A DNA stretch of 64,000 nt from the NCBI GenBank assembly GCA_000350305.1, contig CP002916.1, positions 744,001-808,000 on the forward strand, written 5' to 3'. The stretch's first letter is position 1; each line of letters starts with the position of its first letter. The position numbers were made by a program, and so were the translations under genes. This document shows positions 1-64,000 of the stretch, piece after piece. Source of the stretch: Thermoplasmatales archaeon BRNA1 (GTDB lineage: Archaea; Thermoplasmatota; Thermoplasmata; Methanomassiliicoccales; Methanomethylophilaceae). Below the pieces are notes generated by a model that was not told the DNA's origin, searched no databases, and was given only the letters and a program-made list of their open reading frames with translations.

Positions 1-597
1 TTATTGACTGAAGAATGGAAAAAATACGTTGGCCTTCAATCGGAAGCCGAAGAGATCGATGTACAAATCGAATCCATATTCGAAGAACTTGATGAATCTT
101 GGATCGAAGCAAATCCTGAACTATTCAATGATGATTGTACGAAATTTGATAACGCTAGTGTGAAAAAATACGGCAATCAGATGAAAAAAGAGTCTTTGGA
201 GGAGGATTCTCCAGAATATCAGGTAAGGGAAGTTTCTAAATTGCTTGAGAAGAAAGCAGCCTTATCTAAACAAACAAAACTCAAGAAAGAAGAATTGGAC
301 AAGGCTGTAAAAGTAGCGGTGGAAGGGCTTACACCCGAGAAAGAGAAAGAACTTCTGACTAGTAAATGGGTTTCACCAATAATGACTCAATTGAATGCCC
401 TGGACAAAGAACCTATTGAGTCTTTCATCAATAAGGTTACTTACCTCTCCTCGAAATACGAACACCCTCTGGAAGAAACATTCAGACTAATTGATGAAGC
501 CGAACGCGGTTTGCTTTCTCAATTAGAATCCCTCGAATCGAGTGGCCCAGATGCCGAGGCAATTGATACTTTGATTAATTTATTGAAGAGGGAATGA
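1..597 (+). CDS. hsdM: Type I restriction-modification methyltransferase subunit HsdM, C-terminal fragment
   Basis: The reading frame is open at the left edge, so only the C-terminal ~198 residues are present and the catalytic SAM-binding and NPPY motifs lie outside the window. What is seen is a charged, helical region rich in Glu and Lys, as expected of the HsdM tail that contacts HsdS. Identity rests on position: hsdS begins one base after the TGA stop, and hsdR follows, which is the usual hsdM-S-R order. HsdM methylates adenine in the site chosen by HsdS and protects host DNA. The DNA is clearly AT-richer than sequence after 7.4 kb, which suggests horizontal acquisition. Confidence 0.8.
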   Translation, partial: LLTEEWKKYVGLQSEAEEIDVQIESIFEELDESWIEANPELFNDDCTKFDNASVKKYGNQMKKESLEEDSPEYQVREVSKLLEKKAALSKQTKLKKEELDKAVKVAVEGLTPEKEKELLTSKWVSPIMTQLNALDKEPIESFINKVTYLSSKYEHPLEETFRLIDEAERGLLSQLESLESSGPDAEAIDTLINLLKRE

Positions 598-598
598 G

Positions 599-1744
599 AT
601 GCCAGATAAGAAAAATCCCAGAATTAGATTTAAAAAACGTTCTAAGGATTGGGAAGAAGTTCGTTTTTCTGATCTTTACAAAAAGGCCATCCAAAAAAAC
701 GATTTGAGTTATGGGAATCGCGACATCATTTCAGTTGCGAAGATGTACTATGCTCCAAACCCGTTGATAACAAACAGCGAGTATCTGAAGACTTACAACA
801 TTTTTCTTCGCGGAGATATTGCATTCGAAGGAAATCGCAGCAAACATTTTGCTTACGGCAGATTCGTCGAGAATACAATCGGGGACGGAATCGTATCCCA
901 TGTTTTCAAAGTATTTCGTCCCATCAAAGATTATGATATACAATACTGGAAATATGCAATCAACGAGGAAAAAGTAATGCGCTCGCGTTTGGCTGTCTCC
1001 ACTAAATCATCTACAATGATGAAAGAGCTTCGCGATCAAGATTTCCTTAATGAAAAAATAATGATTCCTCCGGTCGATGAACAACGTCGCATAGGGCAGC
1101 TGTTAAGCACACTTGATCAACTAATCGAGTATTATGAAAGAGCAATTCCGATTTTTGATAGATTAGTCAAATCAAGATTTATCGAAATGTTCTCAGATCA
1201 TGAGAAAGTCCCACTAACAGAGTTGGCAACAATCAATATGGGTCAATCTCCGGAATCGTCAACTTACAACGACCAGGGTATTGGGATGCCTTTTTACCAG
1301 GGTAAAACGGAGTTTACAGATACGTTTGTAGAGGTCAAAACGTATTGTAGCGACCCTAAAAAAGTAGCAAAACCGATGGACATCCTGATGTCTGTACGCG
1401 CGCCTGTCGGTGCTGTCAATTTAACTAGCCAGGAATGTTGCATAGGCAGAGGTTTAGCTGCAATAACTCCAAAAAATGGCCTTGCAGATGTGTGGTTCTT
1501 GTTCAATGCCCTGAAAACAATGGAACAACAAATATCTGATCTTGGTGTGGGCAGTACTTTCAAAGCAATCAATAAAGAGGATATGAAGAAAATCAAGATT
1601 CCACTTGCACCTCTTGATTTGCAAACTCAGTTTTCATCCTTTGTCAACCAGGTCGATAAATCGAAATTTATGTTTATGACCAAACTCCAAAACTTAAGAA
1701 ATATCAAAGAATCTATGATTGAAGCGTTATTGATGGTACAATGA
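599..1744 (+). CDS. hsdS: Type I restriction-modification specificity subunit HsdS
   Basis: A 381-residue protein with the two-half HsdS architecture: a target-recognition domain (about 1-155), a conserved helical spacer (about 156-205, containing VDEQRRIGQLLSTLDQLI), a second recognition domain (about 206-335), and a second spacer at the C-terminus. HsdS reads the bipartite DNA site and holds HsdM and HsdR together. The start ATG sits one base after the hsdM TGA, so translation is probably coupled. Length and layout are normal, and no break is seen. The two target domains differ from each other, implying an asymmetric site. Confidence 0.9.
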   Translation: MPDKKNPRIRFKKRSKDWEEVRFSDLYKKAIQKNDLSYGNRDIISVAKMYYAPNPLITNSEYLKTYNIFLRGDIAFEGNRSKHFAYGRFVENTIGDGIVSHVFKVFRPIKDYDIQYWKYAINEEKVMRSRLAVSTKSSTMMKELRDQDFLNEKIMIPPVDEQRRIGQLLSTLDQLIEYYERAIPIFDRLVKSRFIEMFSDHEKVPLTELATINMGQSPESSTYNDQGIGMPFYQGKTEFTDTFVEVKTYCSDPKKVAKPMDILMSVRAPVGAVNLTSQECCIGRGLAAITPKNGLADVWFLFNALKTMEQQISDLGVGSTFKAINKEDMKKIKIPLAPLDLQTQFSSFVNQVDKSKFMFMTKLQNLRNIKESMIEALLMVQ

Positions 1745-1759
1745 TCCCGGGGCGAAGAT

Positions 1760-4700
1760 ATGACTGACTACTACAAAGAAGAATCCGAGTTTGAAGAGGA
1801 CGTTATATCATGTCTTCAAAAATATGGTTGGGAAAAAAGAAGTACTCAAGTACAAAGACGAGAAACAATTAATCGACAATTGGGCCACGATTCTTTTTGA
1901 AAACAACCGTGACATCGATCGCTTAAACGATTGCCCCTTGACAGAAGGTGAAAAGAAACAACTTATGCAAATGGTTAAGAGCAAAGGTTCTCCATTTTTA
2001 CTGAATAAGTTAGTTAACGGGAGAACATTATCAATCCAGAGAGATAATGAGAAGGATAAACTCCACTACGGAAAAACCGTTAGTTTAAGCATTTATGATC
2101 GGAATCAAATTGCAGGCGGGAAGAGTAGATACCAGATTGCCCAGCAGCCACTTTTTATTCCCGAATCGGAGATGGATAGGAAGCGTCGTGGAGATCTCAC
2201 TCTGTTGATTAACGGAATGCCAGTCATTCACATCGAATTAAAAAAGAGCGGAATTCCAGTTAATCAAGCTGTAAATCAAATACGCAAATATCGCGATGAA
2301 GGGAAGTTCGAAGGTCTGTTCTCGTTAATTCAGGTATTTGTTGCAATGACTCCTGAGGATCATCTTTATTTTGCCAATCCGGGATTATCAGAGTTTAATC
2401 CTAAATTCTTCTACAGATGGGCAGATGCAGAAAATAAAATTTGTGCTGATTGGAAAGAAGTTGTGCAGAATCTTCTGTTTATTCCCATGGCTCACAAACT
2501 TGTCGGATTTTATACTGTCCCAGATAAGAGTGATAAAAAACTCAAGGTTCTGCGCAGTTATCAGATCTTCGCAGTTGAAAAAATATCCAGTGCTCTAGAT
2601 GTTGCACATTGGACTCGTGCTGAAAGGCGTGGGGGGTATGTATTCCACACCACGGGGTCCGGAAAGACACTTACTAGTTTCAAAGCCGCATCTCTGGTTG
2701 CCAGTGATGGAAAGGTGGACAAATCTCTATTCTTAGCTGACAGGAAAGAGTTGGGATTTCAGACGCTTAACGAATACCAGAATTTCGCTTCTGGTATGAT
2801 TGCAGTTCAGGATACTGAAGACACTGTAGAGTTATATACGAAGCTGAAAAGCAACAATATAGAGGACAAACTGATTGTCACTTCAATTCAAAAAATGGCT
2901 CTTTTGTCCAATGATTATGGGCACAATCCTGAATTTTCAACGATTTCTTCCAAACGTATAGCCATCATCGTTGATGAGTGTCATCGTTCGACTTTTGGAA
3001 AAATGCTTCGCGATATCGAAGATGCGTTGCCAGTGGCTAAATATTTTGGTTTTTCAGGAACACCAATTTATGACGAAAACAATAAAGATGGTGGAACAAC
3101 AAGTGATTTGTTCGGTGAAGAACTATGTAAATACACTATTACAGACGGGCTAAGAGATGGAAATGTTCTTGCTTTTGATCTTCGTATGGAAGCATTTGAC
3201 GAAAAATCTACTCGGGTTGCTGTAGCATTAAATGAATGTAAAGCGAAATCTGAGTTAGAAGCACTTAGTGATCCAGAAAAGAAACGTGTATTTTTGAAAT
3301 GGACAGATCGTGCACAAACTACCATGGTGGAAGTTGAAAAAAAGATTCCAAAAACTCAGTATGAAGAACCAAAATACTATGAGAGTGTTGTCGACAATGT
3401 ATTGAAAGATTGGATTTCAATCAGTTTTGCTAACAAATTCCATGCAATTTTTGCTGCTTCATCGATTCCAGAAGCAATCGATTATTATAGATTGTTCAAG
3501 AAAAATGCTCCACAATTGAAGATTACCGCTTTGTTTGATGAACATGATGGGAATGAGCAATTTTCCCCCACCAAGGTCAAAGCTATCAAGGAGATTCTGG
3601 AGGATTACAACGATACATTTGTGAAATCATTTAGACCTGAAAAGTACGAATTATTCAAAAAAGATGTCAACATGCGTTTGGCTCACAAAGAAGATTACGA
3701 AGGAATTGACAACAACCCTGAGAAACAACTCGATCTAGTGATTGTTGTTGATATGTTACTCACAGGATTTGATTCAAAATGGGTAAACGCCCTATATCTG
3801 GATAAGATGCTCGAAAATGAGCATATTGTTCAAGCCTTTTCAAGAACCAACAGAGTACTCGATGATGACAAACAATTTGGAGTCATCAAATATTATCGCT
3901 ATCCATATACCATGGAAAAGAGGATTGAAAAAGCTTTCAAACTATATTCAGGAGAAAGAGCCTCAGAAATGTTTGTGTCCAAGTTGCCTGAGCGCTTGGA
4001 GAGTATAAACAATTACTACAAAATGATCAAGTCTCTTTTCGATAGTGAAAATATCACCTATTTTGAAAGGTTACCCAAATCTGAACAATCCAAAATTAGT
4101 TTCAGTAAATTGTTCCCTGAGTTGAGAAGAAGTGTTCACTCTGCGTTTGTTCAAGATTTCAGATGGGACAAAAAAGATAGAAAATATGTGTTCGAAAATG
4201 GCAAAATCATTATTGTGGATTTGACCGAGGAGATATACAAAATCTTGGAAACACGCTACAAGGAATTATTCCCAAGAACACGCGGTCCGAATCCACCAAT
4301 ACCTCCATATGACCTTGATACCTCGCTTACCGAGTATTCAACGGAAAGGGTAGATTTCAAATATATGAATTCAAGGTTTGAGATATACCGCAAGGCCATC
4401 CAATCTGATACAGATCCTGAGACAGTTGAAGAATTCTTAGCTGAGTTGTCACGCTCATTTGCTAGCTTGTCCGAGACAGATCAAGGATTTGCTACCAAGA
4501 TTGTAAGTGACTTGTCCTCTGGACAATTGTATGTTTCTGATGATGAAACCTTCCAGGAATTATTAATTCGCTATAAGAATAAGAAATTAACAGACGAAAT
4601 TAAACGTATTTCTGAGAGTATCGGTATCGATGAAAGCCAACTCAGATTGATTATGTTAAGTAATCCCACCGAACAAAATCTCAATGAATACAATCGTTTC

Positions 4701-4847
4701 GACAAAATGGTAGATGGAATTGATTTGGTTAAAGCCAAGACTTTCCTAGAGGATAAAATAAAGAGTTCTATACCGCCACATAAAGTAAAATCTAAGGCAA
4801 GAACCTATTTGCGGGAGTACATCCTTAATGGCGGATTTGATGCATAA
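1760..4847 (+). CDS. hsdR: Type I restriction endonuclease subunit HsdR, frameshifted near the N-terminus
   Basis: HsdR is the ATP-dependent translocase and nuclease of the complex. From the in-frame ATG at 1791 (1018 codons) one sees a nuclease core with D135 and E149-x-K151, the Walker A TTGSGKT at 287-293, and the DECH box at 395-398. However, the HsdR N-terminus is encoded in another frame from ATG 1760: MTDYYKEESEFEEDVISCLQ. That frame runs into the A6 run at 1833-1838 and stops at TGA 1898. Removing one A gives a continuous YGWEKEVLKY junction as in intact HsdR proteins. This is a sequencing error, a phase-variable tract or a recent mutation. Initiation at 1791 would lose only the extreme N-terminus but adds a foreign leader. 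Confidence 0.85.
1833..1838 (+). repeat. A6 homopolymer at the hsdR frameshift
   Basis: Six A residues preceded by GG and followed by G. The upstream frame reads W-E-K across it, and the downstream frame resumes at GAA 1839, so exactly one base is surplus. This is the only change needed to restore a full-length HsdR. Confidence 0.75.
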
Positions 4848-4870
4848 TCCAACTAATCTGGTAGGTTCCC

Positions 4871-5389
4871 ATGAAAATGGAAAACATCGTTTGTTCGGGT
4901 TCTTTTAATCAGGAACTCGATCTCAATTTGTTGTCTTCCAGATGTCCATATGTCCAATACAAGAAAAATCGTTATCCTGGTGCGTATCTAAAATTTGACG
5001 GCCATTCGGTAACGATCTACCGTACTGGAAAATACATCATGCCAGGAATGAGATCCTTCGAGGATATTCGACAATCTTTTGATAAAGTAAAGGAAATCCT
5101 TTCACCTTATGCCGATACATCGAAATTCACTGCACCAGTAGTTAGGAATATAGTGTGTTCATCTAACATAGAACACGAATTGAATCTAAGTACCATATAT
5201 TTTGAATTGGTATCAAGGGACCTAGATGTGGTGTATGAACCAGAGGCGTTTCCGGGAATGATCCTGAAGATACAAGATTGCACCTACAATGTGTTCTCAT
5301 CTGGGAAGTTCTTAATCCTAGGTTGTACCTCCGAATTAGAAGCGAAGAATGCTGATGATTATTTCCTGAATCTGATTGATACACTCTAA
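4871..5389 (+). CDS. Divergent TATA-binding protein (TBP) paralogue
   Basis: The 172 residues form two direct TBP repeats. Repeat 1 (about 5-77) has IVCSGSFNQELDLN...YPG...TGK. Repeat 2 (about 93-170) has IVCSSNIEHELNLS...YEPEAFPGMILKI...VFSSGKFLILG. The four positions whose aromatic side chains kink DNA in TBP are Y35, Y50, F127 and F142, so all remain aromatic. Archaeal TBP is usually about 180 residues and more conserved, so this is a diverged accessory copy rather than the housekeeping factor. It follows hsdR by 23 bases on the same strand and ends 4 bases from the convergent DUF262 gene. A role in expressing or regulating the defence island is inference. ATG 4877 is an alternative start. 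Confidence 0.8.
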   Translation: MKMENIVCSGSFNQELDLNLLSSRCPYVQYKKNRYPGAYLKFDGHSVTIYRTGKYIMPGMRSFEDIRQSFDKVKEILSPYADTSKFTAPVVRNIVCSSNIEHELNLSTIYFELVSRDLDVVYEPEAFPGMILKIQDCTYNVFSSGKFLILGCTSELEAKNADDYFLNLIDTL

Positions 5390-5393
5390 AAAT

Positions 5394-7247
5394 TCACTCT
5401 TCTTGCTTACTCAAATCCTCTATTTTCTCGATTCCCCAAATTTTAGTTGCCGTGGAGGAGTAAAGGTTCTGACGATAGATTATCTCCGCTTTCGAAAAAA
5501 TATCCAATGAGTGATAGTCGAGCCCGGATTCCTCGATAAACTTTTTGAAACGCGGGTTGTTCTCATAAAAACCTTCGCAGAATGTTTTTGCGAGTATATT
5601 TTCTCCAGCGTAGGTAATCAATTTAGTGCCGTAAGGCTGATCCTGAATACTGCGATTCTTATCTGCCGGCAAGAGGATGAGATTACCAAACCATGAACGA
5701 TATGTTTGGAAATCATTTTCATCAGTAAACCCGTCCCTGTTAGAATCGAAATCATCAGCCAGTACATGTTCGATATCAAAGGTGTTCTTCTTGCTTGGCA
5801 CCAGATATTTGACAATGTTAGCATTGGGATCATCACAGCTGCATTCCAAATAGTAGGTGATGTGAGCAAGCATGTATGGGATGAATCTCTTGGTGAACAT
5901 GTTCAGATGAAGTTCTGAAATGCCCTCTAGTTTGAATTCCATAGCATTCAACGAATCTGTAAGGAACCAAGCCAATTCTTCGACATTTTTGTTGCGGATT
6001 TCTTTTGTTATGTTGAATATCGCATTCTTGATGGAGGAGTATGAAAAGTCCTTGTAATTTACCCCACGACGAATCACATACAGGTTGATGAAGCAAGATA
6101 CCATCCTGATCTTCTTATTCACTATATCAATCGGATCGTCACTTGATATCGATGCTAAGATTACCTGGTTTTGGAGAGTAAAATTCAATTTAGCATTGTA
6201 GAACATCCATTCGTATGACTTATCAAATGATTCTGAATAGTTTTTAAGGCGAATGAATAGGTCTGAATAAAATTTGAATTCCTTCATGATGAAATTCGTA
6301 AATGATTGAGGTTTCGACAATCCGATTTTTTCCGTGTTGTCTCTTACCCATTTGTGGAATTCTGTACCGATAAGATCGAAGTCTTCCGGTTTTGCACCTT
6401 TCTTTCCTTCACGGATGGTCACAGCATATTGGGAACGGAGCCAAGTTTTGATGAATTCGTCATCAGCGTCCTTTTCTTCAAGATTTCTCTTGAGGAGGCT
6501 GTTCACCTGTTGTTTCCATAATTCATCAGCTTTAGCACGATCAGAATCTTCTATTATTTCGGACAATAGGTACCCTTTGAGCATTTCTGTCGGGGTGAGT
6601 GATAAGCCCCTATCATTCATAGTGACGAATACCTTATGAGCATCCTGTTCTGAAGTAACTGTAATCTCGATGAATATCAGGTGATTCTGAATCCAATCCA
6701 GGAAGAATGGCAGTATTTCCTTTGTTTGAATCCTCAAGTCAAGTAGGGATTCAATATCGTGATAACGTTCAATGATATTGGTAACGCTGTTATTGTTTCC
6801 CGGATCTGTGTAATCTTCCCCCGTGTATAGGGCATTCATACATTCGTTACGGGCCTCGTCATTGATGTTGAATGTTTTCTCCCCATATTGCTCGGAGTAG
6901 ATTAGTGGCGACAGATCAGTATAGTCAGGACATTCGGACTTTCTGAGATGGTTTAGGTAAATCAAAAGAAGAGTCAGTGAGGTAAGCCTTTGCTGGCCAT
7001 CTATTATTGCTCTCTCTGAGTCTCTGGTAACAATTACACTTCCCATGTAGTAATTGCCATATTGGGCAACCTGTTTACGAACATCATCAGGTTTGTAATT
7101 GTCGAAGAATTCATCAGTTATATCTTCAAGAAGCTCTTTGATTTGTTTCTTGCCCCAGCGGTATTCCCTTTGGTAATAGTGAATTACATACTTTTTGTTG
7201 AAAAGAAGCTGACTAAGTGATTGATCGTTTCCTTTAATCTCCTTCAT
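5394..7247 (-). CDS. DUF262/DUF1524 protein (GmrSD-like restriction nuclease)
   Basis: A 617-residue protein with the DUF262 ParB-like nucleotide-binding signature IDGQQRLTS at 82-90 and, near the C-terminus, a DUF1524 HNH-type region with IEHV at about 493-496 and GNLILLP at about 517-523. This is the arrangement of type IV, modification-dependent enzymes such as GmrSD fused into one chain, which use nucleotide hydrolysis to cut foreign modified DNA. It lies tail to tail with the TBP-like gene in the AT-rich island, so defence is the most likely role. On the minus strand a TATA-like GATTAATAG lies about 35 bases before the ATG. Which modification it senses cannot be read from sequence. Confidence 0.85.
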   Translation of the reverse strand: MKEIKGNDQSLSQLLFNKKYVIHYYQREYRWGKKQIKELLEDITDEFFDNYKPDDVRKQVAQYGNYYMGSVIVTRDSERAIIDGQQRLTSLTLLLIYLNHLRKSECPDYTDLSPLIYSEQYGEKTFNINDEARNECMNALYTGEDYTDPGNNNSVTNIIERYHDIESLLDLRIQTKEILPFFLDWIQNHLIFIEITVTSEQDAHKVFVTMNDRGLSLTPTEMLKGYLLSEIIEDSDRAKADELWKQQVNSLLKRNLEEKDADDEFIKTWLRSQYAVTIREGKKGAKPEDFDLIGTEFHKWVRDNTEKIGLSKPQSFTNFIMKEFKFYSDLFIRLKNYSESFDKSYEWMFYNAKLNFTLQNQVILASISSDDPIDIVNKKIRMVSCFINLYVIRRGVNYKDFSYSSIKNAIFNITKEIRNKNVEELAWFLTDSLNAMEFKLEGISELHLNMFTKRFIPYMLAHITYYLECSCDDPNANIVKYLVPSKKNTFDIEHVLADDFDSNRDGFTDENDFQTYRSWFGNLILLPADKNRSIQDQPYGTKLITYAGENILAKTFCEGFYENNPRFKKFIEESGLDYHSLDIFSKAEIIYRQNLYSSTATKIWGIEKIEDLSKQEE

Positions 7248-7374
7248 TATGCCACTATGAAAGAATTCGGTTAGTCCTCTATTAATCTGACGATGTTATC
7301 AAAACTCAACAACATGTCTTTTGAACAATAATCATCGACGTTATTCAATCGTTTGGTATACACTTGTATATCGC

Positions 7375-7385
7375 TTTTATTATAT
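7375..7385 (+). promoter_or_regulatory. TATA box for the gene at 7411
   Basis: TTTTATTATAT lies about 30 bases before ATG 7411. It falls inside a longer reading frame that opens at 7321, so it argues for the ATG at 7411 and a leaderless transcript. Confidence 0.55.
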
Positions 7386-7410
7386 TCCGAACTCCTATTT
7401 ACTACGCTTG

Positions 7411-7821
7411 ATGTTTTATATCAAGACCCCGAAACAGATTACCAAGACCGGGAGGAAGAGGATCCTGGCCGTTGGTACCGAAGTGAAGAAGCTCGGTCTT
7501 GATGGCGGTGACGACGTTATCATCTACATCATGCGCCCGGAAGACGAGCTGAAGATGGATATGCTCATCGAGAAGACCGGCAGCAAGTTCTATCTGCTGC
7601 TCTCCGAGAACCCGGACCTGATCGTCGCCCGCACCCTCACCGAGGCCAAGGACATTGCGTCCCAGACCGAGAAGGGGGACTACATCGTGGTCGGCTCCTT
7701 CGTGAACCAGGCCAAGGCCCTCAGATACAAGCGTATCATCCAGGATGAACTGAAGAAAGGGCTGCCGTACGAGGAGAAGGCCATACAGGACCGTCTGGAC
7801 AAACTGCTCCAGTACGACTGA
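7411..7821 (+). CDS. Conserved hypothetical protein, AbrB-like N-terminus
   Basis: A 136-residue protein starting MFYIKTPKQITKTGRK. Residues 1-45 have the strand-turn-strand feel of a swapped-hairpin AbrB/SpoVT domain (VKKLGLDGGDDVIIYI), followed by an alpha/beta segment and a charged helical tail. I chose ATG 7411 because a TATA box sits just before it; upstream codons in the same frame are AT-rich and look non-coding. It is the first gene in the GC-rich part of the window and is followed 48 bases later by the CARF-like gene. Function unknown; a DNA-binding role is only a suggestion. Confidence 0.6.
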   Translation: MFYIKTPKQITKTGRKRILAVGTEVKKLGLDGGDDVIIYIMRPEDELKMDMLIEKTGSKFYLLLSENPDLIVARTLTEAKDIASQTEKGDYIVVGSFVNQAKALRYKRIIQDELKKGLPYEEKAIQDRLDKLLQYD

Positions 7822-7869
7822 ACAGGAACGGAACAACACAAGCACGCCCCCACGCAAAACCCCAGTAGG

Positions 7870-8688
7870 ATGTATATGCCATACGTCATCGTCATCTCCT
7901 GCGTAACCACGGAGACGGTCATGGTCTCCTCACCTTCCATCTTCTACAAAGCCGACGAGATCCACCTGTTCAGATACACCCGCGATCCCGGGACCGCCAG
8001 GGCGAAGCTCTACGAGGACCATTACAGAAGCGTATGCAACCAGATCCGCGATTCCCTCCCCGATTGCAAGATCACGGAACATTCCGACGACCCCGTGTAC
8101 GACCTCCCCAGGATGGTCAGGGGACTGAGCATCCTGTACTCGCAGATCATGAAGGAGCACCCGGACGCCGAGGTCCATGCCAATCTCTCCTCCGGGCCGA
8201 GCGAGTTCATCGCCTCCCTGGGGATATTCGCCTTCCTCAATCCCGACGTAAAGCTGTTCAAGGTGCCCACCAAACGCTATACCGTCGACGCCGAGGAGTT
8301 CATGCTGCTGCATTACGACGAGAAGGGGGAGGCCGTAGGACTGTCCAGGGAGGTATACGAGCCGAAACCCGTTCCCACGGTCACATTGGACGGCCCCGAC
8401 GAGGTTCTTGTAAGGTCATTGAGAATCTACGGCCAGCTTCTGGACAAGGGCGAGGAACCCACCGGCCCGGCCATGGTGTCCCTGCTGGAAGAGAAGGGAC
8501 TGTGGATCTGCTCCAGGAAGAACTCCGGGAAGAGGTGCGGCGAGCACACCCTGGACAGGAACAACTACTACCGCAACTACGCCAACATCTGGAAGATGCT
8601 GGGGTGGATCGAGGATAAGGATCTGAGGGAGTACCCCCCGCTCACCGAGGAAGGAAAGGCGGTCATCGAGATGTTCTACCCGGAGTGA
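7870..8688 (+). CDS. CARF-like / DUF6293 (HFX_2341 family) winged-helix protein
   Basis: A 272-residue protein. The N-terminal half (about 1-150) resembles the Rossmann-like ligand domain of the HFX_2341/DUF6293 family, with the pattern DLPRMVRGLSILYSQIMKEHP followed by a strand and the glycine/serine turn NLSSGPSEFIASLG. That turn corresponds to the nucleotide-contacting loop of CARF domains. The C-terminal 80 residues look like a winged helix (MVSLLEEKGL...TLDRNNYYRNYANIWKMLGWIE). Such proteins bind ligands, often cyclic oligonucleotides, and control transcription. No CRISPR array or cas gene is visible here, so it would be an orphan. The start may be ATG 7870 or 7876. An oligo-T stretch follows the stop. 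Confidence 0.55.
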   Translation: MYMPYVIVISCVTTETVMVSSPSIFYKADEIHLFRYTRDPGTARAKLYEDHYRSVCNQIRDSLPDCKITEHSDDPVYDLPRMVRGLSILYSQIMKEHPDAEVHANLSSGPSEFIASLGIFAFLNPDVKLFKVPTKRYTVDAEEFMLLHYDEKGEAVGLSREVYEPKPVPTVTLDGPDEVLVRSLRIYGQLLDKGEEPTGPAMVSLLEEKGLWICSRKNSGKRCGEHTLDRNNYYRNYANIWKMLGWIEDKDLREYPPLTEEGKAVIEMFYPE

Positions 8689-8711
8689 TCTCTTTTTCTT
8701 TGTTCGGATTA

Positions 8712-8727
8712 ATTCCTAAAAGGTAAT
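8712..8727. promoter_or_regulatory. Shared operator-like motif, copy 1
   Basis: ATTCCTAAAAGGTAAT has an imperfect dyad (ATT-CC / GG-AAT). A copy matching at 15 of 16 bases occurs at 45594-45609 beside a regulator promoter. Here it lies just before the TATA-like TTTAAAT. Confidence 0.4.
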
Positions 8728-8743
8728 TAGAAATCAAATGAAA

Positions 8744-8750
8744 CCTTTAA
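8744..8750 (+). promoter_or_regulatory. TATA box without an adjacent start codon
   Basis: TTTAAAT preceded by an A/C-rich BRE-like stretch. Transcription would begin near 8775, about 140 bases before the next convincing start at 8914. It could drive a leader or a small RNA. Confidence 0.35.
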
Positions 8751-8815
8751 ATGGATTATCGCCGTTCTGAGATTGCAGATAACACCCTGAAGAAGAGTTT
8801 CTGTCCCAACCAAAA

Positions 8816-8854
8816 GGGGTGCGCCGTGCATCCCAAGACATCTGTCGGCGCGCC
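8816..8854 (+). other. Strong hairpin in the 8.7-8.9 kb intergenic region
   Basis: GGGGTGCGCCG (8816-8826) pairs with CGGCGCGCCCC (8844-8854) across a 17-base loop, with one G-U pair. It lies downstream of a TATA box and before a second one (CTATATA, about 8868). It may be a terminator or part of a small RNA; no coding frame explains it. Confidence 0.4.
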
Positions 8855-8913
8855 CCTACCTATTTCTATATATCCCGATTACCATTTCGGAATCACACGG
8901 AAACGGAGGGAAG

Positions 8914-9126
8914 ATGGGAAGGGTATCTTACGAACTGTCAGACGACAACCGCAGGCGGCTGGAGCTGCTGACGGCGTTCGGCATCCTGAACGGCCATTAC
9001 CCCTCGCGGGACGAGATCGTGAACGAGTCCATCCGGCAGTACTTCATGAGGGTGTACGAGGATTACTGCAGCAAGGCTGATCCGAACGATATGATGAAGA
9101 GGATGATGGAGGAGGTCGTCGGATGA
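8914..9126 (+). CDS. Small ribbon-helix-helix-like protein
   Basis: Seventy residues. The opening RVSYELSDDNRRRLELL resembles the beta-strand and first helix of ribbon-helix-helix regulators, and SRDEIVNESIRQYFMRVYE resembles the second helix. Ribbon-helix-helix proteins dimerise and bind operators, often as antitoxins or plasmid regulators. A TATA-like CTATATA near 8868-8874 leaves a leader of about 20 bases. It sits alone between two AT-rich gaps. No partner toxin overlaps it; the nearest is the PemK-like gene 198 bases downstream, so an antitoxin role for that gene is possible but not shown. Confidence 0.55.
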   Translation: MGRVSYELSDDNRRRLELLTAFGILNGHYPSRDEIVNESIRQYFMRVYEDYCSKADPNDMMKRMMEEVVG

Positions 9127-9311
9127 CGGCCGAGATCACCTGCCGAAACTTGTTCAAAACTCTTCCGATTTTTCAATATTTGGCGGTTTTCCCTTTCCCT
9201 CAGAACATTTCAATAAACGTCTGGCTCAACTATTAAAATCGGTTGGGAATTTTTTATTAATTTTTTTCCGTACTCATTCCTATTAAGTACACAAAGTCAT
9301 TTTAGTAGTTT

Positions 9312-9318
9312 CGAGGTG
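9312..9318 (+). promoter_or_regulatory. Ribosome binding site deciding a GTG start
   Basis: GAGGTGA, 5 bases before GTG 9324, matches the archaeal anti-Shine-Dalgarno sequence and fixes the start of the PemK-like gene. The AT-rich stretch at 9160-9310 upstream is the likely promoter region. Confidence 0.6.
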
Positions 9319-9323
9319 AAAAA

Positions 9324-9659
9324 GTGAAGCCCAAGAAACTCAACAACAAGGGCCGCCCCCACCCCGGGGAGGTTTGGAAAACAAGGAACATCGAATACCA
9401 GGACAAGGTTGGAGTGAAGTCACGTCCGATTGTCGTCATGGAAGTCATAGGGAACGTGGTGTCCTACTACAAGTGTACTACAAGTTCGGGAATCCCCGGC
9501 ACACACCATATCCTCGACCCCATCAGTGCGGGCCTCTACAAGGAGACCTACATCGTCCCGAAGATCGAGAAGATCGGACTTCACAGGCTCGCGTACCAGT
9601 ACGGCACGCTGTCTAGGTTCGACAAGGATGCAATCAGGAATTTCAGGGGGACCCTGTGA
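9324..9659 (+). CDS. PemK/MazF-like (type II toxin fold) protein
   Basis: A 111-residue protein with the PemK/MazF beta-barrel opening PHPGEVWKTR followed by KSRPIVVMEV and YKCTTS. MazF/PemK toxins are RNases, but the catalytic residues cannot be confirmed without alignment. GTG start with a strong ribosome site. The TGA overlaps the ATG of the downstream substrate-binding protein, so the two are translationally coupled. No antitoxin precedes it immediately. A paralogue on the other strand (14911-15249) shares HPGE-W, KSRP-VV and YKCT. It may be a domesticated relative regulating the importer rather than a free toxin. Confidence 0.65.
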   Translation: MKPKKLNNKGRPHPGEVWKTRNIEYQDKVGVKSRPIVVMEVIGNVVSYYKCTTSSGIPGTHHILDPISAGLYKETYIVPKIEKIGLHRLAYQYGTLSRFDKDAIRNFRGTL

Positions 9660-10732
9660 TGAAGAAGACCTTCGCAATCGCTGCCGTCCTGATTTTAGCC
9701 ATGGCCGGGGCCTCCGTGTTCCTGATCCAGAACCACGATAAGGAAAGCGACACGGTCGTCGTGAAAGATATGCTCGGGGACTCGGTCGAGGTCAAGAAGA
9801 ATCCAAGAGTCGCGTGTGTATCCCGCAACTCCTACGATCCCCTCGTGTCCTTCGGACTCCGGGACTACATCGACGGGACCTACGAGACAACGCTGGAGAA
9901 CAAATGGGTGTACGAGATGGAACCCACCGCCTCCAAACTATTCGTCTATGACTATTCCGAGAGTCCCGAGACCTATATCGAACGCGGTGTGGATCTGGTA
10001 CTGGCACCGGAACACCATAACAACATGGCTAGCAATCTTCGTGAGCACGGGATAGCGACCATCGTCCTATGGCCTTACGGTAACCCGACCTACGAGCCCT
10101 ATCTTTACTTCATCGCGGACCTGGCTAAGCAGCTGTGGCCGGATGTGGAGGGTGTGGCAGAGAAAGCGGATGCCTGGAAGAAGGACCTCTCGGACACGCT
10201 GGACCTGATCTCCTCCACCATTAAGGAGAAGGGGCTGACCTCCAAGACGCTCTACTATGCCCGCGGTGAGAAAAACAGGCTCCTGAGCTACACCGACATC
10301 GGAGGATCGTTCGTGGACTTCGCGTTCACTACGCTCGGTGTAAACTACCTGTCCTCAAAATACGAGTACAACAAACCCTCCACCGAACAGCTCCTGGCAG
10401 ATGACCCCAAGGTCATCGTGCTGGGATCCTATCAGCAGCACGCCCTGGAGAAGGAACTCAGGACCAACTCAATATGGGAGAATGTCACGGCAGTCAAAAA
10501 CGACGAGATCTACAGGATCCCTATCGGCTTTTCACCGATGGAGTACACGTCGGCTTTCGCGCCAGTATTCCTCTGTGATATGGCCAACAAGCTCTACCCA
10601 GAGGTTTTCCACTTCGATATCCCCGCGATGATTAAGGACGTATGCCACCGCTACTACGGTTACGATGCCACTGACGAGAAGGTCCAGTACATGATCGACG
10701 GCCTCGGTCCGGATGGGAAGGCGATGTCATGA
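9659..10732 (+). CDS. Iron/siderophore ABC transporter substrate-binding protein
   Basis: A 357-residue exported protein. An N-terminal membrane or lipoprotein-like segment (residues 3-22, AIAAVLILAMAGASVFLI) is followed by a class III (BtuF/FepB-type) binding fold: VVVKDMLGDSVEVKKNPRV opens domain 1, LVLAPEH and IVLWPYG lie in it, and KVIVLGSYQ plus NDEIYRIPIG belong to domain 2. It captures a metal chelate outside the membrane for the permease and ATPase that follow. Genes overlap by 4 bases on both sides. GTG 9656 is an alternative start. The exact ligand (iron chelate, cobamide or haem) cannot be told. Confidence 0.85.
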   Translation: MKKTFAIAAVLILAMAGASVFLIQNHDKESDTVVVKDMLGDSVEVKKNPRVACVSRNSYDPLVSFGLRDYIDGTYETTLENKWVYEMEPTASKLFVYDYSESPETYIERGVDLVLAPEHHNNMASNLREHGIATIVLWPYGNPTYEPYLYFIADLAKQLWPDVEGVAEKADAWKKDLSDTLDLISSTIKEKGLTSKTLYYARGEKNRLLSYTDIGGSFVDFAFTTLGVNYLSSKYEYNKPSTEQLLADDPKVIVLGSYQQHALEKELRTNSIWENVTAVKNDEIYRIPIGFSPMEYTSAFAPVFLCDMANKLYPEVFHFDIPAMIKDVCHRYYGYDATDEKVQYMIDGLGPDGKAMS

Positions 10733-11739
10733 ACGGCGAAAGAAAACTCTTTCTCACCCTCGCCATCGGGGTCCCCCTGATGGCGGCGGTGTTCGCCATC
10801 GCCATCTGCGTCGGCAGATATCAGGTGTCTCTCGATGCCCTGATGGGGATACTCAGCGGGAACCGTGCCGCATACCCTACCGAGTGGAACGTCCTGGTCA
10901 AACTCCGCATCCCGAGGACCATCGCCGCCTTAGCGGTAGGTATCGGACTCAGCGTATCGGGACTGCTCTATCAGGAACTGTTCCAGAACAAACTGGTCTC
11001 GCCCGATCTCCTCGGGGTTTCCGACGGTGCGGGAGTGGGTGCGGCGGTAGCCATCCTGCTGGGTCTATCCTCGTGGGCAATCACGGGACTGAGCTTCATC
11101 ACCGGCATACTAGCCGTGCTCGCGGCGATTGCCATATCCCGTTCGGTTAGGAGCAGATCGTCAGCAACACTTCTGCTGTCGGGGATAATCGTGGGGGGAT
11201 TCGCTGCATCCGTCCTCGGATTCGTCAAATACCTCGCTGGACCGGATACCACTCTGGCGAGCATCGAGTTCTGGTTGATGGGTTCGTGTGAATACGTGAA
11301 CATGGATAAGGCCTTGCTCCTGGCCGGGGCGATAACCGTCTGCATGGCGATCATAATCCCCATCAAGTGGCGCATCTACCTCATATCCCTGGGAAGCGAG
11401 GAATGCAGGTCGAGGGGAATAAACTACAACGCCTACAAGTGGCTGATAATAGGCCTTGCGACCCTGATGACCGCGGCAACGGTCTCGGTAGTGGGGTGCG
11501 TAGCCTGGATAGGGCTGGTCATCCCTCATATCGCCAGAATGGTCGTAGGGCGGAACACCAAGTTCAGCATCCCTCTGGCGGCCATATTCGGAGGGATCCT
11601 GATGATGGTAGCGGACATCGTATCTAGATGCTTCACAACATCGGAGATACCTCTCCTGGTGGTGATGGGCATGATCGGTTCCGTGATGTTCGTAATCATA
11701 CTGCGTTTAACAGGAGGGAGAATCGATGATAGGCTTTGA
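10729..11739 (+). CDS. FecCD-family ABC transporter permease
   Basis: A 336-residue protein with about ten hydrophobic segments and FecCD hallmarks: LRIPRTIAALAVGIGLSVSG, SPDLLGVSDGAGVGAA, and near the end WIGLVIPHIARMVVGRNTKF, the cytoplasmic loop that couples to the ATPase. It forms the membrane channel as a homodimer. The start overlaps the preceding stop by 4 bases, and the end overlaps the ATPase gene by 14 bases, so it is an operon middle gene. Confidence 0.92.
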   Translation: MNGERKLFLTLAIGVPLMAAVFAIAICVGRYQVSLDALMGILSGNRAAYPTEWNVLVKLRIPRTIAALAVGIGLSVSGLLYQELFQNKLVSPDLLGVSDGAGVGAAVAILLGLSSWAITGLSFITGILAVLAAIAISRSVRSRSSATLLLSGIIVGGFAASVLGFVKYLAGPDTTLASIEFWLMGSCEYVNMDKALLLAGAITVCMAIIIPIKWRIYLISLGSEECRSRGINYNAYKWLIIGLATLMTAATVSVVGCVAWIGLVIPHIARMVVGRNTKFSIPLAAIFGGILMMVADIVSRCFTTSEIPLLVVMGMIGSVMFVIILRLTGGRIDDRL

Positions 11740-12526
11740 GGTAACTAACACCTCGTACGGATACGGGAAGGGCACCCTGATACTGAACGGGATTACCCTG
11801 AAGTGCGAAAAGGGAACGGTCAACACCCTTCTGGGGCTGAACGGCTGCGGTAAGACCACGCTCATCAAAACGATGGCCGGACTCTACAAGCCGGACGGAG
11901 GAAAGGTCACCTATGACGGGAAGGACATCCATGCCCTTTCGGACAGGGAGAGATCGGCTTACATAGCGTACGTCAACCAGCACGGGAACCATGTAAGCGA
12001 CTACCCCGTCCAGGACTACCTTCTAATGAGCACCATAAACTCCCTTCAGCCCTTCGAGGAGCCGGGCAGGAAACAGATGGAGATCGTAGACAGGTGTCTC
12101 GATCTGCTCGGAATCAGCGGGATGAAATCGAAGAACATCGGACAACTCAGCGGTGGACAAAGGCAGCTGGTATACATCTGCGCGGCACTGGTCCAGGACA
12201 GCGAGGTGATACTGCTGGACGAACCCACGTCCGCATTAGACCTCAGGAACGAGCATACAGTCCTGAGCACACTCAAGAGGATCGCAGAGGACACCGGAAA
12301 AACAATCATTCTATCCACCCACGATCCTAACCATGCCCTGTTCCTGGATGCCAACGTCTTCCTGATGGATGGCGGGAAGATCATCTCAAATGGACCCAGC
12401 AGGGACATCATCACAGCGGAGAAACTGAAAATGGTTTACGGAGACGGAATCTGCTTCAGCTCGGATCTGCCGTACAGGGAGATTTCCTACACGTACTGCT
12501 CGGTTCGGAACAATTCGGTGGAATAA
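11726..12526 (+). CDS. FecE-type ABC transporter ATP-binding protein
   Basis: A 266-residue ATPase with Walker A GLNGCGKT at 37-44, the LSGGQ signature at 141-145, Walker B ILLDEP at 162-167 and a switch histidine in STHDPNH. It powers the preceding permease. Length and C-terminus (AEKLKMVYG...) match FecE. Compare the homologue at 63.1-63.9 kb, where the equivalent C-terminal extension follows a TAG codon. The stop codon lies within a palindrome that may be an operator for the next gene. Confidence 0.92.
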   Translation: MIGFEVTNTSYGYGKGTLILNGITLKCEKGTVNTLLGLNGCGKTTLIKTMAGLYKPDGGKVTYDGKDIHALSDRERSAYIAYVNQHGNHVSDYPVQDYLLMSTINSLQPFEEPGRKQMEIVDRCLDLLGISGMKSKNIGQLSGGQRQLVYICAALVQDSEVILLDEPTSALDLRNEHTVLSTLKRIAEDTGKTIILSTHDPNHALFLDANVFLMDGGKIISNGPSRDIITAEKLKMVYGDGICFSSDLPYREISYTYCSVRNNSVE

Positions 12527-12532
12527 TTCCAC
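12518..12532. promoter_or_regulatory. 15-base palindrome before the 660-codon unknown gene
   Basis: GTGGAATAATTCCAC is a perfect dyad around one central base. It spans the ATPase stop codon and lies 10 bases before the TATA-like CAATTATTAA (12541-12550). An operator is plausible. Confidence 0.4.
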
Positions 12533-12575
12533 ACTGGGAGCAATTATTAACATGGTAGATGATGGAGGTTTAGCA

Positions 12576-14534
12576 ATGGGCAGAAGAAAAAAGACGGACA
12601 ACAACAATACCGAGGGGCAAACCGAGAAGGTAATGAAATTCAACACTCCCAAGAGCACTACGCTCTGTTTCTTCAAACTGTTTTTGGATCAGGTATACCG
12701 CCCGGGTCCAAAGTATCTGAGTGAGAACGGAGATGTACTCAGAATGTACACTTCTGACAAACATCAGGACATTACCTCAGAGGGAATCGAATATGCCCGT
12801 TTCGCTTACAGTGTGTATCTGGGTGACTGGTGCGAGGACAAATCCAACATGCCAGACGACTCTGTCAGGGTGCCAGATCTTTTCTTCAGAGATCTGACCC
12901 CCATCGGCATAGCGAATTATCTGATCGAGGACAAAAAGGCCGTACAGAGTGTTTTCCGTCCGATAATCGGCGACGAAGAATACACTCCTCCCGCGACCGA
13001 GGATTCTATACGCAAAGCACTGGGCTGGATTAAGGGAGATAAAGGCATCCTTCTGAGGACGAAAAGCAAGACTCATTCATGCAATACCAAATGGTACTTC
13101 CCGAATGAGTCTCAAAAAGCATTCATGGACTTCGTCGAGGGTATGCGTCCACTGGTAAATCCAGATACCTTCGGAAGATACTCATTCATCTTCAACACGG
13201 AATATTTCAGACTGTGCCTTACCAAGCAATTCGTTCTGGACATCCTGAAAAAGACCGGACTGTACCTGTGCTTGTCTATGCCTGTTCAGTATAACGGTGC
13301 ATATACCTTCAAAGATGGGGCCGGAGAGACCATCACCATTCCATCAGAAGAGCTGAAATCGGTAAGAAAAGTCCTTCAGTTTCTGCCAATCGTCGGAAGA
13401 TACCCGAAAAAATACGAAGATCTCAGTACCAACCTCCAATTTGCTAAGTTCGTAAAGGAAGTGGAGGAATTCTGTCTTTCTCCTGATTGTCAGAAGTTAA
13501 GTGATATCGAGAAACACTTTTACGGGGCACCTTCGGGAACCGAACCAGACTATGAGATGCCCAAGAGAGAGGATAGAATCGAATTGCTGAAAAGGATATC
13601 CGAGAAAATACGTAACGACCTGGATAGTGATTACCGTATCAAGAAGGCCCTCGGTAACTATGACCATTTCAGGACCTACCTGACTAAGATAGATAGTTTC
13701 GACATCAGCAAACTGGAAGTGGATCACGGTTTGGATAAGGACGGGGATTTGACCAACGATCTGCCCATCATACAGGTTTTCTTTGCCGATCCGGACGGCA
13801 CCTACCGCGAAGAGGACCCTTGGGCACCTGTCAAACTGTCTAAGGACGAGATCACACTCATCAGAGAAACAGAAATACGTATCGACATAATTGCAGAGAA
13901 GGAGGCTCCCGAAGTTCGTGAAGATGCGGTATGCTCCCCTATGCTGATTACGCCCATTGAAAAAATAGAAGACCGCCATTATGAAGAGTTGGTTGATGAA
14001 TATCCAGACATACTGGATAAGGTAATCCTTCCAATATTGTCGTTGATTCAGTTCTCACCCAGCGCTCTCTTCTATTTCGTCTGCGAGCAGAACGAGTGGA
14101 TGGAAACCTGCCGCGTCGATGGAGACAATAAGGCATTCGATCCGCTTAAGCTGATAGAGAAACTGACGAGGAAAGCCATCAAGGATCACCTTAACGATAT
14201 GTCTGTAACAGACGCACGTTACCCCATTCGTTGCATCTGTGCTGGAAATGTGATGACCGAAGAGCGCATTATCCCATCCGTTCTGTCTTTCCGGCTCGGT
14301 GAAGAGCACTTGATGTCGCTTGGATGGTCCGAATATATCCCCAACTACAGCAACAAATCCAGATTCGAGCCGTATCTGTTCGATGACTTGCCGCGCTATT
14401 CCCAACGTGTACTGGATATAGTAAAGATGTCTTCGCTGAAGGGGTCTCCATTCAGGGATTTCCTAATTAGCGCGTTGGTAGAGCACGATTCAGAATGGAA
14501 GGAATACGTTCAGAAGAAGCAGCCCAAAACATGA
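12576..14534 (+). CDS. Large hypothetical protein
   Basis: A 652-residue soluble protein with no signal peptide or clear membrane segment; I recognise no family. The N-terminus is basic and Asn-rich (GRRKKTDNNNTEGQ), followed by mixed alpha/beta sequence. Start choice: GGAGG at 12564-12568 sits 7 bases before ATG 12576, which makes it better than the in-frame ATGs at 12552 and 12558. Composition is somewhat AT-richer than its neighbours, hinting at transfer. It stands alone, with a possible operator before it and a perfect 12-base inverted repeat after it. No function is proposed. Confidence 0.75.
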   Translation: MGRRKKTDNNNTEGQTEKVMKFNTPKSTTLCFFKLFLDQVYRPGPKYLSENGDVLRMYTSDKHQDITSEGIEYARFAYSVYLGDWCEDKSNMPDDSVRVPDLFFRDLTPIGIANYLIEDKKAVQSVFRPIIGDEEYTPPATEDSIRKALGWIKGDKGILLRTKSKTHSCNTKWYFPNESQKAFMDFVEGMRPLVNPDTFGRYSFIFNTEYFRLCLTKQFVLDILKKTGLYLCLSMPVQYNGAYTFKDGAGETITIPSEELKSVRKVLQFLPIVGRYPKKYEDLSTNLQFAKFVKEVEEFCLSPDCQKLSDIEKHFYGAPSGTEPDYEMPKREDRIELLKRISEKIRNDLDSDYRIKKALGNYDHFRTYLTKIDSFDISKLEVDHGLDKDGDLTNDLPIIQVFFADPDGTYREEDPWAPVKLSKDEITLIRETEIRIDIIAEKEAPEVREDAVCSPMLITPIEKIEDRHYEELVDEYPDILDKVILPILSLIQFSPSALFYFVCEQNEWMETCRVDGDNKAFDPLKLIEKLTRKAIKDHLNDMSVTDARYPIRCICAGNVMTEERIIPSVLSFRLGEEHLMSLGWSEYIPNYSNKSRFEPYLFDDLPRYSQRVLDIVKMSSLKGSPFRDFLISALVEHDSEWKEYVQKKQPKT

Positions 14535-14540
14535 TGGGAC

Positions 14541-14582
14541 GTTGATTCGTGTATGAGCCGTTTAACCCAGACACGAATCAAC
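14541..14582. terminator. Hairpin between convergent genes
   Basis: GTTGATTCGTGT (14541-14552) and ACACGAATCAAC (14571-14582) are a perfect 12-base inverted repeat with an 18-base loop. It lies between the plus-strand 652-residue gene and the minus-strand 60-residue gene, so it may stop both. Confidence 0.5.
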
Positions 14583-14600
14583 GGATTTCGTTCGAGAGCG

Positions 14601-14783
14601 TCAGTCGGTCTTCTCCATCAGCTTCTCTCCCAGCATCCTGACCTTCGCATCCAACCAGGTCAGCATCTCCTCGGCCAGTCCCGTGGTCTTCGGACACATC
14701 TTCAGGAACAGCAGCGTCTGATCCCTGACGTTGTAGAGGTGTTCGTATTCGAGCTCCAGATAATTCATGTCGTCTTGTGACAT
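14601..14783 (-). CDS. Small hypothetical helical protein
   Basis: Sixty residues beginning MSQDDMNYLELEYEHLYNV, predicted all-helical and acidic (LEEMLTWLDAKVRML-like heptads). Supported as a gene by a canonical TATA box (TTTATAAA) 25 bases before the ATG on the minus strand, consistent with a leaderless transcript. No family recognised. Confidence 0.6.
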   Translation of the reverse strand: MSQDDMNYLELEYEHLYNVRDQTLLFLKMCPKTTGLAEEMLTWLDAKVRMLGEKLMEKTD

Positions 14784-14807
14784 GGTTAACCTAAGGTTTG
14801 TGTTCCA

Positions 14808-14815
14808 TTTATAAA
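14808..14815 (-). promoter_or_regulatory. TATA box for the 60-residue gene
   Basis: TTTATAAA, centred 28 bases before ATG 14783 on the minus strand. Good consensus and spacing for a leaderless archaeal promoter. Confidence 0.65.
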
Positions 14816-14882
14816 GGCACGCACTACATGTAATACTAATCGCAGTTTAATCAATCTTCTTCGCGGGGTTGGATGGGTTTAA

Positions 14883-14902
14883 CCCGGCGGTCTCCCGCCG
14901 GG
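14883..14902 (-). terminator. GC-rich hairpin after the PemK-like gene
   Basis: CCCGGCGG-TCTC-CCGCCGGG, a perfect 8-base stem and 4-base loop. On the minus strand it begins 8 bases after the stop of the PemK-like gene, so it probably ends that operon. Confidence 0.5.
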
Positions 14903-14910
14903 GATTTTCA

Positions 14911-15249
14911 TCATAGTTTGCCGAAGTTCACTCTGTCCTCCTCTGAGATAGAACCCAGTTTGTAAGACAATTGCTCCCTCGGGATGAAGATCGGGTCGTA
15001 GTCGATGTACGAGTACTTCGTCAGACCCGCCTCTTCCAGGTCGATCACTCTGTACCTCTCCCTGAAGGTCGATTCCTGGCTGGTGCATTTGTAGCACAGG
15101 AACATATCCCCCTCGCGTCTCTTGATGACAACTGGGCGGCTCTTGGAATGGATGCCGTCCTCGAAGGGAAGAGCCTCTGCCAGCCATATCTCGCCGTGGT
15201 GGGGTGCCTGGACCCTCTTGTTTGGATTGAACCCTCTCAGGCGAGTCAT
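14911..15249 (-). CDS. PemK/MazF-like protein, second copy
   Basis: A 112-residue protein starting MTRLRGFNPNKRVQ. Shared signatures with the gene at 9324-9659 are HHGEIWLAE, SKSRPVVIK and YKCTSQ, i.e. the first strands of the PemK/MazF barrel. The frame stays open upstream, but the ATG at 15249 is chosen because it overlaps the stop of the zinc-ribbon gene (ATGA) and because the upstream residues look non-coding. No antitoxin is adjacent; its partner here is a small zinc-ribbon membrane protein. RNase activity is unproven. Confidence 0.6.
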   Translation of the reverse strand: MTRLRGFNPNKRVQAPHHGEIWLAEALPFEDGIHSKSRPVVIKRREGDMFLCYKCTSQESTFRERYRVIDLEEAGLTKYSYIDYDPIFIPREQLSYKLGSISEEDRVNFGKL

Positions 15250-15434
15250 TTCTTCCCATCCTCCTTGTAGATGCGGTGGTGGCATTCCGTGCAGACCCTG
15301 GACCTCACCAGGGCGCAGTATATCAGGTAGATCGGGAGGTATCCTATCAATAGGAAGACGAAAACCCAGAGCCATCTGACCTTGCTAGCCTTGACGATCT
15401 TCCCGCAATACGGGCAGTACATCTCTTTAGCCAT
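15246..15434 (-). CDS. Small zinc-ribbon membrane protein
   Basis: Sixty-two residues. An N-terminal CPYCGK pair (C7, C10) and a C-terminal CTECHH pair flank a hydrophobic helix WLWVFVFLLIGYLPIYLIYC, so the two halves of a zinc knuckle may meet across a hairpin or the protein may dimerise. The stop overlaps the start of the PemK-like gene. It lies 31 bases after the large propeller-like gene on the same strand, so the three may be co-transcribed. Function unknown. Confidence 0.6.
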   Translation of the reverse strand: MAKEMYCPYCGKIVKASKVRWLWVFVFLLIGYLPIYLIYCALVRSRVCTECHHRIYKEDGKK

Positions 15435-15465
15435 AGCTATCGCTGCTCCTTTTGCTCCGTATGGC

Positions 15466-17736
15466 TCACTCGGTATCCTTCAGGCAGAAGAAGACGCCGC
15501 TGTTCTGCACGATTGTTCCGAAGGATGTCCTGAACTTCCTGTTGAGGGGGATCTCATTCCTTGGCCACTTTACCTTCTTGGGCTGTTCGGTGTAACCCAG
15601 CAATCCTTCCAGACGGGCCAGTTTGGCATCGTATCTCGAATACGAGCCGTCCATCTCCTTCACGATACAGGTCTCTCCGTCATGGGATACGACGGTTCCG
15701 TGGACGTATCCGTTCTTCTCCGGGTACTGGGCACGGGAATTCGCATCGCGGGAGCATATCAGGGGTACCTTCTCGGATCTGAACTGCACCACGATACATT
15801 CGTTATCGGCATTCTTGAGGACGAAAGCATCCGCGATACCCGAGACGGGTAGATGTCTCGATTTGTTATCGGTCTTGCTGATGTCACAGGTCTCCGGGTC
15901 CCCGTTGTGGTTGCAATCCACGATGCGGATCGTGATCCTGGGGTCCTCCGACGGGTTCTTATCCAGATCGTCCAGGGAGACCACGGCAATCCTCTCGCCT
16001 GAAAGCTCGCACATCCTGGCATTGAACTTGCTCTCGTCGCATTTGATGGTGGAACTGTGCCTCATGTTGCCGGATTTCATGTTGTAGCGACTCAGGGTCA
16101 CGGGCTTGATCCTGTTCCCATCCCTGTTGAAGTAGAACAGGATGTTGTCCCTGACGGAGATACTGAACTTGAGATTCCAGACCTTGTTCACTTCGACGGA
16201 ACAGTCCTTGAACTCGTCGAGCGTGAAATGAGGGGCTTTCATCCTTCCGAACCTTATCCTGGCGAAGGAACCTTCTTCGAGCGTGGATTGGACATCCTCC
16301 ACCTTCGCCAGTGATACAGTGCCTTTACCGTCAGTTCCGCAGATGATCCACTGGTCCGCATTGATGGCCATCGTGGACAGGAGCAGTTTGTAGCCGTCCA
16401 GATCGTAGACCTCGATTGTCGTTCCCTTGTGGATGTATAGTTTTCCATCCAGGATGATAGCTGCTGCATCGAAACGGCAGGTTCCAAGGGGAATCTGTTC
16501 ATCACCTTTGACGAGGAAGAACCTGGACTGTTCCCCCTTCTCCGGGCGGGTGACCTTGAAGCTGTACTCTTCGTCGATAGGCTCGAACCTGTCTCCGTGT
16601 TCCGATATGAATCCCGTTTCCTGTTCCTTGCCGACGTACTTGTAGTAGGTCAGATCCTCGGAGGAGATGACGCAGTAGTGGGTGTTCCTTCCCCTCAGTG
16701 CAGTCCCGAATACCACATCGGAACCATCGATCCAGATGGCAGTGTTCTTGTCGTAGCGGGTGTCCTCATTGAGTCTCTGGCTCATGAAGTCCGCCACGAT
16801 CTCTTCGAACCTGTATGGGTCTGTGTCGACGTTTTCATCCACGTCCTTGACGTAGGTCAGTTCGTTGTTCTCGATACGATATGCGGAACCGTCTATCAAG
16901 GCCCAGTATCCTTCCTTGTTGTGCAGGAGGTAGCAGGTGCCGATTTCCATGTCACCATCGTCGACGGGCCTTGCGAACCCTTCGCCGGTGGCGTGGAAGA
17001 TGACGTTCCTTTCATAATAGTAGAACTCGCTCGCATCGTCGTTGGTGAGGATGTTGCTGTTCTTCCCGTCTATGGCGGCGGATATTTCCTCTTCCTCGCT
17101 TTCATCGATTGGGATTATGCGGAATCCGAGGTTATGCGTGATGACGATCTTCTCGCTGTTCCCGGACCACAGGAGGTTCCTTTTCCTTCCGTCTTCGTCG
17201 TTGCTGGTCGTCCTGAACAGGATGCGGCAGTCGGCAAGTCCCCAAACCGTGACCTGGTCGCCGTTTATGACGGCCAGTTTCTTCGAGTCGGGGGATATGG
17301 CATAGATCGGGTCACTCTTGCCTTTGAGGATGATCGAGAATATCGGGTAGCATCTGCCGGTCAGGTACACGTCCAGACTGGTGTAGATGCAGAGTTTGTG
17401 AGAAGACGGTTCGGAAAGAGCGATGCTCTGTTCGTTCACCCCGACGGTACCGTCTTCGGAGAGCGTGAGTGCTCCGAATTTCACCGAGGGGACGGTGGCA
17501 ATCCTGTCCAGCGGGACATACCCTATCTTGGACAGCTTTTCTACCAGCCTCGATGTGGGCCCTTCCTTCTTCGCCAGTTCGGTCTTCAGGGCGTAGTCTA
17601 TCATCGTGGACAGACACTGCCATTCTTCGTTGTACGGTGCGTAATGACCGCATTCCTCGATACGGGCGATCAGCACGTCCGTAAGGAGATCTTCATTGGT
17701 CCACACGTCGTGGACGCTATGCTGTGAAACTTTCAT
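15466..17736 (-). CDS. Large hypothetical protein, probably beta-propeller
   Basis: A 756-residue soluble protein. After a helical N-terminus (about 1-65) it consists of repeating four-strand blocks with WD40-like spacing (for example DPIYAISPDSKKLAVINGD followed by VTVWGLADCRILFRT, and YIHKGTTIEVYDLDGYKLLL), suggesting one or two propellers. No signal peptide. A GGAG Shine-Dalgarno lies about 10 bases before the ATG, and a TATA-like GTTAAATATC lies about 110 bases upstream on the minus strand. Propellers usually scaffold protein complexes; a specific role cannot be given. Confidence 0.7.
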   Translation of the reverse strand: MKVSQHSVHDVWTNEDLLTDVLIARIEECGHYAPYNEEWQCLSTMIDYALKTELAKKEGPTSRLVEKLSKIGYVPLDRIATVPSVKFGALTLSEDGTVGVNEQSIALSEPSSHKLCIYTSLDVYLTGRCYPIFSIILKGKSDPIYAISPDSKKLAVINGDQVTVWGLADCRILFRTTSNDEDGRKRNLLWSGNSEKIVITHNLGFRIIPIDESEEEEISAAIDGKNSNILTNDDASEFYYYERNVIFHATGEGFARPVDDGDMEIGTCYLLHNKEGYWALIDGSAYRIENNELTYVKDVDENVDTDPYRFEEIVADFMSQRLNEDTRYDKNTAIWIDGSDVVFGTALRGRNTHYCVISSEDLTYYKYVGKEQETGFISEHGDRFEPIDEEYSFKVTRPEKGEQSRFFLVKGDEQIPLGTCRFDAAAIILDGKLYIHKGTTIEVYDLDGYKLLLSTMAINADQWIICGTDGKGTVSLAKVEDVQSTLEEGSFARIRFGRMKAPHFTLDEFKDCSVEVNKVWNLKFSISVRDNILFYFNRDGNRIKPVTLSRYNMKSGNMRHSSTIKCDESKFNARMCELSGERIAVVSLDDLDKNPSEDPRITIRIVDCNHNGDPETCDISKTDNKSRHLPVSGIADAFVLKNADNECIVVQFRSEKVPLICSRDANSRAQYPEKNGYVHGTVVSHDGETCIVKEMDGSYSRYDAKLARLEGLLGYTEQPKKVKWPRNEIPLNRKFRTSFGTIVQNSGVFFCLKDTE

Positions 17737-18122
17737 TGGAATCGTTTCTCCTTTTGGCAGCCGAAGCCGCCTCGGAGACTGTGCGGTCGCGTAAAAATCG
17801 ACCAGGTCACTCGCGGTTCCAACTAATGATTTGTAGGCTTTTCGTGATATTTAACACCTTTTCTGGCATTTTTCGGGCTGTTTTCAGCTCTTGAGATTAT
17901 TAAAAGGACCTTTCTTGCGCGAGGACAAAAGCCTTGTCATCTGCACGCACCATGCACGTGCATCGCGCATCCGCACGCATGAATCGTGCATTTTCGGACG
18001 TTCATATCCTTACCGAACGTGTCGTAACTCATGGAACGCCCGTGCCGCTTCTGTTATGACGCAAGCCCTGACGGTTACGGTACACGTTCCAAGGCGACCG
18101 CACCGGATCTTCCCGAGTTTCT
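17737..18122. other. Divergent intergenic region with palindrome and GCAC-rich repeats
   Basis: No convincing gene. A minus-strand TATA (GTTAAATATC, 17846-17855) serves the propeller-like gene, and a plus-strand TATA (ATTATTAAAAGG, 17896-17907) starts the 18-37 kb unit, leaving a leader of about 195 bases. That leader holds a perfect palindrome ATGCACGTGCAT (17952-17963) within degenerate TGCACG/CGCAT repeats (17942-17990). The leader could be regulatory RNA or a repressor site. Confidence 0.45.
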
Positions 18123-18902
18123 GTGTCAGGGGGTAATCCCCTGAGATCCATAACCGCGGTTGCCGCCCTCTCCCTGCTGGCCCTCGCCAGCTTCGGTACC
18201 GTTCTCACGTTCGAGATACCGGTCACCCCGGACGAGGCATTGGCCCACGCCGAGGAGGTCTCCAATCCCGGGGACGTCTACGTGTGGAAGTGCCCCACGT
18301 CCGACGGCTCATCCTATACCCTGGAAAGATTGGAACTGGAGATCCCATCCCACGACAAGAGTGACATTCTCCGTGTACCCACGGTGTTCGTTCCGGTCCC
18401 GATCCTTCTCGTCGATTCCGAAGATCCTTCGGTGAAACAGGTGGCCGACCACATCCTCTCCAAGACCGAGGGTTACTCCGACTACCTGAAGATCGCCGCC
18501 GCGCTGTACTTCGTCCAGAGTTCCATCCGCTACACGTCCGACCAGGAATTGTACGGATACCATGAGTTCTGGGCGGCCCCCTGCGAGACCCTTCGTCTCC
18601 ACAAGGGGGATTGCGAGGATACCTCCGTTCTTCTGATGTCGATCCTGGGCGCGATGGGCTACGACTGCGTATTGCTGGACTACGACGGGCACGAGGCCGT
18701 CGGGGTACGGCAGGGGGACCAACCTACTCTGGATTACCTGTACTGCGAGACCGCGATGGACGACATCCTGAAGCCCGGATTCGGGGACTGGAACGGCGAA
18801 CCCGTCGTCTACGTCCCCGGCGAGACGCCCGTGCTGACGGAGGCCGCCAACGGATTCCTCGCAGCTTACAGGCAGATCATCCAGAGGGTCGCGGGGACCT
18901 GA
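18123..18902 (+). CDS. Exported transglutaminase-like cysteine protease-fold protein
   Basis: A 259-residue protein with an N-terminal signal segment (SITAVAALSLLALASFG) and a transglutaminase-like core: LRLHKGDCEDTSVLLMSIL carries the nucleophile Cys, and LLDYDGHEAVGV carries the His. Asp or similar would complete the triad downstream (near YCETAMDD). Family members act as peptidases or cross-linkers of surface proteins. It is the first gene of the long unit and precedes six exported repeat proteins, so processing or cross-linking them is a reasonable inference. The GTG start is weakly supported; no better start is seen downstream. Confidence 0.7.
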   Translation: MSGGNPLRSITAVAALSLLALASFGTVLTFEIPVTPDEALAHAEEVSNPGDVYVWKCPTSDGSSYTLERLELEIPSHDKSDILRVPTVFVPVPILLVDSEDPSVKQVADHILSKTEGYSDYLKIAAALYFVQSSIRYTSDQELYGYHEFWAAPCETLRLHKGDCEDTSVLLMSILGAMGYDCVLLDYDGHEAVGVRQGDQPTLDYLYCETAMDDILKPGFGDWNGEPVVYVPGETPVLTEAANGFLAAYRQIIQRVAGT

Positions 18903-18921
18903 ACCCGAAGGATTTGATAAC

Positions 18922-20247
18922 ATGACTGCCATCAAAAGCAAGCATTTCGGAGTCCTCTCCGTATTCGCCGTAGCTCTGATGCTGGCCGTCTGCGTGTCGC
19001 CCATGCTGTTCTCCGAGGACAGCGACGCGGCGACGGGGGACGGAACCATCTACCTCAGGCCGGGCGACACGTACACCTGGACACCGACATTCAACATCGA
19101 CAGTTCAAGGGTCTCCCTCACTGTCAACGCCAGCACATCGACCACACCCGGAACGTTCTCCAGTTCTTCGACCGCGGGCGGGGTAACTGCCTCAGTGTCG
19201 AACAAGACCGTTTCCATCTCCGTCGCCGACGGAACCTCCGCTTCTACCGTTTACGTCAAGGTCAAGGCCACGACCACCTCGGGAGTCAGCCAGACCGCCA
19301 CCGCCACGATCACCGTCAAGGTCATCGTTCCCACGATCTCCTTCAACGACGTGAACACCTACCAGGGCGGAACCGTCTCCGCTACTCCTTCCATCTCTGG
19401 AGCATCCATCGACGGAAAGACCGTCACCTACACCGCGACCGGACTCCCCTCAGGACTGTCCGTGAACGCGTCCAACGGTAAGGTCACCGGAACCGTGGCA
19501 TCCAACGCCCAGGCCAAGACCTACAGCGTCAAGGTCACGGGAACCATCGCCACCGACCCCACCCAGACCTTCTCAGGCACATTCAACATCATCGTCGCTT
19601 CCTCGATGACCCTCACCGCCCCCGGAGCGCAGTACACCGCCCAGGGAACCGCCAAGGACATCACCCTTTCGGGAAGCAACACAACCTCCGCCACCACCTG
19701 GCAGATCACCTCCCAGGCCGTGACCGGAATCTCCATGTCCACCTCCACCGGAACCAGCGGTAAGATCACCGTCGCCTCGACCGTGGCAGCTGGAACCTAC
19801 ACCATCGACTACAAGGCGACCAACCCCACCAGCGGACAGGTCGCCACCCAGAGCGTCACCGTCACCGTAGGTAGTGTGGCAATCAACAGCGTCTCCGCCA
19901 CCGGAGGAACGGGAGGGAACGTCTCCGCAGGAGCAATCACCCTGTACTCCGTCACCGGAACCGCCGCCGAGTTCACCGTCAGCGCTGCATCCAACCCCAG
20001 CGCGGCCAGCCTCGGTCTCACCCTGAGCAAGAGCGGAACCAACGCGGACAAGGTCACCCTCAGCGGACAGAAGATCTCCACCGCCACTTCCCTGGCAGCG
20101 GGAACCTACACCTTCACCCTGACCGAGACCCAGGCCTCCACCGGAGCCACCGCCTCTGTCAGCGTCACCCTGATCGTTGACCCCGTCTTCGACTTCAGCA
20201 ACAGCGTCACCAGCGGATCTCTCTCCGTCAAGGGAGCAGGGAACTGA
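18922..20247 (+). CDS. Exported Ig-like repeat protein (adhesin-like)
   Basis: A 441-residue secreted protein. The signal peptide ends at FSEDSDA, the cleavage style typical of these methanogens. The mature part is almost entirely Ser/Thr/Gly-rich beta-sandwich repeats, including a putative-Ig (He_PIG-type) block YTATGLPSGLSVNASNGKV at about 170-190. No C-terminal membrane anchor; it ends VDPVFDFSNSVTSGSLSVKG plus a few residues, a terminal motif shared with the genes at 21505 and 22761. Likely displayed on the cell surface or assembled into a fibre. The next gene follows 8 bases later. Confidence 0.75.
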   Translation: MTAIKSKHFGVLSVFAVALMLAVCVSPMLFSEDSDAATGDGTIYLRPGDTYTWTPTFNIDSSRVSLTVNASTSTTPGTFSSSSTAGGVTASVSNKTVSISVADGTSASTVYVKVKATTTSGVSQTATATITVKVIVPTISFNDVNTYQGGTVSATPSISGASIDGKTVTYTATGLPSGLSVNASNGKVTGTVASNAQAKTYSVKVTGTIATDPTQTFSGTFNIIVASSMTLTAPGAQYTAQGTAKDITLSGSNTTSATTWQITSQAVTGISMSTSTGTSGKITVASTVAAGTYTIDYKATNPTSGQVATQSVTVTVGSVAINSVSATGGTGGNVSAGAITLYSVTGTAAEFTVSAASNPSAASLGLTLSKSGTNADKVTLSGQKISTATSLAAGTYTFTLTETQASTGATASVSVTLIVDPVFDFSNSVTSGSLSVKGAGN

Positions 20248-20255
20248 GTGGTAAC

Positions 20256-21494
20256 ATGAACGCGACAGTTTCCAAGGGGGTGAGTATCATGCTGGCCGTC
20301 ATCATGGCGGCCGCCGTCATCCCCTTCTTCATGGATTCGGCAGACGCCAATCCCGGCGATGCCGAGAACGACCCCCTCATCTGGTGGAACAACACCATCA
20401 TCCTCCTGCCCGAAGTCGTGGCTGGAGAGATCACCGACCCCGACAACGAAGTGCTCGAACCCCCGGAGTCCCTTGTCATCGATTGGGGAGACGGACAGTC
20501 TCAGGTCGAACCCGTCGACGGATACGTCGTAAAGGGCGAGCTGGAGATAGTCCACACCTACGCCGACACCGGTTCCTACCACATCACCTGCACCCCCCAG
20601 AAGAGCGGATTCACCTACGAGACCTACGAGCTGTGGATGGAGATCTCCGGTGCCCCCACCGTCTACTTCTACGACGGCGAGGACGAGATCACCCACATCG
20701 TCGCTGAGAACGGCTACGGAGTCGGATCATACGAGGACAACTACTTCTCGAAGATCTCCGCACCCGCCGACCCCACCAAGGAGGGCAAGACCTTCGCTGG
20801 TTGGTTCTACAACGGATCCGAGTTCGACTTCGATACCGTCATCACCACACCCACCGTCCTCCAGGCACACTGGACCGACACCGCACCCGTCAGCACCGAC
20901 ATCACCGTCTACATCGACGGCCACGCATCCACATTCCAGCAGGGAACCGTCCTGTCCAGCCTCACCGCGCCCACCTACGAGGGTTACACCTTCGCCGGCT
21001 GGTGCTCCGACGAGGGAAGGACCACGATCCTCGCGGGAACCACCGTCCTCACCGATGGAATGCACATCTACACCAAGTGGACCCAGAACACCGCACCTAT
21101 CGCGGAGCAGATCACCGTCATCGTCGACGGACAGAACGTGACCGTGGACGAGGGCAAGACCGTCGCCGACCTGACAGTTCCCACCCAGGAGGGAAAGACC
21201 TTCCAGGGATGGTATGCTGACGAGGCCTGTACCGTCGCCCTTGACGGTGGAACCGTCCTCACCGCGGGTATGCACGCGTACGCGAAGTTCGCCGATGCTG
21301 CCGCTACCGAAGACGGAGAGGACAGCGAGAAGCAGTTCTGGGAAGACCTGCCCGTTGTGGCGATCTCCATCTGCGCCATCGGTGCCATCGTTGCCGTTGC
21401 CGGACTCAGGTACCATCCCGTCATCCTTGCGATCGGTGTCGCCATCATCGTGATCGGAGGCCTCGACTTCGGGGGCATAATCAGCCTGTTCTGA
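20256..21494 (+). CDS. Membrane-anchored surface protein with PKD-like domain and InlB-type repeats
   Basis: A 412-residue protein: signal peptide (about 1-28), a PKD-like domain (about 65-130, with VIDWGDG and HTYADTGSYHITC), then three Listeria-Bacteroides (Flg_new) repeats recognisable by GKTFAGWFYNG, GYTFAGWCSDE and GKTFQGWYADE, and a C-terminal pair of membrane helices (about 365-410). The repeats are small beta-grasp-like modules for surface interactions. The membrane tail distinguishes it from neighbours with no anchor, so it may hold them at the membrane. It is co-transcribed with genes on both sides. Confidence 0.75.
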   Translation: MNATVSKGVSIMLAVIMAAAVIPFFMDSADANPGDAENDPLIWWNNTIILLPEVVAGEITDPDNEVLEPPESLVIDWGDGQSQVEPVDGYVVKGELEIVHTYADTGSYHITCTPQKSGFTYETYELWMEISGAPTVYFYDGEDEITHIVAENGYGVGSYEDNYFSKISAPADPTKEGKTFAGWFYNGSEFDFDTVITTPTVLQAHWTDTAPVSTDITVYIDGHASTFQQGTVLSSLTAPTYEGYTFAGWCSDEGRTTILAGTTVLTDGMHIYTKWTQNTAPIAEQITVIVDGQNVTVDEGKTVADLTVPTQEGKTFQGWYADEACTVALDGGTVLTAGMHAYAKFADAAATEDGEDSEKQFWEDLPVVAISICAIGAIVAVAGLRYHPVILAIGVAIIVIGGLDFGGIISLF

Positions 21495-21504
21495 GGTGAT
21501 TCAG

Positions 21505-22758
21505 ATGAACGCCAAGAACAGGACATTCGCCCTCGGTGCCGTCCTGGTCATGTGCCTGACCGCCCTCGCGTGCGTGAACGTCGTATCCGACGATTCGGAC
21601 GCCTGGAACGCCAATGCCGGAACCTACATCTACATGGATTCCGACTACTACGACTTCGAGGGCGAGGACTGCGACATCAGCGAGAGGTGCACTACAGGGA
21701 CCATCTGGGGTTCCAGCGCCTCCCTGAATCCGACGGACCATCCCGGTCCTCCGTCCACCGAGTACTATCTGCCCCAGTGGGCCAGCGGTACAGTCAGCTA
21801 CAACCTCATCGTCATGGACGGCGGGGGCGTCGACATCATCGTCGACCAGACCGATTCAGCAACCGTCGTGGGCACTTACGGACTGTCCTCCGACAGGCCG
21901 ATTACCGATACGGTCGACACGGGCGTATGGATAAACGGCCACTACGGCACCAAGACGATCTACGTCAGGTCCGGAACCCAGTTCGACCTGAGGATATCCG
22001 ACGGATACAGCACCCACAACGTGAACCTGAGCAACAACAGCTGCGGTCTCTCGGTAACCTCAACGGACCTGGGAGGCAGAATCACCGGTACCCTGACGGG
22101 CAACGTCACCATCTCGTGTTCGGGAGTATGGGCCACCGGGGATCAGAGTTCGGCCACCTACAACATAGTGGCCGTCGCCGCACCCGTCAGCTACACCCAC
22201 ACGATCGTCTATGACGCCAACGGAGGAAACGGAACCGTCTCCAACACCGTGGTGACCGACCAGAACAACGGCAACACCAACGTCACCCTGGCCGCCAACG
22301 GATTCTCCAAGGCGGGATACGCCTTCGTCGGCTGGAAGATCGGGAACACCGTCTATCAGCCCGGACAGACCGTATCCGTGGGTGCGAACGCATCGGTGAC
22401 CGCGACCGCACAGTGGAGCGAGAACACCGTCACCGCCACGGCCAACAACATCTCCGGGGTATCCGGGATGTCCTACACCAACCAGGTCGGTGCATCCGCC
22501 AGCAACGGCGGTTCCCTGTCCTATGCGGTGAAGTCCTGCACGGGAGGAACGGCATCCGTCAACGCAAACGGTCTCGTTACCTACAATGCACCCAACGTCA
22601 GTTCGACCACCTCGTTCACGGTGACCATTACCGTCACGGGAACGTTCTCCGGCGGATCCACCGTCGTAAGGGACGTCTCGTTCACGGTCTCCGTGGATCC
22701 CGTGCTGTCGTTCACCAACGCGGCGACCAGCGGAACGCTTTCCGTCAAGGGGGCCTGA
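21505..22758 (+). CDS. Exported surface protein with one InlB-type repeat, copy A
   Basis: A 417-residue protein. Start ATG 21505 is preceded by GAGGTGA, better than GTG 21496. Signal peptide FALGAVLVMCLTALACV and cleavage near DDSDA. The middle has beta-rich unknown sequence, then a Flg_new repeat (GYAFVGWKIGN...QPGQTVSVGA), an Ig-like block and the terminal motif VDPVLSFTNAATSGTLSVKG. Its 5' end (21526-21576) is identical over 51 bases to copy B at 22776-22826, which shows recent duplication or gene conversion. No membrane anchor. Confidence 0.75.
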   Translation: MNAKNRTFALGAVLVMCLTALACVNVVSDDSDAWNANAGTYIYMDSDYYDFEGEDCDISERCTTGTIWGSSASLNPTDHPGPPSTEYYLPQWASGTVSYNLIVMDGGGVDIIVDQTDSATVVGTYGLSSDRPITDTVDTGVWINGHYGTKTIYVRSGTQFDLRISDGYSTHNVNLSNNSCGLSVTSTDLGGRITGTLTGNVTISCSGVWATGDQSSATYNIVAVAAPVSYTHTIVYDANGGNGTVSNTVVTDQNNGNTNVTLAANGFSKAGYAFVGWKIGNTVYQPGQTVSVGANASVTATAQWSENTVTATANNISGVSGMSYTNQVGASASNGGSLSYAVKSCTGGTASVNANGLVTYNAPNVSSTTSFTVTITVTGTFSGGSTVVRDVSFTVSVDPVLSFTNAATSGTLSVKGA

Positions 22759-22760
22759 GG

Positions 22761-23987
22761 ATGAGGAGCAAAATCTTCGCCCTCGGTGCCGTCCTGGTCA
22801 TGTGCCTGACCGCCCTCGCGTGCGTGTGCACAGTGACGGACGAATCCGATGCCACGAACTACACCTATTCGGCCACCGACACCGGTCTGATAGACCTCTA
22901 TCCTGCGGTCGGCGACGTGATAACCATCACGAACGTCTCCAGCATCAACGACTGTCCCTACGGTACGCTGAACACCAGCACCCATGTGGCGACGATCACC
23001 ATCCCCCAGATGGCCGCAGGAAAGTACTCCGTGTACGACAGTTATGTCATCAATGATACCAGCGGCGGTCACTGCTGGATGAACCTTCATTCCAACCAGA
23101 ACTGGCCTACGGGAAGGCTCACGGACTACTTCTACGAACGCAGTGACCCGATCTACGTCGCCAACGGTACGCAGGTTTCCTTCACGGCGACCTACGACGA
23201 CACCGACGACATGACCTACTATCTCGACTACGAGAAGGTCACCTACGTCACCCCAGGGGTCGGCCTCACGCTGAACTCCAGGGGCGACCTCAATGGTACC
23301 GTCAATGCACCCGCCGGAAGCACGATCTACATCGACTGGGCGGATCACTACGATTTCAACGACGAGGGAATCACCGACATCAGCGGAAGACTCACTCTCG
23401 TAGTGGTATCCTTCGAACATCCCCACACCGTCCATTACGACGGCAACGGGAACACGGGAGGTTCCACCGTGGATACCGTGGTGACCGCACAGGGCACCGG
23501 TAATGTCTCCGTCACGCTGGCCACCAACGGCTTCGTTAAAACGGGACACTCCTTCGCAGGATGGCTCGTCAACGGCACCGTCTATCAGCCCGGACAGACC
23601 GTATCCGTCGGAGCGGACCAGACCGTCACGGCGGTGGCCCAGTGGACCGCCAATTCCGTGACCGCGACGGTCAACAATCTGTCGGCGGTCAGCGGCATGA
23701 GCTACAGCAACCAGATCGGGGCCTCGTGCAACAACGGCGGAACGATCTCTTACGCGGTCACGTCCTGCACGGGAGGAACCGCCACGGTGAACGGAAGCGG
23801 TCTCGTGACCTATTCCGCCCCTGTCGTGTCCTCCACTGCCAACTACACAGTGACCGTGACGGTAACGGCATCATACCCCGACGGATCCTCCGTCTCCCAG
23901 GTCGTGAGCTTCACCGTCACCGTCGACCCCGTCCTCTCGTTCACGAACGCCGCCACCAGCGGAACACTCTCCGTCAAGGGGGCCTGA
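22761..23987 (+). CDS. Exported surface protein with one InlB-type repeat, copy B
   Basis: A 408-residue paralogue of the preceding gene; ATG 22761 follows its TGA by 2 bases. Same signal peptide, cleavage near DESDA, a divergent middle domain (about 25-215), then a Flg_new repeat (GHSFAGWLVNG...QPGQTVSVGA), an Ig-like block and the identical terminal VDPVLSFTNAATSGTLSVKG. The frame is open for a further 348 bases upstream, but that part overlaps copy A and is not coding. Conserved ends with a diverged middle suggest modular exchange of the exposed domain. Confidence 0.75.
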   Translation: MRSKIFALGAVLVMCLTALACVCTVTDESDATNYTYSATDTGLIDLYPAVGDVITITNVSSINDCPYGTLNTSTHVATITIPQMAAGKYSVYDSYVINDTSGGHCWMNLHSNQNWPTGRLTDYFYERSDPIYVANGTQVSFTATYDDTDDMTYYLDYEKVTYVTPGVGLTLNSRGDLNGTVNAPAGSTIYIDWADHYDFNDEGITDISGRLTLVVVSFEHPHTVHYDGNGNTGGSTVDTVVTAQGTGNVSVTLATNGFVKTGHSFAGWLVNGTVYQPGQTVSVGADQTVTAVAQWTANSVTATVNNLSAVSGMSYSNQIGASCNNGGTISYAVTSCTGGTATVNGSGLVTYSAPVVSSTANYTVTVTVTASYPDGSSVSQVVSFTVTVDPVLSFTNAATSGTLSVKGA

Positions 23988-23989
23988 AC

Positions 23990-25738
23990 GTGAGGAAAGC
24001 GGTCCTTTCGGCCGGGGCGGTAGCCATGATCCTCCTGTCCTCGTTCTGCGGTATGCAGATCGTCACCGACAGCGGATGCGGCGAACCCGTCGGAGGGACC
24101 GTTGGGCCTCTGGCCTGGAGCATCGAGGACGGCTTCACCCTCTCCGTCACCGGGGAGGGTGCGGTGCCTAACTACAGCTCGTCGGAACCGCCCTGGAAAC
24201 AGTACCACGAGACCATCACGGGCATCGTGGTCGGGGAAGGGGTGACAAAACTGGGGGTCTCCGCGTTCGCGGGGATGGACCATGTCACTTCCGTCTCCCT
24301 GCCCGGATCCCTGACGCTGATCGACAACAACTGCTTCGAGGACTGCTCTGCCCTGGAATCCATCACGATCCCGGACGGGGTCACGTCCCCCGGCAGGAAC
24401 ACCTTCCGCAACTGCACGTCGCTGCAGACCGCTGTCATCGGGGACGGTGCAACATACGTCGGCCAGTACACCTTCTCGGGATGCTCATCCCTGGAGTCGG
24501 TGATCCTGGGGGAATCCGTGGCCTCCGTCGGGGACTACTGTTTCCAGAACTGCACGTCCCTTTCGGATGTGGACTTCGACGAGGCCCTGACCTCCATCGG
24601 CCAGTACTGTTTCCAGAACTGTACCTCATTGGAGACCTTGGACCTCCCCTCCGGACTGCTGGAGATGAAAGGATACTGCTTCAGCGGTTCGGGGATCACG
24701 GAGATAGCAATCCCCGACTCATGCACCGAGGTCTGGAGGTACAGTTTCCTGAACTGCACGTCCCTGGTCAGCGTGATCTACCCCGCGCACATCACGTACG
24801 TGGGCGTGAGCTGCTTCCAGGGATGCACTGCTTTGGAGACCTTCGTATTCGGAGGCTCCGAGACGGAGATCAGGGACAACGCCTTCAACGGCTGCTCATC
24901 CCTGACAGACGCATGGCTCCCCGAATCCCTCCAGACCGTGGGCAAGAACGCCTTCAAGAACTGCTCCTCTCTGACCGAGGTAATCCTGTACGAGGATGTC
25001 ACATCTGTCGGGACCTACGCTTTCCAGAACTGTTCCTCCATGACGGAACTGACTCTCGGATCCTCGATGGAGACCATCGACACCGGGGCTTTCAGGGACT
25101 GCTCGCAGCTCGCAACGATCTACAACGCATCGTCCATGGAACTCACCGCAGGCTCTTCCGATAGCGGGTTCGTGGCGAGATACGCGCAGGACATCGTTCC
25201 CGTCATCCCCTACAGTGCGTCGTATACGGCCTCTGACGGCCTTTTCGCCTCTCAGACGGTCTACGCCTCGGACGAGGACGTTTCGTTCCGTGTAAGGCCC
25301 GCAGACCCGACGAGGGAAGGATACGCTTTCGACGGATGGACGCACGGCACCGGACTGTACGAGCATTACGGAACCGTCACCCTCCCCGTCGACGATCTGA
25401 ACCTCGCCGCTACATGGGCATCCCTCGTCATTGTTGTAGAGGCTGACGACCAGGAGACCGTCGACGGCTCCCCGATCTCGTATCAGTTCGAGATAACGGG
25501 CGAGGGCAGGATGCAGGTCTCCATCTCATCCGTCACAGGCGGAGAGGCCTCCCTGAACGGAAATACCGTATCCTTCGTGCCCGACGGGACCGACACCACT
25601 GTGAACGCGACAATCATTCTTACAGTCACCAACGGCCACGCATCGGCCGATCTTACCACGGAGGTCCTGGTGGACCCCGTGTTCTCATTCACGAACACAT
25701 CCCTCGACGGCTCTCTGGCCGGGGAGGTCGAATTATGA
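23990..25738 (+). CDS. Exported BspA-type leucine-rich-repeat surface protein
   Basis: A 582-residue protein starting at GTG 23990, two bases after the previous stop. Signal sequence (AVLSAGAVAMILLSSFCGM), then about eleven tandem BspA-type (LRR_5) repeats, about residues 75-385, with the pattern CFQNCTSL-x-x-V-x-x and I-G-x-x-x. A Flg_new-like module follows (EGYAFDGWTHGTGLYEHYG), then an Ig-like tail ending VDPVFSFTNTSLDGSLAGEV, a variant of the neighbours' terminal motif. BspA-type repeats mediate adhesion in mucosal microbes. A GTG start and near-zero spacing suggest translational coupling. Confidence 0.78.
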   Translation: MRKAVLSAGAVAMILLSSFCGMQIVTDSGCGEPVGGTVGPLAWSIEDGFTLSVTGEGAVPNYSSSEPPWKQYHETITGIVVGEGVTKLGVSAFAGMDHVTSVSLPGSLTLIDNNCFEDCSALESITIPDGVTSPGRNTFRNCTSLQTAVIGDGATYVGQYTFSGCSSLESVILGESVASVGDYCFQNCTSLSDVDFDEALTSIGQYCFQNCTSLETLDLPSGLLEMKGYCFSGSGITEIAIPDSCTEVWRYSFLNCTSLVSVIYPAHITYVGVSCFQGCTALETFVFGGSETEIRDNAFNGCSSLTDAWLPESLQTVGKNAFKNCSSLTEVILYEDVTSVGTYAFQNCSSMTELTLGSSMETIDTGAFRDCSQLATIYNASSMELTAGSSDSGFVARYAQDIVPVIPYSASYTASDGLFASQTVYASDEDVSFRVRPADPTREGYAFDGWTHGTGLYEHYGTVTLPVDDLNLAATWASLVIVVEADDQETVDGSPISYQFEITGEGRMQVSISSVTGGEASLNGNTVSFVPDGTDTTVNATIILTVTNGHASADLTTEVLVDPVFSFTNTSLDGSLAGEVEL

Positions 25739-28314
25739 AAAGGATTCTAACACTCGCAGCGGCGATCCTTGCCGTCTCCGTCGTGTTCCTGGCCTTCGGT
25801 ATGCTGTCCGACGACAGCGACGCTTCCACGGCGTCAACCTTCGGCTCGGATTCCGTCGGGGCGGAGAGGATCGTCTTCGATTCCAACGGAGGCTCGGGAG
25901 GATATGTTCAGTACGTCCTCAACGGCAACTCCGTGTACTTCCCCACGGAGTACAAAGCGCCCGGCACGTCGAACACCACATACTCGCAGATCTCCAAATC
26001 GGGATACGTTCTGATGGGATGGTCCGAGAACAGCGGCGCATCCGCACCGTCCTACTATCCCGGACAGTCCTACACCGTTACGACGGACAGGACGTTCTAC
26101 GCAGTCTGGAAGGATCTGACCTACGACTGCATCGACAGGTTCGGAGGGAATTCCGACAGCCACGATTCCGAGGCCCAGCACGTCACCGTCCAGGTCGGGA
26201 GCAGTCCCGGTCTGACCATCGACGATGAGACGGGTGCCTACATCCTGATGAGGGCGGTTCTCGATAGGGGGACCTACAGGTACACCCTGACCGTGAACGG
26301 CAATGGGAACACCTTATCGTCCACCACCGAGAACACCAATACTTCGATCTCCGCGGATTGGCTCACGCTGAACATCTCCAGGAACGGGGAGTTCTCCTTC
26401 TCAGGCACGCCCAACAGGACGGGAATCTTCGAGATCAGCATCCACATGCAGACCAAGGGGATGGGCGGATCCTGGGGAGACCTGGAGGATATCTGGTGCA
26501 AGTGGTTCGTCTCTGTCTACGACGGGAACGACCCCTCGAACATCTGCCACGTCACCTACAATGGGAACGACTGCGGATACGGACCCTACCACACCGCAGT
26601 TAAGTTACCGAATTCTGTAACTAACCGCCAGAAAGGATGGAACGTAACCGTGGACGGTTCCCCCTCGATCTTCCCTGTGGGCGGCTCCTACACCCTGGTG
26701 AAGAAGGAAACCATCCTCACCGTCAACGAGTACACCTTCGACGAGGTCTCCGCCGCCGGAGTCGTCGGAGTAATAGCTTACAACGCCAACGGAGGATTCT
26801 ACAACGGATCCTTCGCCGAACTGGTCCCCACCTACGGTTACACCGGTCTGAAGAACGGCTCCATCGTCACCAAGGACGGATTCACGTTCCTGGGATGGAA
26901 CGCCACCGGTCTTGCGACCGACATCATCTATCCGTCGGGATACCTCTACGACATCCAGGGCGAGTACACCGAGCTGAAAGCGGTCTGGGGAAGCCCCGGC
27001 TCTTCGGCCACAATATACTTCGAGAACCCCGGCGACGGATCGCAGAACTTCTCAGTCATAACATTTTCAGGTTATAGGTACGCCCTGCCCGTGAACGGCA
27101 TAGCCCTCTCAGGCTACGACTTCATGGGATGGTCCGAGACCAGATACGACGTCGGGATGGGCACCGCGGATGCGGGAAACTCCGTCCTCGTCTCATCGAC
27201 TAAGACCTTCTATGCCGTCTTCCAGCCCAAGGTCTACACCTGTACGCTGAGGTACGACGGCAACGGCGGGATCGGTACGATGGGCGTCCAGTCCGAGACC
27301 GTTTCCTCCGTGCCGCACTACATGACCGTGGCGGGATGCTCCTTCGCCTATGCGGGGTATTCCTTCGCGGGATGGTCCGAGACCAGGTACGCGGATTCCC
27401 CGTCCTACCTGCCGGGAAGCTCCTACTGCTTCGCGGATTCGGGTGATGTCACGCTATACGCGGTCTGGACCGAGAACGTCCAGTCCGAGTACAACACCTT
27501 CCACCTGATCTTCAACGGCAACGGGCAGAACGTGACCAACGTGCCGCCTCAGGCATATCGGATTACATCCGAGGCCTCCGCGGTCTTCTACGTGCCGTCC
27601 TCCGTGCCCCAGAAGGACGATTGCAGGTTCACAGGATGGTCCGAGACCGCCTACGGCTCCGCAGTCTACCAGCCCGGACAGAGGATAACCATGTCCCTGT
27701 CCGAGGGCCAGAGCACCAAAACGCTAACGCTGTTCGCGGTGTGGGAGGCTAAGGTGATCGGAGGCGACGGCACCACCGTCACCGTGACGTTCGTGGCGGA
27801 TTCGGGCACACTGCGTTCCGTACCCGTCCCTTCAGGCAACGTCGTTACGATGATCTCCGCGCCCGCCGTCGAGGGAAGGGCGTTCCTGGGATGGTACAAC
27901 CTTGCCGAGAAATGGGACTTCTCCACCCCGGTCACCGAGGACCTGACCCTGAACGCCAAGTACTTGCCTGTGTTCCATCTGGACATCGAGGGAACGACCG
28001 TGAAGGTCGTGCTGGACTGCACCAGTTCATCCACCAGGGTATCGTTCTCCGACGGTTTCGCCAAGACCTACGAATCGTCCTCGATCCCGGGGCACACAGT
28101 TGCGAACAACACCAGCGGTTCGGTGACCGTCACCGTGACCACGGAGAACGGCCCGTTCACCGCGGTCTGCCATTACACCGTGGCCGACGGCCAGGGAGAT
28201 AATGGGGAAGAGGAAGAGAAGCAGGGAATCGCGATCAACGACTCCGTCTACTGGATAGCGGGCGGAATCGTCGGTATACTGGCCCTGTTCGTCGTCGGGA
28301 GGATGTTCCTATGA
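25735..28314 (+). CDS. Large membrane-anchored surface protein with multiple InlB-type repeats
   Basis: An 859-residue protein: signal peptide cleaved near SDDSDA, then Flg_new repeats recognised by GYVLMGWSENSG, GFTFLGWNATG, GYDFMGWSETR, GYSFAGWSETR, CRFTGWSETAYG and GRAFLGWYNLA, interspersed with beta-rich spacers, and a single C-terminal membrane helix (WIAGGIVGILALFVVGRMFL). It should project from the membrane. The ATG overlaps the previous stop (ATGA), and its stop overlaps the next start. Spacer sequences differ, so it is not a simple tandem expansion. Confidence 0.78.
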   Translation: MKRILTLAAAILAVSVVFLAFGMLSDDSDASTASTFGSDSVGAERIVFDSNGGSGGYVQYVLNGNSVYFPTEYKAPGTSNTTYSQISKSGYVLMGWSENSGASAPSYYPGQSYTVTTDRTFYAVWKDLTYDCIDRFGGNSDSHDSEAQHVTVQVGSSPGLTIDDETGAYILMRAVLDRGTYRYTLTVNGNGNTLSSTTENTNTSISADWLTLNISRNGEFSFSGTPNRTGIFEISIHMQTKGMGGSWGDLEDIWCKWFVSVYDGNDPSNICHVTYNGNDCGYGPYHTAVKLPNSVTNRQKGWNVTVDGSPSIFPVGGSYTLVKKETILTVNEYTFDEVSAAGVVGVIAYNANGGFYNGSFAELVPTYGYTGLKNGSIVTKDGFTFLGWNATGLATDIIYPSGYLYDIQGEYTELKAVWGSPGSSATIYFENPGDGSQNFSVITFSGYRYALPVNGIALSGYDFMGWSETRYDVGMGTADAGNSVLVSSTKTFYAVFQPKVYTCTLRYDGNGGIGTMGVQSETVSSVPHYMTVAGCSFAYAGYSFAGWSETRYADSPSYLPGSSYCFADSGDVTLYAVWTENVQSEYNTFHLIFNGNGQNVTNVPPQAYRITSEASAVFYVPSSVPQKDDCRFTGWSETAYGSAVYQPGQRITMSLSEGQSTKTLTLFAVWEAKVIGGDGTTVTVTFVADSGTLRSVPVPSGNVVTMISAPAVEGRAFLGWYNLAEKWDFSTPVTEDLTLNAKYLPVFHLDIEGTTVKVVLDCTSSSTRVSFSDGFAKTYESSSIPGHTVANNTSGSVTVTVTTENGPFTAVCHYTVADGQGDNGEEEEKQGIAINDSVYWIAGGIVGILALFVVGRMFL

Positions 28315-30191
28315 GAGCGAAGATCCTCACCGTTGCTGCGGTCCTCACGATCCTCTGCGCCTCGTGTATGGGATTCTGCGTCACCGACACCGAGGAGGAG
28401 CCTGACGGTTTCCCACCGCTTGTCATCGCCGTCATCGTGGCGGGATCCGCGGGAGGGGTAGCGGGATGGTTCCTCAATGACTACTTCGATTCCAACGATT
28501 CGGACACCCAGCCATATCTGAGGCTGGCGGCGGCCAACAACATCACCGATGTAATGTCAGTCGCTACAGTGTTCACGGCCAACTCCAACGCAAACTACGC
28601 CCAGCTGTGGGGAATGACGAAGGAGCATTGGGTCAGGCAGGCCGAACTTGAGGCATATTCGGAATGGCAGTCCGGGAAGGAATACGACGGCAACACCGTC
28701 CTCCTGGGCGCACGCGCCTACGAGAACAACGCGACCATGACCGCCAATGCCGTGGCGCAGATCGATTCCTTCCTCGATGAAGTATCGGAGAAGATCGCCG
28801 CCTGGGACGGCAAGGACACCTACTCCGGCAAGATGCAGGTGGGATTCGTCCTCGACAACCTGCCAATGCTCACCGACTCCAACGTCGTGAGCGCCGACAT
28901 GGTCTCCGTGGCGAACGCATACGGAAGCTCGGGCAAGGTCTACATCGGCACCGTCGGGGAGGACTACATCGTAACTTCTGAAAGTTATAACCCGTCCTAC
29001 GTCTACAACTTCGGTGCGAGGACTTCGGTCACCTCCGAGAGCGGTCTGACGTACGTTTTGGAGTCGGGACGTAATTACCTTTCAGGAATCAGTTCGACCG
29101 TCGGGAACAGACCGTTCGAGCCGGGGATCTACACAGTATCGAACGCGGTCATCGGCGGGGACACCCTCTCCGCAGTGATGGGTTCCTCGTACATCCCCCT
29201 GAAAGCAGGTATGGCGATGTGCTCCGAAGGGAATACTGCACTCGCCTACCTCGACGGGGAGAGGATCGTCAGCACCGGTGGAAACTACGGGAACATCTAC
29301 TTCCAGGTGATCCCCGGGGACATCCCTTCGGGGGAACAGGCTCCCGACAAGGTGGACCTGACCCCGATGCTCAGGGCATACCAGACACTGCTGGACAAGC
29401 TCTACTGGACCTCAGTATCGGCCAACAACGCCGCGGGTGCGGTATGGAACATCTACGACCGCGCCGATGCCAAGGAATACGGGGTAACGACCCTCATGTC
29501 CTCCAACGTCTACGATTCCGTGGTTCTGTCGGAGGGGATGAACGAGATCCTTACTCTCTCGGCGATGCAGCAGCTCGCTTCTTACTACGATGCGAACGAC
29601 GACCTGAAGGATCTCCAGATCGGCCTGTACGGTAACGGGATGGACGCTCCCTTCGTGAGAGGATCCATTCTTGATGAATTCGGCAACACTGTGTACGACG
29701 ACGTGGTCTTCACCCCCTTCTTCCAGTCCGATTCCGTGACGCTGGAGAGGGGAATCGACTACACAGTGGATCAGAACACCCTCGTGGCCATCTGGACGGA
29801 CGGCAGGGAACTGGCGTCCTGGTATGCGGATGCCATGAGGACGGACGGCTACGAGACCGCCTTCGTCGGGAAGGGATACATATTCCAGATCACCCAACTC
29901 GGAGTGTGCGACGATTCGGGTATGCACAGCGAACCGAAGGTGGATTTCAAGGTCACCAAGGTCGACTACGTCAGTCCCGGAAAGGCCAATCTCACCGAAG
30001 ACCCAGATGCAGATTCCGCAGGCAAGAACATCCTCAAGATCGTCTGCATCGTCTCGGGTGCCATCCTTGCCGTGATGGGATTCGTGAGGAGGTCTCCGGT
30101 CATCGCGATAGCCGGTATCGGACTCATCGTGTTCGGCGTGTTCTTCGCCGAACCCGTCTGGAAATGGATAGCGGGGATGATGAGGATATGA
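28311..30191 (+). CDS. Large membrane protein with extracytoplasmic domain
   Basis: A 626-residue protein of no family I recognise. It has an N-terminal signal-like helix with Cys residues (LTVAAVLTILCASCMGFC), a second glycine-rich membrane helix (LVIAVIVAGSAGGVAGWFL, about 37-56), a large domain of about 490 residues (helical first part, beta-rich second part), and two C-terminal helices (about 575-622). It links the surface-protein block to the small cytoplasmic genes: both junctions are 4-base overlaps. It could be a structural component of an envelope-spanning complex, but that is inference. Confidence 0.7.
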   Translation: MRAKILTVAAVLTILCASCMGFCVTDTEEEPDGFPPLVIAVIVAGSAGGVAGWFLNDYFDSNDSDTQPYLRLAAANNITDVMSVATVFTANSNANYAQLWGMTKEHWVRQAELEAYSEWQSGKEYDGNTVLLGARAYENNATMTANAVAQIDSFLDEVSEKIAAWDGKDTYSGKMQVGFVLDNLPMLTDSNVVSADMVSVANAYGSSGKVYIGTVGEDYIVTSESYNPSYVYNFGARTSVTSESGLTYVLESGRNYLSGISSTVGNRPFEPGIYTVSNAVIGGDTLSAVMGSSYIPLKAGMAMCSEGNTALAYLDGERIVSTGGNYGNIYFQVIPGDIPSGEQAPDKVDLTPMLRAYQTLLDKLYWTSVSANNAAGAVWNIYDRADAKEYGVTTLMSSNVYDSVVLSEGMNEILTLSAMQQLASYYDANDDLKDLQIGLYGNGMDAPFVRGSILDEFGNTVYDDVVFTPFFQSDSVTLERGIDYTVDQNTLVAIWTDGRELASWYADAMRTDGYETAFVGKGYIFQITQLGVCDDSGMHSEPKVDFKVTKVDYVSPGKANLTEDPDADSAGKNILKIVCIVSGAILAVMGFVRRSPVIAIAGIGLIVFGVFFAEPVWKWIAGMMRI

Positions 30192-30463
30192 TCGGGAAGC
30201 ACGTCAGGATTTCCACCGACACGAGGAGACTCATCCACTACATCTCGGTGCTGTACGAGAGTTCCGATATGTTCCTCCGCGAGGTCGAGGGATACTACGG
30301 CCAGGATTACGTCAAGGAGAACGGCCCGGTCCGGGCAGTTGCCGACTACCTGAAGCTGATTGTCAAGGGCAGGGTCTGGAATGTCAGGGAGGACGAGATC
30401 GTCCATCTGGCCGAGGCACTGTTGGATTACGGCGACGTCATGATGGCAGGGGGATGGGCATGA
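30188..30463 (+). CDS. Small helical hypothetical protein
   Basis: Ninety-one residues from ATG 30188, which overlaps the preceding stop (ATGA). All-helical, no membrane segment. Its C-terminal REDEIVHLAEALLDYGD resembles REDIRVMANAIVDRGE in the 113-residue protein at 31258-31599, so the two seem to be paralogues. No known family. Overlaps on both sides place it inside the long unit. Confidence 0.65.
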   Translation: MIGKHVRISTDTRRLIHYISVLYESSDMFLREVEGYYGQDYVKENGPVRAVADYLKLIVKGRVWNVREDEIVHLAEALLDYGDVMMAGGWA

Positions 30464-30756
30464 GATCTGTTCCACCCGACATGGTGTTCAACATCAGGAT
30501 CACCGTGAAGAATCTGATGACCAGCCCGCCATCGACCATCCGTATGGAGGTCAGTTCCGACACCACCGTGGCGGAGATCCTGTGGTCCGCCCAGGATATG
30601 TGGAGGTTCAATCTCGCCGCCGTCTGTCTGAAGCTGGGCAGATGGCTGCTGGACCCTGAATGGACCGTGAAGGACATGGGTTTCCCCGTGGACGGAACGG
30701 TGCTGGAGCTGATCCCCCATCCCGGTTTCGACGGTGACATCAGGAGGGTCATCTGA
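30460..30756 (+). CDS. Ubiquitin-like (beta-grasp) small protein
   Basis: Ninety-eight residues from ATG 30460 (4-base overlap with the previous stop; ATG 30454 is also possible). The pattern follows ubiquitin and YukD/EsaB-type folds: strand NIRITVKNL, strand IRMEVSSDTTVAEIL running into a helix, LKLGRWLLDPEWTVKDMG, and the last strand VDGTVLELIPHP. There is no C-terminal Gly-Gly, so classical conjugation is unlikely. In bacteria the YukD group belongs to type VII secretion; here it is followed by a small membrane protein. Assignment is by eye and should be tested by fold comparison. Confidence 0.55.
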   Translation: MRSVPPDMVFNIRITVKNLMTSPPSTIRMEVSSDTTVAEILWSAQDMWRFNLAAVCLKLGRWLLDPEWTVKDMGFPVDGTVLELIPHPGFDGDIRRVI

Positions 30757-30989
30757 TGATAGACCTTCAGGGCATCCAGTCCTTCATCGAATCCGTGACG
30801 GAGTTCTACGAGACTTTTGTGGAGACCGTCACCCCCTACGTCGAATGGCTCCAGACCAACTGGCTGACCCTCGTCCTCACGGGCGAGATCGTCGGTGCGG
30901 TGGTGGCCGTGAAGATGGGGAGGTACAAGCGCGGGTTCGGATGGCTGGCGGCTGCCCTGGCGACGATATGGCTGGGAGGCACGGCATGA
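30756..30989 (+). CDS. Small membrane protein
   Basis: Seventy-seven residues with an amphipathic N-terminal helix (about 1-30) and two hydrophobic helices (WLTLVLTGEIVGAVVAVKM and GFGWLAAALATIWLGGTA) separated by a basic turn RYKR. The start shares one base with the preceding stop. Its size and two-helix layout recall small subunits of envelope machines, but no family is recognised. Confidence 0.6.
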   Translation: MIDLQGIQSFIESVTEFYETFVETVTPYVEWLQTNWLTLVLTGEIVGAVVAVKMGRYKRGFGWLAAALATIWLGGTA

Positions 30990-31240
30990 TAATCGAGTTC
31001 AAGGACAGGAACGCCCCGAAGAATCCGGGGAGGTGGTACGTCTTCACCTACGACAACGGGCTGAGGGTGACCTTCTCGGAGTACCAGGGCAACCTGACCG
31101 AGATAGAGGACCTGGGCAGGCAGCTGTCCAGGGAGAAGAGGAGGGAGATCAGGATGAGGGTCCGGGACGAGTACGGACTGGACCGTATCCACGCGATCTT
31201 CCGCTGCGGTAACCAGGAGTACCGCAGGAACAAACCATAA
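30986..31240 (+). CDS. Small basic hypothetical protein
   Basis: Eighty-four residues from ATG 30986 (ATGA overlap). A beta-rich start (IIEFKDRNAPKNPGRWYVF) is followed by a strongly basic helix (QLSREKRREIRMRVRDEYG), which could bind nucleic acid or membrane lipids. Ends with TAA, unusual in this unit where most stops are TGA, and is followed by a 17-base gap, so a minor break in coupling occurs here. Confidence 0.6.
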   Translation: MIIEFKDRNAPKNPGRWYVFTYDNGLRVTFSEYQGNLTEIEDLGRQLSREKRREIRMRVRDEYGLDRIHAIFRCGNQEYRRNKP

Positions 31241-31257
31241 ACAAGCGAGGCGAGAAG

Positions 31258-31599
31258 ATGTTATTCAGAAAGAAGTGCGGAGGCGACTGCGAAAGTTGCA
31301 GGCGCGGATGCGAGGAAAGGGAGGAGCCGGAGACGTCCTACAACAGGACGCCCAACGGCTCCGATATGAGCGACATACAGAGGCTGGGCGATTACCTTTC
31401 AGAGAGGTACACCGCACAGTCCCTCATAGCCGAAGTGAGGAAGGTCTACGACCCCAACTACCTGGCGTTCTTCGGGGTGCACGGTGCGATGGAATCGTAC
31501 CTCACGCACTTCAGGGACAGCCTGGGTCTTCACATAGACCGCGAGGATATACGCGTGATGGCGAATGCCATCGTCGACCGCGGGGAGATGGGAGTATGA
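31258..31599 (+). CDS. Small Cys-rich hypothetical protein
   Basis: A 113-residue protein. The N-terminus CGGDCESCRRGCEE carries four cysteines in about a dozen residues, which may bind metal. The remaining 80 residues are helical and end REDIRVMANAIVDRGE, similar to the end of the protein at 30188-30463. The start has GAGGCGAG 6 bases upstream. Confidence 0.6.
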   Translation: MLFRKKCGGDCESCRRGCEEREEPETSYNRTPNGSDMSDIQRLGDYLSERYTAQSLIAEVRKVYDPNYLAFFGVHGAMESYLTHFRDSLGLHIDREDIRVMANAIVDRGEMGV

Positions 31600-31985
31600 G
31601 CTGCTACACTACCCTCGGGGTGACCGTATCCCCGGAGGCGGGGATCTACTTCCTGAGGTTCCTGAAGACCCTCACGCAGAAACCCGACAGGGTCACCCAG
31701 GACACCGACGGCACCGTATCGGCACTGTGGGAGGACAGGAACCACTTCGACGAGTACTCCGACTGTGATTACTCGAAGATCCTCGACTTCCTGGACAATC
31801 TGGGCGACGACAACTACATCTCCGAGTCTATCACCGAGGACGGGGAGCCGGACATCAGGGGAGGGTACTACTTCGGATTCGCCAGGAGGATCACCTACGA
31901 CCTCTACGGCGAGCCGGTGGACCTGAACACGGTCACGTCGGAGAACAGGAAGAGGAGATTCCTGGACAGATTCAGGAGGCGCTGA
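31596..31985 (+). CDS. Hypothetical protein
   Basis: A 129-residue acidic protein from ATG 31596 (ATGA overlap with the previous stop), ending in a basic RKRRFLDRFRRR tail. Mixed alpha/beta, no membrane segment, no family recognised. The basic tail RRR is echoed at the ends of the neighbouring zinc-ribbon protein (IAGIFRRR). Confidence 0.6.
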   Translation: MSCYTTLGVTVSPEAGIYFLRFLKTLTQKPDRVTQDTDGTVSALWEDRNHFDEYSDCDYSKILDFLDNLGDDNYISESITEDGEPDIRGGYYFGFARRITYDLYGEPVDLNTVTSENRKRRFLDRFRRR

Positions 31986-31986
31986 C

Positions 31987-32172
31987 ATGGTCCTGCTGAT
32001 GAAAGTAACCGACACAATGGAGGACAACGAGCCGATCTACTACGACATTGACGATCCGGTACAGTGCCGCGACTTCAGGCGGTTCCTTGAGGACACGGCC
32101 AGGATGACCGTGATGAGGGACGCTTATCCCGGTGACAGAGTGGTCATCGAGTGCATCAGGAGGGATGACTGA
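31987..32172 (+). CDS. Small hypothetical protein
   Basis: Sixty-one residues, acidic, beginning MVLLMKVTDTMEDNEPIYYD. The start follows the previous stop by one base, and its TGA shares one base with the next ATG (TGATG). No family recognised; the call rests on tight packing within the unit. Confidence 0.55.
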   Translation: MVLLMKVTDTMEDNEPIYYDIDDPVQCRDFRRFLEDTARMTVMRDAYPGDRVVIECIRRDD

Positions 32173-32450
32173 TGGCCTGTCCATACTGCGGCTCAAGGAA
32201 GATCGCCGAGGAATACACCGTCCAGACCTACGACCTCAGACAGGAGTTCGTGGCGATTAACCATCTCCAGTGCGGCAAGTGCGGAGCCTACTACTCCAAG
32301 ACGATCCGCGAGAACCCCAACACCGGGAAGAGGAGAGTGACGATCTCCAAGGGCTCGTACCTGACGGGGAATCCCCCAGAGAGGTCGTTCAACCGCACCC
32401 GCCCGCATCCCATCATCGACAGGATAGCGGGCATCTTCAGGAGGCGCTGA
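32172..32450 (+). CDS. Small zinc-ribbon protein
   Basis: Ninety-two residues with a zinc ribbon formed by CPYCGSRK (C3, C6) and CGKCGAYY (about C34, C37), followed by a basic, Arg-rich tail ending FRRR. Zinc ribbons of this kind commonly bind nucleic acids or act as structural adaptors. The next gene starts with another zinc ribbon. Confidence 0.65.
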   Translation: MACPYCGSRKIAEEYTVQTYDLRQEFVAINHLQCGKCGAYYSKTIRENPNTGKRRVTISKGSYLTGNPPERSFNRTRPHPIIDRIAGIFRRR

Positions 32451-32451
32451 C

Positions 32452-33411
32452 ATGAAGAAATACTGTCCCATGTGCGGCGACTCCCGCAATCAGATCTACA
32501 TCGGGAAGCTCGGTCCGGACGCGGTCATCAGGTGCGGGATATGCGGAATCGAGTACTACCGCGACCTTGACGACGACCCCATCCTCTCCATGTCCGAGTG
32601 GGGTTCGTACAGGTACGACGGCGAGGCCGACATGAAGGTGCTCAGGAAGAGGGCCGAGGGTGCCGTGAGGTACTTCAACAACGGCAAACCCAGAGTGGAT
32701 ATGCACACCAACGTCTTCGGCTACCCGTTCTCGATCATCGACAACGGCAAGCTGGTGGACGTGGAGAACGCCTACAAGGGCAACGTCATCATCAGAGCGC
32801 TGTCCTACGGCGGCGGCATCTACGAAGGGAAAGTGACGCTGTCCTACAACGACGACTACAACGACGGCAGGGGCCAGGGCGGTGCAGGGTGCATCCTCAT
32901 CGGTGACGTGAGGGACGTCCGTATCGAGAACGGATTCTTGGTGATCTCAGGCGTGGACCTTGGCAAGCCGATCTCCTACGCGTACCGCATCCAGGAGAGG
33001 CCGGACGACAAGAAGTTCGTGTTCCCGATCCCCAAGGGAGGCAAGGTGCCCGAAGAGAAACCGGTACCGAAGAGGCAGCCTACGATAGACGATTTCGGTC
33101 CCGTCGAACCGCCGAAACCCAAGCCGAAGAAGGAGGCACCGAAGCCCGTTCCGAAGCCTGCTCCCAAGGCCGAACCGAAACCCGCGCCCAAGCCTACAAT
33201 CCCCAAGAGCCAGCCTAAGAAACCCGAACCCAAGAAACCCGCCCCGGCACCTGCTCCCAAGGTGGAGAGGAAGAAGGGCAGCCTGGTCTACGAGGTGAGG
33301 GTGGACGGGAAGCTCGAAGGATCCTTCTCATCCCAATCCAAGGCCGAGGCCCTGAAGAGGGACCTGAAGAAGAGAGGATTCAAGGCGAGGGTGTACGGGG
33401 TGAGGTGCTGA
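32452..33411 (+). CDS. Zinc-ribbon protein with Pro/Lys-rich linker and C-terminal SPOR-like module
   Basis: A 319-residue protein in four parts: zinc ribbon (CPMCGDSR...CGICG, about 1-40); a beta-rich globular domain (about 41-195); a low-complexity linker of repeated PKP/PAPK (about 200-275); and a 40-residue terminal module VYEVRVDGKLEGSFSSQSKA continuing to RGFKARVYG. The terminal module recalls SPOR-like repeats by its GSFSSQSKAEAL pattern. A related module opens the protein at 36304. Long Pro/Lys linkers often span distance, for example across an envelope. No signal peptide, so it is probably cytoplasmic. Confidence 0.65.
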   Translation: MKKYCPMCGDSRNQIYIGKLGPDAVIRCGICGIEYYRDLDDDPILSMSEWGSYRYDGEADMKVLRKRAEGAVRYFNNGKPRVDMHTNVFGYPFSIIDNGKLVDVENAYKGNVIIRALSYGGGIYEGKVTLSYNDDYNDGRGQGGAGCILIGDVRDVRIENGFLVISGVDLGKPISYAYRIQERPDDKKFVFPIPKGGKVPEEKPVPKRQPTIDDFGPVEPPKPKPKKEAPKPVPKPAPKAEPKPAPKPTIPKSQPKKPEPKKPAPAPAPKVERKKGSLVYEVRVDGKLEGSFSSQSKAEALKRDLKKRGFKARVYGVRC

Positions 33412-33761
33412 TGGACTTCCTGGAACGCAAGCGTGACAGGAGGATGCGCGACCTCGCCTACCGCATAGCCTACTTCATGGAGGACTACGACCCCTACGGT
33501 TTCCGCGATGCCCTTGAGGTCTGGGAGACCCTGGACGACGGTATACGGAAAGCGGCGGAATACGCCTACTCGGAGATGAGGTCCGGGAACTACAACCAGC
33601 TGATCCACGACATCTACGACGATGACATGGACGGTCTCCCCGAACTCAAGGCCGAGATGGATTCCATAATCTCCGATCTGAAGAGGCTCCAATCCTCGTC
33701 TCAAAAACTGATTTCTAAAAACCCTTTAAAACTCAAAAGGAGGAAAAGCAGATGCAACTGA
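33411..33761 (+). CDS. Hypothetical helical protein
   Basis: A 116-residue helical protein starting MDFLERKRDRRMRDLAYRI, with an acidic middle (YDDDMDGLPELKAEMD) and a basic tail. The ATG 33411 shares one base with the previous stop. The last 10 bases overlap the next gene, and within its 3' end lies a TATA-like CCTTTAAAAC. Confidence 0.55.
   Translation: MDFLERKRDRRMRDLAYRIAYFMEDYDPYGFRDALEVWETLDDGIRKAAEYAYSEMRSGNYNQLIHDIYDDDMDGLPELKAEMDSIISDLKRLQSSSQKLISKNPLKLKRRKSRCN
33722..33741 (+). promoter_or_regulatory. Internal TATA-like element and ribosome site before the DUF2958 gene
   Basis: CCTTTAAAAC (about 33723-33732) lies about 25 bases before ATG 33752, with AAGGAGGA between them. It could allow separate expression of the DUF2958 gene, or it may just be the Shine-Dalgarno context. 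Confidence 0.35.
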
Positions 33762-34123
33762 TGACAGCAGAGATCGAGAAAGCCCTGAAGAAATACCCCC
33801 TCTACTCCCAGGACGGGAAGGGCGGGGACGCGAAGATCGTCGTGAAGTATTTCGGGGGAAGCGCGGCCACATGGCTGATAACCGAGGGAGAACCCAGGGA
33901 CAACGGGGACTGGTTGCTCTACGGATTCGTCACCTTGGGATTGCCCGACGACTTCGCCCCCGGCAAACTGCTCTGGGAGTGGGGATACATCACCCTCAGG
34001 CAGCTCCAGGAGGTCAGGTTCCCGCCCTTCGGATTGGGAGTGGAGAGGGACATCCTCGTCGAACCAGGGAAGTACAAGGTCAAGGACGAGGTGTTCATGT
34101 GCCGCCAGTACGGGAGGGATTGA
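33752..34123 (+). CDS. DUF2958 family protein
   Basis: A 123-residue protein matching the DUF2958 pattern: MQLMTAEIEKALKKYPLYSQ at the start, then DAKIVVKYF, a WLITEG strand, DWLLYGFVTLG, WGYITLRQLQEVR and LGVERDI near the end. Full length for the family. DUF2958 proteins are found mostly on plasmids, integrative elements and phages; their biochemical role is not established. It supports a mobile origin for this block. Confidence 0.75.
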   Translation: MQLMTAEIEKALKKYPLYSQDGKGGDAKIVVKYFGGSAATWLITEGEPRDNGDWLLYGFVTLGLPDDFAPGKLLWEWGYITLRQLQEVRFPPFGLGVERDILVEPGKYKVKDEVFMCRQYGRD

Positions 34124-34357
34124 GTGGACTCCAAGACCTGGGTGTTCAGCCATTCCTCCGACGGCGAGTACCCCGTGACCTTCTGCGGGACCGAGGAGGA
34201 GATGGAGAAGGTCGCCAGATCCCTCATGGAGAGGTACCGCAAATCGGGATACGAACCCCCGCTGAAGGTCTGGACCGGCTACGGCTGGATGAAGCACACC
34301 GGGCCTTACTGCGAGATAGACGAAAAGGGAAAACACATCCTGGGGGCGGTCGCATGA
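34124..34357 (+). CDS. Small hypothetical protein
   Basis: Seventy-seven residues from GTG 34124, directly after the previous TGA. Mixed alpha/beta (TWVFSHSSDGEYPVTFCG...). No known family. The downstream 19 bases include GGGAGG for the next gene. Confidence 0.55.
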   Translation: MDSKTWVFSHSSDGEYPVTFCGTEEEMEKVARSLMERYRKSGYEPPLKVWTGYGWMKHTGPYCEIDEKGKHILGAVA

Positions 34358-34376
34358 TCTGCGGGAGGCGGTAACG

Positions 34377-34586
34377 ATGGCGAAGTACGTGATCACCTAC
34401 CATTGGTCCCCGTCCAGGTATACAGTCTCCGCCGATTCCGAGGAAGAGGCCCTGGAGATCGCCGACAGGACGTATATGCGCCAGTGGGAACGCGGCGATG
34501 CCCCGTCCGACGAATTCCTCGAAGAGATAACCGTCGAGAAGATCCAAAGGAAACCCGCATCGAAATCCAAGAGGGTGAACCCGTGA
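34377..34586 (+). CDS. Small hypothetical protein
   Basis: Sixty-nine residues: YVITYHWSPSRYTVSADSEE forms two strands and a turn, then a helix, then a basic tail (KRKPASKSKRV-like). The ribosome site GGGAGG lies about 11 bases upstream. Strand-strand-helix modules of this kind act as small binding domains, but none is identified. Confidence 0.55.
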   Translation: MAKYVITYHWSPSRYTVSADSEEEALEIADRTYMRQWERGDAPSDEFLEEITVEKIQRKPASKSKRVNP

Positions 34587-35194
34587 TCTACAAGGGCAAG
34601 AAAATCAGGCCCGGAGTCGTGGACGAGTGGCTGTACGAGGACTTCATCGACATAGCCTACGGACGCGGGGAGAACCTGAAGAACACCCTGCTCTGGAAGG
34701 ATTCCTACGAGAGGGGATTCGTCTGCCCCGACGGGAACGGCAAGTGGTTGGCATTCGCTTACGACGGGAGGGACCACCTGTACCTGGGCACGTTCACAAA
34801 TGACGAGGTGTTCGAACCCGAGGAGGAGGACTGGAACGACTACCAGGACTGGATGTTCTCCAATGCCGATAAAGCGCCTTCATCCGAGGCGGTGAACATC
34901 ATCCGCTCCCTGTACCTGGACGAACGTAACAAGGGCATCCGCAGGCCGATTGGGGAGAGGATCTTCAACGACCAGGGGTGTCTGAAGTGGTTCGCGAAGT
35001 ATTGGGATTACGTCAGATGGTGCGAGCACGGAAACGAGTGTTCCCTTTCAGAGGTGGGATTCGACGGATTCATCGACACATTCCTCAACCCGGAGCCGTA
35101 CATCGAGTACCTTCTGCCCGAGGGCGACGAGACACATGAGGGCAAGGAACTGGCCGCCTCGCTGATGAGGATACACAAGAGGCTGATAGGATGA
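34583..35194 (+). CDS. Hypothetical protein
   Basis: A 203-residue protein from GTG 34583, overlapping the previous stop (GTGA). Acidic, Trp/Tyr-rich, no membrane segment, alpha/beta. Upstream in-frame sequence overlaps the previous gene and is not coding. No family recognised. Confidence 0.6.
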   Translation: MIYKGKKIRPGVVDEWLYEDFIDIAYGRGENLKNTLLWKDSYERGFVCPDGNGKWLAFAYDGRDHLYLGTFTNDEVFEPEEEDWNDYQDWMFSNADKAPSSEAVNIIRSLYLDERNKGIRRPIGERIFNDQGCLKWFAKYWDYVRWCEHGNECSLSEVGFDGFIDTFLNPEPYIEYLLPEGDETHEGKELAASLMRIHKRLIG

Positions 35195-35286
35195 GGGTCC
35201 GCGACGTCCTCGCGTACGGGTGCGTGTGCGCCCTCATGTTATGCGCCTGTGCGTACTGCGTGTACTGGCTGGGGGCGGTGCTGTGA
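35191..35286 (+). CDS. Tiny membrane peptide
   Basis: Thirty-one residues from ATG 35191 (ATGA overlap): MRVRDVLAYGCVCALMLCAC followed by AYCVYWLGAVL. A single hydrophobic helix with five cysteines. Included because both ends overlap neighbouring frames by 4 bases and the next two genes have the same design. Confidence 0.5.
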   Translation: MRVRDVLAYGCVCALMLCACAYCVYWLGAVL

Positions 35287-35363
35287 GCATCCTGAAGGGA
35301 TTGATGGCCGTCGGCGCGGTGTACTGCATCGCTGCCCTCATCAGGATGTTCGGAGGGATGTGA
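35283..35363 (+). CDS. Tiny membrane peptide
   Basis: Twenty-six residues from GTG 35283 (GTGA overlap), MSILKGLMAVGAVYCIAALI then RMFGGM. One hydrophobic helix. Its TGA shares one base with the next ATG. Existence rests on the unbroken chain of overlaps; a peptide this short could also be a coupling device. Confidence 0.45.
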   Translation: MSILKGLMAVGAVYCIAALIRMFGGM

Positions 35364-35491
35364 TGTTCCATCCGCTAATCCAGAAGGGGATAGGCACGCT
35401 GCTGCTAATCTCCGGGATGATCTTCGCCACGCTGATGATCCTCACCGTAGTGGGTGTCGTCCTTATCGAACTGAACGGAGGCATCGTATGA
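35363..35491 (+). CDS. Tiny membrane protein
   Basis: Forty-two residues from ATG 35363, with one hydrophobic helix (LLLISGMIFATLMILTVVGV) after a short basic start and a short acidic end. Overlaps both neighbours. No family known. Confidence 0.5.
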   Translation: MFHPLIQKGIGTLLLISGMIFATLMILTVVGVVLIELNGGIV

Positions 35492-35682
35492 ACTGGTGGC
35501 TGGAACAGGTCCTCGGAATCGTACTGCTGGCCGTCGTGTTCTCGGCGGTGGTGTGGGAGGTTACGCACCTGATCGAATGGCATTCCCTCATGTCCGACGG
35601 TCCCGCGGAGTACCTGCGCGTACACGCGTACGAGTACGTGCGCTGGATGTTCGGAACGGATTTCGGGTGGGTGAAAGGATGA
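35488..35682 (+). CDS. Small membrane protein
   Basis: Sixty-four residues from ATG 35488 (ATGA overlap): one N-terminal hydrophobic helix (VLGIVLLAVVFSAVVWEV) and a soluble tail rich in His, Tyr and Arg. Last of four consecutive single-helix proteins. Confidence 0.55.
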   Translation: MNWWLEQVLGIVLLAVVFSAVVWEVTHLIEWHSLMSDGPAEYLRVHAYEYVRWMFGTDFGWVKG

Positions 35683-35819
35683 ACGAACAAGATAGAAAAC
35701 AAAACAGGAGAACGAACATGAAACAAAAATCAACGAACGAAGTCGAGAATGAGATCGATAATTTCGACATAACCGACAGGGAACTCGATTACGGGTTCGA
35801 CGACAGGGAGGGGAAGTGA
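35679..35819 (+). CDS. Tiny charged hypothetical protein
   Basis: Forty-six residues from ATG 35679 (ATGA overlap): a basic, Asn/Gln/Lys-rich first half and a strongly acidic second half (ENEIDNFDITDRELDYGFDD). Probably disordered. Composition is AT-richer than its neighbours. Function unknown. Confidence 0.45.
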   Translation: MNEQDRKQNRRTNMKQKSTNEVENEIDNFDITDRELDYGFDDREGK

Positions 35820-36307
35820 TGTATCAGGTCGAATACGACGGGGAGATGTACGCCGTCTCGCTGTTCGTGGGGGAATACCGGAACAACGACAGGCTGGCCA
35901 TCATCCTGATCGACGAGGAGGGGTACGATTTCGCGGACCTCACCGTGAATCTCTCCCAGGAGAGATGCCCCGAGGGATGCGCGTTCCTGGATACGAACAA
36001 TCTGCCGTCTGCGGAGGATTTCGTGGAGAGGAACGGCCTGGGAGAGTTCACCGGATACTACGGTCATTCGGGATACTGCTCGTACCCCATGTACCGTTTC
36101 GATATGGGGAAGATCGGGAAGGTCGTCTCCGAGTCGAAGAAAGGGACCGTGTTCCGCGTGGAATACTTCACCGGCATCCGCTGGAGGAAGATCGAGGATT
36201 TCGATACCGAGGACGAGGCCCAGGAGTGCCTGGAGGACCAGTACTACTTCGACCAGAAGAACGGGGAACCGTTCGTGAAATACAGGGTACGCGAGGTGAG
36301 GAAATGA
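35819..36307 (+). CDS. DUF4313 family protein
   Basis: A 162-residue protein. The first ~100 residues match the DUF4313 pattern: RLAIILIDEEGYDFADLTVN, then GCAFLDTNNLPSAEDFVERN and GLGEFTGYYGHSGYCSYPMY. An extra C-terminal beta-rich segment follows. DUF4313 is known mainly from conjugative transposons and plasmids; its function is unknown. Start ATG 35819 (TGATG overlap); GTG 35816 is also possible. Confidence 0.7.
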   Translation: MYQVEYDGEMYAVSLFVGEYRNNDRLAIILIDEEGYDFADLTVNLSQERCPEGCAFLDTNNLPSAEDFVERNGLGEFTGYYGHSGYCSYPMYRFDMGKIGKVVSESKKGTVFRVEYFTGIRWRKIEDFDTEDEAQECLEDQYYFDQKNGEPFVKYRVREVRK

Positions 36308-36897
36308 GGGATACCGTGATAGTCTACGAGGTGAGGGTTGCGGGGAATGTCCTTGCATCCTTCTCCGACGAGGACAAGGCCAAGAGGGAGATGAAGAAGC
36401 TCCGCAGGGAAGGTCAGCAGGCAAGGGTTTACACCAAATGGATCCCCGTGGCCGAAAGACCGCAGGAAAACAAGACCCAGACGAAGAAAAAGGAGACCAA
36501 ACCGAAGAAAAAACCGCAGCCAATAATACGTCCGAAAGTGCAACCGAAACCCCGGAATGATTTCAGGGAAGGGTGGTACGTCCTTGATTGGGGCGGATTG
36601 CTGTTCCTTCAGAGATCCGAGGAACCATTAGAACCGAAACTCCAGGGGATGTTCGACTGCTATCTCGACTATTCCCTGATAGAGCCGAAAGGGGATGATT
36701 ACGACATGGACGGGGGCCTTGTTGCATACAAGGAATCGGAGTCCATCGATTATTTCATCGGGTGGAAGTTCGACACCGAAAAGAGTGAGTTTGTGGACGT
36801 GGACGATCCCTATGAGCTGAGGGAGGCATTCGAAACCGAGGACAGGATGACAATAGCGAAGTACATCAAAAGATATCCGAAGTTATGGGTGTTCTGA
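36304..36897 (+). CDS. Two-domain hypothetical protein with N-terminal SPOR-like module
   Basis: A 197-residue protein from ATG 36304 (ATGA overlap). It opens with VYEVRVAGNVLASFSDEDKA and ends the module with QARVYTKW, homologous to the C-terminal module of the protein at 32452. A Lys/Gln/Pro linker (about 50-85) follows, then an acidic globular domain (about 90-197) containing WYVLDWGGLLFLQ. Last gene of the first long unit; a new promoter follows 24 bases after its stop. Confidence 0.6.
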   Translation: MRDTVIVYEVRVAGNVLASFSDEDKAKREMKKLRREGQQARVYTKWIPVAERPQENKTQTKKKETKPKKKPQPIIRPKVQPKPRNDFREGWYVLDWGGLLFLQRSEEPLEPKLQGMFDCYLDYSLIEPKGDDYDMDGGLVAYKESESIDYFIGWKFDTEKSEFVDVDDPYELREAFETEDRMTIAKYIKRYPKLWVF

Positions 36898-36920
36898 CCT
36901 AGTCACCCCCTAAACCTTTT

Positions 36921-36945
36921 CCGACCTCTCCCCTACCATTAAATC
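36921..36945 (+). promoter_or_regulatory. 25-base promoter element, copy 1
   Basis: CCGACCTCTCCCCTACCATT followed by AAATC is identical at 41166-41190. Both copies head new plus-strand units; ATTAAAT is the TATA-like part, and a pyrimidine-rich tract precedes it. Downstream, CAGAAAC and GATCCG recur with similar spacing, so the leaders are also related. Confidence 0.65.
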
Positions 36946-37012
36946 CCATCCACTCCGATGATTCCCCCAACAGAAACCCTGGGAGGATCCGTCTTGAAAG
37001 GAGTGTCGAAAG

Positions 37013-37294
37013 ATGGAACCCAGAACATACGAAGAGAGCATCCTCAGGATGCTGGCGGTCGATTCCGATCCATACAAGAACGGGACCGACTGCTGCTGTA
37101 TCGTCCACACCGCAGCCGGACGGTACAAACAGGCGATGAACGAAGCGAGAGCGATCTCCAACGGATGGTATTCAGATTCCGATCCGTCGGACATCATCGA
37201 GGAGCTGGAGGAATGCTGCAAGAACATCCTCACAGCCGGATACCGCATGGCGGAGATCACAGCCAAGCTCTACGTCCTGGGGATGGTCGGATGA
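37013..37294 (+). CDS. Small hypothetical protein
   Basis: Ninety-three residues, helical, with CCC (27-29) and CC near residue 70. First gene after promoter copy 1. AAAGGAG lies about 14 bases before the ATG. No family recognised. Confidence 0.6.
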   Translation: MEPRTYEESILRMLAVDSDPYKNGTDCCCIVHTAAGRYKQAMNEARAISNGWYSDSDPSDIIEELEECCKNILTAGYRMAEITAKLYVLGMVG

Positions 37295-37962
37295 CCGTCC
37301 TGAACGAGTTTTTGGAATCGTACCTGCACTATTCCGTCTCCCAGAGATTGTTCGAGGACAGGTGCAGGCAGCTCACCGAATGCAGAGGCACCGCCGAGGA
37401 AAGGCAGGCGCTGGTCGACGAGACCTTGAGGCTCGCCACCTGCGTATCCAGCAACGTGAACGATACCGAATCCCTCGTAGCCGACACTGTGGAGTTCATC
37501 CAGTCGGAGGGAGGAGATCCCGATCTGCTGGAAGCAATATCCCTGATAACCAACAACCTCAGGGAGGACAGGACCAGGGCCGACGACTACAACATATCGG
37601 TCAGCGGGATGAGGATAGGCAACGTGTCCCGCAGACCGAGGAAACCGCAGGTCGCCAATCCGTTCGTGTACGTCTCCGACGAGGAACCCATCGAGGAACC
37701 TGTTGAAGAAGAGGAACCCGAAGCGGAGGAGACCGTCATCGAGGAACCCGTTCCCGAGGGGGAAACGCCTGCCGAAGAGGAGGAGAACGGCGAAGAGCCA
37801 GATTCCGAAGAACAAGGCAGTGGCGATCCCGGGGAAGTTCCCGAAGAATCCGTGGAAACGGAAATGACCGGATCCACAGATACTGAAGAGGAACCTCCTG
37901 CCGAGGTCCCCGAACCGGAACCCGAGCCGAAGAAGAAGAGGAAGGGCTTTTTCGGAAGGTGA
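37291..37962 (+). CDS. Hypothetical protein with long acidic tail
   Basis: A 223-residue protein from ATG 37291 (ATGA overlap). Residues 1-125 are helical; residues about 135-215 are a Glu/Pro repeat tail (EEPVEEEEPEAEE...) that ends in a basic KKKRKGFFGR. Acidic Glu/Pro tails act as flexible spacers or mimic nucleic acid. The next gene encodes a membrane protein, so the tail may sit at the membrane face. No family recognised. Confidence 0.6.
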   Translation: MTVLNEFLESYLHYSVSQRLFEDRCRQLTECRGTAEERQALVDETLRLATCVSSNVNDTESLVADTVEFIQSEGGDPDLLEAISLITNNLREDRTRADDYNISVSGMRIGNVSRRPRKPQVANPFVYVSDEEPIEEPVEEEEPEAEETVIEEPVPEGETPAEEEENGEEPDSEEQGSGDPGEVPEESVETEMTGSTDTEEEPPAEVPEPEPEPKKKRKGFFGR

Positions 37963-38876
37963 CCCCGATGCTGGAAGCAATACTGCCCGTGCTCCTGGCG
38001 TTCGTTTCGCTGGGAGCATTCGAGCTGGGCACCAGGGTAAGGGACAGAGTCCACGTCATAATGCCGTGGAAGGACCCCCTCACCCTCCTGTTCGCGCTCG
38101 TCGTACTGTCCCCGGCGATAGCCTACGCCGCGGGACACCAATTCATGGAACTGGACATCTGGTATGCCGCCTTCGCCATAGCGTTCCTCTCCTGTTATTC
38201 GCTGGCCTACATCCGCGGCGATCTGGGGTTGGTCTATGTGAACGTGCACACCATCATCAGCGAACGTTTCCCCGCCGGAGCTCAGGAGATCAAACCGGTT
38301 GTATGGTACGAGGACAGGGACGGGAGGATGTGCCTTCAGGAGCAGTCCTTCAAGGAGATCCTGAAGTCCGTGTTCCTCGGCATACGTTCCCCTCTCCGTC
38401 TCGACGTCAGGAGCATCCAGAGGGAGAGATACCTAAGCGTCCAGAAGGTCCTGTATCCCAGGGTCGAACTCAGTCCCATCGACGTCGTCGAGGAGAAGAT
38501 CGAGGAGACCGTGGTCTACAGGTGGTTCTTCAAGTTCCGGGTACGTTCCTATTCATACACGCCAGCGCCCCCGTGCATCGACAGCACCCAGAGATGGCTG
38601 GCAACGGGATACAACTACGACTACATGGTCAAGGAGAACACCAGGAAGGACGCCGAGATCCTTGAGGCGAAGATAGGCGCACGCAGCCAGTTCATAGGCA
38701 AGAGCGGAGACCTTCTCACCGAAATGATCGCCGACAGGACCCCCGGTGCCGAGATATTCGCCAAGGTTGCCGAACGTCTCGCGCCTCAAGAAGGGATAGA
38801 GGCGGTCGGTACGGTCCGCAGGACCGTCCAGCCAGCTCCCAGAAAGAGGCCGAAACAGAAGGAGGGGGATGAATGA
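37959..38876 (+). CDS. Membrane protein with large cytoplasmic domain
   Basis: A 305-residue protein from GTG 37959 (GTGA overlap; ATG 37968 is possible). Three hydrophobic helices in the first 90 residues (AILPVLLAFVSLGAFEL, LTLLFALVVLSPAIAYAAG, YAAFAIAFLSCYSLAYI) precede a soluble domain of about 210 residues ending in a basic tail (RKRPKQKEGDE). The layout is that of an inner-membrane scaffold such as those found in secretion or conjugation complexes; this is an analogy only. Confidence 0.6.
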   Translation: MTPMLEAILPVLLAFVSLGAFELGTRVRDRVHVIMPWKDPLTLLFALVVLSPAIAYAAGHQFMELDIWYAAFAIAFLSCYSLAYIRGDLGLVYVNVHTIISERFPAGAQEIKPVVWYEDRDGRMCLQEQSFKEILKSVFLGIRSPLRLDVRSIQRERYLSVQKVLYPRVELSPIDVVEEKIEETVVYRWFFKFRVRSYSYTPAPPCIDSTQRWLATGYNYDYMVKENTRKDAEILEAKIGARSQFIGKSGDLLTEMIADRTPGAEIFAKVAERLAPQEGIEAVGTVRRTVQPAPRKRPKQKEGDE

Positions 38877-39682
38877 ACGACGAATTCATCTTCCCCCAGA
38901 CCGAGAACGGCCCCGTGACCTTGCAGGACGAGAACACTTCGGAAGCAATAATCTACGGTCCCGCCTACTCCTGGATAAAGAACGTCCAGTGGGTCTGGGA
39001 CGAGATAGAGGAGTATCTTCGCAACAAAGCGGATTCGCTGGACAGCCAGATCATAGACAGGGAGTGGTCGTATTTCGTGATGGTGCACAACCCGTACCTG
39101 ATCAACGCCCGTTCCCCGCCGGTGAACGAGGTGGAGCACCTGAAGGACCTCTTCACCCTCCGTTCCCTGACCAAATGCCTCGCCGCAATCGAGAAGGTCA
39201 GGGAGTACAGGAAGCAGAACATAGCCTGGGCCAGGATGAAAGGTATCGAGAATTACATCAAGGGAATGGAGGGACGCGGGGTGACCGAAGCGGAATGGAC
39301 GGCTGCCACCGCCCAATACGACATGGAACCCATCACCTTTGACTATGTCCACGGCGAGGGTCCTGTAGGGTACGCGGAAGAGGACGTGGATTACGAACTG
39401 GCGATGCTGGATATCCTCGGTCCTGAGGAATATTCCGAGCTGAAGAACAGGGTCCTCGGAAAGGGTGAAGAACCGCCTGAAGAAGATGGTGAGGAACCGG
39501 AATCCGCCGACGTATCATACATCGACTCCCTCAAAGGCATTTTCGAAGATCCAATAGAATCCGCGAGGATGATGCTGGAGAGGTCGTCGGACGAGTGTTC
39601 CGCCGCAGCTGATTACTGGACCGGCATGAACGCTGACGGCAGGGCGATAATAGACGCCCTGATCCTGTACGCGGAGGGATGA
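38873..39682 (+). CDS. Hypothetical acidic helical protein
   Basis: A 269-residue soluble protein from ATG 38873 (ATGA overlap). Mostly helical with an acidic patch (GEEPPEEDGEEPESADVS) at about 208-226. Its neighbours are a membrane protein before and the ATPase group after. No family recognised. Confidence 0.6.
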   Translation: MNDEFIFPQTENGPVTLQDENTSEAIIYGPAYSWIKNVQWVWDEIEEYLRNKADSLDSQIIDREWSYFVMVHNPYLINARSPPVNEVEHLKDLFTLRSLTKCLAAIEKVREYRKQNIAWARMKGIENYIKGMEGRGVTEAEWTAATAQYDMEPITFDYVHGEGPVGYAEEDVDYELAMLDILGPEEYSELKNRVLGKGEEPPEEDGEEPESADVSYIDSLKGIFEDPIESARMMLERSSDECSAAADYWTGMNADGRAIIDALILYAEG

Positions 39683-39683
39683 C

Positions 39684-40031
39684 ATGGCCAACGCACGCTA
39701 CCTTCCGAAGTACAAGAACACGATCTCCGACCTCAACCTGTGGCATTCGTTCCTTCTCAGGAGGATGACCGTAGGGGATTGCCGTGTGGAATACCTGCGT
39801 ACCTTCGAGATCGTCCTGGATTCCAACTGCTCCTTCCCCCTGAAGGAGAACCCCAGGTACATCAGGCTGACCAAACGCTACCCTCTCCCCCCTCCGCCCC
39901 AGAAGTACGTCACCCCGGTGAAGTTCCAGGTCTACATGGAGCTCTACAACTATGTGATGAGGGACGCGGGCCTGCTGAACAGGGAAGCGGAGAACGACAT
40001 CGGCGACTATGGGGATGATATGGTTGACTGA
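39684..40031 (+). CDS. Hypothetical protein
   Basis: A 115-residue protein with a basic, Pro-rich centre (TKRYPLPPPPQKYVTP) and acidic end. The start follows the previous stop by one base. Its 3' end overlaps the ATPase gene by 17-23 bases, so the two are probably translated together and may interact. Confidence 0.6.
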   Translation: MANARYLPKYKNTISDLNLWHSFLLRRMTVGDCRVEYLRTFEIVLDSNCSFPLKENPRYIRLTKRYPLPPPPQKYVTPVKFQVYMELYNYVMRDAGLLNREAENDIGDYGDDMVD

Positions 40032-41058
40032 AGTCTGCACCAATCCGAAGACCGCGGAGTTCATCAAGTCCACCTTCAAACCCGGTGCGGTGATCGTATC
40101 CTACGGGATGAGGGGAGGAGGCAAGACGCATTCCGCGATATCCTTCTGCCAGAGGATGATGGAGGGCTACTATCCAGATATGCCCAGCCACATCATCCTG
40201 GTTACGAACGTCATCTTCGTGAAGAAGACCGCATCAGATATGGAACAGGAGGCCCCGCCGGGTGTTCACATGATCCACGAGATGAAGGAGCTGTTCCCCA
40301 TCGTGACCGATGCCCTGGAGAGATACGGGAGGAAGGACACGATGGTGATCCTCCTTCTCGACGAGGCCCAGAACTTCCTTCTTGGGGACATGAACAGTCA
40401 GGGCGACATGGCAAGGGCGATGAAGGTGTTCTGCGGTATTATCCGCAAGTTCAACCTGTGTCTCTGGCTCATATCCCCCGCCATGAGGAACCTCGGCCCC
40501 GCGTTCAGGAATTTCCTCGATGCGGACAACGATCCCGGGAACGTCAACTGTACCATGCAGAAGGACAACGACGAGGCGAAGCGGTACATGAACCGCAAGA
40601 AACTGGAGAGGGATCCGCGTTCATTCGCGTTCGTGAGGCCCGGATATGCCGCGAGGAAACAGATCATGTCCGTTCCCACGTCCTCCTGGACCAGGGACCC
40701 CGAGTCCCTGCCGGTCGGAGGATACGCGTACGATCATCTGTCCAGCGCGGATTTCACGGTAGGGGATTTTCCCTTCCACGATTTCGTCAGATACATCTCT
40801 GGAAAGTCGAGCTTCGGCATGGCCAAGGCTATCAGGGAGTTCTACGACACGCTGCCGGAGGACGACGGTGTCCCTGTACCTGACAGGGAGAAGTCGGAGC
40901 ACTTGCTGAAGATGGAGATCGCCAAGTCATTTCGTCGTGCAGGGGTACATATTCCTGTCATCGCCAAGGCCTTCGGTGTCCATGAGAATACGGTCAAGGC
41001 GTGGACGAAGGGATGGGACAGCGAGGTTTCGCAGGAGGCCCCCGAATCCGGGAAGTAA
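40009..41058 (+). CDS. P-loop ATPase with C-terminal helix-turn-helix
   Basis: A 349-residue protein. Walker A is GMRGGGKT (33-40), Walker B is TMVILLLDEA (111-120), and a sensor-like segment LWLISPAMRN follows, giving the look of FtsK/HerA- or Zot-like packaging and transfer ATPases. The last 60 residues carry a helix-turn-helix (IPVIAKAFGVHENTVKAWTK), so it may pick a DNA site. Membrane and scaffold-like proteins precede it in the same unit, suggesting a motor for DNA or protein movement. Start ATG 40009 or 40015. Family assignment is uncertain. Confidence 0.65.
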   Translation: MGMIWLTEVCTNPKTAEFIKSTFKPGAVIVSYGMRGGGKTHSAISFCQRMMEGYYPDMPSHIILVTNVIFVKKTASDMEQEAPPGVHMIHEMKELFPIVTDALERYGRKDTMVILLLDEAQNFLLGDMNSQGDMARAMKVFCGIIRKFNLCLWLISPAMRNLGPAFRNFLDADNDPGNVNCTMQKDNDEAKRYMNRKKLERDPRSFAFVRPGYAARKQIMSVPTSSWTRDPESLPVGGYAYDHLSSADFTVGDFPFHDFVRYISGKSSFGMAKAIREFYDTLPEDDGVPVPDREKSEHLLKMEIAKSFRRAGVHIPVIAKAFGVHENTVKAWTKGWDSEVSQEAPESGK

Positions 41059-41165
41059 GATACATATATACACGGCCCGCGAGGGGGGTATGTGTCTGTC
41101 TGTCCGAATGTCTGGATAGTATCGGAGGGAGACACGCCCCTCCAAACCCTTTTCTCCCTTTTTCC

Positions 41166-41190
41166 CCGACCTCTCCCCTACCATTAAATC
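41166..41190 (+). promoter_or_regulatory. 25-base promoter element, copy 2
   Basis: Identical to 36921-36945. It lies 64 bases before ATG 41254, compared with 68 bases between copy 1 and its gene, so spacing is also kept. A separate TATA-like ATACATATATA (41060-41070) follows the ATPase stop. Confidence 0.65.
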
Positions 41191-41253
41191 TCTGATAATC
41201 ACATAATTCTCACGCAGAAACGACGGAAGATCCGATCCAGGATGTGAGCACAC

Positions 41254-41982
41254 ATGAGGAAAGGAAATACCGTCGGCGATGAGGTTCTCATCGCCACATA
41301 CAACAGCAAGAACCGTACCGTAACGGACGGTCACCTCACCGAGATCTTCGCTGAGGTCGGCAGGAGATACGGATACGAAGACGTCAAGGCGGAGTTCACC
41401 GCCCTGAGAGACTTCAAGGTGAGATGGCAGCGCTCCTACAGCTGGGCCATCTTCACCGTCAGCGACTATCTGGACAGGGCACCCGATGCCGTCCTCGAGA
41501 ACCTTGCGGATGTTCTGTTCTCGAAGATCACCGGCGGGGATGCCGAGTACGGTGATGTATTCCTGCAATACGTCACCGACAAGAAGCTCATGAAGGAGAA
41601 CCGCAAGGACTTCCTCAAGAGGAGCAGGACCCTGTCCAAGCAGTCAATCGGGGAATACCATGACCTCAACGACTGCGTCAACCGTCTGAGGGATGAGAGA
41701 CTGATCCCGGACGACATGGAGTGTGTCCTGTCCTGGGACACTTCGCCCACCAACAAGGCGGCGGGCTGTTCCCTTCTCCAGGGAGTGGTCTGGGTCAACA
41801 AGGCCCTCGACCAGAAGGGTGTTCCCGAACACGTCCTCGACTACAGCGTCTACAGCGAGATGTGTCACCTCATCATGGGATTCAACTCCCACGACGAGAT
41901 CGGCTACCGCAGGCTCTGTTCGATGCACCCCATGGCCGCCGACGCCATCAACTGGCTGAACGAGCACGGGATGTACCTCTGA
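41254..41982 (+). CDS. Zincin-like protein with degenerate active site
   Basis: A 242-residue protein. The C-terminal part resembles archaeal YgjP/WLM-type metallopeptidases, VPEHVLDYSVYSEMCHLIMG followed by SHDE and a final helix AADAINWLNEHGM. The HExxH motif is SEMCH (201-205): the first zinc-binding His is Ser while Glu and the second His remain. It is therefore probably not a standard peptidase. It leads a unit with two intact HExxH proteins. Good start: ATG after a leader related to that of the previous unit. Confidence 0.6.
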   Translation: MRKGNTVGDEVLIATYNSKNRTVTDGHLTEIFAEVGRRYGYEDVKAEFTALRDFKVRWQRSYSWAIFTVSDYLDRAPDAVLENLADVLFSKITGGDAEYGDVFLQYVTDKKLMKENRKDFLKRSRTLSKQSIGEYHDLNDCVNRLRDERLIPDDMECVLSWDTSPTNKAAGCSLLQGVVWVNKALDQKGVPEHVLDYSVYSEMCHLIMGFNSHDEIGYRRLCSMHPMAADAINWLNEHGMYL

Positions 41983-41984
41983 CC

Positions 41985-42848
41985 ATGTTCCGCAGAGGCC
42001 GCACACCGAAAGGCATACCCGTCGGAAAGGACGGATATGTTCCCAGAAGAGACATCGTCAGGAGATTCCAGGAGATCGGGGACTTCCGCGACTCCGAATC
42101 CGACGACAGCGTCATCCTTCCCGGAAAACTCACCCCCGAGCAGATCGCGGAATGGTGGGAGAATCCGTCGGTTTGCGACATCGAGGGCATCGACACCAAG
42201 GAGTCCGACATCTATTCCGTACCATTGTCCATCAGAGGAAAGAAGAGGAAGGCCCTGAAGCGGATCGCAGTACTTTCCGACAGGAAGGAGAGCGACCGCA
42301 TCAAGAAGATCCTCGCCGATTCTTTCACGGCAGAGGAACTGGAGGAGATGGCCGAGGGACGCTCCCTCATGGTCACCGTCCAGCCCCATCTGAGGGACTG
42401 TACGGGATTCTATCTCCGCAGACAGGACGGCGTCCCCGTCCCCGAGATCGTTCTTGAAGAGGGTACGACCGCCGACGGCATAGTCCACGAAGCGGTTCAC
42501 CACCTCCGGGCTAGGGAAGGGAGATCCGCGTTCCCCACCAGGAACGGCGTCCTCGACCAGGGATACAGGAGACTCCCCAAGAGCGAGAGGGACACCATCG
42601 TCGGGAGGGAGGAGAAGGAGACCGTTGCCGAAACCGTCGCCAGGACACGCATCGACCCCGTGGAATCAGGATACTACGACCGCATCCCCGGACAGTCATC
42701 CAGAGCGGCGTATCTCCACGACCAGGAGGTCATCAGCGGCTCCAAGGCCCTGAAGGGCAGGGCCGCCGTGAAAGCGGCGGAACGCAACTACGGGCGCACC
42801 TCCATCTCCAGAGCCATCCTCTCAGCCAACAGGAAGGGGAAGAGATGA
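41985..42848 (+). CDS. HExxH metalloprotease-like protein, copy A
   Basis: A 287-residue protein from ATG 41985, two bases after the previous stop. HEAVHH (168-173) is a zincin motif, and E212/E216 in EKETVAETVARTRI could supply the third ligand. The protein shares DIEGID, a central basic alpha/beta segment, the HExxHH helix and the following Glu helix with the protein at 43714-44961, so they are paralogues. The C-terminus is basic. No signal peptide, so a cytoplasmic or element-specific substrate is likely, for instance during particle or complex maturation (inference). Confidence 0.65.
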   Translation: MFRRGRTPKGIPVGKDGYVPRRDIVRRFQEIGDFRDSESDDSVILPGKLTPEQIAEWWENPSVCDIEGIDTKESDIYSVPLSIRGKKRKALKRIAVLSDRKESDRIKKILADSFTAEELEEMAEGRSLMVTVQPHLRDCTGFYLRRQDGVPVPEIVLEEGTTADGIVHEAVHHLRAREGRSAFPTRNGVLDQGYRRLPKSERDTIVGREEKETVAETVARTRIDPVESGYYDRIPGQSSRAAYLHDQEVISGSKALKGRAAVKAAERNYGRTSISRAILSANRKGKR

Positions 42849-43129
42849 GAAAACATCACGTCCCCGAGAACGACCCCAACGGACTTCTCAACGCCGTCAG
42901 GGAGTTCAATTCCCATCAGGGTCCGGCGAGGATCTTCTACAACAGGAACTCGCACACCTTCTTCACCCGTCTCTACCCGGACGGCGGGGACAGGTGGTTC
43001 GGCCCCATGATGGACGGGCTGGACGTGGCAGAGCTGTACCGCAAGACCTCCGACTTCTGTGACGTGAAGGTAACTCCGGAGGAGCTTCGCAGCATGGAGG
43101 CGGACATCGGACAGTACGCGGTGTGGTAA
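42845..43129 (+). CDS. Small hypothetical protein
   Basis: Ninety-four residues from ATG 42845 (ATGA overlap), mixed alpha/beta with RIFYNRNSHTFFTRLYPD strands. It lies between the zincin copies. No family recognised. Confidence 0.6.
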   Translation: MRKHHVPENDPNGLLNAVREFNSHQGPARIFYNRNSHTFFTRLYPDGGDRWFGPMMDGLDVAELYRKTSDFCDVKVTPEELRSMEADIGQYAVW

Positions 43130-43130
43130 C

Positions 43131-43709
43131 ATGGTGACCGAGAGAGAACGCAGGAAGGACCGTATGGACATGGCATCCCTGGCGCTCGCCGCGGCGGGAC
43201 TCGGGCTGTCAATAGTCGCCCTTCTGAACGAGAAAGGAGAGATCATAATGCCGAACAAGATCGACAGCAGCAAGTACTCCACGCGCAGGGACCTGAAGAA
43301 GGCCTACGCGCAGGAGATCAAGAGGACGGCGGTGTCCGAGATAGGTTACACGGGCACCGTCATCGTCCTCAACGAGAGAGGGGAACAGGTCCAGTACGGG
43401 CTGGTTCCCCTTGAGAACAGGAAGATGGTCGCCGAAGCTCCCAAGAGGAAATCCCCGGCAAAGACCCAGACCAAGAAATCGTGGGTCGCGATGGAGATCA
43501 ATTCCCGTACCGGGAACGACAGGCAGGCGATTGTCTGTTCCTCGAAGGAACAGGCTAAAGCGAAAGCCGAGGCGATGAAGAGGGCGCACAGATCCGGCTC
43601 CAAACAGAGCAGGGACTGCGTGCAGGGCTACGCGCTGATGGACACTTCTCAGTCCATCGATGTGGCGGGCATGGTCTCCGGAAAGGGAGGCCAGTTCTAC
43701 AGGGTGTGA
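43131..43709 (+). CDS. Hypothetical protein with N-terminal hydrophobic helix
   Basis: A 192-residue protein: a basic start, one hydrophobic helix (ASLALAAAGLGLSIVALL, 15-32), then a basic alpha/beta region with two modules, GYTGTVIVLNERGEQVQYGL and SWVAMEINSRTGNDRQAIVC. It starts one base after the previous stop. An internal ATG at about 43248 (MPNKIDSS) could give a soluble form. No family recognised. Confidence 0.55.
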   Translation: MVTERERRKDRMDMASLALAAAGLGLSIVALLNEKGEIIMPNKIDSSKYSTRRDLKKAYAQEIKRTAVSEIGYTGTVIVLNERGEQVQYGLVPLENRKMVAEAPKRKSPAKTQTKKSWVAMEINSRTGNDRQAIVCSSKEQAKAKAEAMKRAHRSGSKQSRDCVQGYALMDTSQSIDVAGMVSGKGGQFYRV

Positions 43710-43713
43710 TACC

Positions 43714-44961
43714 GTGGAGTTTTTCAAACTGATGAAGAAGCAGAGTTCTATGAACAAGAAGGGCAACCAGGTTGCCTACGTGAGGCCCGGCGTGGACTAC
43801 GTCGAGGCCCTGGGGAGCGGGACCGCGGGGAGGAAGAAGATCCCCACTGTTTGGGTCACCGCGAAGAACGGACAGAAGTGGGAGATCCCCGTGGACCCCA
43901 AGACCGGGAGGGTGCCCAACGAGTACCTTTTCGGCAGGTTCCTGGACATCAACAGGGGTTCCAGGAACGGGAGGGAGAGGAACATCCTCATCGACATAGG
44001 GAAGGAGGCGGACATGATCCACGAGATCCCCGACGGAGGATTCACCCCCCAGCAGCTCATCGAGACCGGTTGGTGGCAGGCCGTGAACGAGAGCGACATC
44101 GAGGGTATCGACGATACTGGAGCAAGAGCGTTCGCCAGGGAACTGGAGGATGCCGCGAAGTCCGCACAGGCCCAGGGTATGAAGATGGTCCTCCTGATGC
44201 CCGACGAATCACAGAAGAGGGTCAGGGACATCATCGCAAGGGACTTCAACGCCTCCGAGGTTAAGAAAGCGGTCAGGAACGGCGGTATCATCATCAAAGA
44301 GGGCAACCCCGGAAGGGGAGCCGCGGGATGCTACATCCCCATGCAGGAGACCTCGTCCTTGAAAACACCTGTGATCATCCTCGGCAAGAACTGGGACGAG
44401 GAGACCCTTGTCCACGAGTTCACACACCACCTGAGGCACGTGGACCAGACCAGGGGAGGACTCACCAGAACCCCGCTCAAGCTCAACGCCGGAGGGGAGA
44501 GGGTATCGTCCAGGGCATACGACAGGAAGGAGTACAACTCAGCCGTCAATCTGGAGGAGGCCGCGACAGTCGCAGAATCCCTTGTCAGGATCCAGGCGCC
44601 GTCCAAGGGGGCCAACGGTTACTACACCGCCACCAAGGTCCACGGGGACACCCCCATGGAGAGGTACACCCACGACAGGACCACCCTCGTTACCGACAAG
44701 CCCATGAGGGGAAGGAAAGCAGAGAAGCAGGTCACAGGCAAGTTCGAGGACACCTCGATCTCACACCTCGGTTATTACAGACCGGGAAGCAACGCCGCCA
44801 ACTACTACAAGGAGAGGAAGGCAAAGGGCACCCTGCCCGTACCCGTCAAGCCCGTCAGGAAGACGAAGAAGACGGATGCCACCAAGGGCACCGTCGCCGG
44901 ACCCGTCGGAGCCACCGCAGCCAAGAGTCCCAACAGGAGGATCAGCAGGGCGAAGAGGTAA
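43714..44961 (+). CDS. HExxH metalloprotease-like protein, copy B
   Basis: A 415-residue protein from GTG 43714, four bases after the previous stop. HEFTHH (234-239) with the Glu-rich helix NLEEAATVAESLVRI downstream makes a zincin-type site. WWQAVNESDIEGIDDTGARA parallels DIEGID in copy A. A basic, disordered C-terminus (about 370-415) follows. It is larger than copy A because of an N-terminal domain (1-115). Substrate unknown. A hairpin after the stop ends the unit. Confidence 0.65.
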   Translation: MEFFKLMKKQSSMNKKGNQVAYVRPGVDYVEALGSGTAGRKKIPTVWVTAKNGQKWEIPVDPKTGRVPNEYLFGRFLDINRGSRNGRERNILIDIGKEADMIHEIPDGGFTPQQLIETGWWQAVNESDIEGIDDTGARAFARELEDAAKSAQAQGMKMVLLMPDESQKRVRDIIARDFNASEVKKAVRNGGIIIKEGNPGRGAAGCYIPMQETSSLKTPVIILGKNWDEETLVHEFTHHLRHVDQTRGGLTRTPLKLNAGGERVSSRAYDRKEYNSAVNLEEAATVAESLVRIQAPSKGANGYYTATKVHGDTPMERYTHDRTTLVTDKPMRGRKAEKQVTGKFEDTSISHLGYYRPGSNAANYYKERKAKGTLPVPVKPVRKTKKTDATKGTVAGPVGATAAKSPNRRISRAKR

Positions 44962-44979
44962 TCCCAAAACACATTCAGC

Positions 44980-44998
44980 CCTCCGTCCCTGACGGAGG
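44980..44998. terminator. Hairpin between convergent units
   Basis: CCTCCGTC-CCT-GACGGAGG, a perfect 8-base stem with a 3-base loop, lies between the plus-strand zincin gene and the minus-strand regulator gene; suited to stopping both. Confidence 0.5.
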
Positions 44999-45011
44999 TG
45001 CTGCAAACCTT

Positions 45012-45560
45012 TCAGTTCCTTATCTTTCTGAAGATGGTCTCAAACGCATCCGCGACCTGTTTCCCCATCGGAGTCAGCGAGTACCGGATCTCTCTGTAGC
45101 TCTCCGACGACACCGTCCTGGTTACGAGACCTTCCTTCTCCATCTTCGCCAGCACCTTCGTCGTGCTGTCGTACGACCGGACCACGTCCTTGATGTCCTT
45201 CTGGACGACGTACTCCTTCCCGCGGAGTAATCTCAAGATCGGGTCCGCGTACCTCATGTTGATGCTCTTCTCGGAGATGTCTCCGGGGATGATCGTGTTA
45301 GCCATGCTGACCAGCAGTGCGATCTCCGTCCCCTTCTCGGTGAGACTTATCCTTACCTGTTTGTGGACAGAGCTGACGATCTCCACATCAACTATCCCGT
45401 CCTTCTCCATAGAATCGATTCTCTGGCGGAGTGTCTGGGTGTGGTTCGTGATGTCCTGGAGATCCTTCATTATGAGGGGCCTGTCCGCTTCGTACAAAGC
45501 GAGGATCAGCGCGGCAGTGTTCCTGTCGCTCATCGACGTGAAAAAGTCCGTGTCCCTCAT
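45012..45560 (-). CDS. Winged-helix transcriptional regulator with two tandem domains
   Basis: A 182-residue protein with two similar winged helices. Domain 1 (about 12-95) reads TAALILALYEADRPLIMKDL, then a recognition helix and wing VHKQVRISLTEKGTEIAL. Domain 2 (about 105-180) reads PILRLLRGKEYVVQKDI, then SYREIRYSLTPMGKQVADAF. The repeat suggests an internal dimer. A minus-strand TATA (GGATTAAAAGG, 45583-45593) lies 28 bases before the ATG, with a motif shared with 8712 next to it. It faces the AbrB-like gene across a region with inverted repeats, so it likely controls itself, the AbrB gene and the integrase. Confidence 0.75.
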   Translation of the reverse strand: MRDTDFFTSMSDRNTAALILALYEADRPLIMKDLQDITNHTQTLRQRIDSMEKDGIVDVEIVSSVHKQVRISLTEKGTEIALLVSMANTIIPGDISEKSINMRYADPILRLLRGKEYVVQKDIKDVVRSYDSTTKVLAKMEKEGLVTRTVSSESYREIRYSLTPMGKQVADAFETIFRKIRN

Positions 45561-45593
45561 CGGCAGACAATGGAAACAAGTCCTTTTAATCCT

Positions 45594-45609
45594 ATTCCTA
45601 AATGGTAAT
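45594..45609. promoter_or_regulatory. Shared operator-like motif, copy 2
   Basis: ATTCCTAAATGGTAAT matches 8712-8727 at 15 of 16 positions. It sits directly upstream of the minus-strand TATA box of the regulator gene, a typical operator or activator position. Confidence 0.45.
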
Positions 45610-45684
45610 CGGGAACCGTTTCCGCAGCATCCCCGGACCCTTTTGCAAAGCCTAATGTATCATGAAGATATAGTCTGCAATAAA

Positions 45685-45767
45685 AGTATCACTAAATTAG
45701 TATGATACTGATATTTTGCCTAACATTGATATATTGTAACAATTAATCATTACACCTTAGTGATACT
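45685..45767. promoter_or_regulatory. Operator cluster between regulator and AbrB-like gene
   Basis: AGTATCACTAA (45685-45695) and TTAGTGATACT (45757-45767) are a perfect 11-base inverted pair, and AGTATGATACT (45699-45709) is a palindrome built from the same half-site AGTAT. The last copy abuts the TATA-like TTATTTATA (45767-45775) of the AbrB-like gene. This looks like a multi-site repressor control region. Confidence 0.55.
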
Positions 45768-45817
45768 TATTTATACAGACGACCCGTATTCTTCCTTCGC
45801 GAATCGTTGGTGATACC

Positions 45818-46057
45818 ATGAAACGTATAGCAGAGACCACATTCCCCGCGAAGTTCACCATCCGCGGGACGTTACGCTATGTGACCGTCCCCGTGGCGGT
45901 GGCCGAACGCATGGGGATCCGCGACGGCGACTACCTCGACGTCACGGTGAGATGGCCGAAGACGGAGGATTACGACATCGATGATCTTCTGGCCCCGGCA
46001 CCAGAGAAAGAGGACAAACCCAAGAGAGGAAGAAAAGCAAAGACTGACGATGAATGA
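45818..46057 (+). CDS. AbrB-like DNA-binding protein
   Basis: Seventy-nine residues. Residues 1-45 read as a swapped-hairpin AbrB domain (AKFTIRGTLRYVTVPVAVAE, then MGIRDGDYLDVTV), followed by a charged tail. Such proteins are dimeric regulators of mobile-element or toxin genes. It precedes the integrase by 65 bases on the same strand, so it probably controls integrase expression. Confidence 0.65.
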   Translation: MKRIAETTFPAKFTIRGTLRYVTVPVAVAERMGIRDGDYLDVTVRWPKTEDYDIDDLLAPAPEKEDKPKRGRKAKTDDE

Positions 46058-46122
46058 GATGGGAATAACGGCCCGCTCGACGACTGGAATCAACAAGCGG
46101 ACCGAACCAAGGTTGTGAAACG

Positions 46123-47682
46123 ATGGTTGCAGATACAATTAGTTCGGATTATTTAAAGGCCAATACCGAAAGCATTGGTCTTGATGTAGAAAGGTACATG
46201 AAGTACCTCCAATCCGAGGGCAAGACTCCCGGAGGGATGCAGAGGACGAGAACGAACCTCAACACGTTCTTCACCTACGCACCCACCACGGAACCCTCGG
46301 AACAGCAGTTCCTGACTGTTAAGGATGGTTTGGAAAAACACGGATATGTCTGGAAACTCGTCAACGAGATCCTCACGACGGCAGGGAAGATGTACAAGTT
46401 CCTGTGCAGAGTTAATCCCTGGGAGGACATAAGACCCAGACGTGACAACAGATGGCACAAAGTACCCGATGCACCCTACCCGTTCGGAGAGGATATGGAT
46501 GCGTTCAGAAGGTTCCTCGAAGAGGAACCGATGAACGCATCTGTGAGGAGCAAACAGATCTATCAGGCGGAGAAGGCACTGAGGGTCCTGTGCTACGAGA
46601 AAGGGATTCAAACAGCCTATGACATAGACACGGACTGTTTCGAAATCCTCGGCAGATATCTCTCCAAGTCCTCGCTGGAGACCAGAAGATGCGTGATGTA
46701 TTCCCTCGGCAGATTCGTCAAGTTCCGCACAGGGAAGGACGTCCTCCACAAATACCAGCTCCAGAGGGAACTGAAGAACGAATTCGAATCCACCCCTCAA
46801 TGGGAGCACATGATGGATTGTGTGGAGAAGTATGTCGCTGACTGCAAGGAAAGGGGATTCACGGAGGTCTCCAGAAGTAACCTCCGCACCAACCTCGTCA
46901 CCACCATCCGCAGGCTGTTCGGATACTTCGGCCCTCTCGAACCGGAAGAGGTCACGATGCACCACTTCCGTCAGTTCAAGAACCTCAGCACCGACCTCAA
47001 GGACAAGACCATCAAGCACGGCCTGGGGAGTCTCGGGAGAATGCTGGAATTCATCACGGGCACCAATCCCTCGAAGGATGCCAAGCTCGTCTGGACCAAA
47101 CAGGGTATCGACCGCACCTGGGTGTTCAAGGAACAGTGGAAGGACATATTCGGTTCCGCGACCATGGCTGAGAAGGTCGCGCTGGTCCTCTGTGCGGGAA
47201 TGGGTCTGAGGAGGAACGAAGTTGCCACTCTGAAACTCTCCGACATAGTCGGGGACAGGATGCTTATCCGCGGAAAGGGACACGGAGCGGGGAAGATCGT
47301 GGAGAAAGAGATTCCCAAGTCGGTCATGGCCGTGATACAGGCATACCTCCCCGAGAGGGACCTGCTGATAAGGAAGTTCGGCGACAGGTACAACGGTTCG
47401 CTGCTTATCCCGCCCTACTACTCCAACGGTCAGCGCACTCTCAACCTCTATGTCGGGAACCTCATATCGGAAGCATCCGCGAGGGTAGGGGTCAAGGCGA
47501 CCTGCCACACATTCCGCAGGTTCTACTGCATGAACCTGCTCGATAACGGTTTCGAGCTCGACACGGTCCGCAGGATGATGCGCCATTCCTCGGTGGAGAT
47601 CACTCTGGAAAGCTACGTCTACGCTGATCCGAGGAAGATGAAGACGGCTACAGCGTCGGTCGACGATGCCCTGTTCGGGTAA
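46123..47682 (+). CDS. Tyrosine recombinase (integrase)
   Basis: A 519-residue protein with an N-terminal core-binding region (about 20-330) that appears doubled in length compared with phage integrases, and a catalytic domain with R363 (GLRRNE), H462 and R465 (CHTFRR), H488 (RHSS) and the nucleophile Y498 (ESYVY). All main catalytic residues are present, so it should be active in site-specific integration and excision. It sits at the right end of the putative element and is followed by a hairpin with a T-run. No att site could be recognised. Confidence 0.88.
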   Translation: MVADTISSDYLKANTESIGLDVERYMKYLQSEGKTPGGMQRTRTNLNTFFTYAPTTEPSEQQFLTVKDGLEKHGYVWKLVNEILTTAGKMYKFLCRVNPWEDIRPRRDNRWHKVPDAPYPFGEDMDAFRRFLEEEPMNASVRSKQIYQAEKALRVLCYEKGIQTAYDIDTDCFEILGRYLSKSSLETRRCVMYSLGRFVKFRTGKDVLHKYQLQRELKNEFESTPQWEHMMDCVEKYVADCKERGFTEVSRSNLRTNLVTTIRRLFGYFGPLEPEEVTMHHFRQFKNLSTDLKDKTIKHGLGSLGRMLEFITGTNPSKDAKLVWTKQGIDRTWVFKEQWKDIFGSATMAEKVALVLCAGMGLRRNEVATLKLSDIVGDRMLIRGKGHGAGKIVEKEIPKSVMAVIQAYLPERDLLIRKFGDRYNGSLLIPPYYSNGQRTLNLYVGNLISEASARVGVKATCHTFRRFYCMNLLDNGFELDTVRRMMRHSSVEITLESYVYADPRKMKTATASVDDALFG

Positions 47683-47724
47683 CCGTCCGAACCGTTAAAC
47701 TAATTATACCCCCAAACTCCATTA

Positions 47725-47760
47725 CCTTGACGCTGACTGAGGTTAGCGTCAAGGGTTTTT
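47725..47760 (+). terminator. Hairpin with T-run after the integrase
   Basis: CCTTGACGCT (47725-47734) pairs perfectly with AGCGTCAAGG (47745-47754); G and five T follow. Acts as a terminator for the integrase; a recombination-related role at the element edge is an alternative. Confidence 0.55.
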
Positions 47761-47816
47761 CTTCGGAAACTCCCTGCATCGGCTCCCCTGTCCGGCAACG
47801 GATCGGGAGAAGGAAA

Positions 47817-48518
47817 ATGAGATACGGTAAGGTAATCGCGGGCACTTTCATAGACAGACCGAACAGGTTCATAGCCAACGTCCGGATACAGGGCGAGAAC
47901 AATGAGCCAGATTCGTACCCTGTCGTAAGATGTCATGTAAAGAACACCGGCAGGTGCAGGGAATTGCTGGTTCCCGGATGCAGGGTCGTCCTGAGTGTCG
48001 CTGGCAATCCGGACAGGGAGACGCCTTACGACCTCGTCGCGGTCTGGAAAGGGAGACGCCTCATCAACATGGATTCCCAGGCACCCAACGCCGTCGTGAA
48101 GGAATCCATAGGGAAGATCCTCGGAAAATGTGACAGGGTGGTCCCGGAGCACACCTTCGGGGACTCCAGATTCGATTTCTATGCCGAACAGGGCGGGAAG
48201 AGGATCATCCTGGAGGTCAAAGGGGTGACCCTGGAGGATGACGGGGTCGTCCTGTTCCCGGATGCCCCCACCGAAAGGGGATTGAAACACGTCAGGGAAC
48301 TCACGTCCCTGGTGTCCGAAGGATTCGACTGCTGGATATGCTTCCTGGTCCAGATGGGCGATGTGAAGTACATGTCCCCCAACTACGCCACCCACATGGA
48401 GTTCGGGAAGGCCTTGGAAGGGGCGGAGGCCGCAGGCGTTCACGTGGTGGCGTACGCCTGCGATGTGGAAGAGGGGGGACTCACGCTCTCGCACGAGGTC
48501 CCCGTGAGGTTTCAGTAA
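47817..48518 (+). CDS. sfsA: SfsA family (sugar fermentation stimulation) protein
   Basis: A 233-residue protein with the SfsA order: RPNRFIANV near the N-terminus, CHVKNTGRCRELL, YDLVAVWKG, a restriction-nuclease-like core with FDFYAEQGGKRIILEVKGVT (E-x-K) and APTERGLKHVREL. SfsA is predicted to be a nuclease-fold nucleic-acid binder; its physiological role is unsettled. ATG 47817 is preceded by GGGAGAAGGA; upstream in-frame sequence contains the hairpin and is not coding. First host gene after the element. It overlaps the convergent gene by 7 bases. Confidence 0.9.
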   Translation: MRYGKVIAGTFIDRPNRFIANVRIQGENNEPDSYPVVRCHVKNTGRCRELLVPGCRVVLSVAGNPDRETPYDLVAVWKGRRLINMDSQAPNAVVKESIGKILGKCDRVVPEHTFGDSRFDFYAEQGGKRIILEVKGVTLEDDGVVLFPDAPTERGLKHVRELTSLVSEGFDCWICFLVQMGDVKYMSPNYATHMEFGKALEGAEAAGVHVVAYACDVEEGGLTLSHEVPVRFQ

Positions 48519-49477
48519 AGCGAGTTTCTCCTGCGCTTCGCGTCGGGATCGTTCTCCTCGATCTCCTCAACGGCGGAGATGTACTCGGCAAGGGCCTCCT
48601 CCTGGTCGCGTATCATCTGCATTATGATGTAGACGCTCATGAGCTCCGGACGGGTCTTGGAGATGTCCCCCATCATGCTCTCGTCCTTGATCATGCGGAT
48701 TATGGTGGTCTTCTTGGTCCTGTTGCCCTCCCTGTCGAAGCTCTGGAGGGACGCGAGGGCGGAGGACCCGTATGTGGTGGCGTTGATGAACTTCAGCGCG
48801 GCATCGCAGCACACGGGGTTGAATGAGAAATCGATGTCCTCCACCATGTTCAGGAACGCCTTGTAGAGCTTCTTCTGATGGAACTCGAACATGTCGATCT
48901 TGGACATCCCCGCATCGGACGCGATCTCGGAGGGTCCGTACATGTCGGCCAGGTTCCTGATGGTGAACTCCGACTTCAGGCGGTACTGGTCCACGTTATC
49001 GCCCGGTTGCGCGATGAGCATGTTCTTCCTTGCCAGAAACATGTCGATGGATGGCTCGACGATCCTGTTATGGCGGATGATGGCCCTAACCTCGTTCCTT
49101 TTGGTCCTTCCGACGAGGTTGTAGTAGGTCAGGGCGTCCATCGCGCTCAGACCGACGATGAAGGCGAGGGAGTTGTCCGCGATGTTCAGCAGGTGGACGT
49201 CCACGTCGCCCCCGTTGCCGGAGTGCCAGAGGAGCAGGCCCTCGCAGAGGAAGAAGGCCACGAGGATGATCAGCGAGGAGTACACCATCGTGATGACGGA
49301 GTGCCTGATCTCGCGGCTGGCCGAGGAGTTCTTCCTAATCGTCCTCCTCTTCTCGGAGTCCTCCTTCTGATTGGCCCTCCTGATCTTGGCCTGGAGCTTC
49401 GACTCCTCTTTCACACGGGACTTCTGGGCCCTCTTGAGCTCCTTCTCCCTCCTGGACCTGTCCAGAGCGGATGCCAC
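48512..49477 (-). CDS. Membrane protein of unknown function
   Basis: A 321-residue protein from GTG 49477. A basic, coiled-coil-like N-terminus (about 1-55, RREKELKRAQKSRVKEESKL) is followed by two membrane helices (about 60-80, SVITMVYSSLIILVAFFLCE, and about 100-120) and a helical cytoplasmic domain. No family recognised. It follows the HprK-like gene by one base and is probably co-translated, so the two may work together at the membrane. Confidence 0.65.
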   Translation of the reverse strand: MASALDRSRREKELKRAQKSRVKEESKLQAKIRRANQKEDSEKRRTIRKNSSASREIRHSVITMVYSSLIILVAFFLCEGLLLWHSGNGGDVDVHLLNIADNSLAFIVGLSAMDALTYYNLVGRTKRNEVRAIIRHNRIVEPSIDMFLARKNMLIAQPGDNVDQYRLKSEFTIRNLADMYGPSEIASDAGMSKIDMFEFHQKKLYKAFLNMVEDIDFSFNPVCCDAALKFINATTYGSSALASLQSFDREGNRTKKTTIIRMIKDESMMGDISKTRPELMSVYIIMQMIRDQEEALAEYISAVEEIEENDPDAKRRRNSLY

Positions 49478-49478
49478 C

Positions 49479-50420
49479 TCAGCTGCCTCCGATTATCTTC
49501 CTGATGATGTCCTGCGTATCCTGGGGGGTTCCGACGGTGTTGACGAGGTAGCAGTCGCAGGCCTCCAGCATCCTCTTGAAGAATGCGGTGCGGATGCTCC
49601 TGCGGAAGGGGTCCCTCACGATCTGGTGGGGGTTGCAGAAGTCGTTGAGGAGAAGATACTCCAGGGCCTGGTGGGCGGTCATCTTCTGTACGATGTTCTT
49701 GTCGCCCTTCTCCCTCTCGAGGAGGATCACGTAGCGAAGGCTGCAGGTGCTCCTGACGGAGGCCTCGCCGGTGATCCACCTGATGTTGGCGATGCCGCGG
49801 CCCTTGTTGTCCAGCTTCACGTTGTCCAGAAGGGGCCTGAACTCCTCCCAGACATCGCCTATGTCGGCATCGATGTAGCAGTTCTTCTCCGAACCGCGGA
49901 TCATGGGGCGGCCGTTGCCGAAGGTGACGAAGAACCAGTCGTCGGAGATGAGGCAGGAGTTCCTGTCCCTGAGGAGCCCCCATGACTGGGTGGTCTTGCC
50001 GGCCTTGGAGGGCGCTATGATCGCCACCCCGACATCGTCGAAGGACACCGCGGAACCGTGGACGGAGTAGATGTTGTGGACGCCCTCCAGCATGTATCCG
50101 GTGATGCCCAGGGCGATGCTCTTCACCCACCCGTAGTAATCGAAGTTGTAAAGGAAGGCCGTGAGGGTCTCGGGATCGAAGTCGACGCGGAGGTCCTCCC
50201 CGTCGTCCCTGACGCAGTACAGCCTGCAGTGGGACTTGATCCTCTCGGATGCGGAATAGAAGTTGTCCCTCCACATGTCCACGTGTTCGCGGACGCCGGT
50301 GTGGAGCTCGACGATTATGCCGTTGATCTCCGCCTTGGAGTGGAACAGGAACTGTTCGCGGTACTTTATGAGGAGCTCCTGCACATCGTTTGATGATATG
50401 AGCTCGGTCTCGTATGCCAT
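49479..50420 (-). CDS. HPr kinase/phosphorylase-like P-loop protein
   Basis: A 313-residue protein. VHGSAVSFDDVGVAIIAPSK followed by AGKTTQSWGLL resembles the HprK Walker A region, and CLISDDWFFV resembles the second acidic strand of that fold. A C-terminal segment (MTAHQALEYLL...DPFRRSIRTAFF) also follows the pattern seen in HprK-like proteins of unknown target. Archaea lack the sugar PTS that HprK regulates, so a small-molecule or other substrate is more likely. It is coupled to a membrane protein gene. Confidence 0.65.
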   Translation of the reverse strand: MAYETELISSNDVQELLIKYREQFLFHSKAEINGIIVELHTGVREHVDMWRDNFYSASERIKSHCRLYCVRDDGEDLRVDFDPETLTAFLYNFDYYGWVKSIALGITGYMLEGVHNIYSVHGSAVSFDDVGVAIIAPSKAGKTTQSWGLLRDRNSCLISDDWFFVTFGNGRPMIRGSEKNCYIDADIGDVWEEFRPLLDNVKLDNKGRGIANIRWITGEASVRSTCSLRYVILLEREKGDKNIVQKMTAHQALEYLLLNDFCNPHQIVRDPFRRSIRTAFFKRMLEACDCYLVNTVGTPQDTQDIIRKIIGGS

Positions 50421-50443
50421 AGTGGAGGTTATGCGTGTTCTGC

Positions 50444-50965
50444 TTATATCTGTTTCAAGCGTTGGATTTCTTTGGAAGCCGCAGGATTGCCCATGGATTC
50501 CGCCTTCTCGTAGAGTGCCAGGGCCTTCTCGGCGGATTTCTCAGTTCCCCTTCCGTCCTCGAAAAGCTTCCCGAGCCTGAGCATGGCCCACGTGTTGCCG
50601 AGACCGGAGGATCTCTCGAACCATTCCGAGGCCTTCCCGTATGACTGTTCTACACCCATGCCGAACTCGTAGAGGATCCCGATGTTCAGCATGGCGTCGT
50701 TGGACCCGAGCTCGGAGGAGCGGAGGTAGTGCTCCATGGCCTTGGAAAAGTCGGCCTCCACACCGCATCCGCTGTGATATAGCTCGCCGACGGCGTTCTC
50801 CGCCTCCGCGTGTCCCTGTTCTGCGGCCTTCGAATACCAGTGCATGGCCTTGGAATAGTCCTTGTCCGTGCCCTCGCCGACCGCATAGGCGTATCCCGCC
50901 CTGTACTGCGATTCGGCATCACCGGACTCCGCTTTCCTGAGGATCTCCTCCAGGTTTTCAGACAT
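50444..50965 (-). CDS. Sel1-like repeat protein
   Basis: A 173-residue protein with four Sel1 (TPR-like) repeats: AQYRAGYAYAVGEGTDKDYS-type blocks at about 17-50, 53-86, 89-122 and 125-160, each with the A-x-x-W/Y-Y-x-x-A-A-x-x-G core. These form helical solenoids for protein binding. ATG 50965 is chosen; upstream in-frame sequence spans the divergent promoter region. A TATA-like GATTAATCC lies about 30 bases before the start. Confidence 0.85.
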   Translation of the reverse strand: MSENLEEILRKAESGDAESQYRAGYAYAVGEGTDKDYSKAMHWYSKAAEQGHAEAENAVGELYHSGCGVEADFSKAMEHYLRSSELGSNDAMLNIGILYEFGMGVEQSYGKASEWFERSSGLGNTWAMLRLGKLFEDGRGTEKSAEKALALYEKAESMGNPAASKEIQRLKQI

Positions 50966-51062
50966 GCAGTGGGAATCGTCATCAACATAGATAGGATTAA
51001 TCATCCAACTGACCGAAGATATAAAGAAAGATCCCGCTATACGTCGGATAGGATGGGATAGC

Positions 51063-51485
51063 ATGAGTTCATCAAACGATACCGACACGGCGATCATTTT
51101 CGCCTCCAGCCTCGGCGGACACGTGAGAAAGACGGCGAAATACATCGCCGAGAAGCTCGGATGTGACATTTTCGACCTGAAACTGCAGACGAACATCGAC
51201 GTGACCGCCTACGACAGGGTGATCTTCGGGACCGGGATACACGCGGGGAGACCGTATTCCAAGGTCTCCAACTACATCGCCGACCACAGGGCAGACCTCT
51301 CCTCGAAGAAGACCGCCCTCTTCATCTGCTGCCTGTACAAGGGCGAGCGCGGAGAGCAGCAGTGCCAGGACATCGCGGGCCAGTTCGGCATAAGCGATGC
51401 TGTGTTCTTCCCCGACTCCGGAGAGAAGAACGAGGCGGGCGTCTCGAAGGATGCCGATTCGTTCATCGAAAGGATGGGAGCATGA
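51063..51485 (+). CDS. Flavodoxin-domain protein
   Basis: A 140-residue protein with the flavodoxin fold of the HemG/protoporphyrinogen-oxidase-like type: strand AIIFASSLGGHVRKTAKYIA (FMN phosphate loop SSLGGHVRKT), YDRVIFGTGIHAGRPY and TALFICCLYKGE. It would carry electrons through FMN. The ATG is 43 bases after a TATA-like GATATAAAG. Its stop overlaps the next start. Confidence 0.82.
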   Translation: MSSSNDTDTAIIFASSLGGHVRKTAKYIAEKLGCDIFDLKLQTNIDVTAYDRVIFGTGIHAGRPYSKVSNYIADHRADLSSKKTALFICCLYKGERGEQQCQDIAGQFGISDAVFFPDSGEKNEAGVSKDADSFIERMGA

Positions 51486-51748
51486 ACTGGACGATCTTTC
51501 TGGCCGTCTACGTCTTACTGAACGTGACAGCCTTCCTCGCCTACGGCTGGGACAAGCATAAGGCGAAGAACGACAAGTGGAGGACAAAGGAGAGCACCCT
51601 TCTGGCACTCGCACTCCTCGGAGCGTTCGGAGGGCTGTCCGGAATGTACGCATTCCACCACAAGACCAGGAAGGGCAAGTTCAAACTGGTATGGCTTTTC
51701 GTGGTTCTACACATCATACTGATAGCGGCGATCGTCTGCTATCTCTGA
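51482..51748 (+). CDS. DUF1294 family membrane protein
   Basis: Eighty-eight residues from ATG 51482 (ATGA overlap). Two to three membrane helices with the DUF1294 pattern: FLAYGWDKHKAK, then RTKESTLLALALLGAFGGLS, then a conserved MYAFHHKTRKGKF loop. Function unknown; often next to cold-shock or redox genes. Probably co-transcribed with the flavodoxin. Confidence 0.82.
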   Translation: MNWTIFLAVYVLLNVTAFLAYGWDKHKAKNDKWRTKESTLLALALLGAFGGLSGMYAFHHKTRKGKFKLVWLFVVLHIILIAAIVCYL

Positions 51749-51750
51749 AA

Positions 51751-52734
51751 TCAATTACCGCCCTCGAGCCTCGACATGCGGGGCGAGGGCGGGAGACCGT
51801 TCTCCCACGCTTTTCTCACGTCGAGCTCCATCCCTTCGTGACCGAGAAGGACGACCCTGCTGTCCATCTTCTCCTTCAGGAGGGTCATGCCCATCTCCTC
51901 CCCGAGTTTCAGCGCGAATTCCCTGATGCCCTCGAAGGTCGGCATGTTCGATAGCGAGAGCCTCTGTCTGGAACCCCCGACGAAGACGTAACCCTTGGGT
52001 TCGATGAGGTCGGGTTCGGCGATCCTGTCGATCCTGGCATAGTCCTCCGGACGGAAGAAGTTGTAGCCGTCCACGAGGGTGTGCCTGATACAGGTCCTGG
52101 TCCTTAGGTCCGGGAGGATCTCCAGGGTGCGCATAAGCCTCTCCCAGCCGTCCCTGATCTTGGGGCGGCAGGTCCTGATGTAGGTCTCCCTGTCGGGGGC
52201 GGCCACCGTCACGTAGAGCATGCGGGGGAGGGTGGAGAGGTTCTCGATCCTCTCCGGCATCGTCCCGTTTGTTACCAGGAACGTCGTCATGCCGCGGGAG
52301 TGGCACTCCCTGAAGAACTCCCCGAGATACGGGTAGAGGGTGGGCTCCCCCGCGAGGGAACAGGCGACCTGATTGGGCTCCATGGCCTCGTTGAACATGC
52401 CGATGTCGCACCTTTCGTCGCCCTTGAATCCGGAGATCAGCTTCCTCTGCCTTGCTATGAGGGCGTCGAGCATCTCCTTGGGCTCGGTCCATTCCTTCAC
52501 CTCGAAGTCCTTCCCCTCGATCCTCCAGCAGAACGGGCAGGTGTGGGTGCACTCGTTTAGGGCGGGGGTCATCTGAAGGCAGCGGTGGCTCTGCACCCCG
52601 TAGAAATCCTGCTTGTAGCAGTTCCTCTCATGGAGCATGGACTGCTTCAGCCACCCGCAGAGCTTGACCGCGGCGTGGTCGTTGTAGATGCGGTACTGCT
52701 GCTTCACGAGGGTGCTGCGGTATTCCTCGTCCAT
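51751..52734 (-). CDS. taw1: tRNA 4-demethylwyosine synthase (radical SAM)
   Basis: A 327-residue radical SAM enzyme. CTHTCPFCW supplies C62, C66 and C69 for the 4Fe-4S cluster, and upstream CLQMTPALN and HRC are typical of the TYW1/Taw1 family. It makes the tricyclic wyosine base from m1G37 of tRNA-Phe using pyruvate. Length is normal for the archaeal form, which lacks the flavodoxin domain of the eukaryotic enzyme; interestingly a flavodoxin gene lies next door, convergent. Nine bases downstream of rfcL on the same strand. Confidence 0.93.
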   Translation of the reverse strand: MDEEYRSTLVKQQYRIYNDHAAVKLCGWLKQSMLHERNCYKQDFYGVQSHRCLQMTPALNECTHTCPFCWRIEGKDFEVKEWTEPKEMLDALIARQRKLISGFKGDERCDIGMFNEAMEPNQVACSLAGEPTLYPYLGEFFRECHSRGMTTFLVTNGTMPERIENLSTLPRMLYVTVAAPDRETYIRTCRPKIRDGWERLMRTLEILPDLRTRTCIRHTLVDGYNFFRPEDYARIDRIAEPDLIEPKGYVFVGGSRQRLSLSNMPTFEGIREFALKLGEEMGMTLLKEKMDSRVVLLGHEGMELDVRKAWENGLPPSPRMSRLEGGN

Positions 52735-52743
52735 GGGGATGCC

Positions 52744-54276
52744 TCAGAAGTCGAAGAGGCTCTTCTGCCTCTTCGGTGCGGCCGGCTCCTCTGCGGGGGC
52801 CGGTTCGGTCTTTGCGGGTTCGGCATCGGGCACGGCCCCGGGAGCGGTTTCAACGGGCTCCTGCGGTGCCTCTGAGGGGAGTCCGGGCCTCTTCTCCGGT
52901 GCGGAGAAGGACAGTTCCCCCGGCTCCTTGGATTTGGCGGACTTCTTCTTCGTCTCGGCCTTCTCGGGCTTGGGGGGCTCGGCGGCCGAGTAGGAGTCCT
53001 TGATGATCTTGGCGTCCATCTTGACGCCCAGGAGGAATGCGAGCTCCTCGGGTTCCAGCCCGGCCTCCCTGATGAGCATGACCCTCATGTCCAGGTCGTT
53101 CTGGGCCATGATGCGCATACGGGGGAAGGTGTCCGAGAGGACGTTGGCCCTCGAGGTGTGGGTGATGCCCCCGATCTTCATCGCGATGGAGTTCCTGAGC
53201 GCCCTGGAGGACTTGGAACGGGACATCTTTGTGAGATACGTCGGGAACCTGATGCGGTCGCGGGTCACCTGGTTGCTGTGGATGGCATCCGTGATTCCGT
53301 CGACCATCATGTCGTTGGCATACTTCCAGAAACCGTAGTACTGGCGTTTGCTCACCCTCCCGAGGTACACGTCCGCACGTGCCAGCCTCTCGGAGCATCT
53401 GACGAGGTCCCCGACGGTGTGGCACTCATAGGGCATGTTCTCGTCTATCCACAGCGAGACGGTCTGGGGGTCGGTGTCGGCTTCGCGGAGGACCTTCTTC
53501 GCGAGCACGGGGTCGTGCTTCCTGAAGATGGCGTCCATGAGCTGGTACATGTCCGACCTCTCCTCCCTTCCAGACAGGGCGGAGGCCTGCGTGAGGGTGA
53601 CGCGGGGGTTCCCGGTCGCCAGGGACTGGAGGTCCCTGACGGCGGCCCTCAGGTCGCCTGCGGCGTTCTCCGCTATCTTCGAGACCGCCTCGGGTTCGAT
53701 GCTGACCCCCTCCTCCTCGCAGATCCTGCGGAGGACCTTCTCCACTGCGGCGGCGGTGGGCTTCCTGAACTTGATCTGGACGGTGTAGGTCTTCACGGCC
53801 GAGCTCTTCCTGGAGAGCTCGTACCAGTCGTTGACTATGAGGATGACCGGCTGGAGGGCGGTCTTCACGAGGTCGTTGATGGCGGGCATGGCCCCCCTGT
53901 CGGCGTTGCCGAAGAGACTGTCGGCCTCGTCGAGGACCACCAGCTTCCTCCCTCCCCGGGAGGCATTCATGAAGTTGCCCTCGGAATCGAAGGTGTTGTA
54001 ATAGGATGCCCTGAGGGCGATGCTGCGGATGGCGTCCCCCGTCCTCTGGTCGGAGGCGTTCATCTCCACGATTCCCCAGCCCATATCCCTCGCCAGGGCC
54101 TCGGCCGAGGAGGTCTTCCCGATGCCGGGGGAGCCGATGAGGACCATCGCCCTCTCCGCAGGCATGCCGTTGCGCCATTTCTCGGCCCATGCAAGCATAT
54201 CCCTGGCGGCGCCGGGGTTCCCGACGATGTCGGAGAGGGTGCGGGGACGGTACTTCTCCGTCCAGTCGTCTCCCGT
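52744..54276 (-). CDS. rfcL: Replication factor C large subunit (clamp loader), non-canonical start
   Basis: A clamp-loader ATPase: Walker A GSPGIGKTS, Walker B VVLDEADS, then a Lys/Pro/Ala tail ending in the PCNA-interacting motif QKSLFDF. It loads PCNA with the small subunit. The conserved RFC N-terminus DDWTEKYRPRTLSDIVGNPG is encoded in frame upstream of the first ATG (54198), but between it and the in-frame TGA that ends the preceding gene (54277-54279) there is no ATG, GTG or TTG. The only codons available are ACG (54276), GGA, GAC, GAC. GGGGGT lies 6 bases before ACG. I therefore place the start at ACG 54276; starting at 54198 would lose the first 26 residues. Confidence 0.85.
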   Translation of the reverse strand, partial: TGDDWTEKYRPRTLSDIVGNPGAARDMLAWAEKWRNGMPAERAMVLIGSPGIGKTSSAEALARDMGWGIVEMNASDQRTGDAIRSIALRASYYNTFDSEGNFMNASRGGRKLVVLDEADSLFGNADRGAMPAINDLVKTALQPVILIVNDWYELSRKSSAVKTYTVQIKFRKPTAAAVEKVLRRICEEEGVSIEPEAVSKIAENAAGDLRAAVRDLQSLATGNPRVTLTQASALSGREERSDMYQLMDAIFRKHDPVLAKKVLREADTDPQTVSLWIDENMPYECHTVGDLVRCSERLARADVYLGRVSKRQYYGFWKYANDMMVDGITDAIHSNQVTRDRIRFPTYLTKMSRSKSSRALRNSIAMKIGGITHTSRANVLSDTFPRMRIMAQNDLDMRVMLIREAGLEPEELAFLLGVKMDAKIIKDSYSAAEPPKPEKAETKKKSAKSKEPGELSFSAPEKRPGLPSEAPQEPVETAPGAVPDAEPAKTEPAPAEEPAAPKRQKSLFDF

Positions 54277-54834
54277 TCAGATACCCCCTTCGCCGTCGTT
54301 GCCGCTGTTTGGCGGACGCTGCTGGTCCACCGGACGGAAGTAGATCAGGCGGAACACGTCGATGCACTGCCTGAAGTAGATGATGAATCCGAGGATCTCG
54401 ATGCCTATGACCATCGACGTGGAGAGACCCGGCGTGAACCACCTCACGTAGATTATGATGGCGGACATGCACAGGTACATCATCGCCCTGGACCACTTCC
54501 TGAGGACGATGTGCCCCAGGCCGAAGAGGTTGAGGGCGCCGGGGAGGATCGCGAGTATGAGTGCTAGCTTCTCGGTGTTGGAGAGCTTGTGGGGCCTCAC
54601 GGTAACGTACCTAGTGACGTCCATGGGCGCCCCGCACTGGTCGCAGAACTTGTTCTCCTTTGCGTTCTCCGCACCGCATCTGGGGCAGAGGTTGGAATCG
54701 GGGTTCTCGCTGAGGTTGTGTATGGCGCCGGAGTCGTCGACGGAATAGGCGCTCTTGATGGTGGCCCCGCAGAAGTAGCAGAAGTCCGCGCCATCCTCGA
54801 TCTCGTTGCCGCACTCGCCGCATATGCGCCTCAT
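54277..54834 (-). CDS. Double zinc-ribbon membrane protein
   Basis: A 185-residue protein from ATG 54834 (ATGA overlap with the ABC ATPase stop). Two zinc ribbons, CGECGNE...CYFCGAT (about 5-27) and CPRCGAE...CDQCGAP (about 49-70), are followed by three to four membrane helices (about 90-165; LALILAILPGALNLFGLGHI is the first, in the style of TM2-like domains). Its TGA is in the same frame as rfcL. Function unknown; co-transcribed with the ABC ATPase and rfcL. Confidence 0.75.
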   Translation of the reverse strand: MRRICGECGNEIEDGADFCYFCGATIKSAYSVDDSGAIHNLSENPDSNLCPRCGAENAKENKFCDQCGAPMDVTRYVTVRPHKLSNTEKLALILAILPGALNLFGLGHIVLRKWSRAMMYLCMSAIIIYVRWFTPGLSTSMVIGIEILGFIIYFRQCIDVFRLIYFRPVDQQRPPNSGNDGEGGI

Positions 54835-55628
54835 TCGGAATCGCCCCTTATGTGCATGCGGTATATGCCGTCCGTGCATTCAACCTTTATCGGTGCCCCG
54901 TACACCCCGGAGACGGTCTCGTCGTTCAGGAGTTCGGATTTCCTCCCGTCAGCGTAGATCCTGCCGTCGCGGATCATGACCACGCGGTCCAGCTTCACTG
55001 GGATGTCCGTCAGGTCGTGGGTTATCATGACGATGCTCACGCCCGTTCCCGTGAGGATGTCGAACATCTGCCTGAACTTGGACTTCATCACGATGTCCAG
55101 ACCTGTCATGGGCTCGTCGAGGATGAGCATCCTCGGGTTGGTGATCAGGGCCCTGGCGATGAGCGTCCTCCTCATCTCTCCGAGGGAGAGGCCCCCGATC
55201 TCCCTGTGCATCAGGTCCTCGATGCCCATCTCGGAGGCCCTGCAGAGGATGAGCTCCTCCATCTTCTCGGTCACGGTGACGTTCCTGAAGATGTCCAGGC
55301 TCCCGAAGAATCCCGAGCCGATGACCTCGCGGACGGTGGTGTGCTCGTTGAAAAGGCTCTGGAGGTCCATGGAGACGACGCCCATCTTGGACCTCAGGTC
55401 CCAGATGCTCCAGCGCTTCTCTCCGAAGACCCTCATGGAATAGCCGGCATCGTCGTCGTAAGGGTAGATGTCCCCCCTCAGAAGCTTCAGGAGGGTGGTC
55501 TTGCCCGAACCGTTGAGGCCGATGATCGCAACGTTCTCCCCGACACCGATGTCGAGGTCGATGCCGTCGAGGATGCGTACGCCGCCGCGGACGACGGAAA
55601 CGTTGCGGAGCTCGAGAGCCTTCTCCAT
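54831..55628 (-). CDS. ABC-type ATP-binding protein (YlmA-like)
   Basis: A 265-residue ATPase with Walker A GLNGSGKTT (37-45), signature LSLGE, Walker B MLILDEP, and the switch histidine in ITHDLTDIP. LSLGE in place of LSGGQ and the long insertion after Walker A (YPYDDDAGYSMRVFGEKRWS) are typical of the YlmA/molybdate-like group. No permease is adjacent; the membrane zinc-ribbon protein downstream is a possible partner. First gene of the four-gene operon that ends with taw1. Confidence 0.88.
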   Translation of the reverse strand: MEKALELRNVSVVRGGVRILDGIDLDIGVGENVAIIGLNGSGKTTLLKLLRGDIYPYDDDAGYSMRVFGEKRWSIWDLRSKMGVVSMDLQSLFNEHTTVREVIGSGFFGSLDIFRNVTVTEKMEELILCRASEMGIEDLMHREIGGLSLGEMRRTLIARALITNPRMLILDEPMTGLDIVMKSKFRQMFDILTGTGVSIVMITHDLTDIPVKLDRVVMIRDGRIYADGRKSELLNDETVSGVYGAPIKVECTDGIYRMHIRGDSE

Positions 55629-55695
55629 GTTTTACCCTATAATGAGAGAGCGTAAAAGGATGTCCCTCGGGCGGTGTGCCCGAGGGGGTCTGGTT

Positions 55696-57333
55696 TCATT
55701 CCGCGGATGATTCCGCGATTGCGGCGCCGGCGTTCCTGGAACGGTTGATGACGATCATCGCCACGAGCACCAGTATGGACAGGGGCAGGGAGACGATGAG
55801 GGGGTCCAGGAGGGCGAGGGGTCCGGATATGAGGACGGAGTCGCCGGTGATCCACCTGCAGACGGGGAGGAACACGCACATGCTCTTGTTCATGAACAGC
55901 GCCCAGAACAGGTAAGATGCGGTCCCGGCGGCGATGCTGAACATGGCGGCCTGCTTGTCCACCTTCATCTTGGTGTAGAGTCCGTAGGTGAACGCCGGGA
56001 GGAGGGCGGCCGCGGTCATCCCCATGAACAGGGAAGTGGCCTTGGCGATGATCTCCTTCGGCATGAGGTAGCAGTACACGACCACGAGGACCAGCATGAT
56101 CGCGGTGACGATCCTGTTGACCCTGATGTTGGAGGAGTCCATCCTCATGCCGTCGGTCTTCTGCTTCCAGAGGGTGTAGAGGTCGTATCCTCCCGCCACT
56201 CCGATGGTGTGCATGAGGGCGGAGATGGTAGAGATGGACGCGCAGACCAGAGAAAGCAGGAACAGGCAGACGAAGAAGTCCCCTCCGGTGATGTCCTCGA
56301 AGACCTCGAGGATGTATTGGGGGACGATGAAGTCGGTTCCCAGGCCTAGGCCGGAGACGTATGCGTTGGCGGTGAGGCTGTGCTCTTCCATGAAGAACAC
56401 GTTGGAGAGGGCCCCGGTGGTGTAGGCGGTACCGACGATCAGGAGCATGAAGATGCTGCCGATGATGAGGGACCTGTCGAGCATGCGGTCGTCCTTGGCG
56501 GACATGAACCTGACGATGAGCTGGGGCTGGGTGAGGACACCGAGACCCACCCCCATCAGGAAGGTGGTGACCACCAGCATCCATTCGGAAGATCCGAAGT
56601 CGGCGACGCTGGTCCAGCCGTTGAATCCGTCGAGGACCCCCGCAGCGGAGGAAGTGTCGATGTTGGACAGGTCGGTGAACGCCTCGCCGACACCGCCGAG
56701 GGTGACGAAGGTGACCACGAGGATGACCCCCATCCCGACGAACATGATGGCGGCCTGGAGGGCGTCGTTGTACATGACTGCGATGATTCCGCCGAAGACC
56801 ACGTACAGGCCGACGACGACGGCCATCGCGATGAGGATCCAGTCGTAGAGGTCGTTCAGTCCGGTGAGGACGGCGACGGAGTTCACCCCTCCCTTCAGTA
56901 CTGCGGCGCAGTAGATGGGCATCATGACGATGATCAGGATGGCCACGAAGGCGCGGATGGATTTGGAGTCGAACATCTTTCCAAGGAGATCGGAGAAGGT
57001 GGCGGCGTTGAGCTTCCTGCCCATGCGCCTGGTCCTGGGGGCGAAGAATATGAACGCCACCAGCAGACCGATGAAGAGATTCATGAAGCACAGCCACATC
57101 AGGGACAGACCGTGGGTTGCGGCCTGACCGCCGAATCCGATGACCGCGGATGCGGAGAGGAAGGTGGCCCCGTAGGACAGCCCGATGATGACCGGGTTGG
57201 TCTTGCTCCTTCCCAGGAGGTATTCGGAATTGTTCTTCGTGTTGCGGTAACCCCATACGCCGAGCATGATGGTGATCGCGGCGAAAATCACGAGCATCAC
57301 CGCGAAGATGGGAACGGACACACCGTCACTCAT
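55696..57333 (-). CDS. Sodium:solute symporter family protein
   Basis: A 545-residue membrane protein with about thirteen helices of the SSF (LeuT-fold) family: GLSYGATFLSASAVIGFGGQ in helix 1-2, RRMGRKLNAATFSDLLGKMF after helix 2, VVFGGIIAVMYNDALQAAIM in the middle. It couples Na+ entry to uptake of an organic solute, perhaps a short monocarboxylate. Starts 8 bases inside the small accessory gene, as in other SSF pairs with a small subunit. A TATA-like GTATATAATG upstream serves both genes. Confidence 0.9.
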   Translation of the reverse strand: MSDGVSVPIFAVMLVIFAAITIMLGVWGYRNTKNNSEYLLGRSKTNPVIIGLSYGATFLSASAVIGFGGQAATHGLSLMWLCFMNLFIGLLVAFIFFAPRTRRMGRKLNAATFSDLLGKMFDSKSIRAFVAILIIVMMPIYCAAVLKGGVNSVAVLTGLNDLYDWILIAMAVVVGLYVVFGGIIAVMYNDALQAAIMFVGMGVILVVTFVTLGGVGEAFTDLSNIDTSSAAGVLDGFNGWTSVADFGSSEWMLVVTTFLMGVGLGVLTQPQLIVRFMSAKDDRMLDRSLIIGSIFMLLIVGTAYTTGALSNVFFMEEHSLTANAYVSGLGLGTDFIVPQYILEVFEDITGGDFFVCLFLLSLVCASISTISALMHTIGVAGGYDLYTLWKQKTDGMRMDSSNIRVNRIVTAIMLVLVVVYCYLMPKEIIAKATSLFMGMTAAALLPAFTYGLYTKMKVDKQAAMFSIAAGTASYLFWALFMNKSMCVFLPVCRWITGDSVLISGPLALLDPLIVSLPLSILVLVAMIVINRSRNAGAAIAESSAE

Positions 57334-57457
57334 GTTCCTCGTCCTCCAGTGCGCTCTTCCTTACCTTGAACCCGATGTAGCAGCACAGCGCGGCGCTCAC
57401 GAAGCAGCCGATGTACGATGCGACGATCCACGGGTCGGTCAATCCGAAGAAGCTCAT
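57326..57457 (-). CDS. Symporter small accessory protein
   Basis: Forty-three residues (MSFFGLTDPWIVASYIGCFV then one more hydrophobic stretch and a charged tail EDEEHE). It fits the 'FGL-DPW-A-x-x' start of small proteins that precede sodium:solute symporters. ATG 57466 (MIGMSFF...) is equally possible. Both have GGAAT upstream. The stop lies inside the symporter gene start, so they are coupled. Confidence 0.7.
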   Translation of the reverse strand: MSFFGLTDPWIVASYIGCFVSAALCCYIGFKVRKSALEDEEHE

Positions 57458-57517
57458 TCCAATCATTCCTTGAATAGTGCTAACAAGTAGCACGGTGAGA
57501 CACCCATCGTCCAGGTT

Positions 57518-57527
57518 GTATATAATG
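57518..57527 (-). promoter_or_regulatory. TATA box of the symporter operon
   Basis: CATTATATAC on the minus strand, about 55-60 bases before the small accessory gene. It lies back to back with the promoter at 57553. Confidence 0.6.
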
Positions 57528-57552
57528 CTTGACAATCATTGACACGGTAGCA

Positions 57553-57562
57553 CTTTTAAATC
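57553..57562 (+). promoter_or_regulatory. TATA box of the beta-lactamase-fold gene
   Basis: CTTTTAAATC centred 27 bases before ATG 57585, giving a leaderless transcript. Confidence 0.6.
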
Positions 57563-57584
57563 ACATGTTGATACGAAAAGCATC

Positions 57585-58235
57585 ATGGCGGAACAGATCG
57601 AAGGGAGACTGTACCAATTCACCGAACTTACCGGGAAGATGAGCATGCCCATGCACCAGTATCTCCTGGCCTCGGATCCCGCGATCATGTTCGCCACCGG
57701 CAACTACTCCCAGGCGGAGTGGATCCTCCCGGAGATATCGCACATCCTCGGGGACAGGCCCCTGAAGTACCTTTTCCTGTCCCACTTCGAATCCGACGAG
57801 TGCGGGGGACTGGAGCTGTTCCTGAAGAAGTATCCCAAACTGGTGACGGTCTGCTCCTCCTTCACCGCCAACGAGCTCCCCGGATTCGGCTACAGGGGGA
57901 AGGTCGTGGTCTGCGACGAACTGCACGGTTTCTCGGACGGGGAGATATCCATGAGATTCTTCAGATACCCCGCAGAGGTGCACCTCAGGGACGGCCTCCT
58001 GGCATTCGAGGAGAACTCGGGGGTGTTCTACTCTTCCGACGTCATCTACAGGGACGGTGTGACCTTGGGGAAATCGGTGGACAGCCAATGGCAGAAAGAG
58101 GTGGAAGGCATCGATTCGGCCCGTATCCCGGACGACGTCCGCAGGGACAGGCTCAAATCGGGACTCATGAACGTCTCCCCGAAGGTCATTGCCACCGGGC
58201 ACGGCCCCGTCATCAGGTGCCTCCCGGATGCCTGA
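57585..58235 (+). CDS. Metallo-beta-lactamase-fold protein of the flavodiiron (ODP) type
   Basis: A 216-residue protein corresponding only to the diiron domain of flavodiiron proteins. LSHFESDECGG gives the H67-x-E69-x-D71 ligand motif, but the next expected His is Cys73. A GHGP turn (about 204-207) ends the fold. There is no flavodoxin domain in the chain, although a flavodoxin-like gene lies at 51063. Members reduce O2 or NO, or serve as sensors. The missing ligand makes normal diiron activity uncertain. Monocistronic by its TATA box. Confidence 0.72.
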   Translation: MAEQIEGRLYQFTELTGKMSMPMHQYLLASDPAIMFATGNYSQAEWILPEISHILGDRPLKYLFLSHFESDECGGLELFLKKYPKLVTVCSSFTANELPGFGYRGKVVVCDELHGFSDGEISMRFFRYPAEVHLRDGLLAFEENSGVFYSSDVIYRDGVTLGKSVDSQWQKEVEGIDSARIPDDVRRDRLKSGLMNVSPKVIATGHGPVIRCLPDA

Positions 58236-58258
58236 ATCGCCCGTCCGGAGAAGCATAG

Positions 58259-58268
58259 ATTAAATATT
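58259..58268 (+). promoter_or_regulatory. TATA box of the SRP RNA gene
   Basis: ATTAAATATT, centred about 26 bases before the inferred RNA 5' end near 58288. Confidence 0.6.
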
Positions 58269-58287
58269 CTGCGTCCGATAGCCTCGG

Positions 58288-58594
58288 CGATAGGCTTGCC
58301 GGGGAGCTAGGCGTGCCCTGTAACCGAAATCGTCTTCAGCGGTGGGACTTCAGGGGGCGGCAGAGCTGAAACGGCAGGCTCGCAAAGTAACTATGAGACT
58401 TTGTCCTGCAGAGTTGGAGTATCCTGTCGTTCCCGCCGGAGGGTGGGCGCGGCTCGACCAATCGGGGGAATCGGGTCAGGCCCTGACGGGAGCAGCCTTA
58501 CCCCGAGCTACTGACGTTTGCGGGGAAGCAGGGTTGAGAAGCGATGCGATAAACCTGCCTGCGGAGGCGATGTCCACCTCTGATCGCCTATCAC
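58288..58594 (+). ncRNA. ffs: Archaeal signal recognition particle (7S) RNA
   Basis: The 5' domain GGCGTGCCCTGTAACC matches the archaeal Alu-domain consensus. The SRP54-binding helix 8 is visible as GGGTCAGGCCCTGACGGGAG followed by CAGCC (58472-58495). The ends GATAGGC (58289-58295) and GCCTATC (58586-58592) pair, closing a molecule of about 305 bases as expected. A TATA box lies at the right distance. The RNA scaffolds SRP19 and SRP54 for co-translational export, which matters for the many exported proteins here. Ends are accurate to a few bases. Confidence 0.9.
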
Positions 58595-58878
58595 TTGCCG
58601 ACTTCCCACGAACACGGGAACTCGGTTTTTCCAACGGAATCGTTTCAGGCCGGAGCAGAATACCGAATCCAACCGGGAATGTTTCCGGAAGGCTCGGATT
58701 ATTCACTCTTAACGCTTCAGTTCTCGTTTCCGATACGGATTGATCTTGATTCACGGACGGCGGCGCTTATAATTTCCCCGTTCACACTCAATGTGGTAAT
58801 ACCAATTTATATTGAATAATACATAGTGTTACTAAACAAATAATAAATATTACCAAAGATGATTACAAACGGACCACC
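58595..58878 (+). other. Intergenic region after SRP RNA
   Basis: No gene supported. CCCACGAACACGGGAACTCGG then TTTTT (about 58607-58632) can act as an SRP RNA terminator. AT-rich sequence from 58795 onward (AATTTATATTGAATAAT, near 58802) is the likely promoter of the binding-protein gene at 58879. Confidence 0.45.
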
Positions 58879-60219
58879 ATGGATAAAAAAATGATAATAG
58901 GGCTGGCAGTGGTCGCCGTTGTAGTGGCTTCTGCGGCCTGCGTGACATTCGTCGTCATGACATCTGATGATGATGACGGCAACAAATATGCTGAAATGAG
59001 ACTGGTCGTCTATGGAAATGCCAACAATGACAACTATCTCAACGACAAGGATGTAGACCTTATCAAATCCATCGCGAAAGACGGCAATTGGGACAAGGAG
59101 ACGAATCCCTTTGCCGATGCGAACAACGACGGAAAAGTCGATTCCTCCGATGTCGATGCCGTGAACGGATTCCTCGAGGGAAAGACCTCCATCATGTACT
59201 ACAGGGATTGGAACAACAAGGTCAGTTATGTCCACTATCCCGTCACCGGCAAGATCGGAGTGTCCTATGACGTCTGTCTCGACGCTGCAATCCTCGGCGG
59301 ATGGTACGGCCAGGTCAAATACATGAACATCAACCAGAGCGAGATCTCGGAAATCGATGAATCCTACTACCCCGGAGTGCACAGCTTCATCTCGACAGGT
59401 AAAAACGGCCACGATTTCGATGAGGTGTATTCCCACGAGGACCTCGCACTCTGCTGCGGTGACAACTATAACTTCAGCGACGAGTTCATAAGCAAGATGC
59501 TCGGAGCCCACAACAACGGAGGTACCAAGGACGTCCTCCTGCTCCCGTTCGCCAGATGCGTCAACGGCATGGACATGAGCACCACCATCATCACGGTCAG
59601 CGTGATGACCATGCATCAGGCGGACTGCAAGAAATACATCGAGTATCTCGAGGGCATCGACAAGAGCGTCCACTCAAAACTCGACAAGATGGGCAACAAC
59701 CTGTCCGAGGTCATCTTCTACAGGGTGAACGGAAACGACAATTTCACCCTCAGGGTACCCAACAGCACCGGATTCCACCACAGCAACGTCTACATGATCA
59801 AGTCGCTGGGATTCAAGAGTGCTGCCGGAGAGTCGAAGAACGGCGGTGTCAATTGCGGAATCGACGAGATCATCCACTACGACCCCGATGTCATCTTCGT
59901 CATCAACACCGGCTGGGTGTACGCGGACCTTACCGATGAGCAGTTCAAATCGAAGGTTAAGGAGATGTTCGGATACCTGGAGCAGACGCGCGCCTACAAG
60001 CAGGGCAACGTGTTCTACATCGGATACGAGCTTATCGGTTCCGCTCCCGCATATGCCGTCCTGCCCCTGCTCGCATCTTTCGTCTGGCCCGACCAATTCG
60101 ACGAGGATGACGGCTGGAAGGAGCTCCAGGACTTCTATTCCAAGTACCTCAACAGGAACATCGATGTGAAGAACTCCCATATCGCACCCCTGAAGATGAG
60201 CGATCTCGGACTCGCCTGA
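58879..60219 (+). CDS. Substrate-binding protein with N-terminal dockerin-like domain
   Basis: A 446-residue exported protein. Signal anchor (IGLAVVAVVVASAACVTFVV, 7-26) and an acidic spacer lead to a dockerin-like pair of calcium loops, NANNDNYLNDKDVDLIKSI and DANNDGKVDSSDVDAVNGFL (about 48-95). The rest (about 100-440) is a class III binding fold of the iron-complex type with DVIFVINTGWV and YKQGNVFYIGYELIG. It would pick up a chelate for the FecCD/FecE pair encoded convergently at 63-64 kb. A dockerin on a binding protein is unusual and may attach it to a cohesin-bearing or calcium-bound surface partner. Confidence 0.75.
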   Translation: MDKKMIIGLAVVAVVVASAACVTFVVMTSDDDDGNKYAEMRLVVYGNANNDNYLNDKDVDLIKSIAKDGNWDKETNPFADANNDGKVDSSDVDAVNGFLEGKTSIMYYRDWNNKVSYVHYPVTGKIGVSYDVCLDAAILGGWYGQVKYMNINQSEISEIDESYYPGVHSFISTGKNGHDFDEVYSHEDLALCCGDNYNFSDEFISKMLGAHNNGGTKDVLLLPFARCVNGMDMSTTIITVSVMTMHQADCKKYIEYLEGIDKSVHSKLDKMGNNLSEVIFYRVNGNDNFTLRVPNSTGFHHSNVYMIKSLGFKSAAGESKNGGVNCGIDEIIHYDPDVIFVINTGWVYADLTDEQFKSKVKEMFGYLEQTRAYKQGNVFYIGYELIGSAPAYAVLPLLASFVWPDQFDEDDGWKELQDFYSKYLNRNIDVKNSHIAPLKMSDLGLA

Positions 60220-60273
60220 ACGAGGCACCCGACAAACACCTTACCCCTTCGGGGGAACAGCAGGGGAGTTACC

Positions 60274-61737
60274 ATGAAAAAGGACGAAGCAACCACAATC
60301 AAGGCTTGGAGCGGGATACGTGCCGAGAACTACGGAAAACTGATCAGGGAGACCACCACGAGCGAAGACCAATTCTGGGCCGGGGAGATCCTCAGGAGGG
60401 CGCCTGAAAAGGACGTCCTCCGTGTCCTCGACGTCGGCACAGGACCCGGTTATTTTACCATCCTCCTTTCCAAACTGGGTCACGATGTCACCGGAATCGA
60501 TGTCACGCCGGACATGATCTCAGTCGCCAAGAAGAACAGCGAGGGCCTGAATCTCGACTTCAGGGTGATGAACGCCGATGAGCTGTCCTTCGAAGACAAT
60601 ACTTTCGACCTGATCGTGAGCCGCGTGGTCACCTGGACCATACCGAACATGATCGACTGCTACAGGGAATGGCGGAGGGTATTGGCTCCGGGAGGCAGGA
60701 TACTTGTCTTCGACTCCAACTTCCGCAGCCGTTTCTTCGATCCAGCCGAAGAAAGGCGCATAAGGGAGATTGCGAGGAAGGAGGCGGCCGGATGCGAGGG
60801 CGTTTACACGGGCTTCGTCGGATACCACATCCGCGAGGCATACTGGGAAGGACGCCCCATGATCGGAACGCCGAGGCCCGAATGGGACCGCAATGCCCTG
60901 ATCAAGTTGCGCTTCAAGGACATCACGATAGACGAGCAGATCTACCGTGAACCCGACCCCAGACAGCGCATCTGCCCCGTTTTCGCCATAACCGCCACCA
61001 AACCGTCGCCCGAAGAGGAGGCGGACCTCCTCATCGAAGAGCACTGGGACGGCATGGGAGCATGCTGCGGCGCATATGCCTCGGCTGCGATCGAGACCGG
61101 AAGGTCAGACGAATACGTGGAATCCATCGGGAGCCACATCGCGGGGACCGATATCCTAGATGTCGGATGCGGATGCGGACTCGTGTCCGTCGCATTGGCA
61201 AAGAGAGGGTACCGGGTAACCGGGGTCGACTGCTCCTCCGTGATGCTCGAGGAGGCAGACAGGTGCGCATCGGAGAACGGCTGCGAGGTGGCTTTCACCA
61301 AAGCCAACGCCTATCTGCTGCCGTTCCCCGACTCATCGTTCGACACGGTGGTGTGCCGCAACTCGTTCTGGTTCTTCCGCGACCCGGGGAAGGTTCTGAA
61401 GGAGATGCACAGGGTCCTCAGGACAGGCGGATCCCTCGTCATCACGGATAACGAATGGATGAACGACCTGGATGCCGCGGGCGCGAGGTACGTCCATCAC
61501 AACACCGGAGAACTGGGCTCCATCAGAGTCAATCTGGGCTATGCGGGATACGAGATAATCGACGATGTCCTTTTCCGCCTGCCGCAGAACAAAGGCGACT
61601 ACACCGGTTATCTCAGGGACGCCCTTTCCGGCCTCTTCTCCGAGACGGAAGTGACCGGGGGATACAGGGACCCCGCCGTCCATCCGAAGCTCAGGGACCT
61701 CGTAAAACATCCTTTCATCGCAACAGCGAAAAAATGA
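60274..61737 (+). CDS. Tandem (two-domain) SAM-dependent methyltransferase
   Basis: A 487-residue protein with two complete class I methyltransferase domains. Domain 1 (about 1-250) has motif I VLDVGTGPGYF at 51-61 and the acidic loop GIDVTPDMI. Domain 2 (about 251-487) has DILDVGCGCGLVSVA near 292 and GVDCSSVMLEEAD. Both motif I loops are intact, so both may bind SAM. It follows the binding-protein gene with the same strand and 54 bases between, and is convergent with a MATE exporter. Making or modifying an exported metallophore is a possible role (inference). Confidence 0.8.
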   Translation: MKKDEATTIKAWSGIRAENYGKLIRETTTSEDQFWAGEILRRAPEKDVLRVLDVGTGPGYFTILLSKLGHDVTGIDVTPDMISVAKKNSEGLNLDFRVMNADELSFEDNTFDLIVSRVVTWTIPNMIDCYREWRRVLAPGGRILVFDSNFRSRFFDPAEERRIREIARKEAAGCEGVYTGFVGYHIREAYWEGRPMIGTPRPEWDRNALIKLRFKDITIDEQIYREPDPRQRICPVFAITATKPSPEEEADLLIEEHWDGMGACCGAYASAAIETGRSDEYVESIGSHIAGTDILDVGCGCGLVSVALAKRGYRVTGVDCSSVMLEEADRCASENGCEVAFTKANAYLLPFPDSSFDTVVCRNSFWFFRDPGKVLKEMHRVLRTGGSLVITDNEWMNDLDAAGARYVHHNTGELGSIRVNLGYAGYEIIDDVLFRLPQNKGDYTGYLRDALSGLFSETEVTGGYRDPAVHPKLRDLVKHPFIATAKK

Positions 61738-61755
61738 AGGGGGACGGCGGCAGCT

Positions 61756-63114
61756 TCATGCTGCCGTCAATCCCCGGATTATTCTCCTCCTCGTCGTATA
61801 GGACATGTATCCCATACAGGAAGACGAGATGAAGTGGCTTGCCACCAGTGCTATTATGACCCACTCGAAGGAGAAGAGGGAACCGGCCGCTATCATGCCC
61901 AGCTTGATGAATGCCCAGAATATCATCACCTTGGTGGACTTCAGGGACGACTTCATCGCCTGCAGGGTGGAAGAGAAATAGCGTGTGAACGAGGAAGGCA
62001 CTATGCAGAACGCCAATGCACGGAGCGTCCATACGAGCATCTCACGGTTTTCCTCCATGGTCGGATCGCGGATGAAAACCCCCATGAGGGGGTCGGCGAG
62101 CACGAATATGACGACGGTGAGGATCACCCCGATGACGAGATTGAGCTTTGCAACGTAATCCATGGAAAGACTCATCTTGGAGGCATCCCCCTGGCCCATC
62201 CCGGCCGCCGCGACGGGTATCATCGCGGCCGTGAGCGCTTCGGAGGGGACGGAGGACAGGCTGACATACCTCCAGGGCATGTTGAACCACATCACCCCGA
62301 GGGTCCCCGCTACGGCGATGATGAACACCCTCTGCGTGAGGACTATGGCGTTGTTGATGATCGAGTCCGCGGCCTTGGGTGCTCCCACGCTCAGAACCTC
62401 CCTCATGGCCCCCCATTCGGGGCTGACGGACCGTCTGTCCAGATGAATGGTCATCCGGCCTGTCAGATACCAGCAGAGCCCCAATACAGCGGTGAACAGG
62501 GCGGACAGGGTTGTCGCCATGGCCGCACCGAACAGACCCATGCCGAGGACGTAGATCAGGAGCGGATCCAGGGTCATGTTGACGACTGCGGATGACACGA
62601 GGACGACCATCGATTTCTTGCCAGCGCCCTCGGAACGCAGAAGAGCCACGACGATGCTGTTCGTTATCAGCGCCCAGGACATCATGAAATACGGGAGGAC
62701 GTAGTCCCAGCTCAGTTCGCGGACGTCATCCGCCCCCATATAGTCCACCAACGGGTCGTACAGGACGTACATGACCGATGAGACCGCGATTCCCGCAGCC
62801 ACTCCCAGGATGAGAGAGTTTCCGGCCAGTTTGGAGGCACGTTCGAAATCGCCCTTCCCGAGACGGAACGCTATGGTGGAAGTCACGCCCACGCCTATCG
62901 AGGTACCGATTGCCGTGATGATCGAGTACAGCGGGGTGATCGTCGATATCGCGGAGGATGCGGCGGACCCCAGACCGGAGGTCCAGAATGTATCTACATA
63001 GAGGTTGACCTGGACGACCAGGTACGAGAACAGCATGGGTATTGCGAGGGCCCTTATCGCGCCCTTCGGCTCACCTAGCAGCGTGTCTACATCCGACTTG
63101 CGGTCCCTGCTCAT
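61756..63114 (-). CDS. MATE family multidrug/metabolite exporter
   Basis: A 452-residue protein with twelve membrane helices in two bundles. Signatures include LAIPMLFSYLVVQVNLYVDT at the start, GVGVTSTIAFRLGKGD in the first half, and SVGAPKAADSIINNAIVLTQ in the second. MATE proteins export organic cations or siderophores in exchange for Na+ or H+. The start lies 4 bases after the inferred TGA end of the ATPase gene, so it belongs to the metal-transport operon. Drug export is an alternative role. Confidence 0.9.
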   Translation of the reverse strand: MSRDRKSDVDTLLGEPKGAIRALAIPMLFSYLVVQVNLYVDTFWTSGLGSAASSAISTITPLYSIITAIGTSIGVGVTSTIAFRLGKGDFERASKLAGNSLILGVAAGIAVSSVMYVLYDPLVDYMGADDVRELSWDYVLPYFMMSWALITNSIVVALLRSEGAGKKSMVVLVSSAVVNMTLDPLLIYVLGMGLFGAAMATTLSALFTAVLGLCWYLTGRMTIHLDRRSVSPEWGAMREVLSVGAPKAADSIINNAIVLTQRVFIIAVAGTLGVMWFNMPWRYVSLSSVPSEALTAAMIPVAAAGMGQGDASKMSLSMDYVAKLNLVIGVILTVVIFVLADPLMGVFIRDPTMEENREMLVWTLRALAFCIVPSSFTRYFSSTLQAMKSSLKSTKVMIFWAFIKLGMIAAGSLFSFEWVIIALVASHFISSSCMGYMSYTTRRRIIRGLTAA

Positions 63115-63117
63115 GGG

Positions 63118-63915
63118 TCAGACATCTCTCGTCAGTATGGCTTCGTCGAGAAGTACCACCGGAACACCCCTCAGAGAATCGCGGATCACCCTGCACTCGA
63201 TATCGTACACGGTGCGCAGATTATCGATGTTGATGATCTACTCCGGCGTACCGGTCTTGTAGATTACGCCGGGGGTGTTCATAAGGATGATCTGGTCTGC
63301 ATACCTTGCCGTGATGTTGATGTCGTGGCTGATCATCAGGACAATTATCCCCTGGGCGAGCGCGATGGATTTGACCAGTTCCGTGACGTAGATCTGATAC
63401 TTGACGTCGAGATTCGCGGTGGGCTCGTCGAGGATGAGGATCTTGGGTTCCTGGACGAGGCCCCTCGCAAGGGAAACCTTCTGATGCTGCCCCGCAGACA
63501 GTTCGTTGTAGTTCTGGGTGGCGAGCGACTCTATGTGGAGCAGTTTCATCGCTTTCTGTACGATCTTCAGATCGTGTTCGAAGGACCCCCACGTCTTCTT
63601 GTTGTACCTCCCGACCATGACCGTGTCCACGACGGACATCGAGAACACGTCCTGGGAGAACGCAGGGACGTAGCTGACGTAATCCGACAGCTCCTTGCGG
63701 GACATCTTGGAGACATCGGTGCCGTCTATTAGGATCTGTCCGCTCGTGGGTTCGAGGATCTTGCATATGCACTTGACGAGCGTGGATTTCCCCACGCCGT
63801 TGGGTCCGAGGATGCAGTACAGTCCAGGTTTGTCTATCTTCAGGGATATGTCGTTCAGTACCTGGGACTTCCCTTTGTATCTGAAGGACAGGTCGTTGAT
63901 TTCTATGGACGTCAT
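63118..63915 (-). CDS. FecE-type ABC ATPase with in-frame TAG (candidate pyrrolysine codon)
   Basis: Walker A GPNGVGKST (37-45), signature LSAGQ (139-143), Walker B ILDEP (161-165) and switch SHDIN are all present. The frame meets TAG after TGTPE (codon 226, 63238-63240), but then continues for 39 codons, IINIDNLRTVYDIECRVIRD and so on, to TGA at 63118-63120. Those residues match the normal FecE C-terminus (an ENLREVYGVEARVIRD-like segment), and 265 residues is the usual family length. TAG is not used as a stop in any other gene here whose stop I read. Readthrough, probably as pyrrolysine, is the best explanation. If TAG terminates, the product is 225 residues, ending at 63238. Confidence 0.85.
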
Positions 63916-63919
63916 GCGA

Positions 63920-64000
63920 TCACCAGACCTTGCTGCTCCTCTTCAGAATCAGCATGATGAACAGGGGCCCTCCGACGAACGACATGACCACCCCGACCTG
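63920..64000 (-). CDS. FecCD-family permease, C-terminal fragment
   Basis: Only the last 26 codons lie in the window (QVGVVMSFVGGPLFIMLIL then KRSSKVW and TGA). The G-G-P-L-F-I-x-L-I pattern is the final helix of FecCD permeases. The gene precedes the ATPase by 4 bases. Partial because of the window edge. Confidence 0.8.
   Translation of the reverse strand, partial: QVGVVMSFVGGPLFIMLILKRSSKVW

Follow-up and report, generated by a model that had tools for sequence, protein, structure and literature searches.

Where archaea possess several TATA-binding proteins (TBPs), the set is explained as sigma-factor-like promoter switching. Small regulator genes are known within restriction-modification (R-M) cassettes; the controller (C) proteins of type II R-M systems are helix-turn-helix (HTH) dimers with a proposed timing role. 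To our knowledge, no R-M or BREX system has an immune-specific basal transcription factor. The TbpC-type paralogues of haloarchaea have lost the N-terminal Phe pair of TBP but retain the C-lobe pair (PMC4230888). Their genes are easily deleted and gave no transcript in laboratory cultures of Hbt. salinarum PHH1 (PMC4230888, PMC2121645); because of these three properties they are considered possibly non-functional orphans (PMC4230888, PMC2121645). TBPs are also found in the defence operons of TOTE and TALON conflict systems, which comprise TPR, OB, TBP and effector components (Aravind et al. 2022, as cited in PMC12458937). TALON is reported mainly from Chloroflexota and with a TPR-CSD gene. A link between TBPs and R-M or BREX systems is not reported in the TbpC papers or in surveys of archaeal R-M and immunity in the open-licence literature; an earlier report elsewhere is possible.

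Here we describe a family of archaeal TBP paralogues, named dTBP, which is almost always found in or beside methylation-based defence operons and includes the haloarchaeal TbpC type. One member lies in Thermoplasmatales archaeon BRNA1, in the 64,000-nucleotide stretch of CP002916.1 analysed here (the window; positions 744,001 to 808,000). A sequence-only reading had described it as a TBP paralogue in a type I restriction island, located between hsdR and a GmrSD-like gene in AT-rich DNA. The Pfam TBP match and the hsdM-S-R neighbours agree with this description and the layout is the same; the GC content of the island is 37-40%, compared with 55-61% further along the window. The genes, in window coordinates, are:

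1-597, plus strand: 3' end of hsdM, the type I R-M methylase; the gene starts outside the window at G000:C1:742042 (851-aa ORF, L036:7043-9598; TIGR00497 hsdM 1e-93; PADLOC MTase_I 7.7e-285)
599-1744, plus strand: hsdS, specificity subunit (Pfam Methylase_S 4e-34)
1791-4847, plus strand: hsdR, restriction subunit (TIGR00348 hsdR 4.4e-96; T1R_D3-like 7.5e-45; HSDR_N 1.3e-17)
4871-5389, plus strand: TBP paralogue of the defence operon, closing the hsdM-S-R unit (PF00352 2.4e-34, two lobes; saddle model; Tyr/Tyr N lobe, Phe/Phe C lobe, YEPE motif kept)
5394-7247, minus strand: convergent gene for a GmrSD-like DUF262/HNH nuclease (GmrSD_N 4.7e-32; GmrSD_C 2.7e-8)

The TBP gene encodes 172 aa from an ATG start and begins 23 bp after the hsdR stop codon. 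Just past the GmrSD-like gene, at 7870-8688 on the plus strand, is a gene encoding a CARF-domain protein (PADLOC CARF3 3e-120), which is possibly a separate cyclic-oligonucleotide-linked element. GmrSD-like DUF262 genes adjoin the TBP/R-M unit in unrelated archaea (the window, L035, L203, L211 and L212).

The window gene is a genuine second TBP, two-lobed and with a saddle fold. It matches PF00352 in two repeats with 117.5 bits (cut-off 22.9), and its E value of about 2e-34 rules out a chance resemblance. Among solved structures, the best phmmer matches are the TBPs of P. woesei and S. acidocaldarius (~1e-17). An AlphaFold model built on a five-sequence alignment predicts the TBP saddle (pLDDT 89.3; TM 0.8-0.87 to solved TBPs). 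The profile search and structural model proposed in the sequence-only reading thus support the assignment. The lack of a saddle, or of any other TBP in the genome, had been named as an objection; the saddle is predicted, and the single-contig BRNA1 genome (1.46 Mb) has a canonical TBP at C1:907655-908176, which rules out the window gene as its sole TBP. Pfam and residue alignment confirm that the protein has two TBP repeats and that its four kinking positions are aromatic: Y35 and Y50 in the N lobe, where Phe is replaced by Tyr, and F127 and F142 in the C lobe. It is otherwise as divergent as had been described: identity to the canonical copy is ~36%, and its scores miss all NCBIfam TBP cut-offs (at best 115.7 of 181 bits). 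It is not the main copy of the cell. It keeps a Glu pair in the C lobe (E123, E125) at the positions which contact TFB (PMC7221094). BRNA1 encodes a single TFB, so the paralogue must share it if it acts in transcription.

Relatives were sought by TBP protein similarity alone, with genomic context unused, in a partial sample of genomes from two archaeal phyla and in plasmids. Family searches identified the R-M and BREX neighbours at some loci; at the others they were recognised from sequence similarity or from the deposited annotation. Many loci come from metagenome assemblies, and the stops and frameshifts in G018 and G082 may be errors. The survey suggested earlier, for recurrence beside R-M genes, produced many independent cases with type I R-M, type ISP and BREX. 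Among 147 genomes of the order, the only close relative of the window TBP is in G082 (54% identity). A split hsdR of the EcoAI type lies 215 bp downstream of it, and beyond this come hsdM, hsdS, a recombinase and a second hsdS in inverted orientation; a GmrSD-like gene is on the other flank of the TBP gene. The R-M proteins of these two loci are just ~21-26% identical across alignable stretches, so the TBP stays while the R-M system differs. At L035:5325-9058 in G082, two opposed hsdS genes flank a tyrosine recombinase, an arrangement which resembles an invertible specificity locus. G087 has a truncated relic (54% identical) adjoining a transposase-like gene.

Inspection of all extra TBP copies in the order revealed a second clade (clade B), with two other strongly divergent TBPs beside defence genes. 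In Methanomassiliicoccus UBA345 an intact copy lies just upstream of a type ISP enzyme; in Methanomassiliicoccus UBA6 (G018) a copy with two stops lies just upstream of an intact hsdR-M-S. The latter system may work without a dTBP, or the copy may hold assembly errors. A profile search of genome contigs with a two-row alignment gave no matches; with clade B, five loci were found. The TBP gene found by the clade B search in G540 is divergent from hsdR. In Methanoregula fen_80 it shares 4 bp with hsdS and 1 bp with hsdM; in BL5_bin.6 it is beside brxA-B-C. In the phylum of Methanoregula (345 genomes), seven genomes gave matches below 1e-37 and nothing else fell below 1e-22. The layouts there are hsdR-S-M-rnc-TBP, hsdM-S-R-TBP (14 bp gap), TBP-hsdM-S-R, and pglZ-brxL-TBP (34 bp gap); one of the TBP loci has no R-M. 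The profile of the window pair identified a third methanogen clade (clade C), whose neighbours are BREX, type I R-M, EVE-domain and DUF5655 genes, and G831, where two such TBPs lie beside hsdM-S-R. In Halobacteriota methanogens (L196-L202), clade C TBPs adjacent to BREX or R-M genes are accompanied by EVE-domain and DUF5655 nuclease-like genes, a hint that the three form an accessory module. The longest open frame met around a TBP domain (348 aa) is at G106:C16:22085-22549 (L063).

Haloarchaeal plasmids were searched with the TBP proteins of G831. A dTBP gene is found next to type I R-M on plasmids of Haloplanus aerogenes, Halobaculum magnesiiphilum, Halorientalis IM1011 and Halobacterium DL1, where it is annotated TATA-box-binding protein C. 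In Haloarcula halophila it is within a BREX operon, between a methylase gene and pglZ. It directly follows a methylase-helicase pair in Halorubrum lacusprofundi, Halolamina, Natronomonas marina and Halorientalis marina; on H. lacusprofundi pHLAC01 and in Halolamina the next gene is a convergent DUF262 gene, a layout identical to that of the window. Halobaculum roseum, Halorussus aquaticus and Haloferax lucentense have a dTBP beside DNA methylases. In Natribaculum breve it starts 30 bp after a 1379-aa ORF which matched none of the R-M/BREX queries and which, read by eye, resembles a restriction-modification enzyme. Two different family TBPs lie side by side at one type I R-M operon in L205 and L206 (the Haloplanus and Halobaculum plasmids) and in L203 (G831). 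In L205 and L206 the pair has one member from each main plasmid subfamily, and a SprT-like protease gene separates the pair from hsdR.

Halobacterium NRC-1 pNRC100 also has a dTBP gene, after methylase and helicase genes, with an insertion sequence within the cluster. Its residues and the DL1 annotation indicate that this gene is probably TbpC itself. The insertion sequence, ISH27, separates two DNA methylase genes ahead of the helicase gene and the TbpC-type gene (L214:1-8540) and may explain the missing transcript.

The partner systems of dTBPs therefore comprise several subtypes of type I R-M, together with type ISP, BREX and methylase-helicase pairs. With plasmids left out and the window excluded, an R-M/BREX core gene is nearby at 16 of 19 dTBP loci but at none of the 68 other TBP loci with at least 8 kb of sequence (Fisher p 8e-15, although independence is incomplete, since G744 and G895 are almost the same). 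The association spans two phyla. At the three remaining dTBP loci (G962, G744 and G813) there is no R-M/BREX gene within 20 kb. Eight haloarchaeal plasmid TBPs with a Phe-Phe N lobe served as controls, and none has annotated R-M/BREX neighbours. Extra TBPs as such are thus not drawn to R-M genes: the 68 other loci, which include many extra copies, and the eight plasmid controls rule this out. The association bears on whether the paralogue could be a passenger, travelling with mobile islands and having no role in defence. Mosaic islands and relics, such as the G087 fragment and the G018 copy with stops, are what a passenger would leave, but the 16/19 against 0/68 distribution, the tight operonic overlaps and a signature conserved across two phyla make this reading highly improbable and we disfavour it. 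The recurrence of dTBPs in R-M and BREX operons suggests instead that these immune systems encode a transcription-start factor of their own.

In a tree of 55 TBPs, all 34 family rows fall together on the same side of a single branch (support 97/94); an earlier, smaller tree without the haloarchaeal plasmid rows was compatible with one or two origins. The family has a distinct N lobe. The second kinking position is Tyr in 21/21 dTBPs, compared with Phe in 17/17 other TBPs, and it is also Tyr in 14/14 haloarchaeal dTBPs. The first is Tyr in clades A and C (giving Tyr-Tyr) and has lost its aromatic residue in clade B. Central N-lobe residues are altered, with Val changed to Ile or Leu, and Thr replaced in clades A and C. 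The C-lobe Phe pair is retained in nearly all dTBPs, and the TFB-contact Glu pair is kept in 21/21 plus 13/14 haloarchaeal members (34/35 proteins). A conserved C lobe and a remodelled N lobe are the pattern expected of a TBP which recruits TFB and reads a different element.

We consider it an even proposition that the dTBP is a dedicated TBP whose DNA-reading lobe has changed and which recruits the host TFB to its own defence operon. The C lobe, with intact Phe and Glu pairs, would recruit host TFB and RNA polymerase as usual, and the remodelled N lobe would recognise another sequence in the downstream half of the TATA element. The defence cassette would in this way bring its own promoter-recognition factor. 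Transcription of the operon would depend on accumulated dTBP, giving autogenous, delayed expression like that of type II R-M controller proteins, and would be independent of host TBP. More tentatively, dTBP and host TFB may form a separate initiation pathway for the immune operon which is portable, independent of host TBP, and possibly responsive to infection.

The same residues can be read in other ways. If a dTBP occupied the TATA region of its own operon, it could act as an autogenous repressor or competitor, slowing or blocking canonical TBP and keeping the toxic restriction subunit low. With Tyr in place of Phe, DNA may be kinked less strongly, in keeping with repression, as is the loss of the first Phe in clade B; dTBP genes also often abut the R gene itself. 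In G540, the region between the divergent TBP and hsdR genes contains a perfect 11-bp inverted repeat, CGAAATGTCAT-N22-ATGACATTTCG (L167:3535-3578), which encloses a TATA-like stretch (p ~0.01). A pure blocker would not need the TFB-contact Glu pair, which almost every member keeps; the C-lobe Phe pair is kept as well, and we regard repression as rather unlikely. Alternatively, the saddle might bind or bend DNA beside HsdR, BrxL or a helicase, outside transcription, as a structural or sensing subunit of the defence complex; the TBP in TOTE systems may have a role of this kind. TBPs do occur in TOTE and TALON systems (PMC12458937), and dTBPs are co-operonic with enzymes, gene overlaps included (the overlap with the helicase gene is 4 bp in both H. 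lacusprofundi and NRC-1). However, R-M, ISP and BREX are enzymatically unrelated, leaving no constant single protein partner, and an effector subunit would not need the TFB-contact residues; this role seems improbable.

Promoter regions give modest support to the dedicated factor. Halorubrum and Halolamina share, without a mismatch, a 19-bp block, AGTCTAAGTAAAGACTATA, which precedes the first ATG of the methylase-helicase-TBP operon by exactly 31 bp; identity falls to 33% in the upstream flank and 53% in the downstream one. The block, a candidate promoter element, is also present in Natronomonas and in Halorientalis marina. Together with the kept Glu pair, this promoter-proximal block leads us to favour a promoter factor over a reader of bent DNA. 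Being palindromic, the block could also be the site of an ordinary dimeric regulator. No promoter motif shared across the methanogen loci was found, and some dTBP operons have an ordinary-looking TATA box, such as that of hsdR in G1001. These three points, the three loci without R-M/BREX genes, the possibly weaker kinking with Tyr and the UBA6 copy with stops count against a dedicated factor. A general promoter palindrome was also considered and is unsupported, inverted repeats being significant at just a few methanogen loci. One 26-bp palindrome, TTTCTTGATGACA/TGTCATCAACAAA, is upstream of the UBA345 TBP gene (L095:6189-6214) and has an ATGTCAT half-site in common with G540.

Archaeal viruses manipulate initiation and some encode TBPs. 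A dTBP could be a guard or substitute, which evades viral inhibitors of host TBP or acts as bait that reports them, so that the immune operon stays transcribed while a virus shuts off host initiation. The sporadic, mobile distribution of dTBPs in defence islands is compatible with this role, which we nevertheless rate as very unlikely. Viral contigs and phage genomes contained no close dTBP relative; three halovirus records (HRTV-9, HJTV-2) carry distant TBPs only, including genes at MZ334505.1 31376-31858 and MZ334513.1 31074-31598.

One widespread class of extra archaeal TBPs is thus tied to defence operons. If each dTBP drives the operon in which it lies, archaea possess a basal transcription factor specific to immunity, and a dedicated initiation pathway, if true, would explain a large part of the puzzling multiplicity of TBPs in haloarchaea and methanogens. 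The orphan TbpC-type genes would gain a concrete function which can be tested in the genetically tractable Halobacterium, Haloferax relatives and Halorubrum lacusprofundi. Tyr at the second N-lobe kinking position is a simple sequence marker for archaeal defence islands.

Compared with canonical archaeal TBP (PF00352; P. woesei, S. acidocaldarius and M. jannaschii structures), dTBPs share the two-lobe saddle, the C-lobe Phe pair, the central Asn and Val, and the TFB-contacting YEPE motif. They differ in the N lobe, which has Tyr-Tyr (or a lost aromatic plus Tyr) and replaced central Thr contacts, and in their defence-operon location; the window TBP has only ~36% identity to the canonical protein. 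Like the type II R-M C protein, it is encoded by a small gene in an R-M cassette, but it has the TBP fold and no HTH. The TOTE and TALON systems set a precedent for defence operons that encode a TBP; their partners differ from those of dTBPs (type I R-M, ISP and BREX), and scans of the genes around the window TBP and of key neighbours at other dTBP loci detected no TPR, OB or CSD partner. The TbpC type of Halobacterium belongs to the same tree group as the window TBP (the 97/94 branch), and in both the N-lobe Phe pair is replaced and the C-lobe pair kept. Whereas the TbpC type is haloarchaeal, the window member comes from a distant methanogen lineage and lies beside type I R-M.
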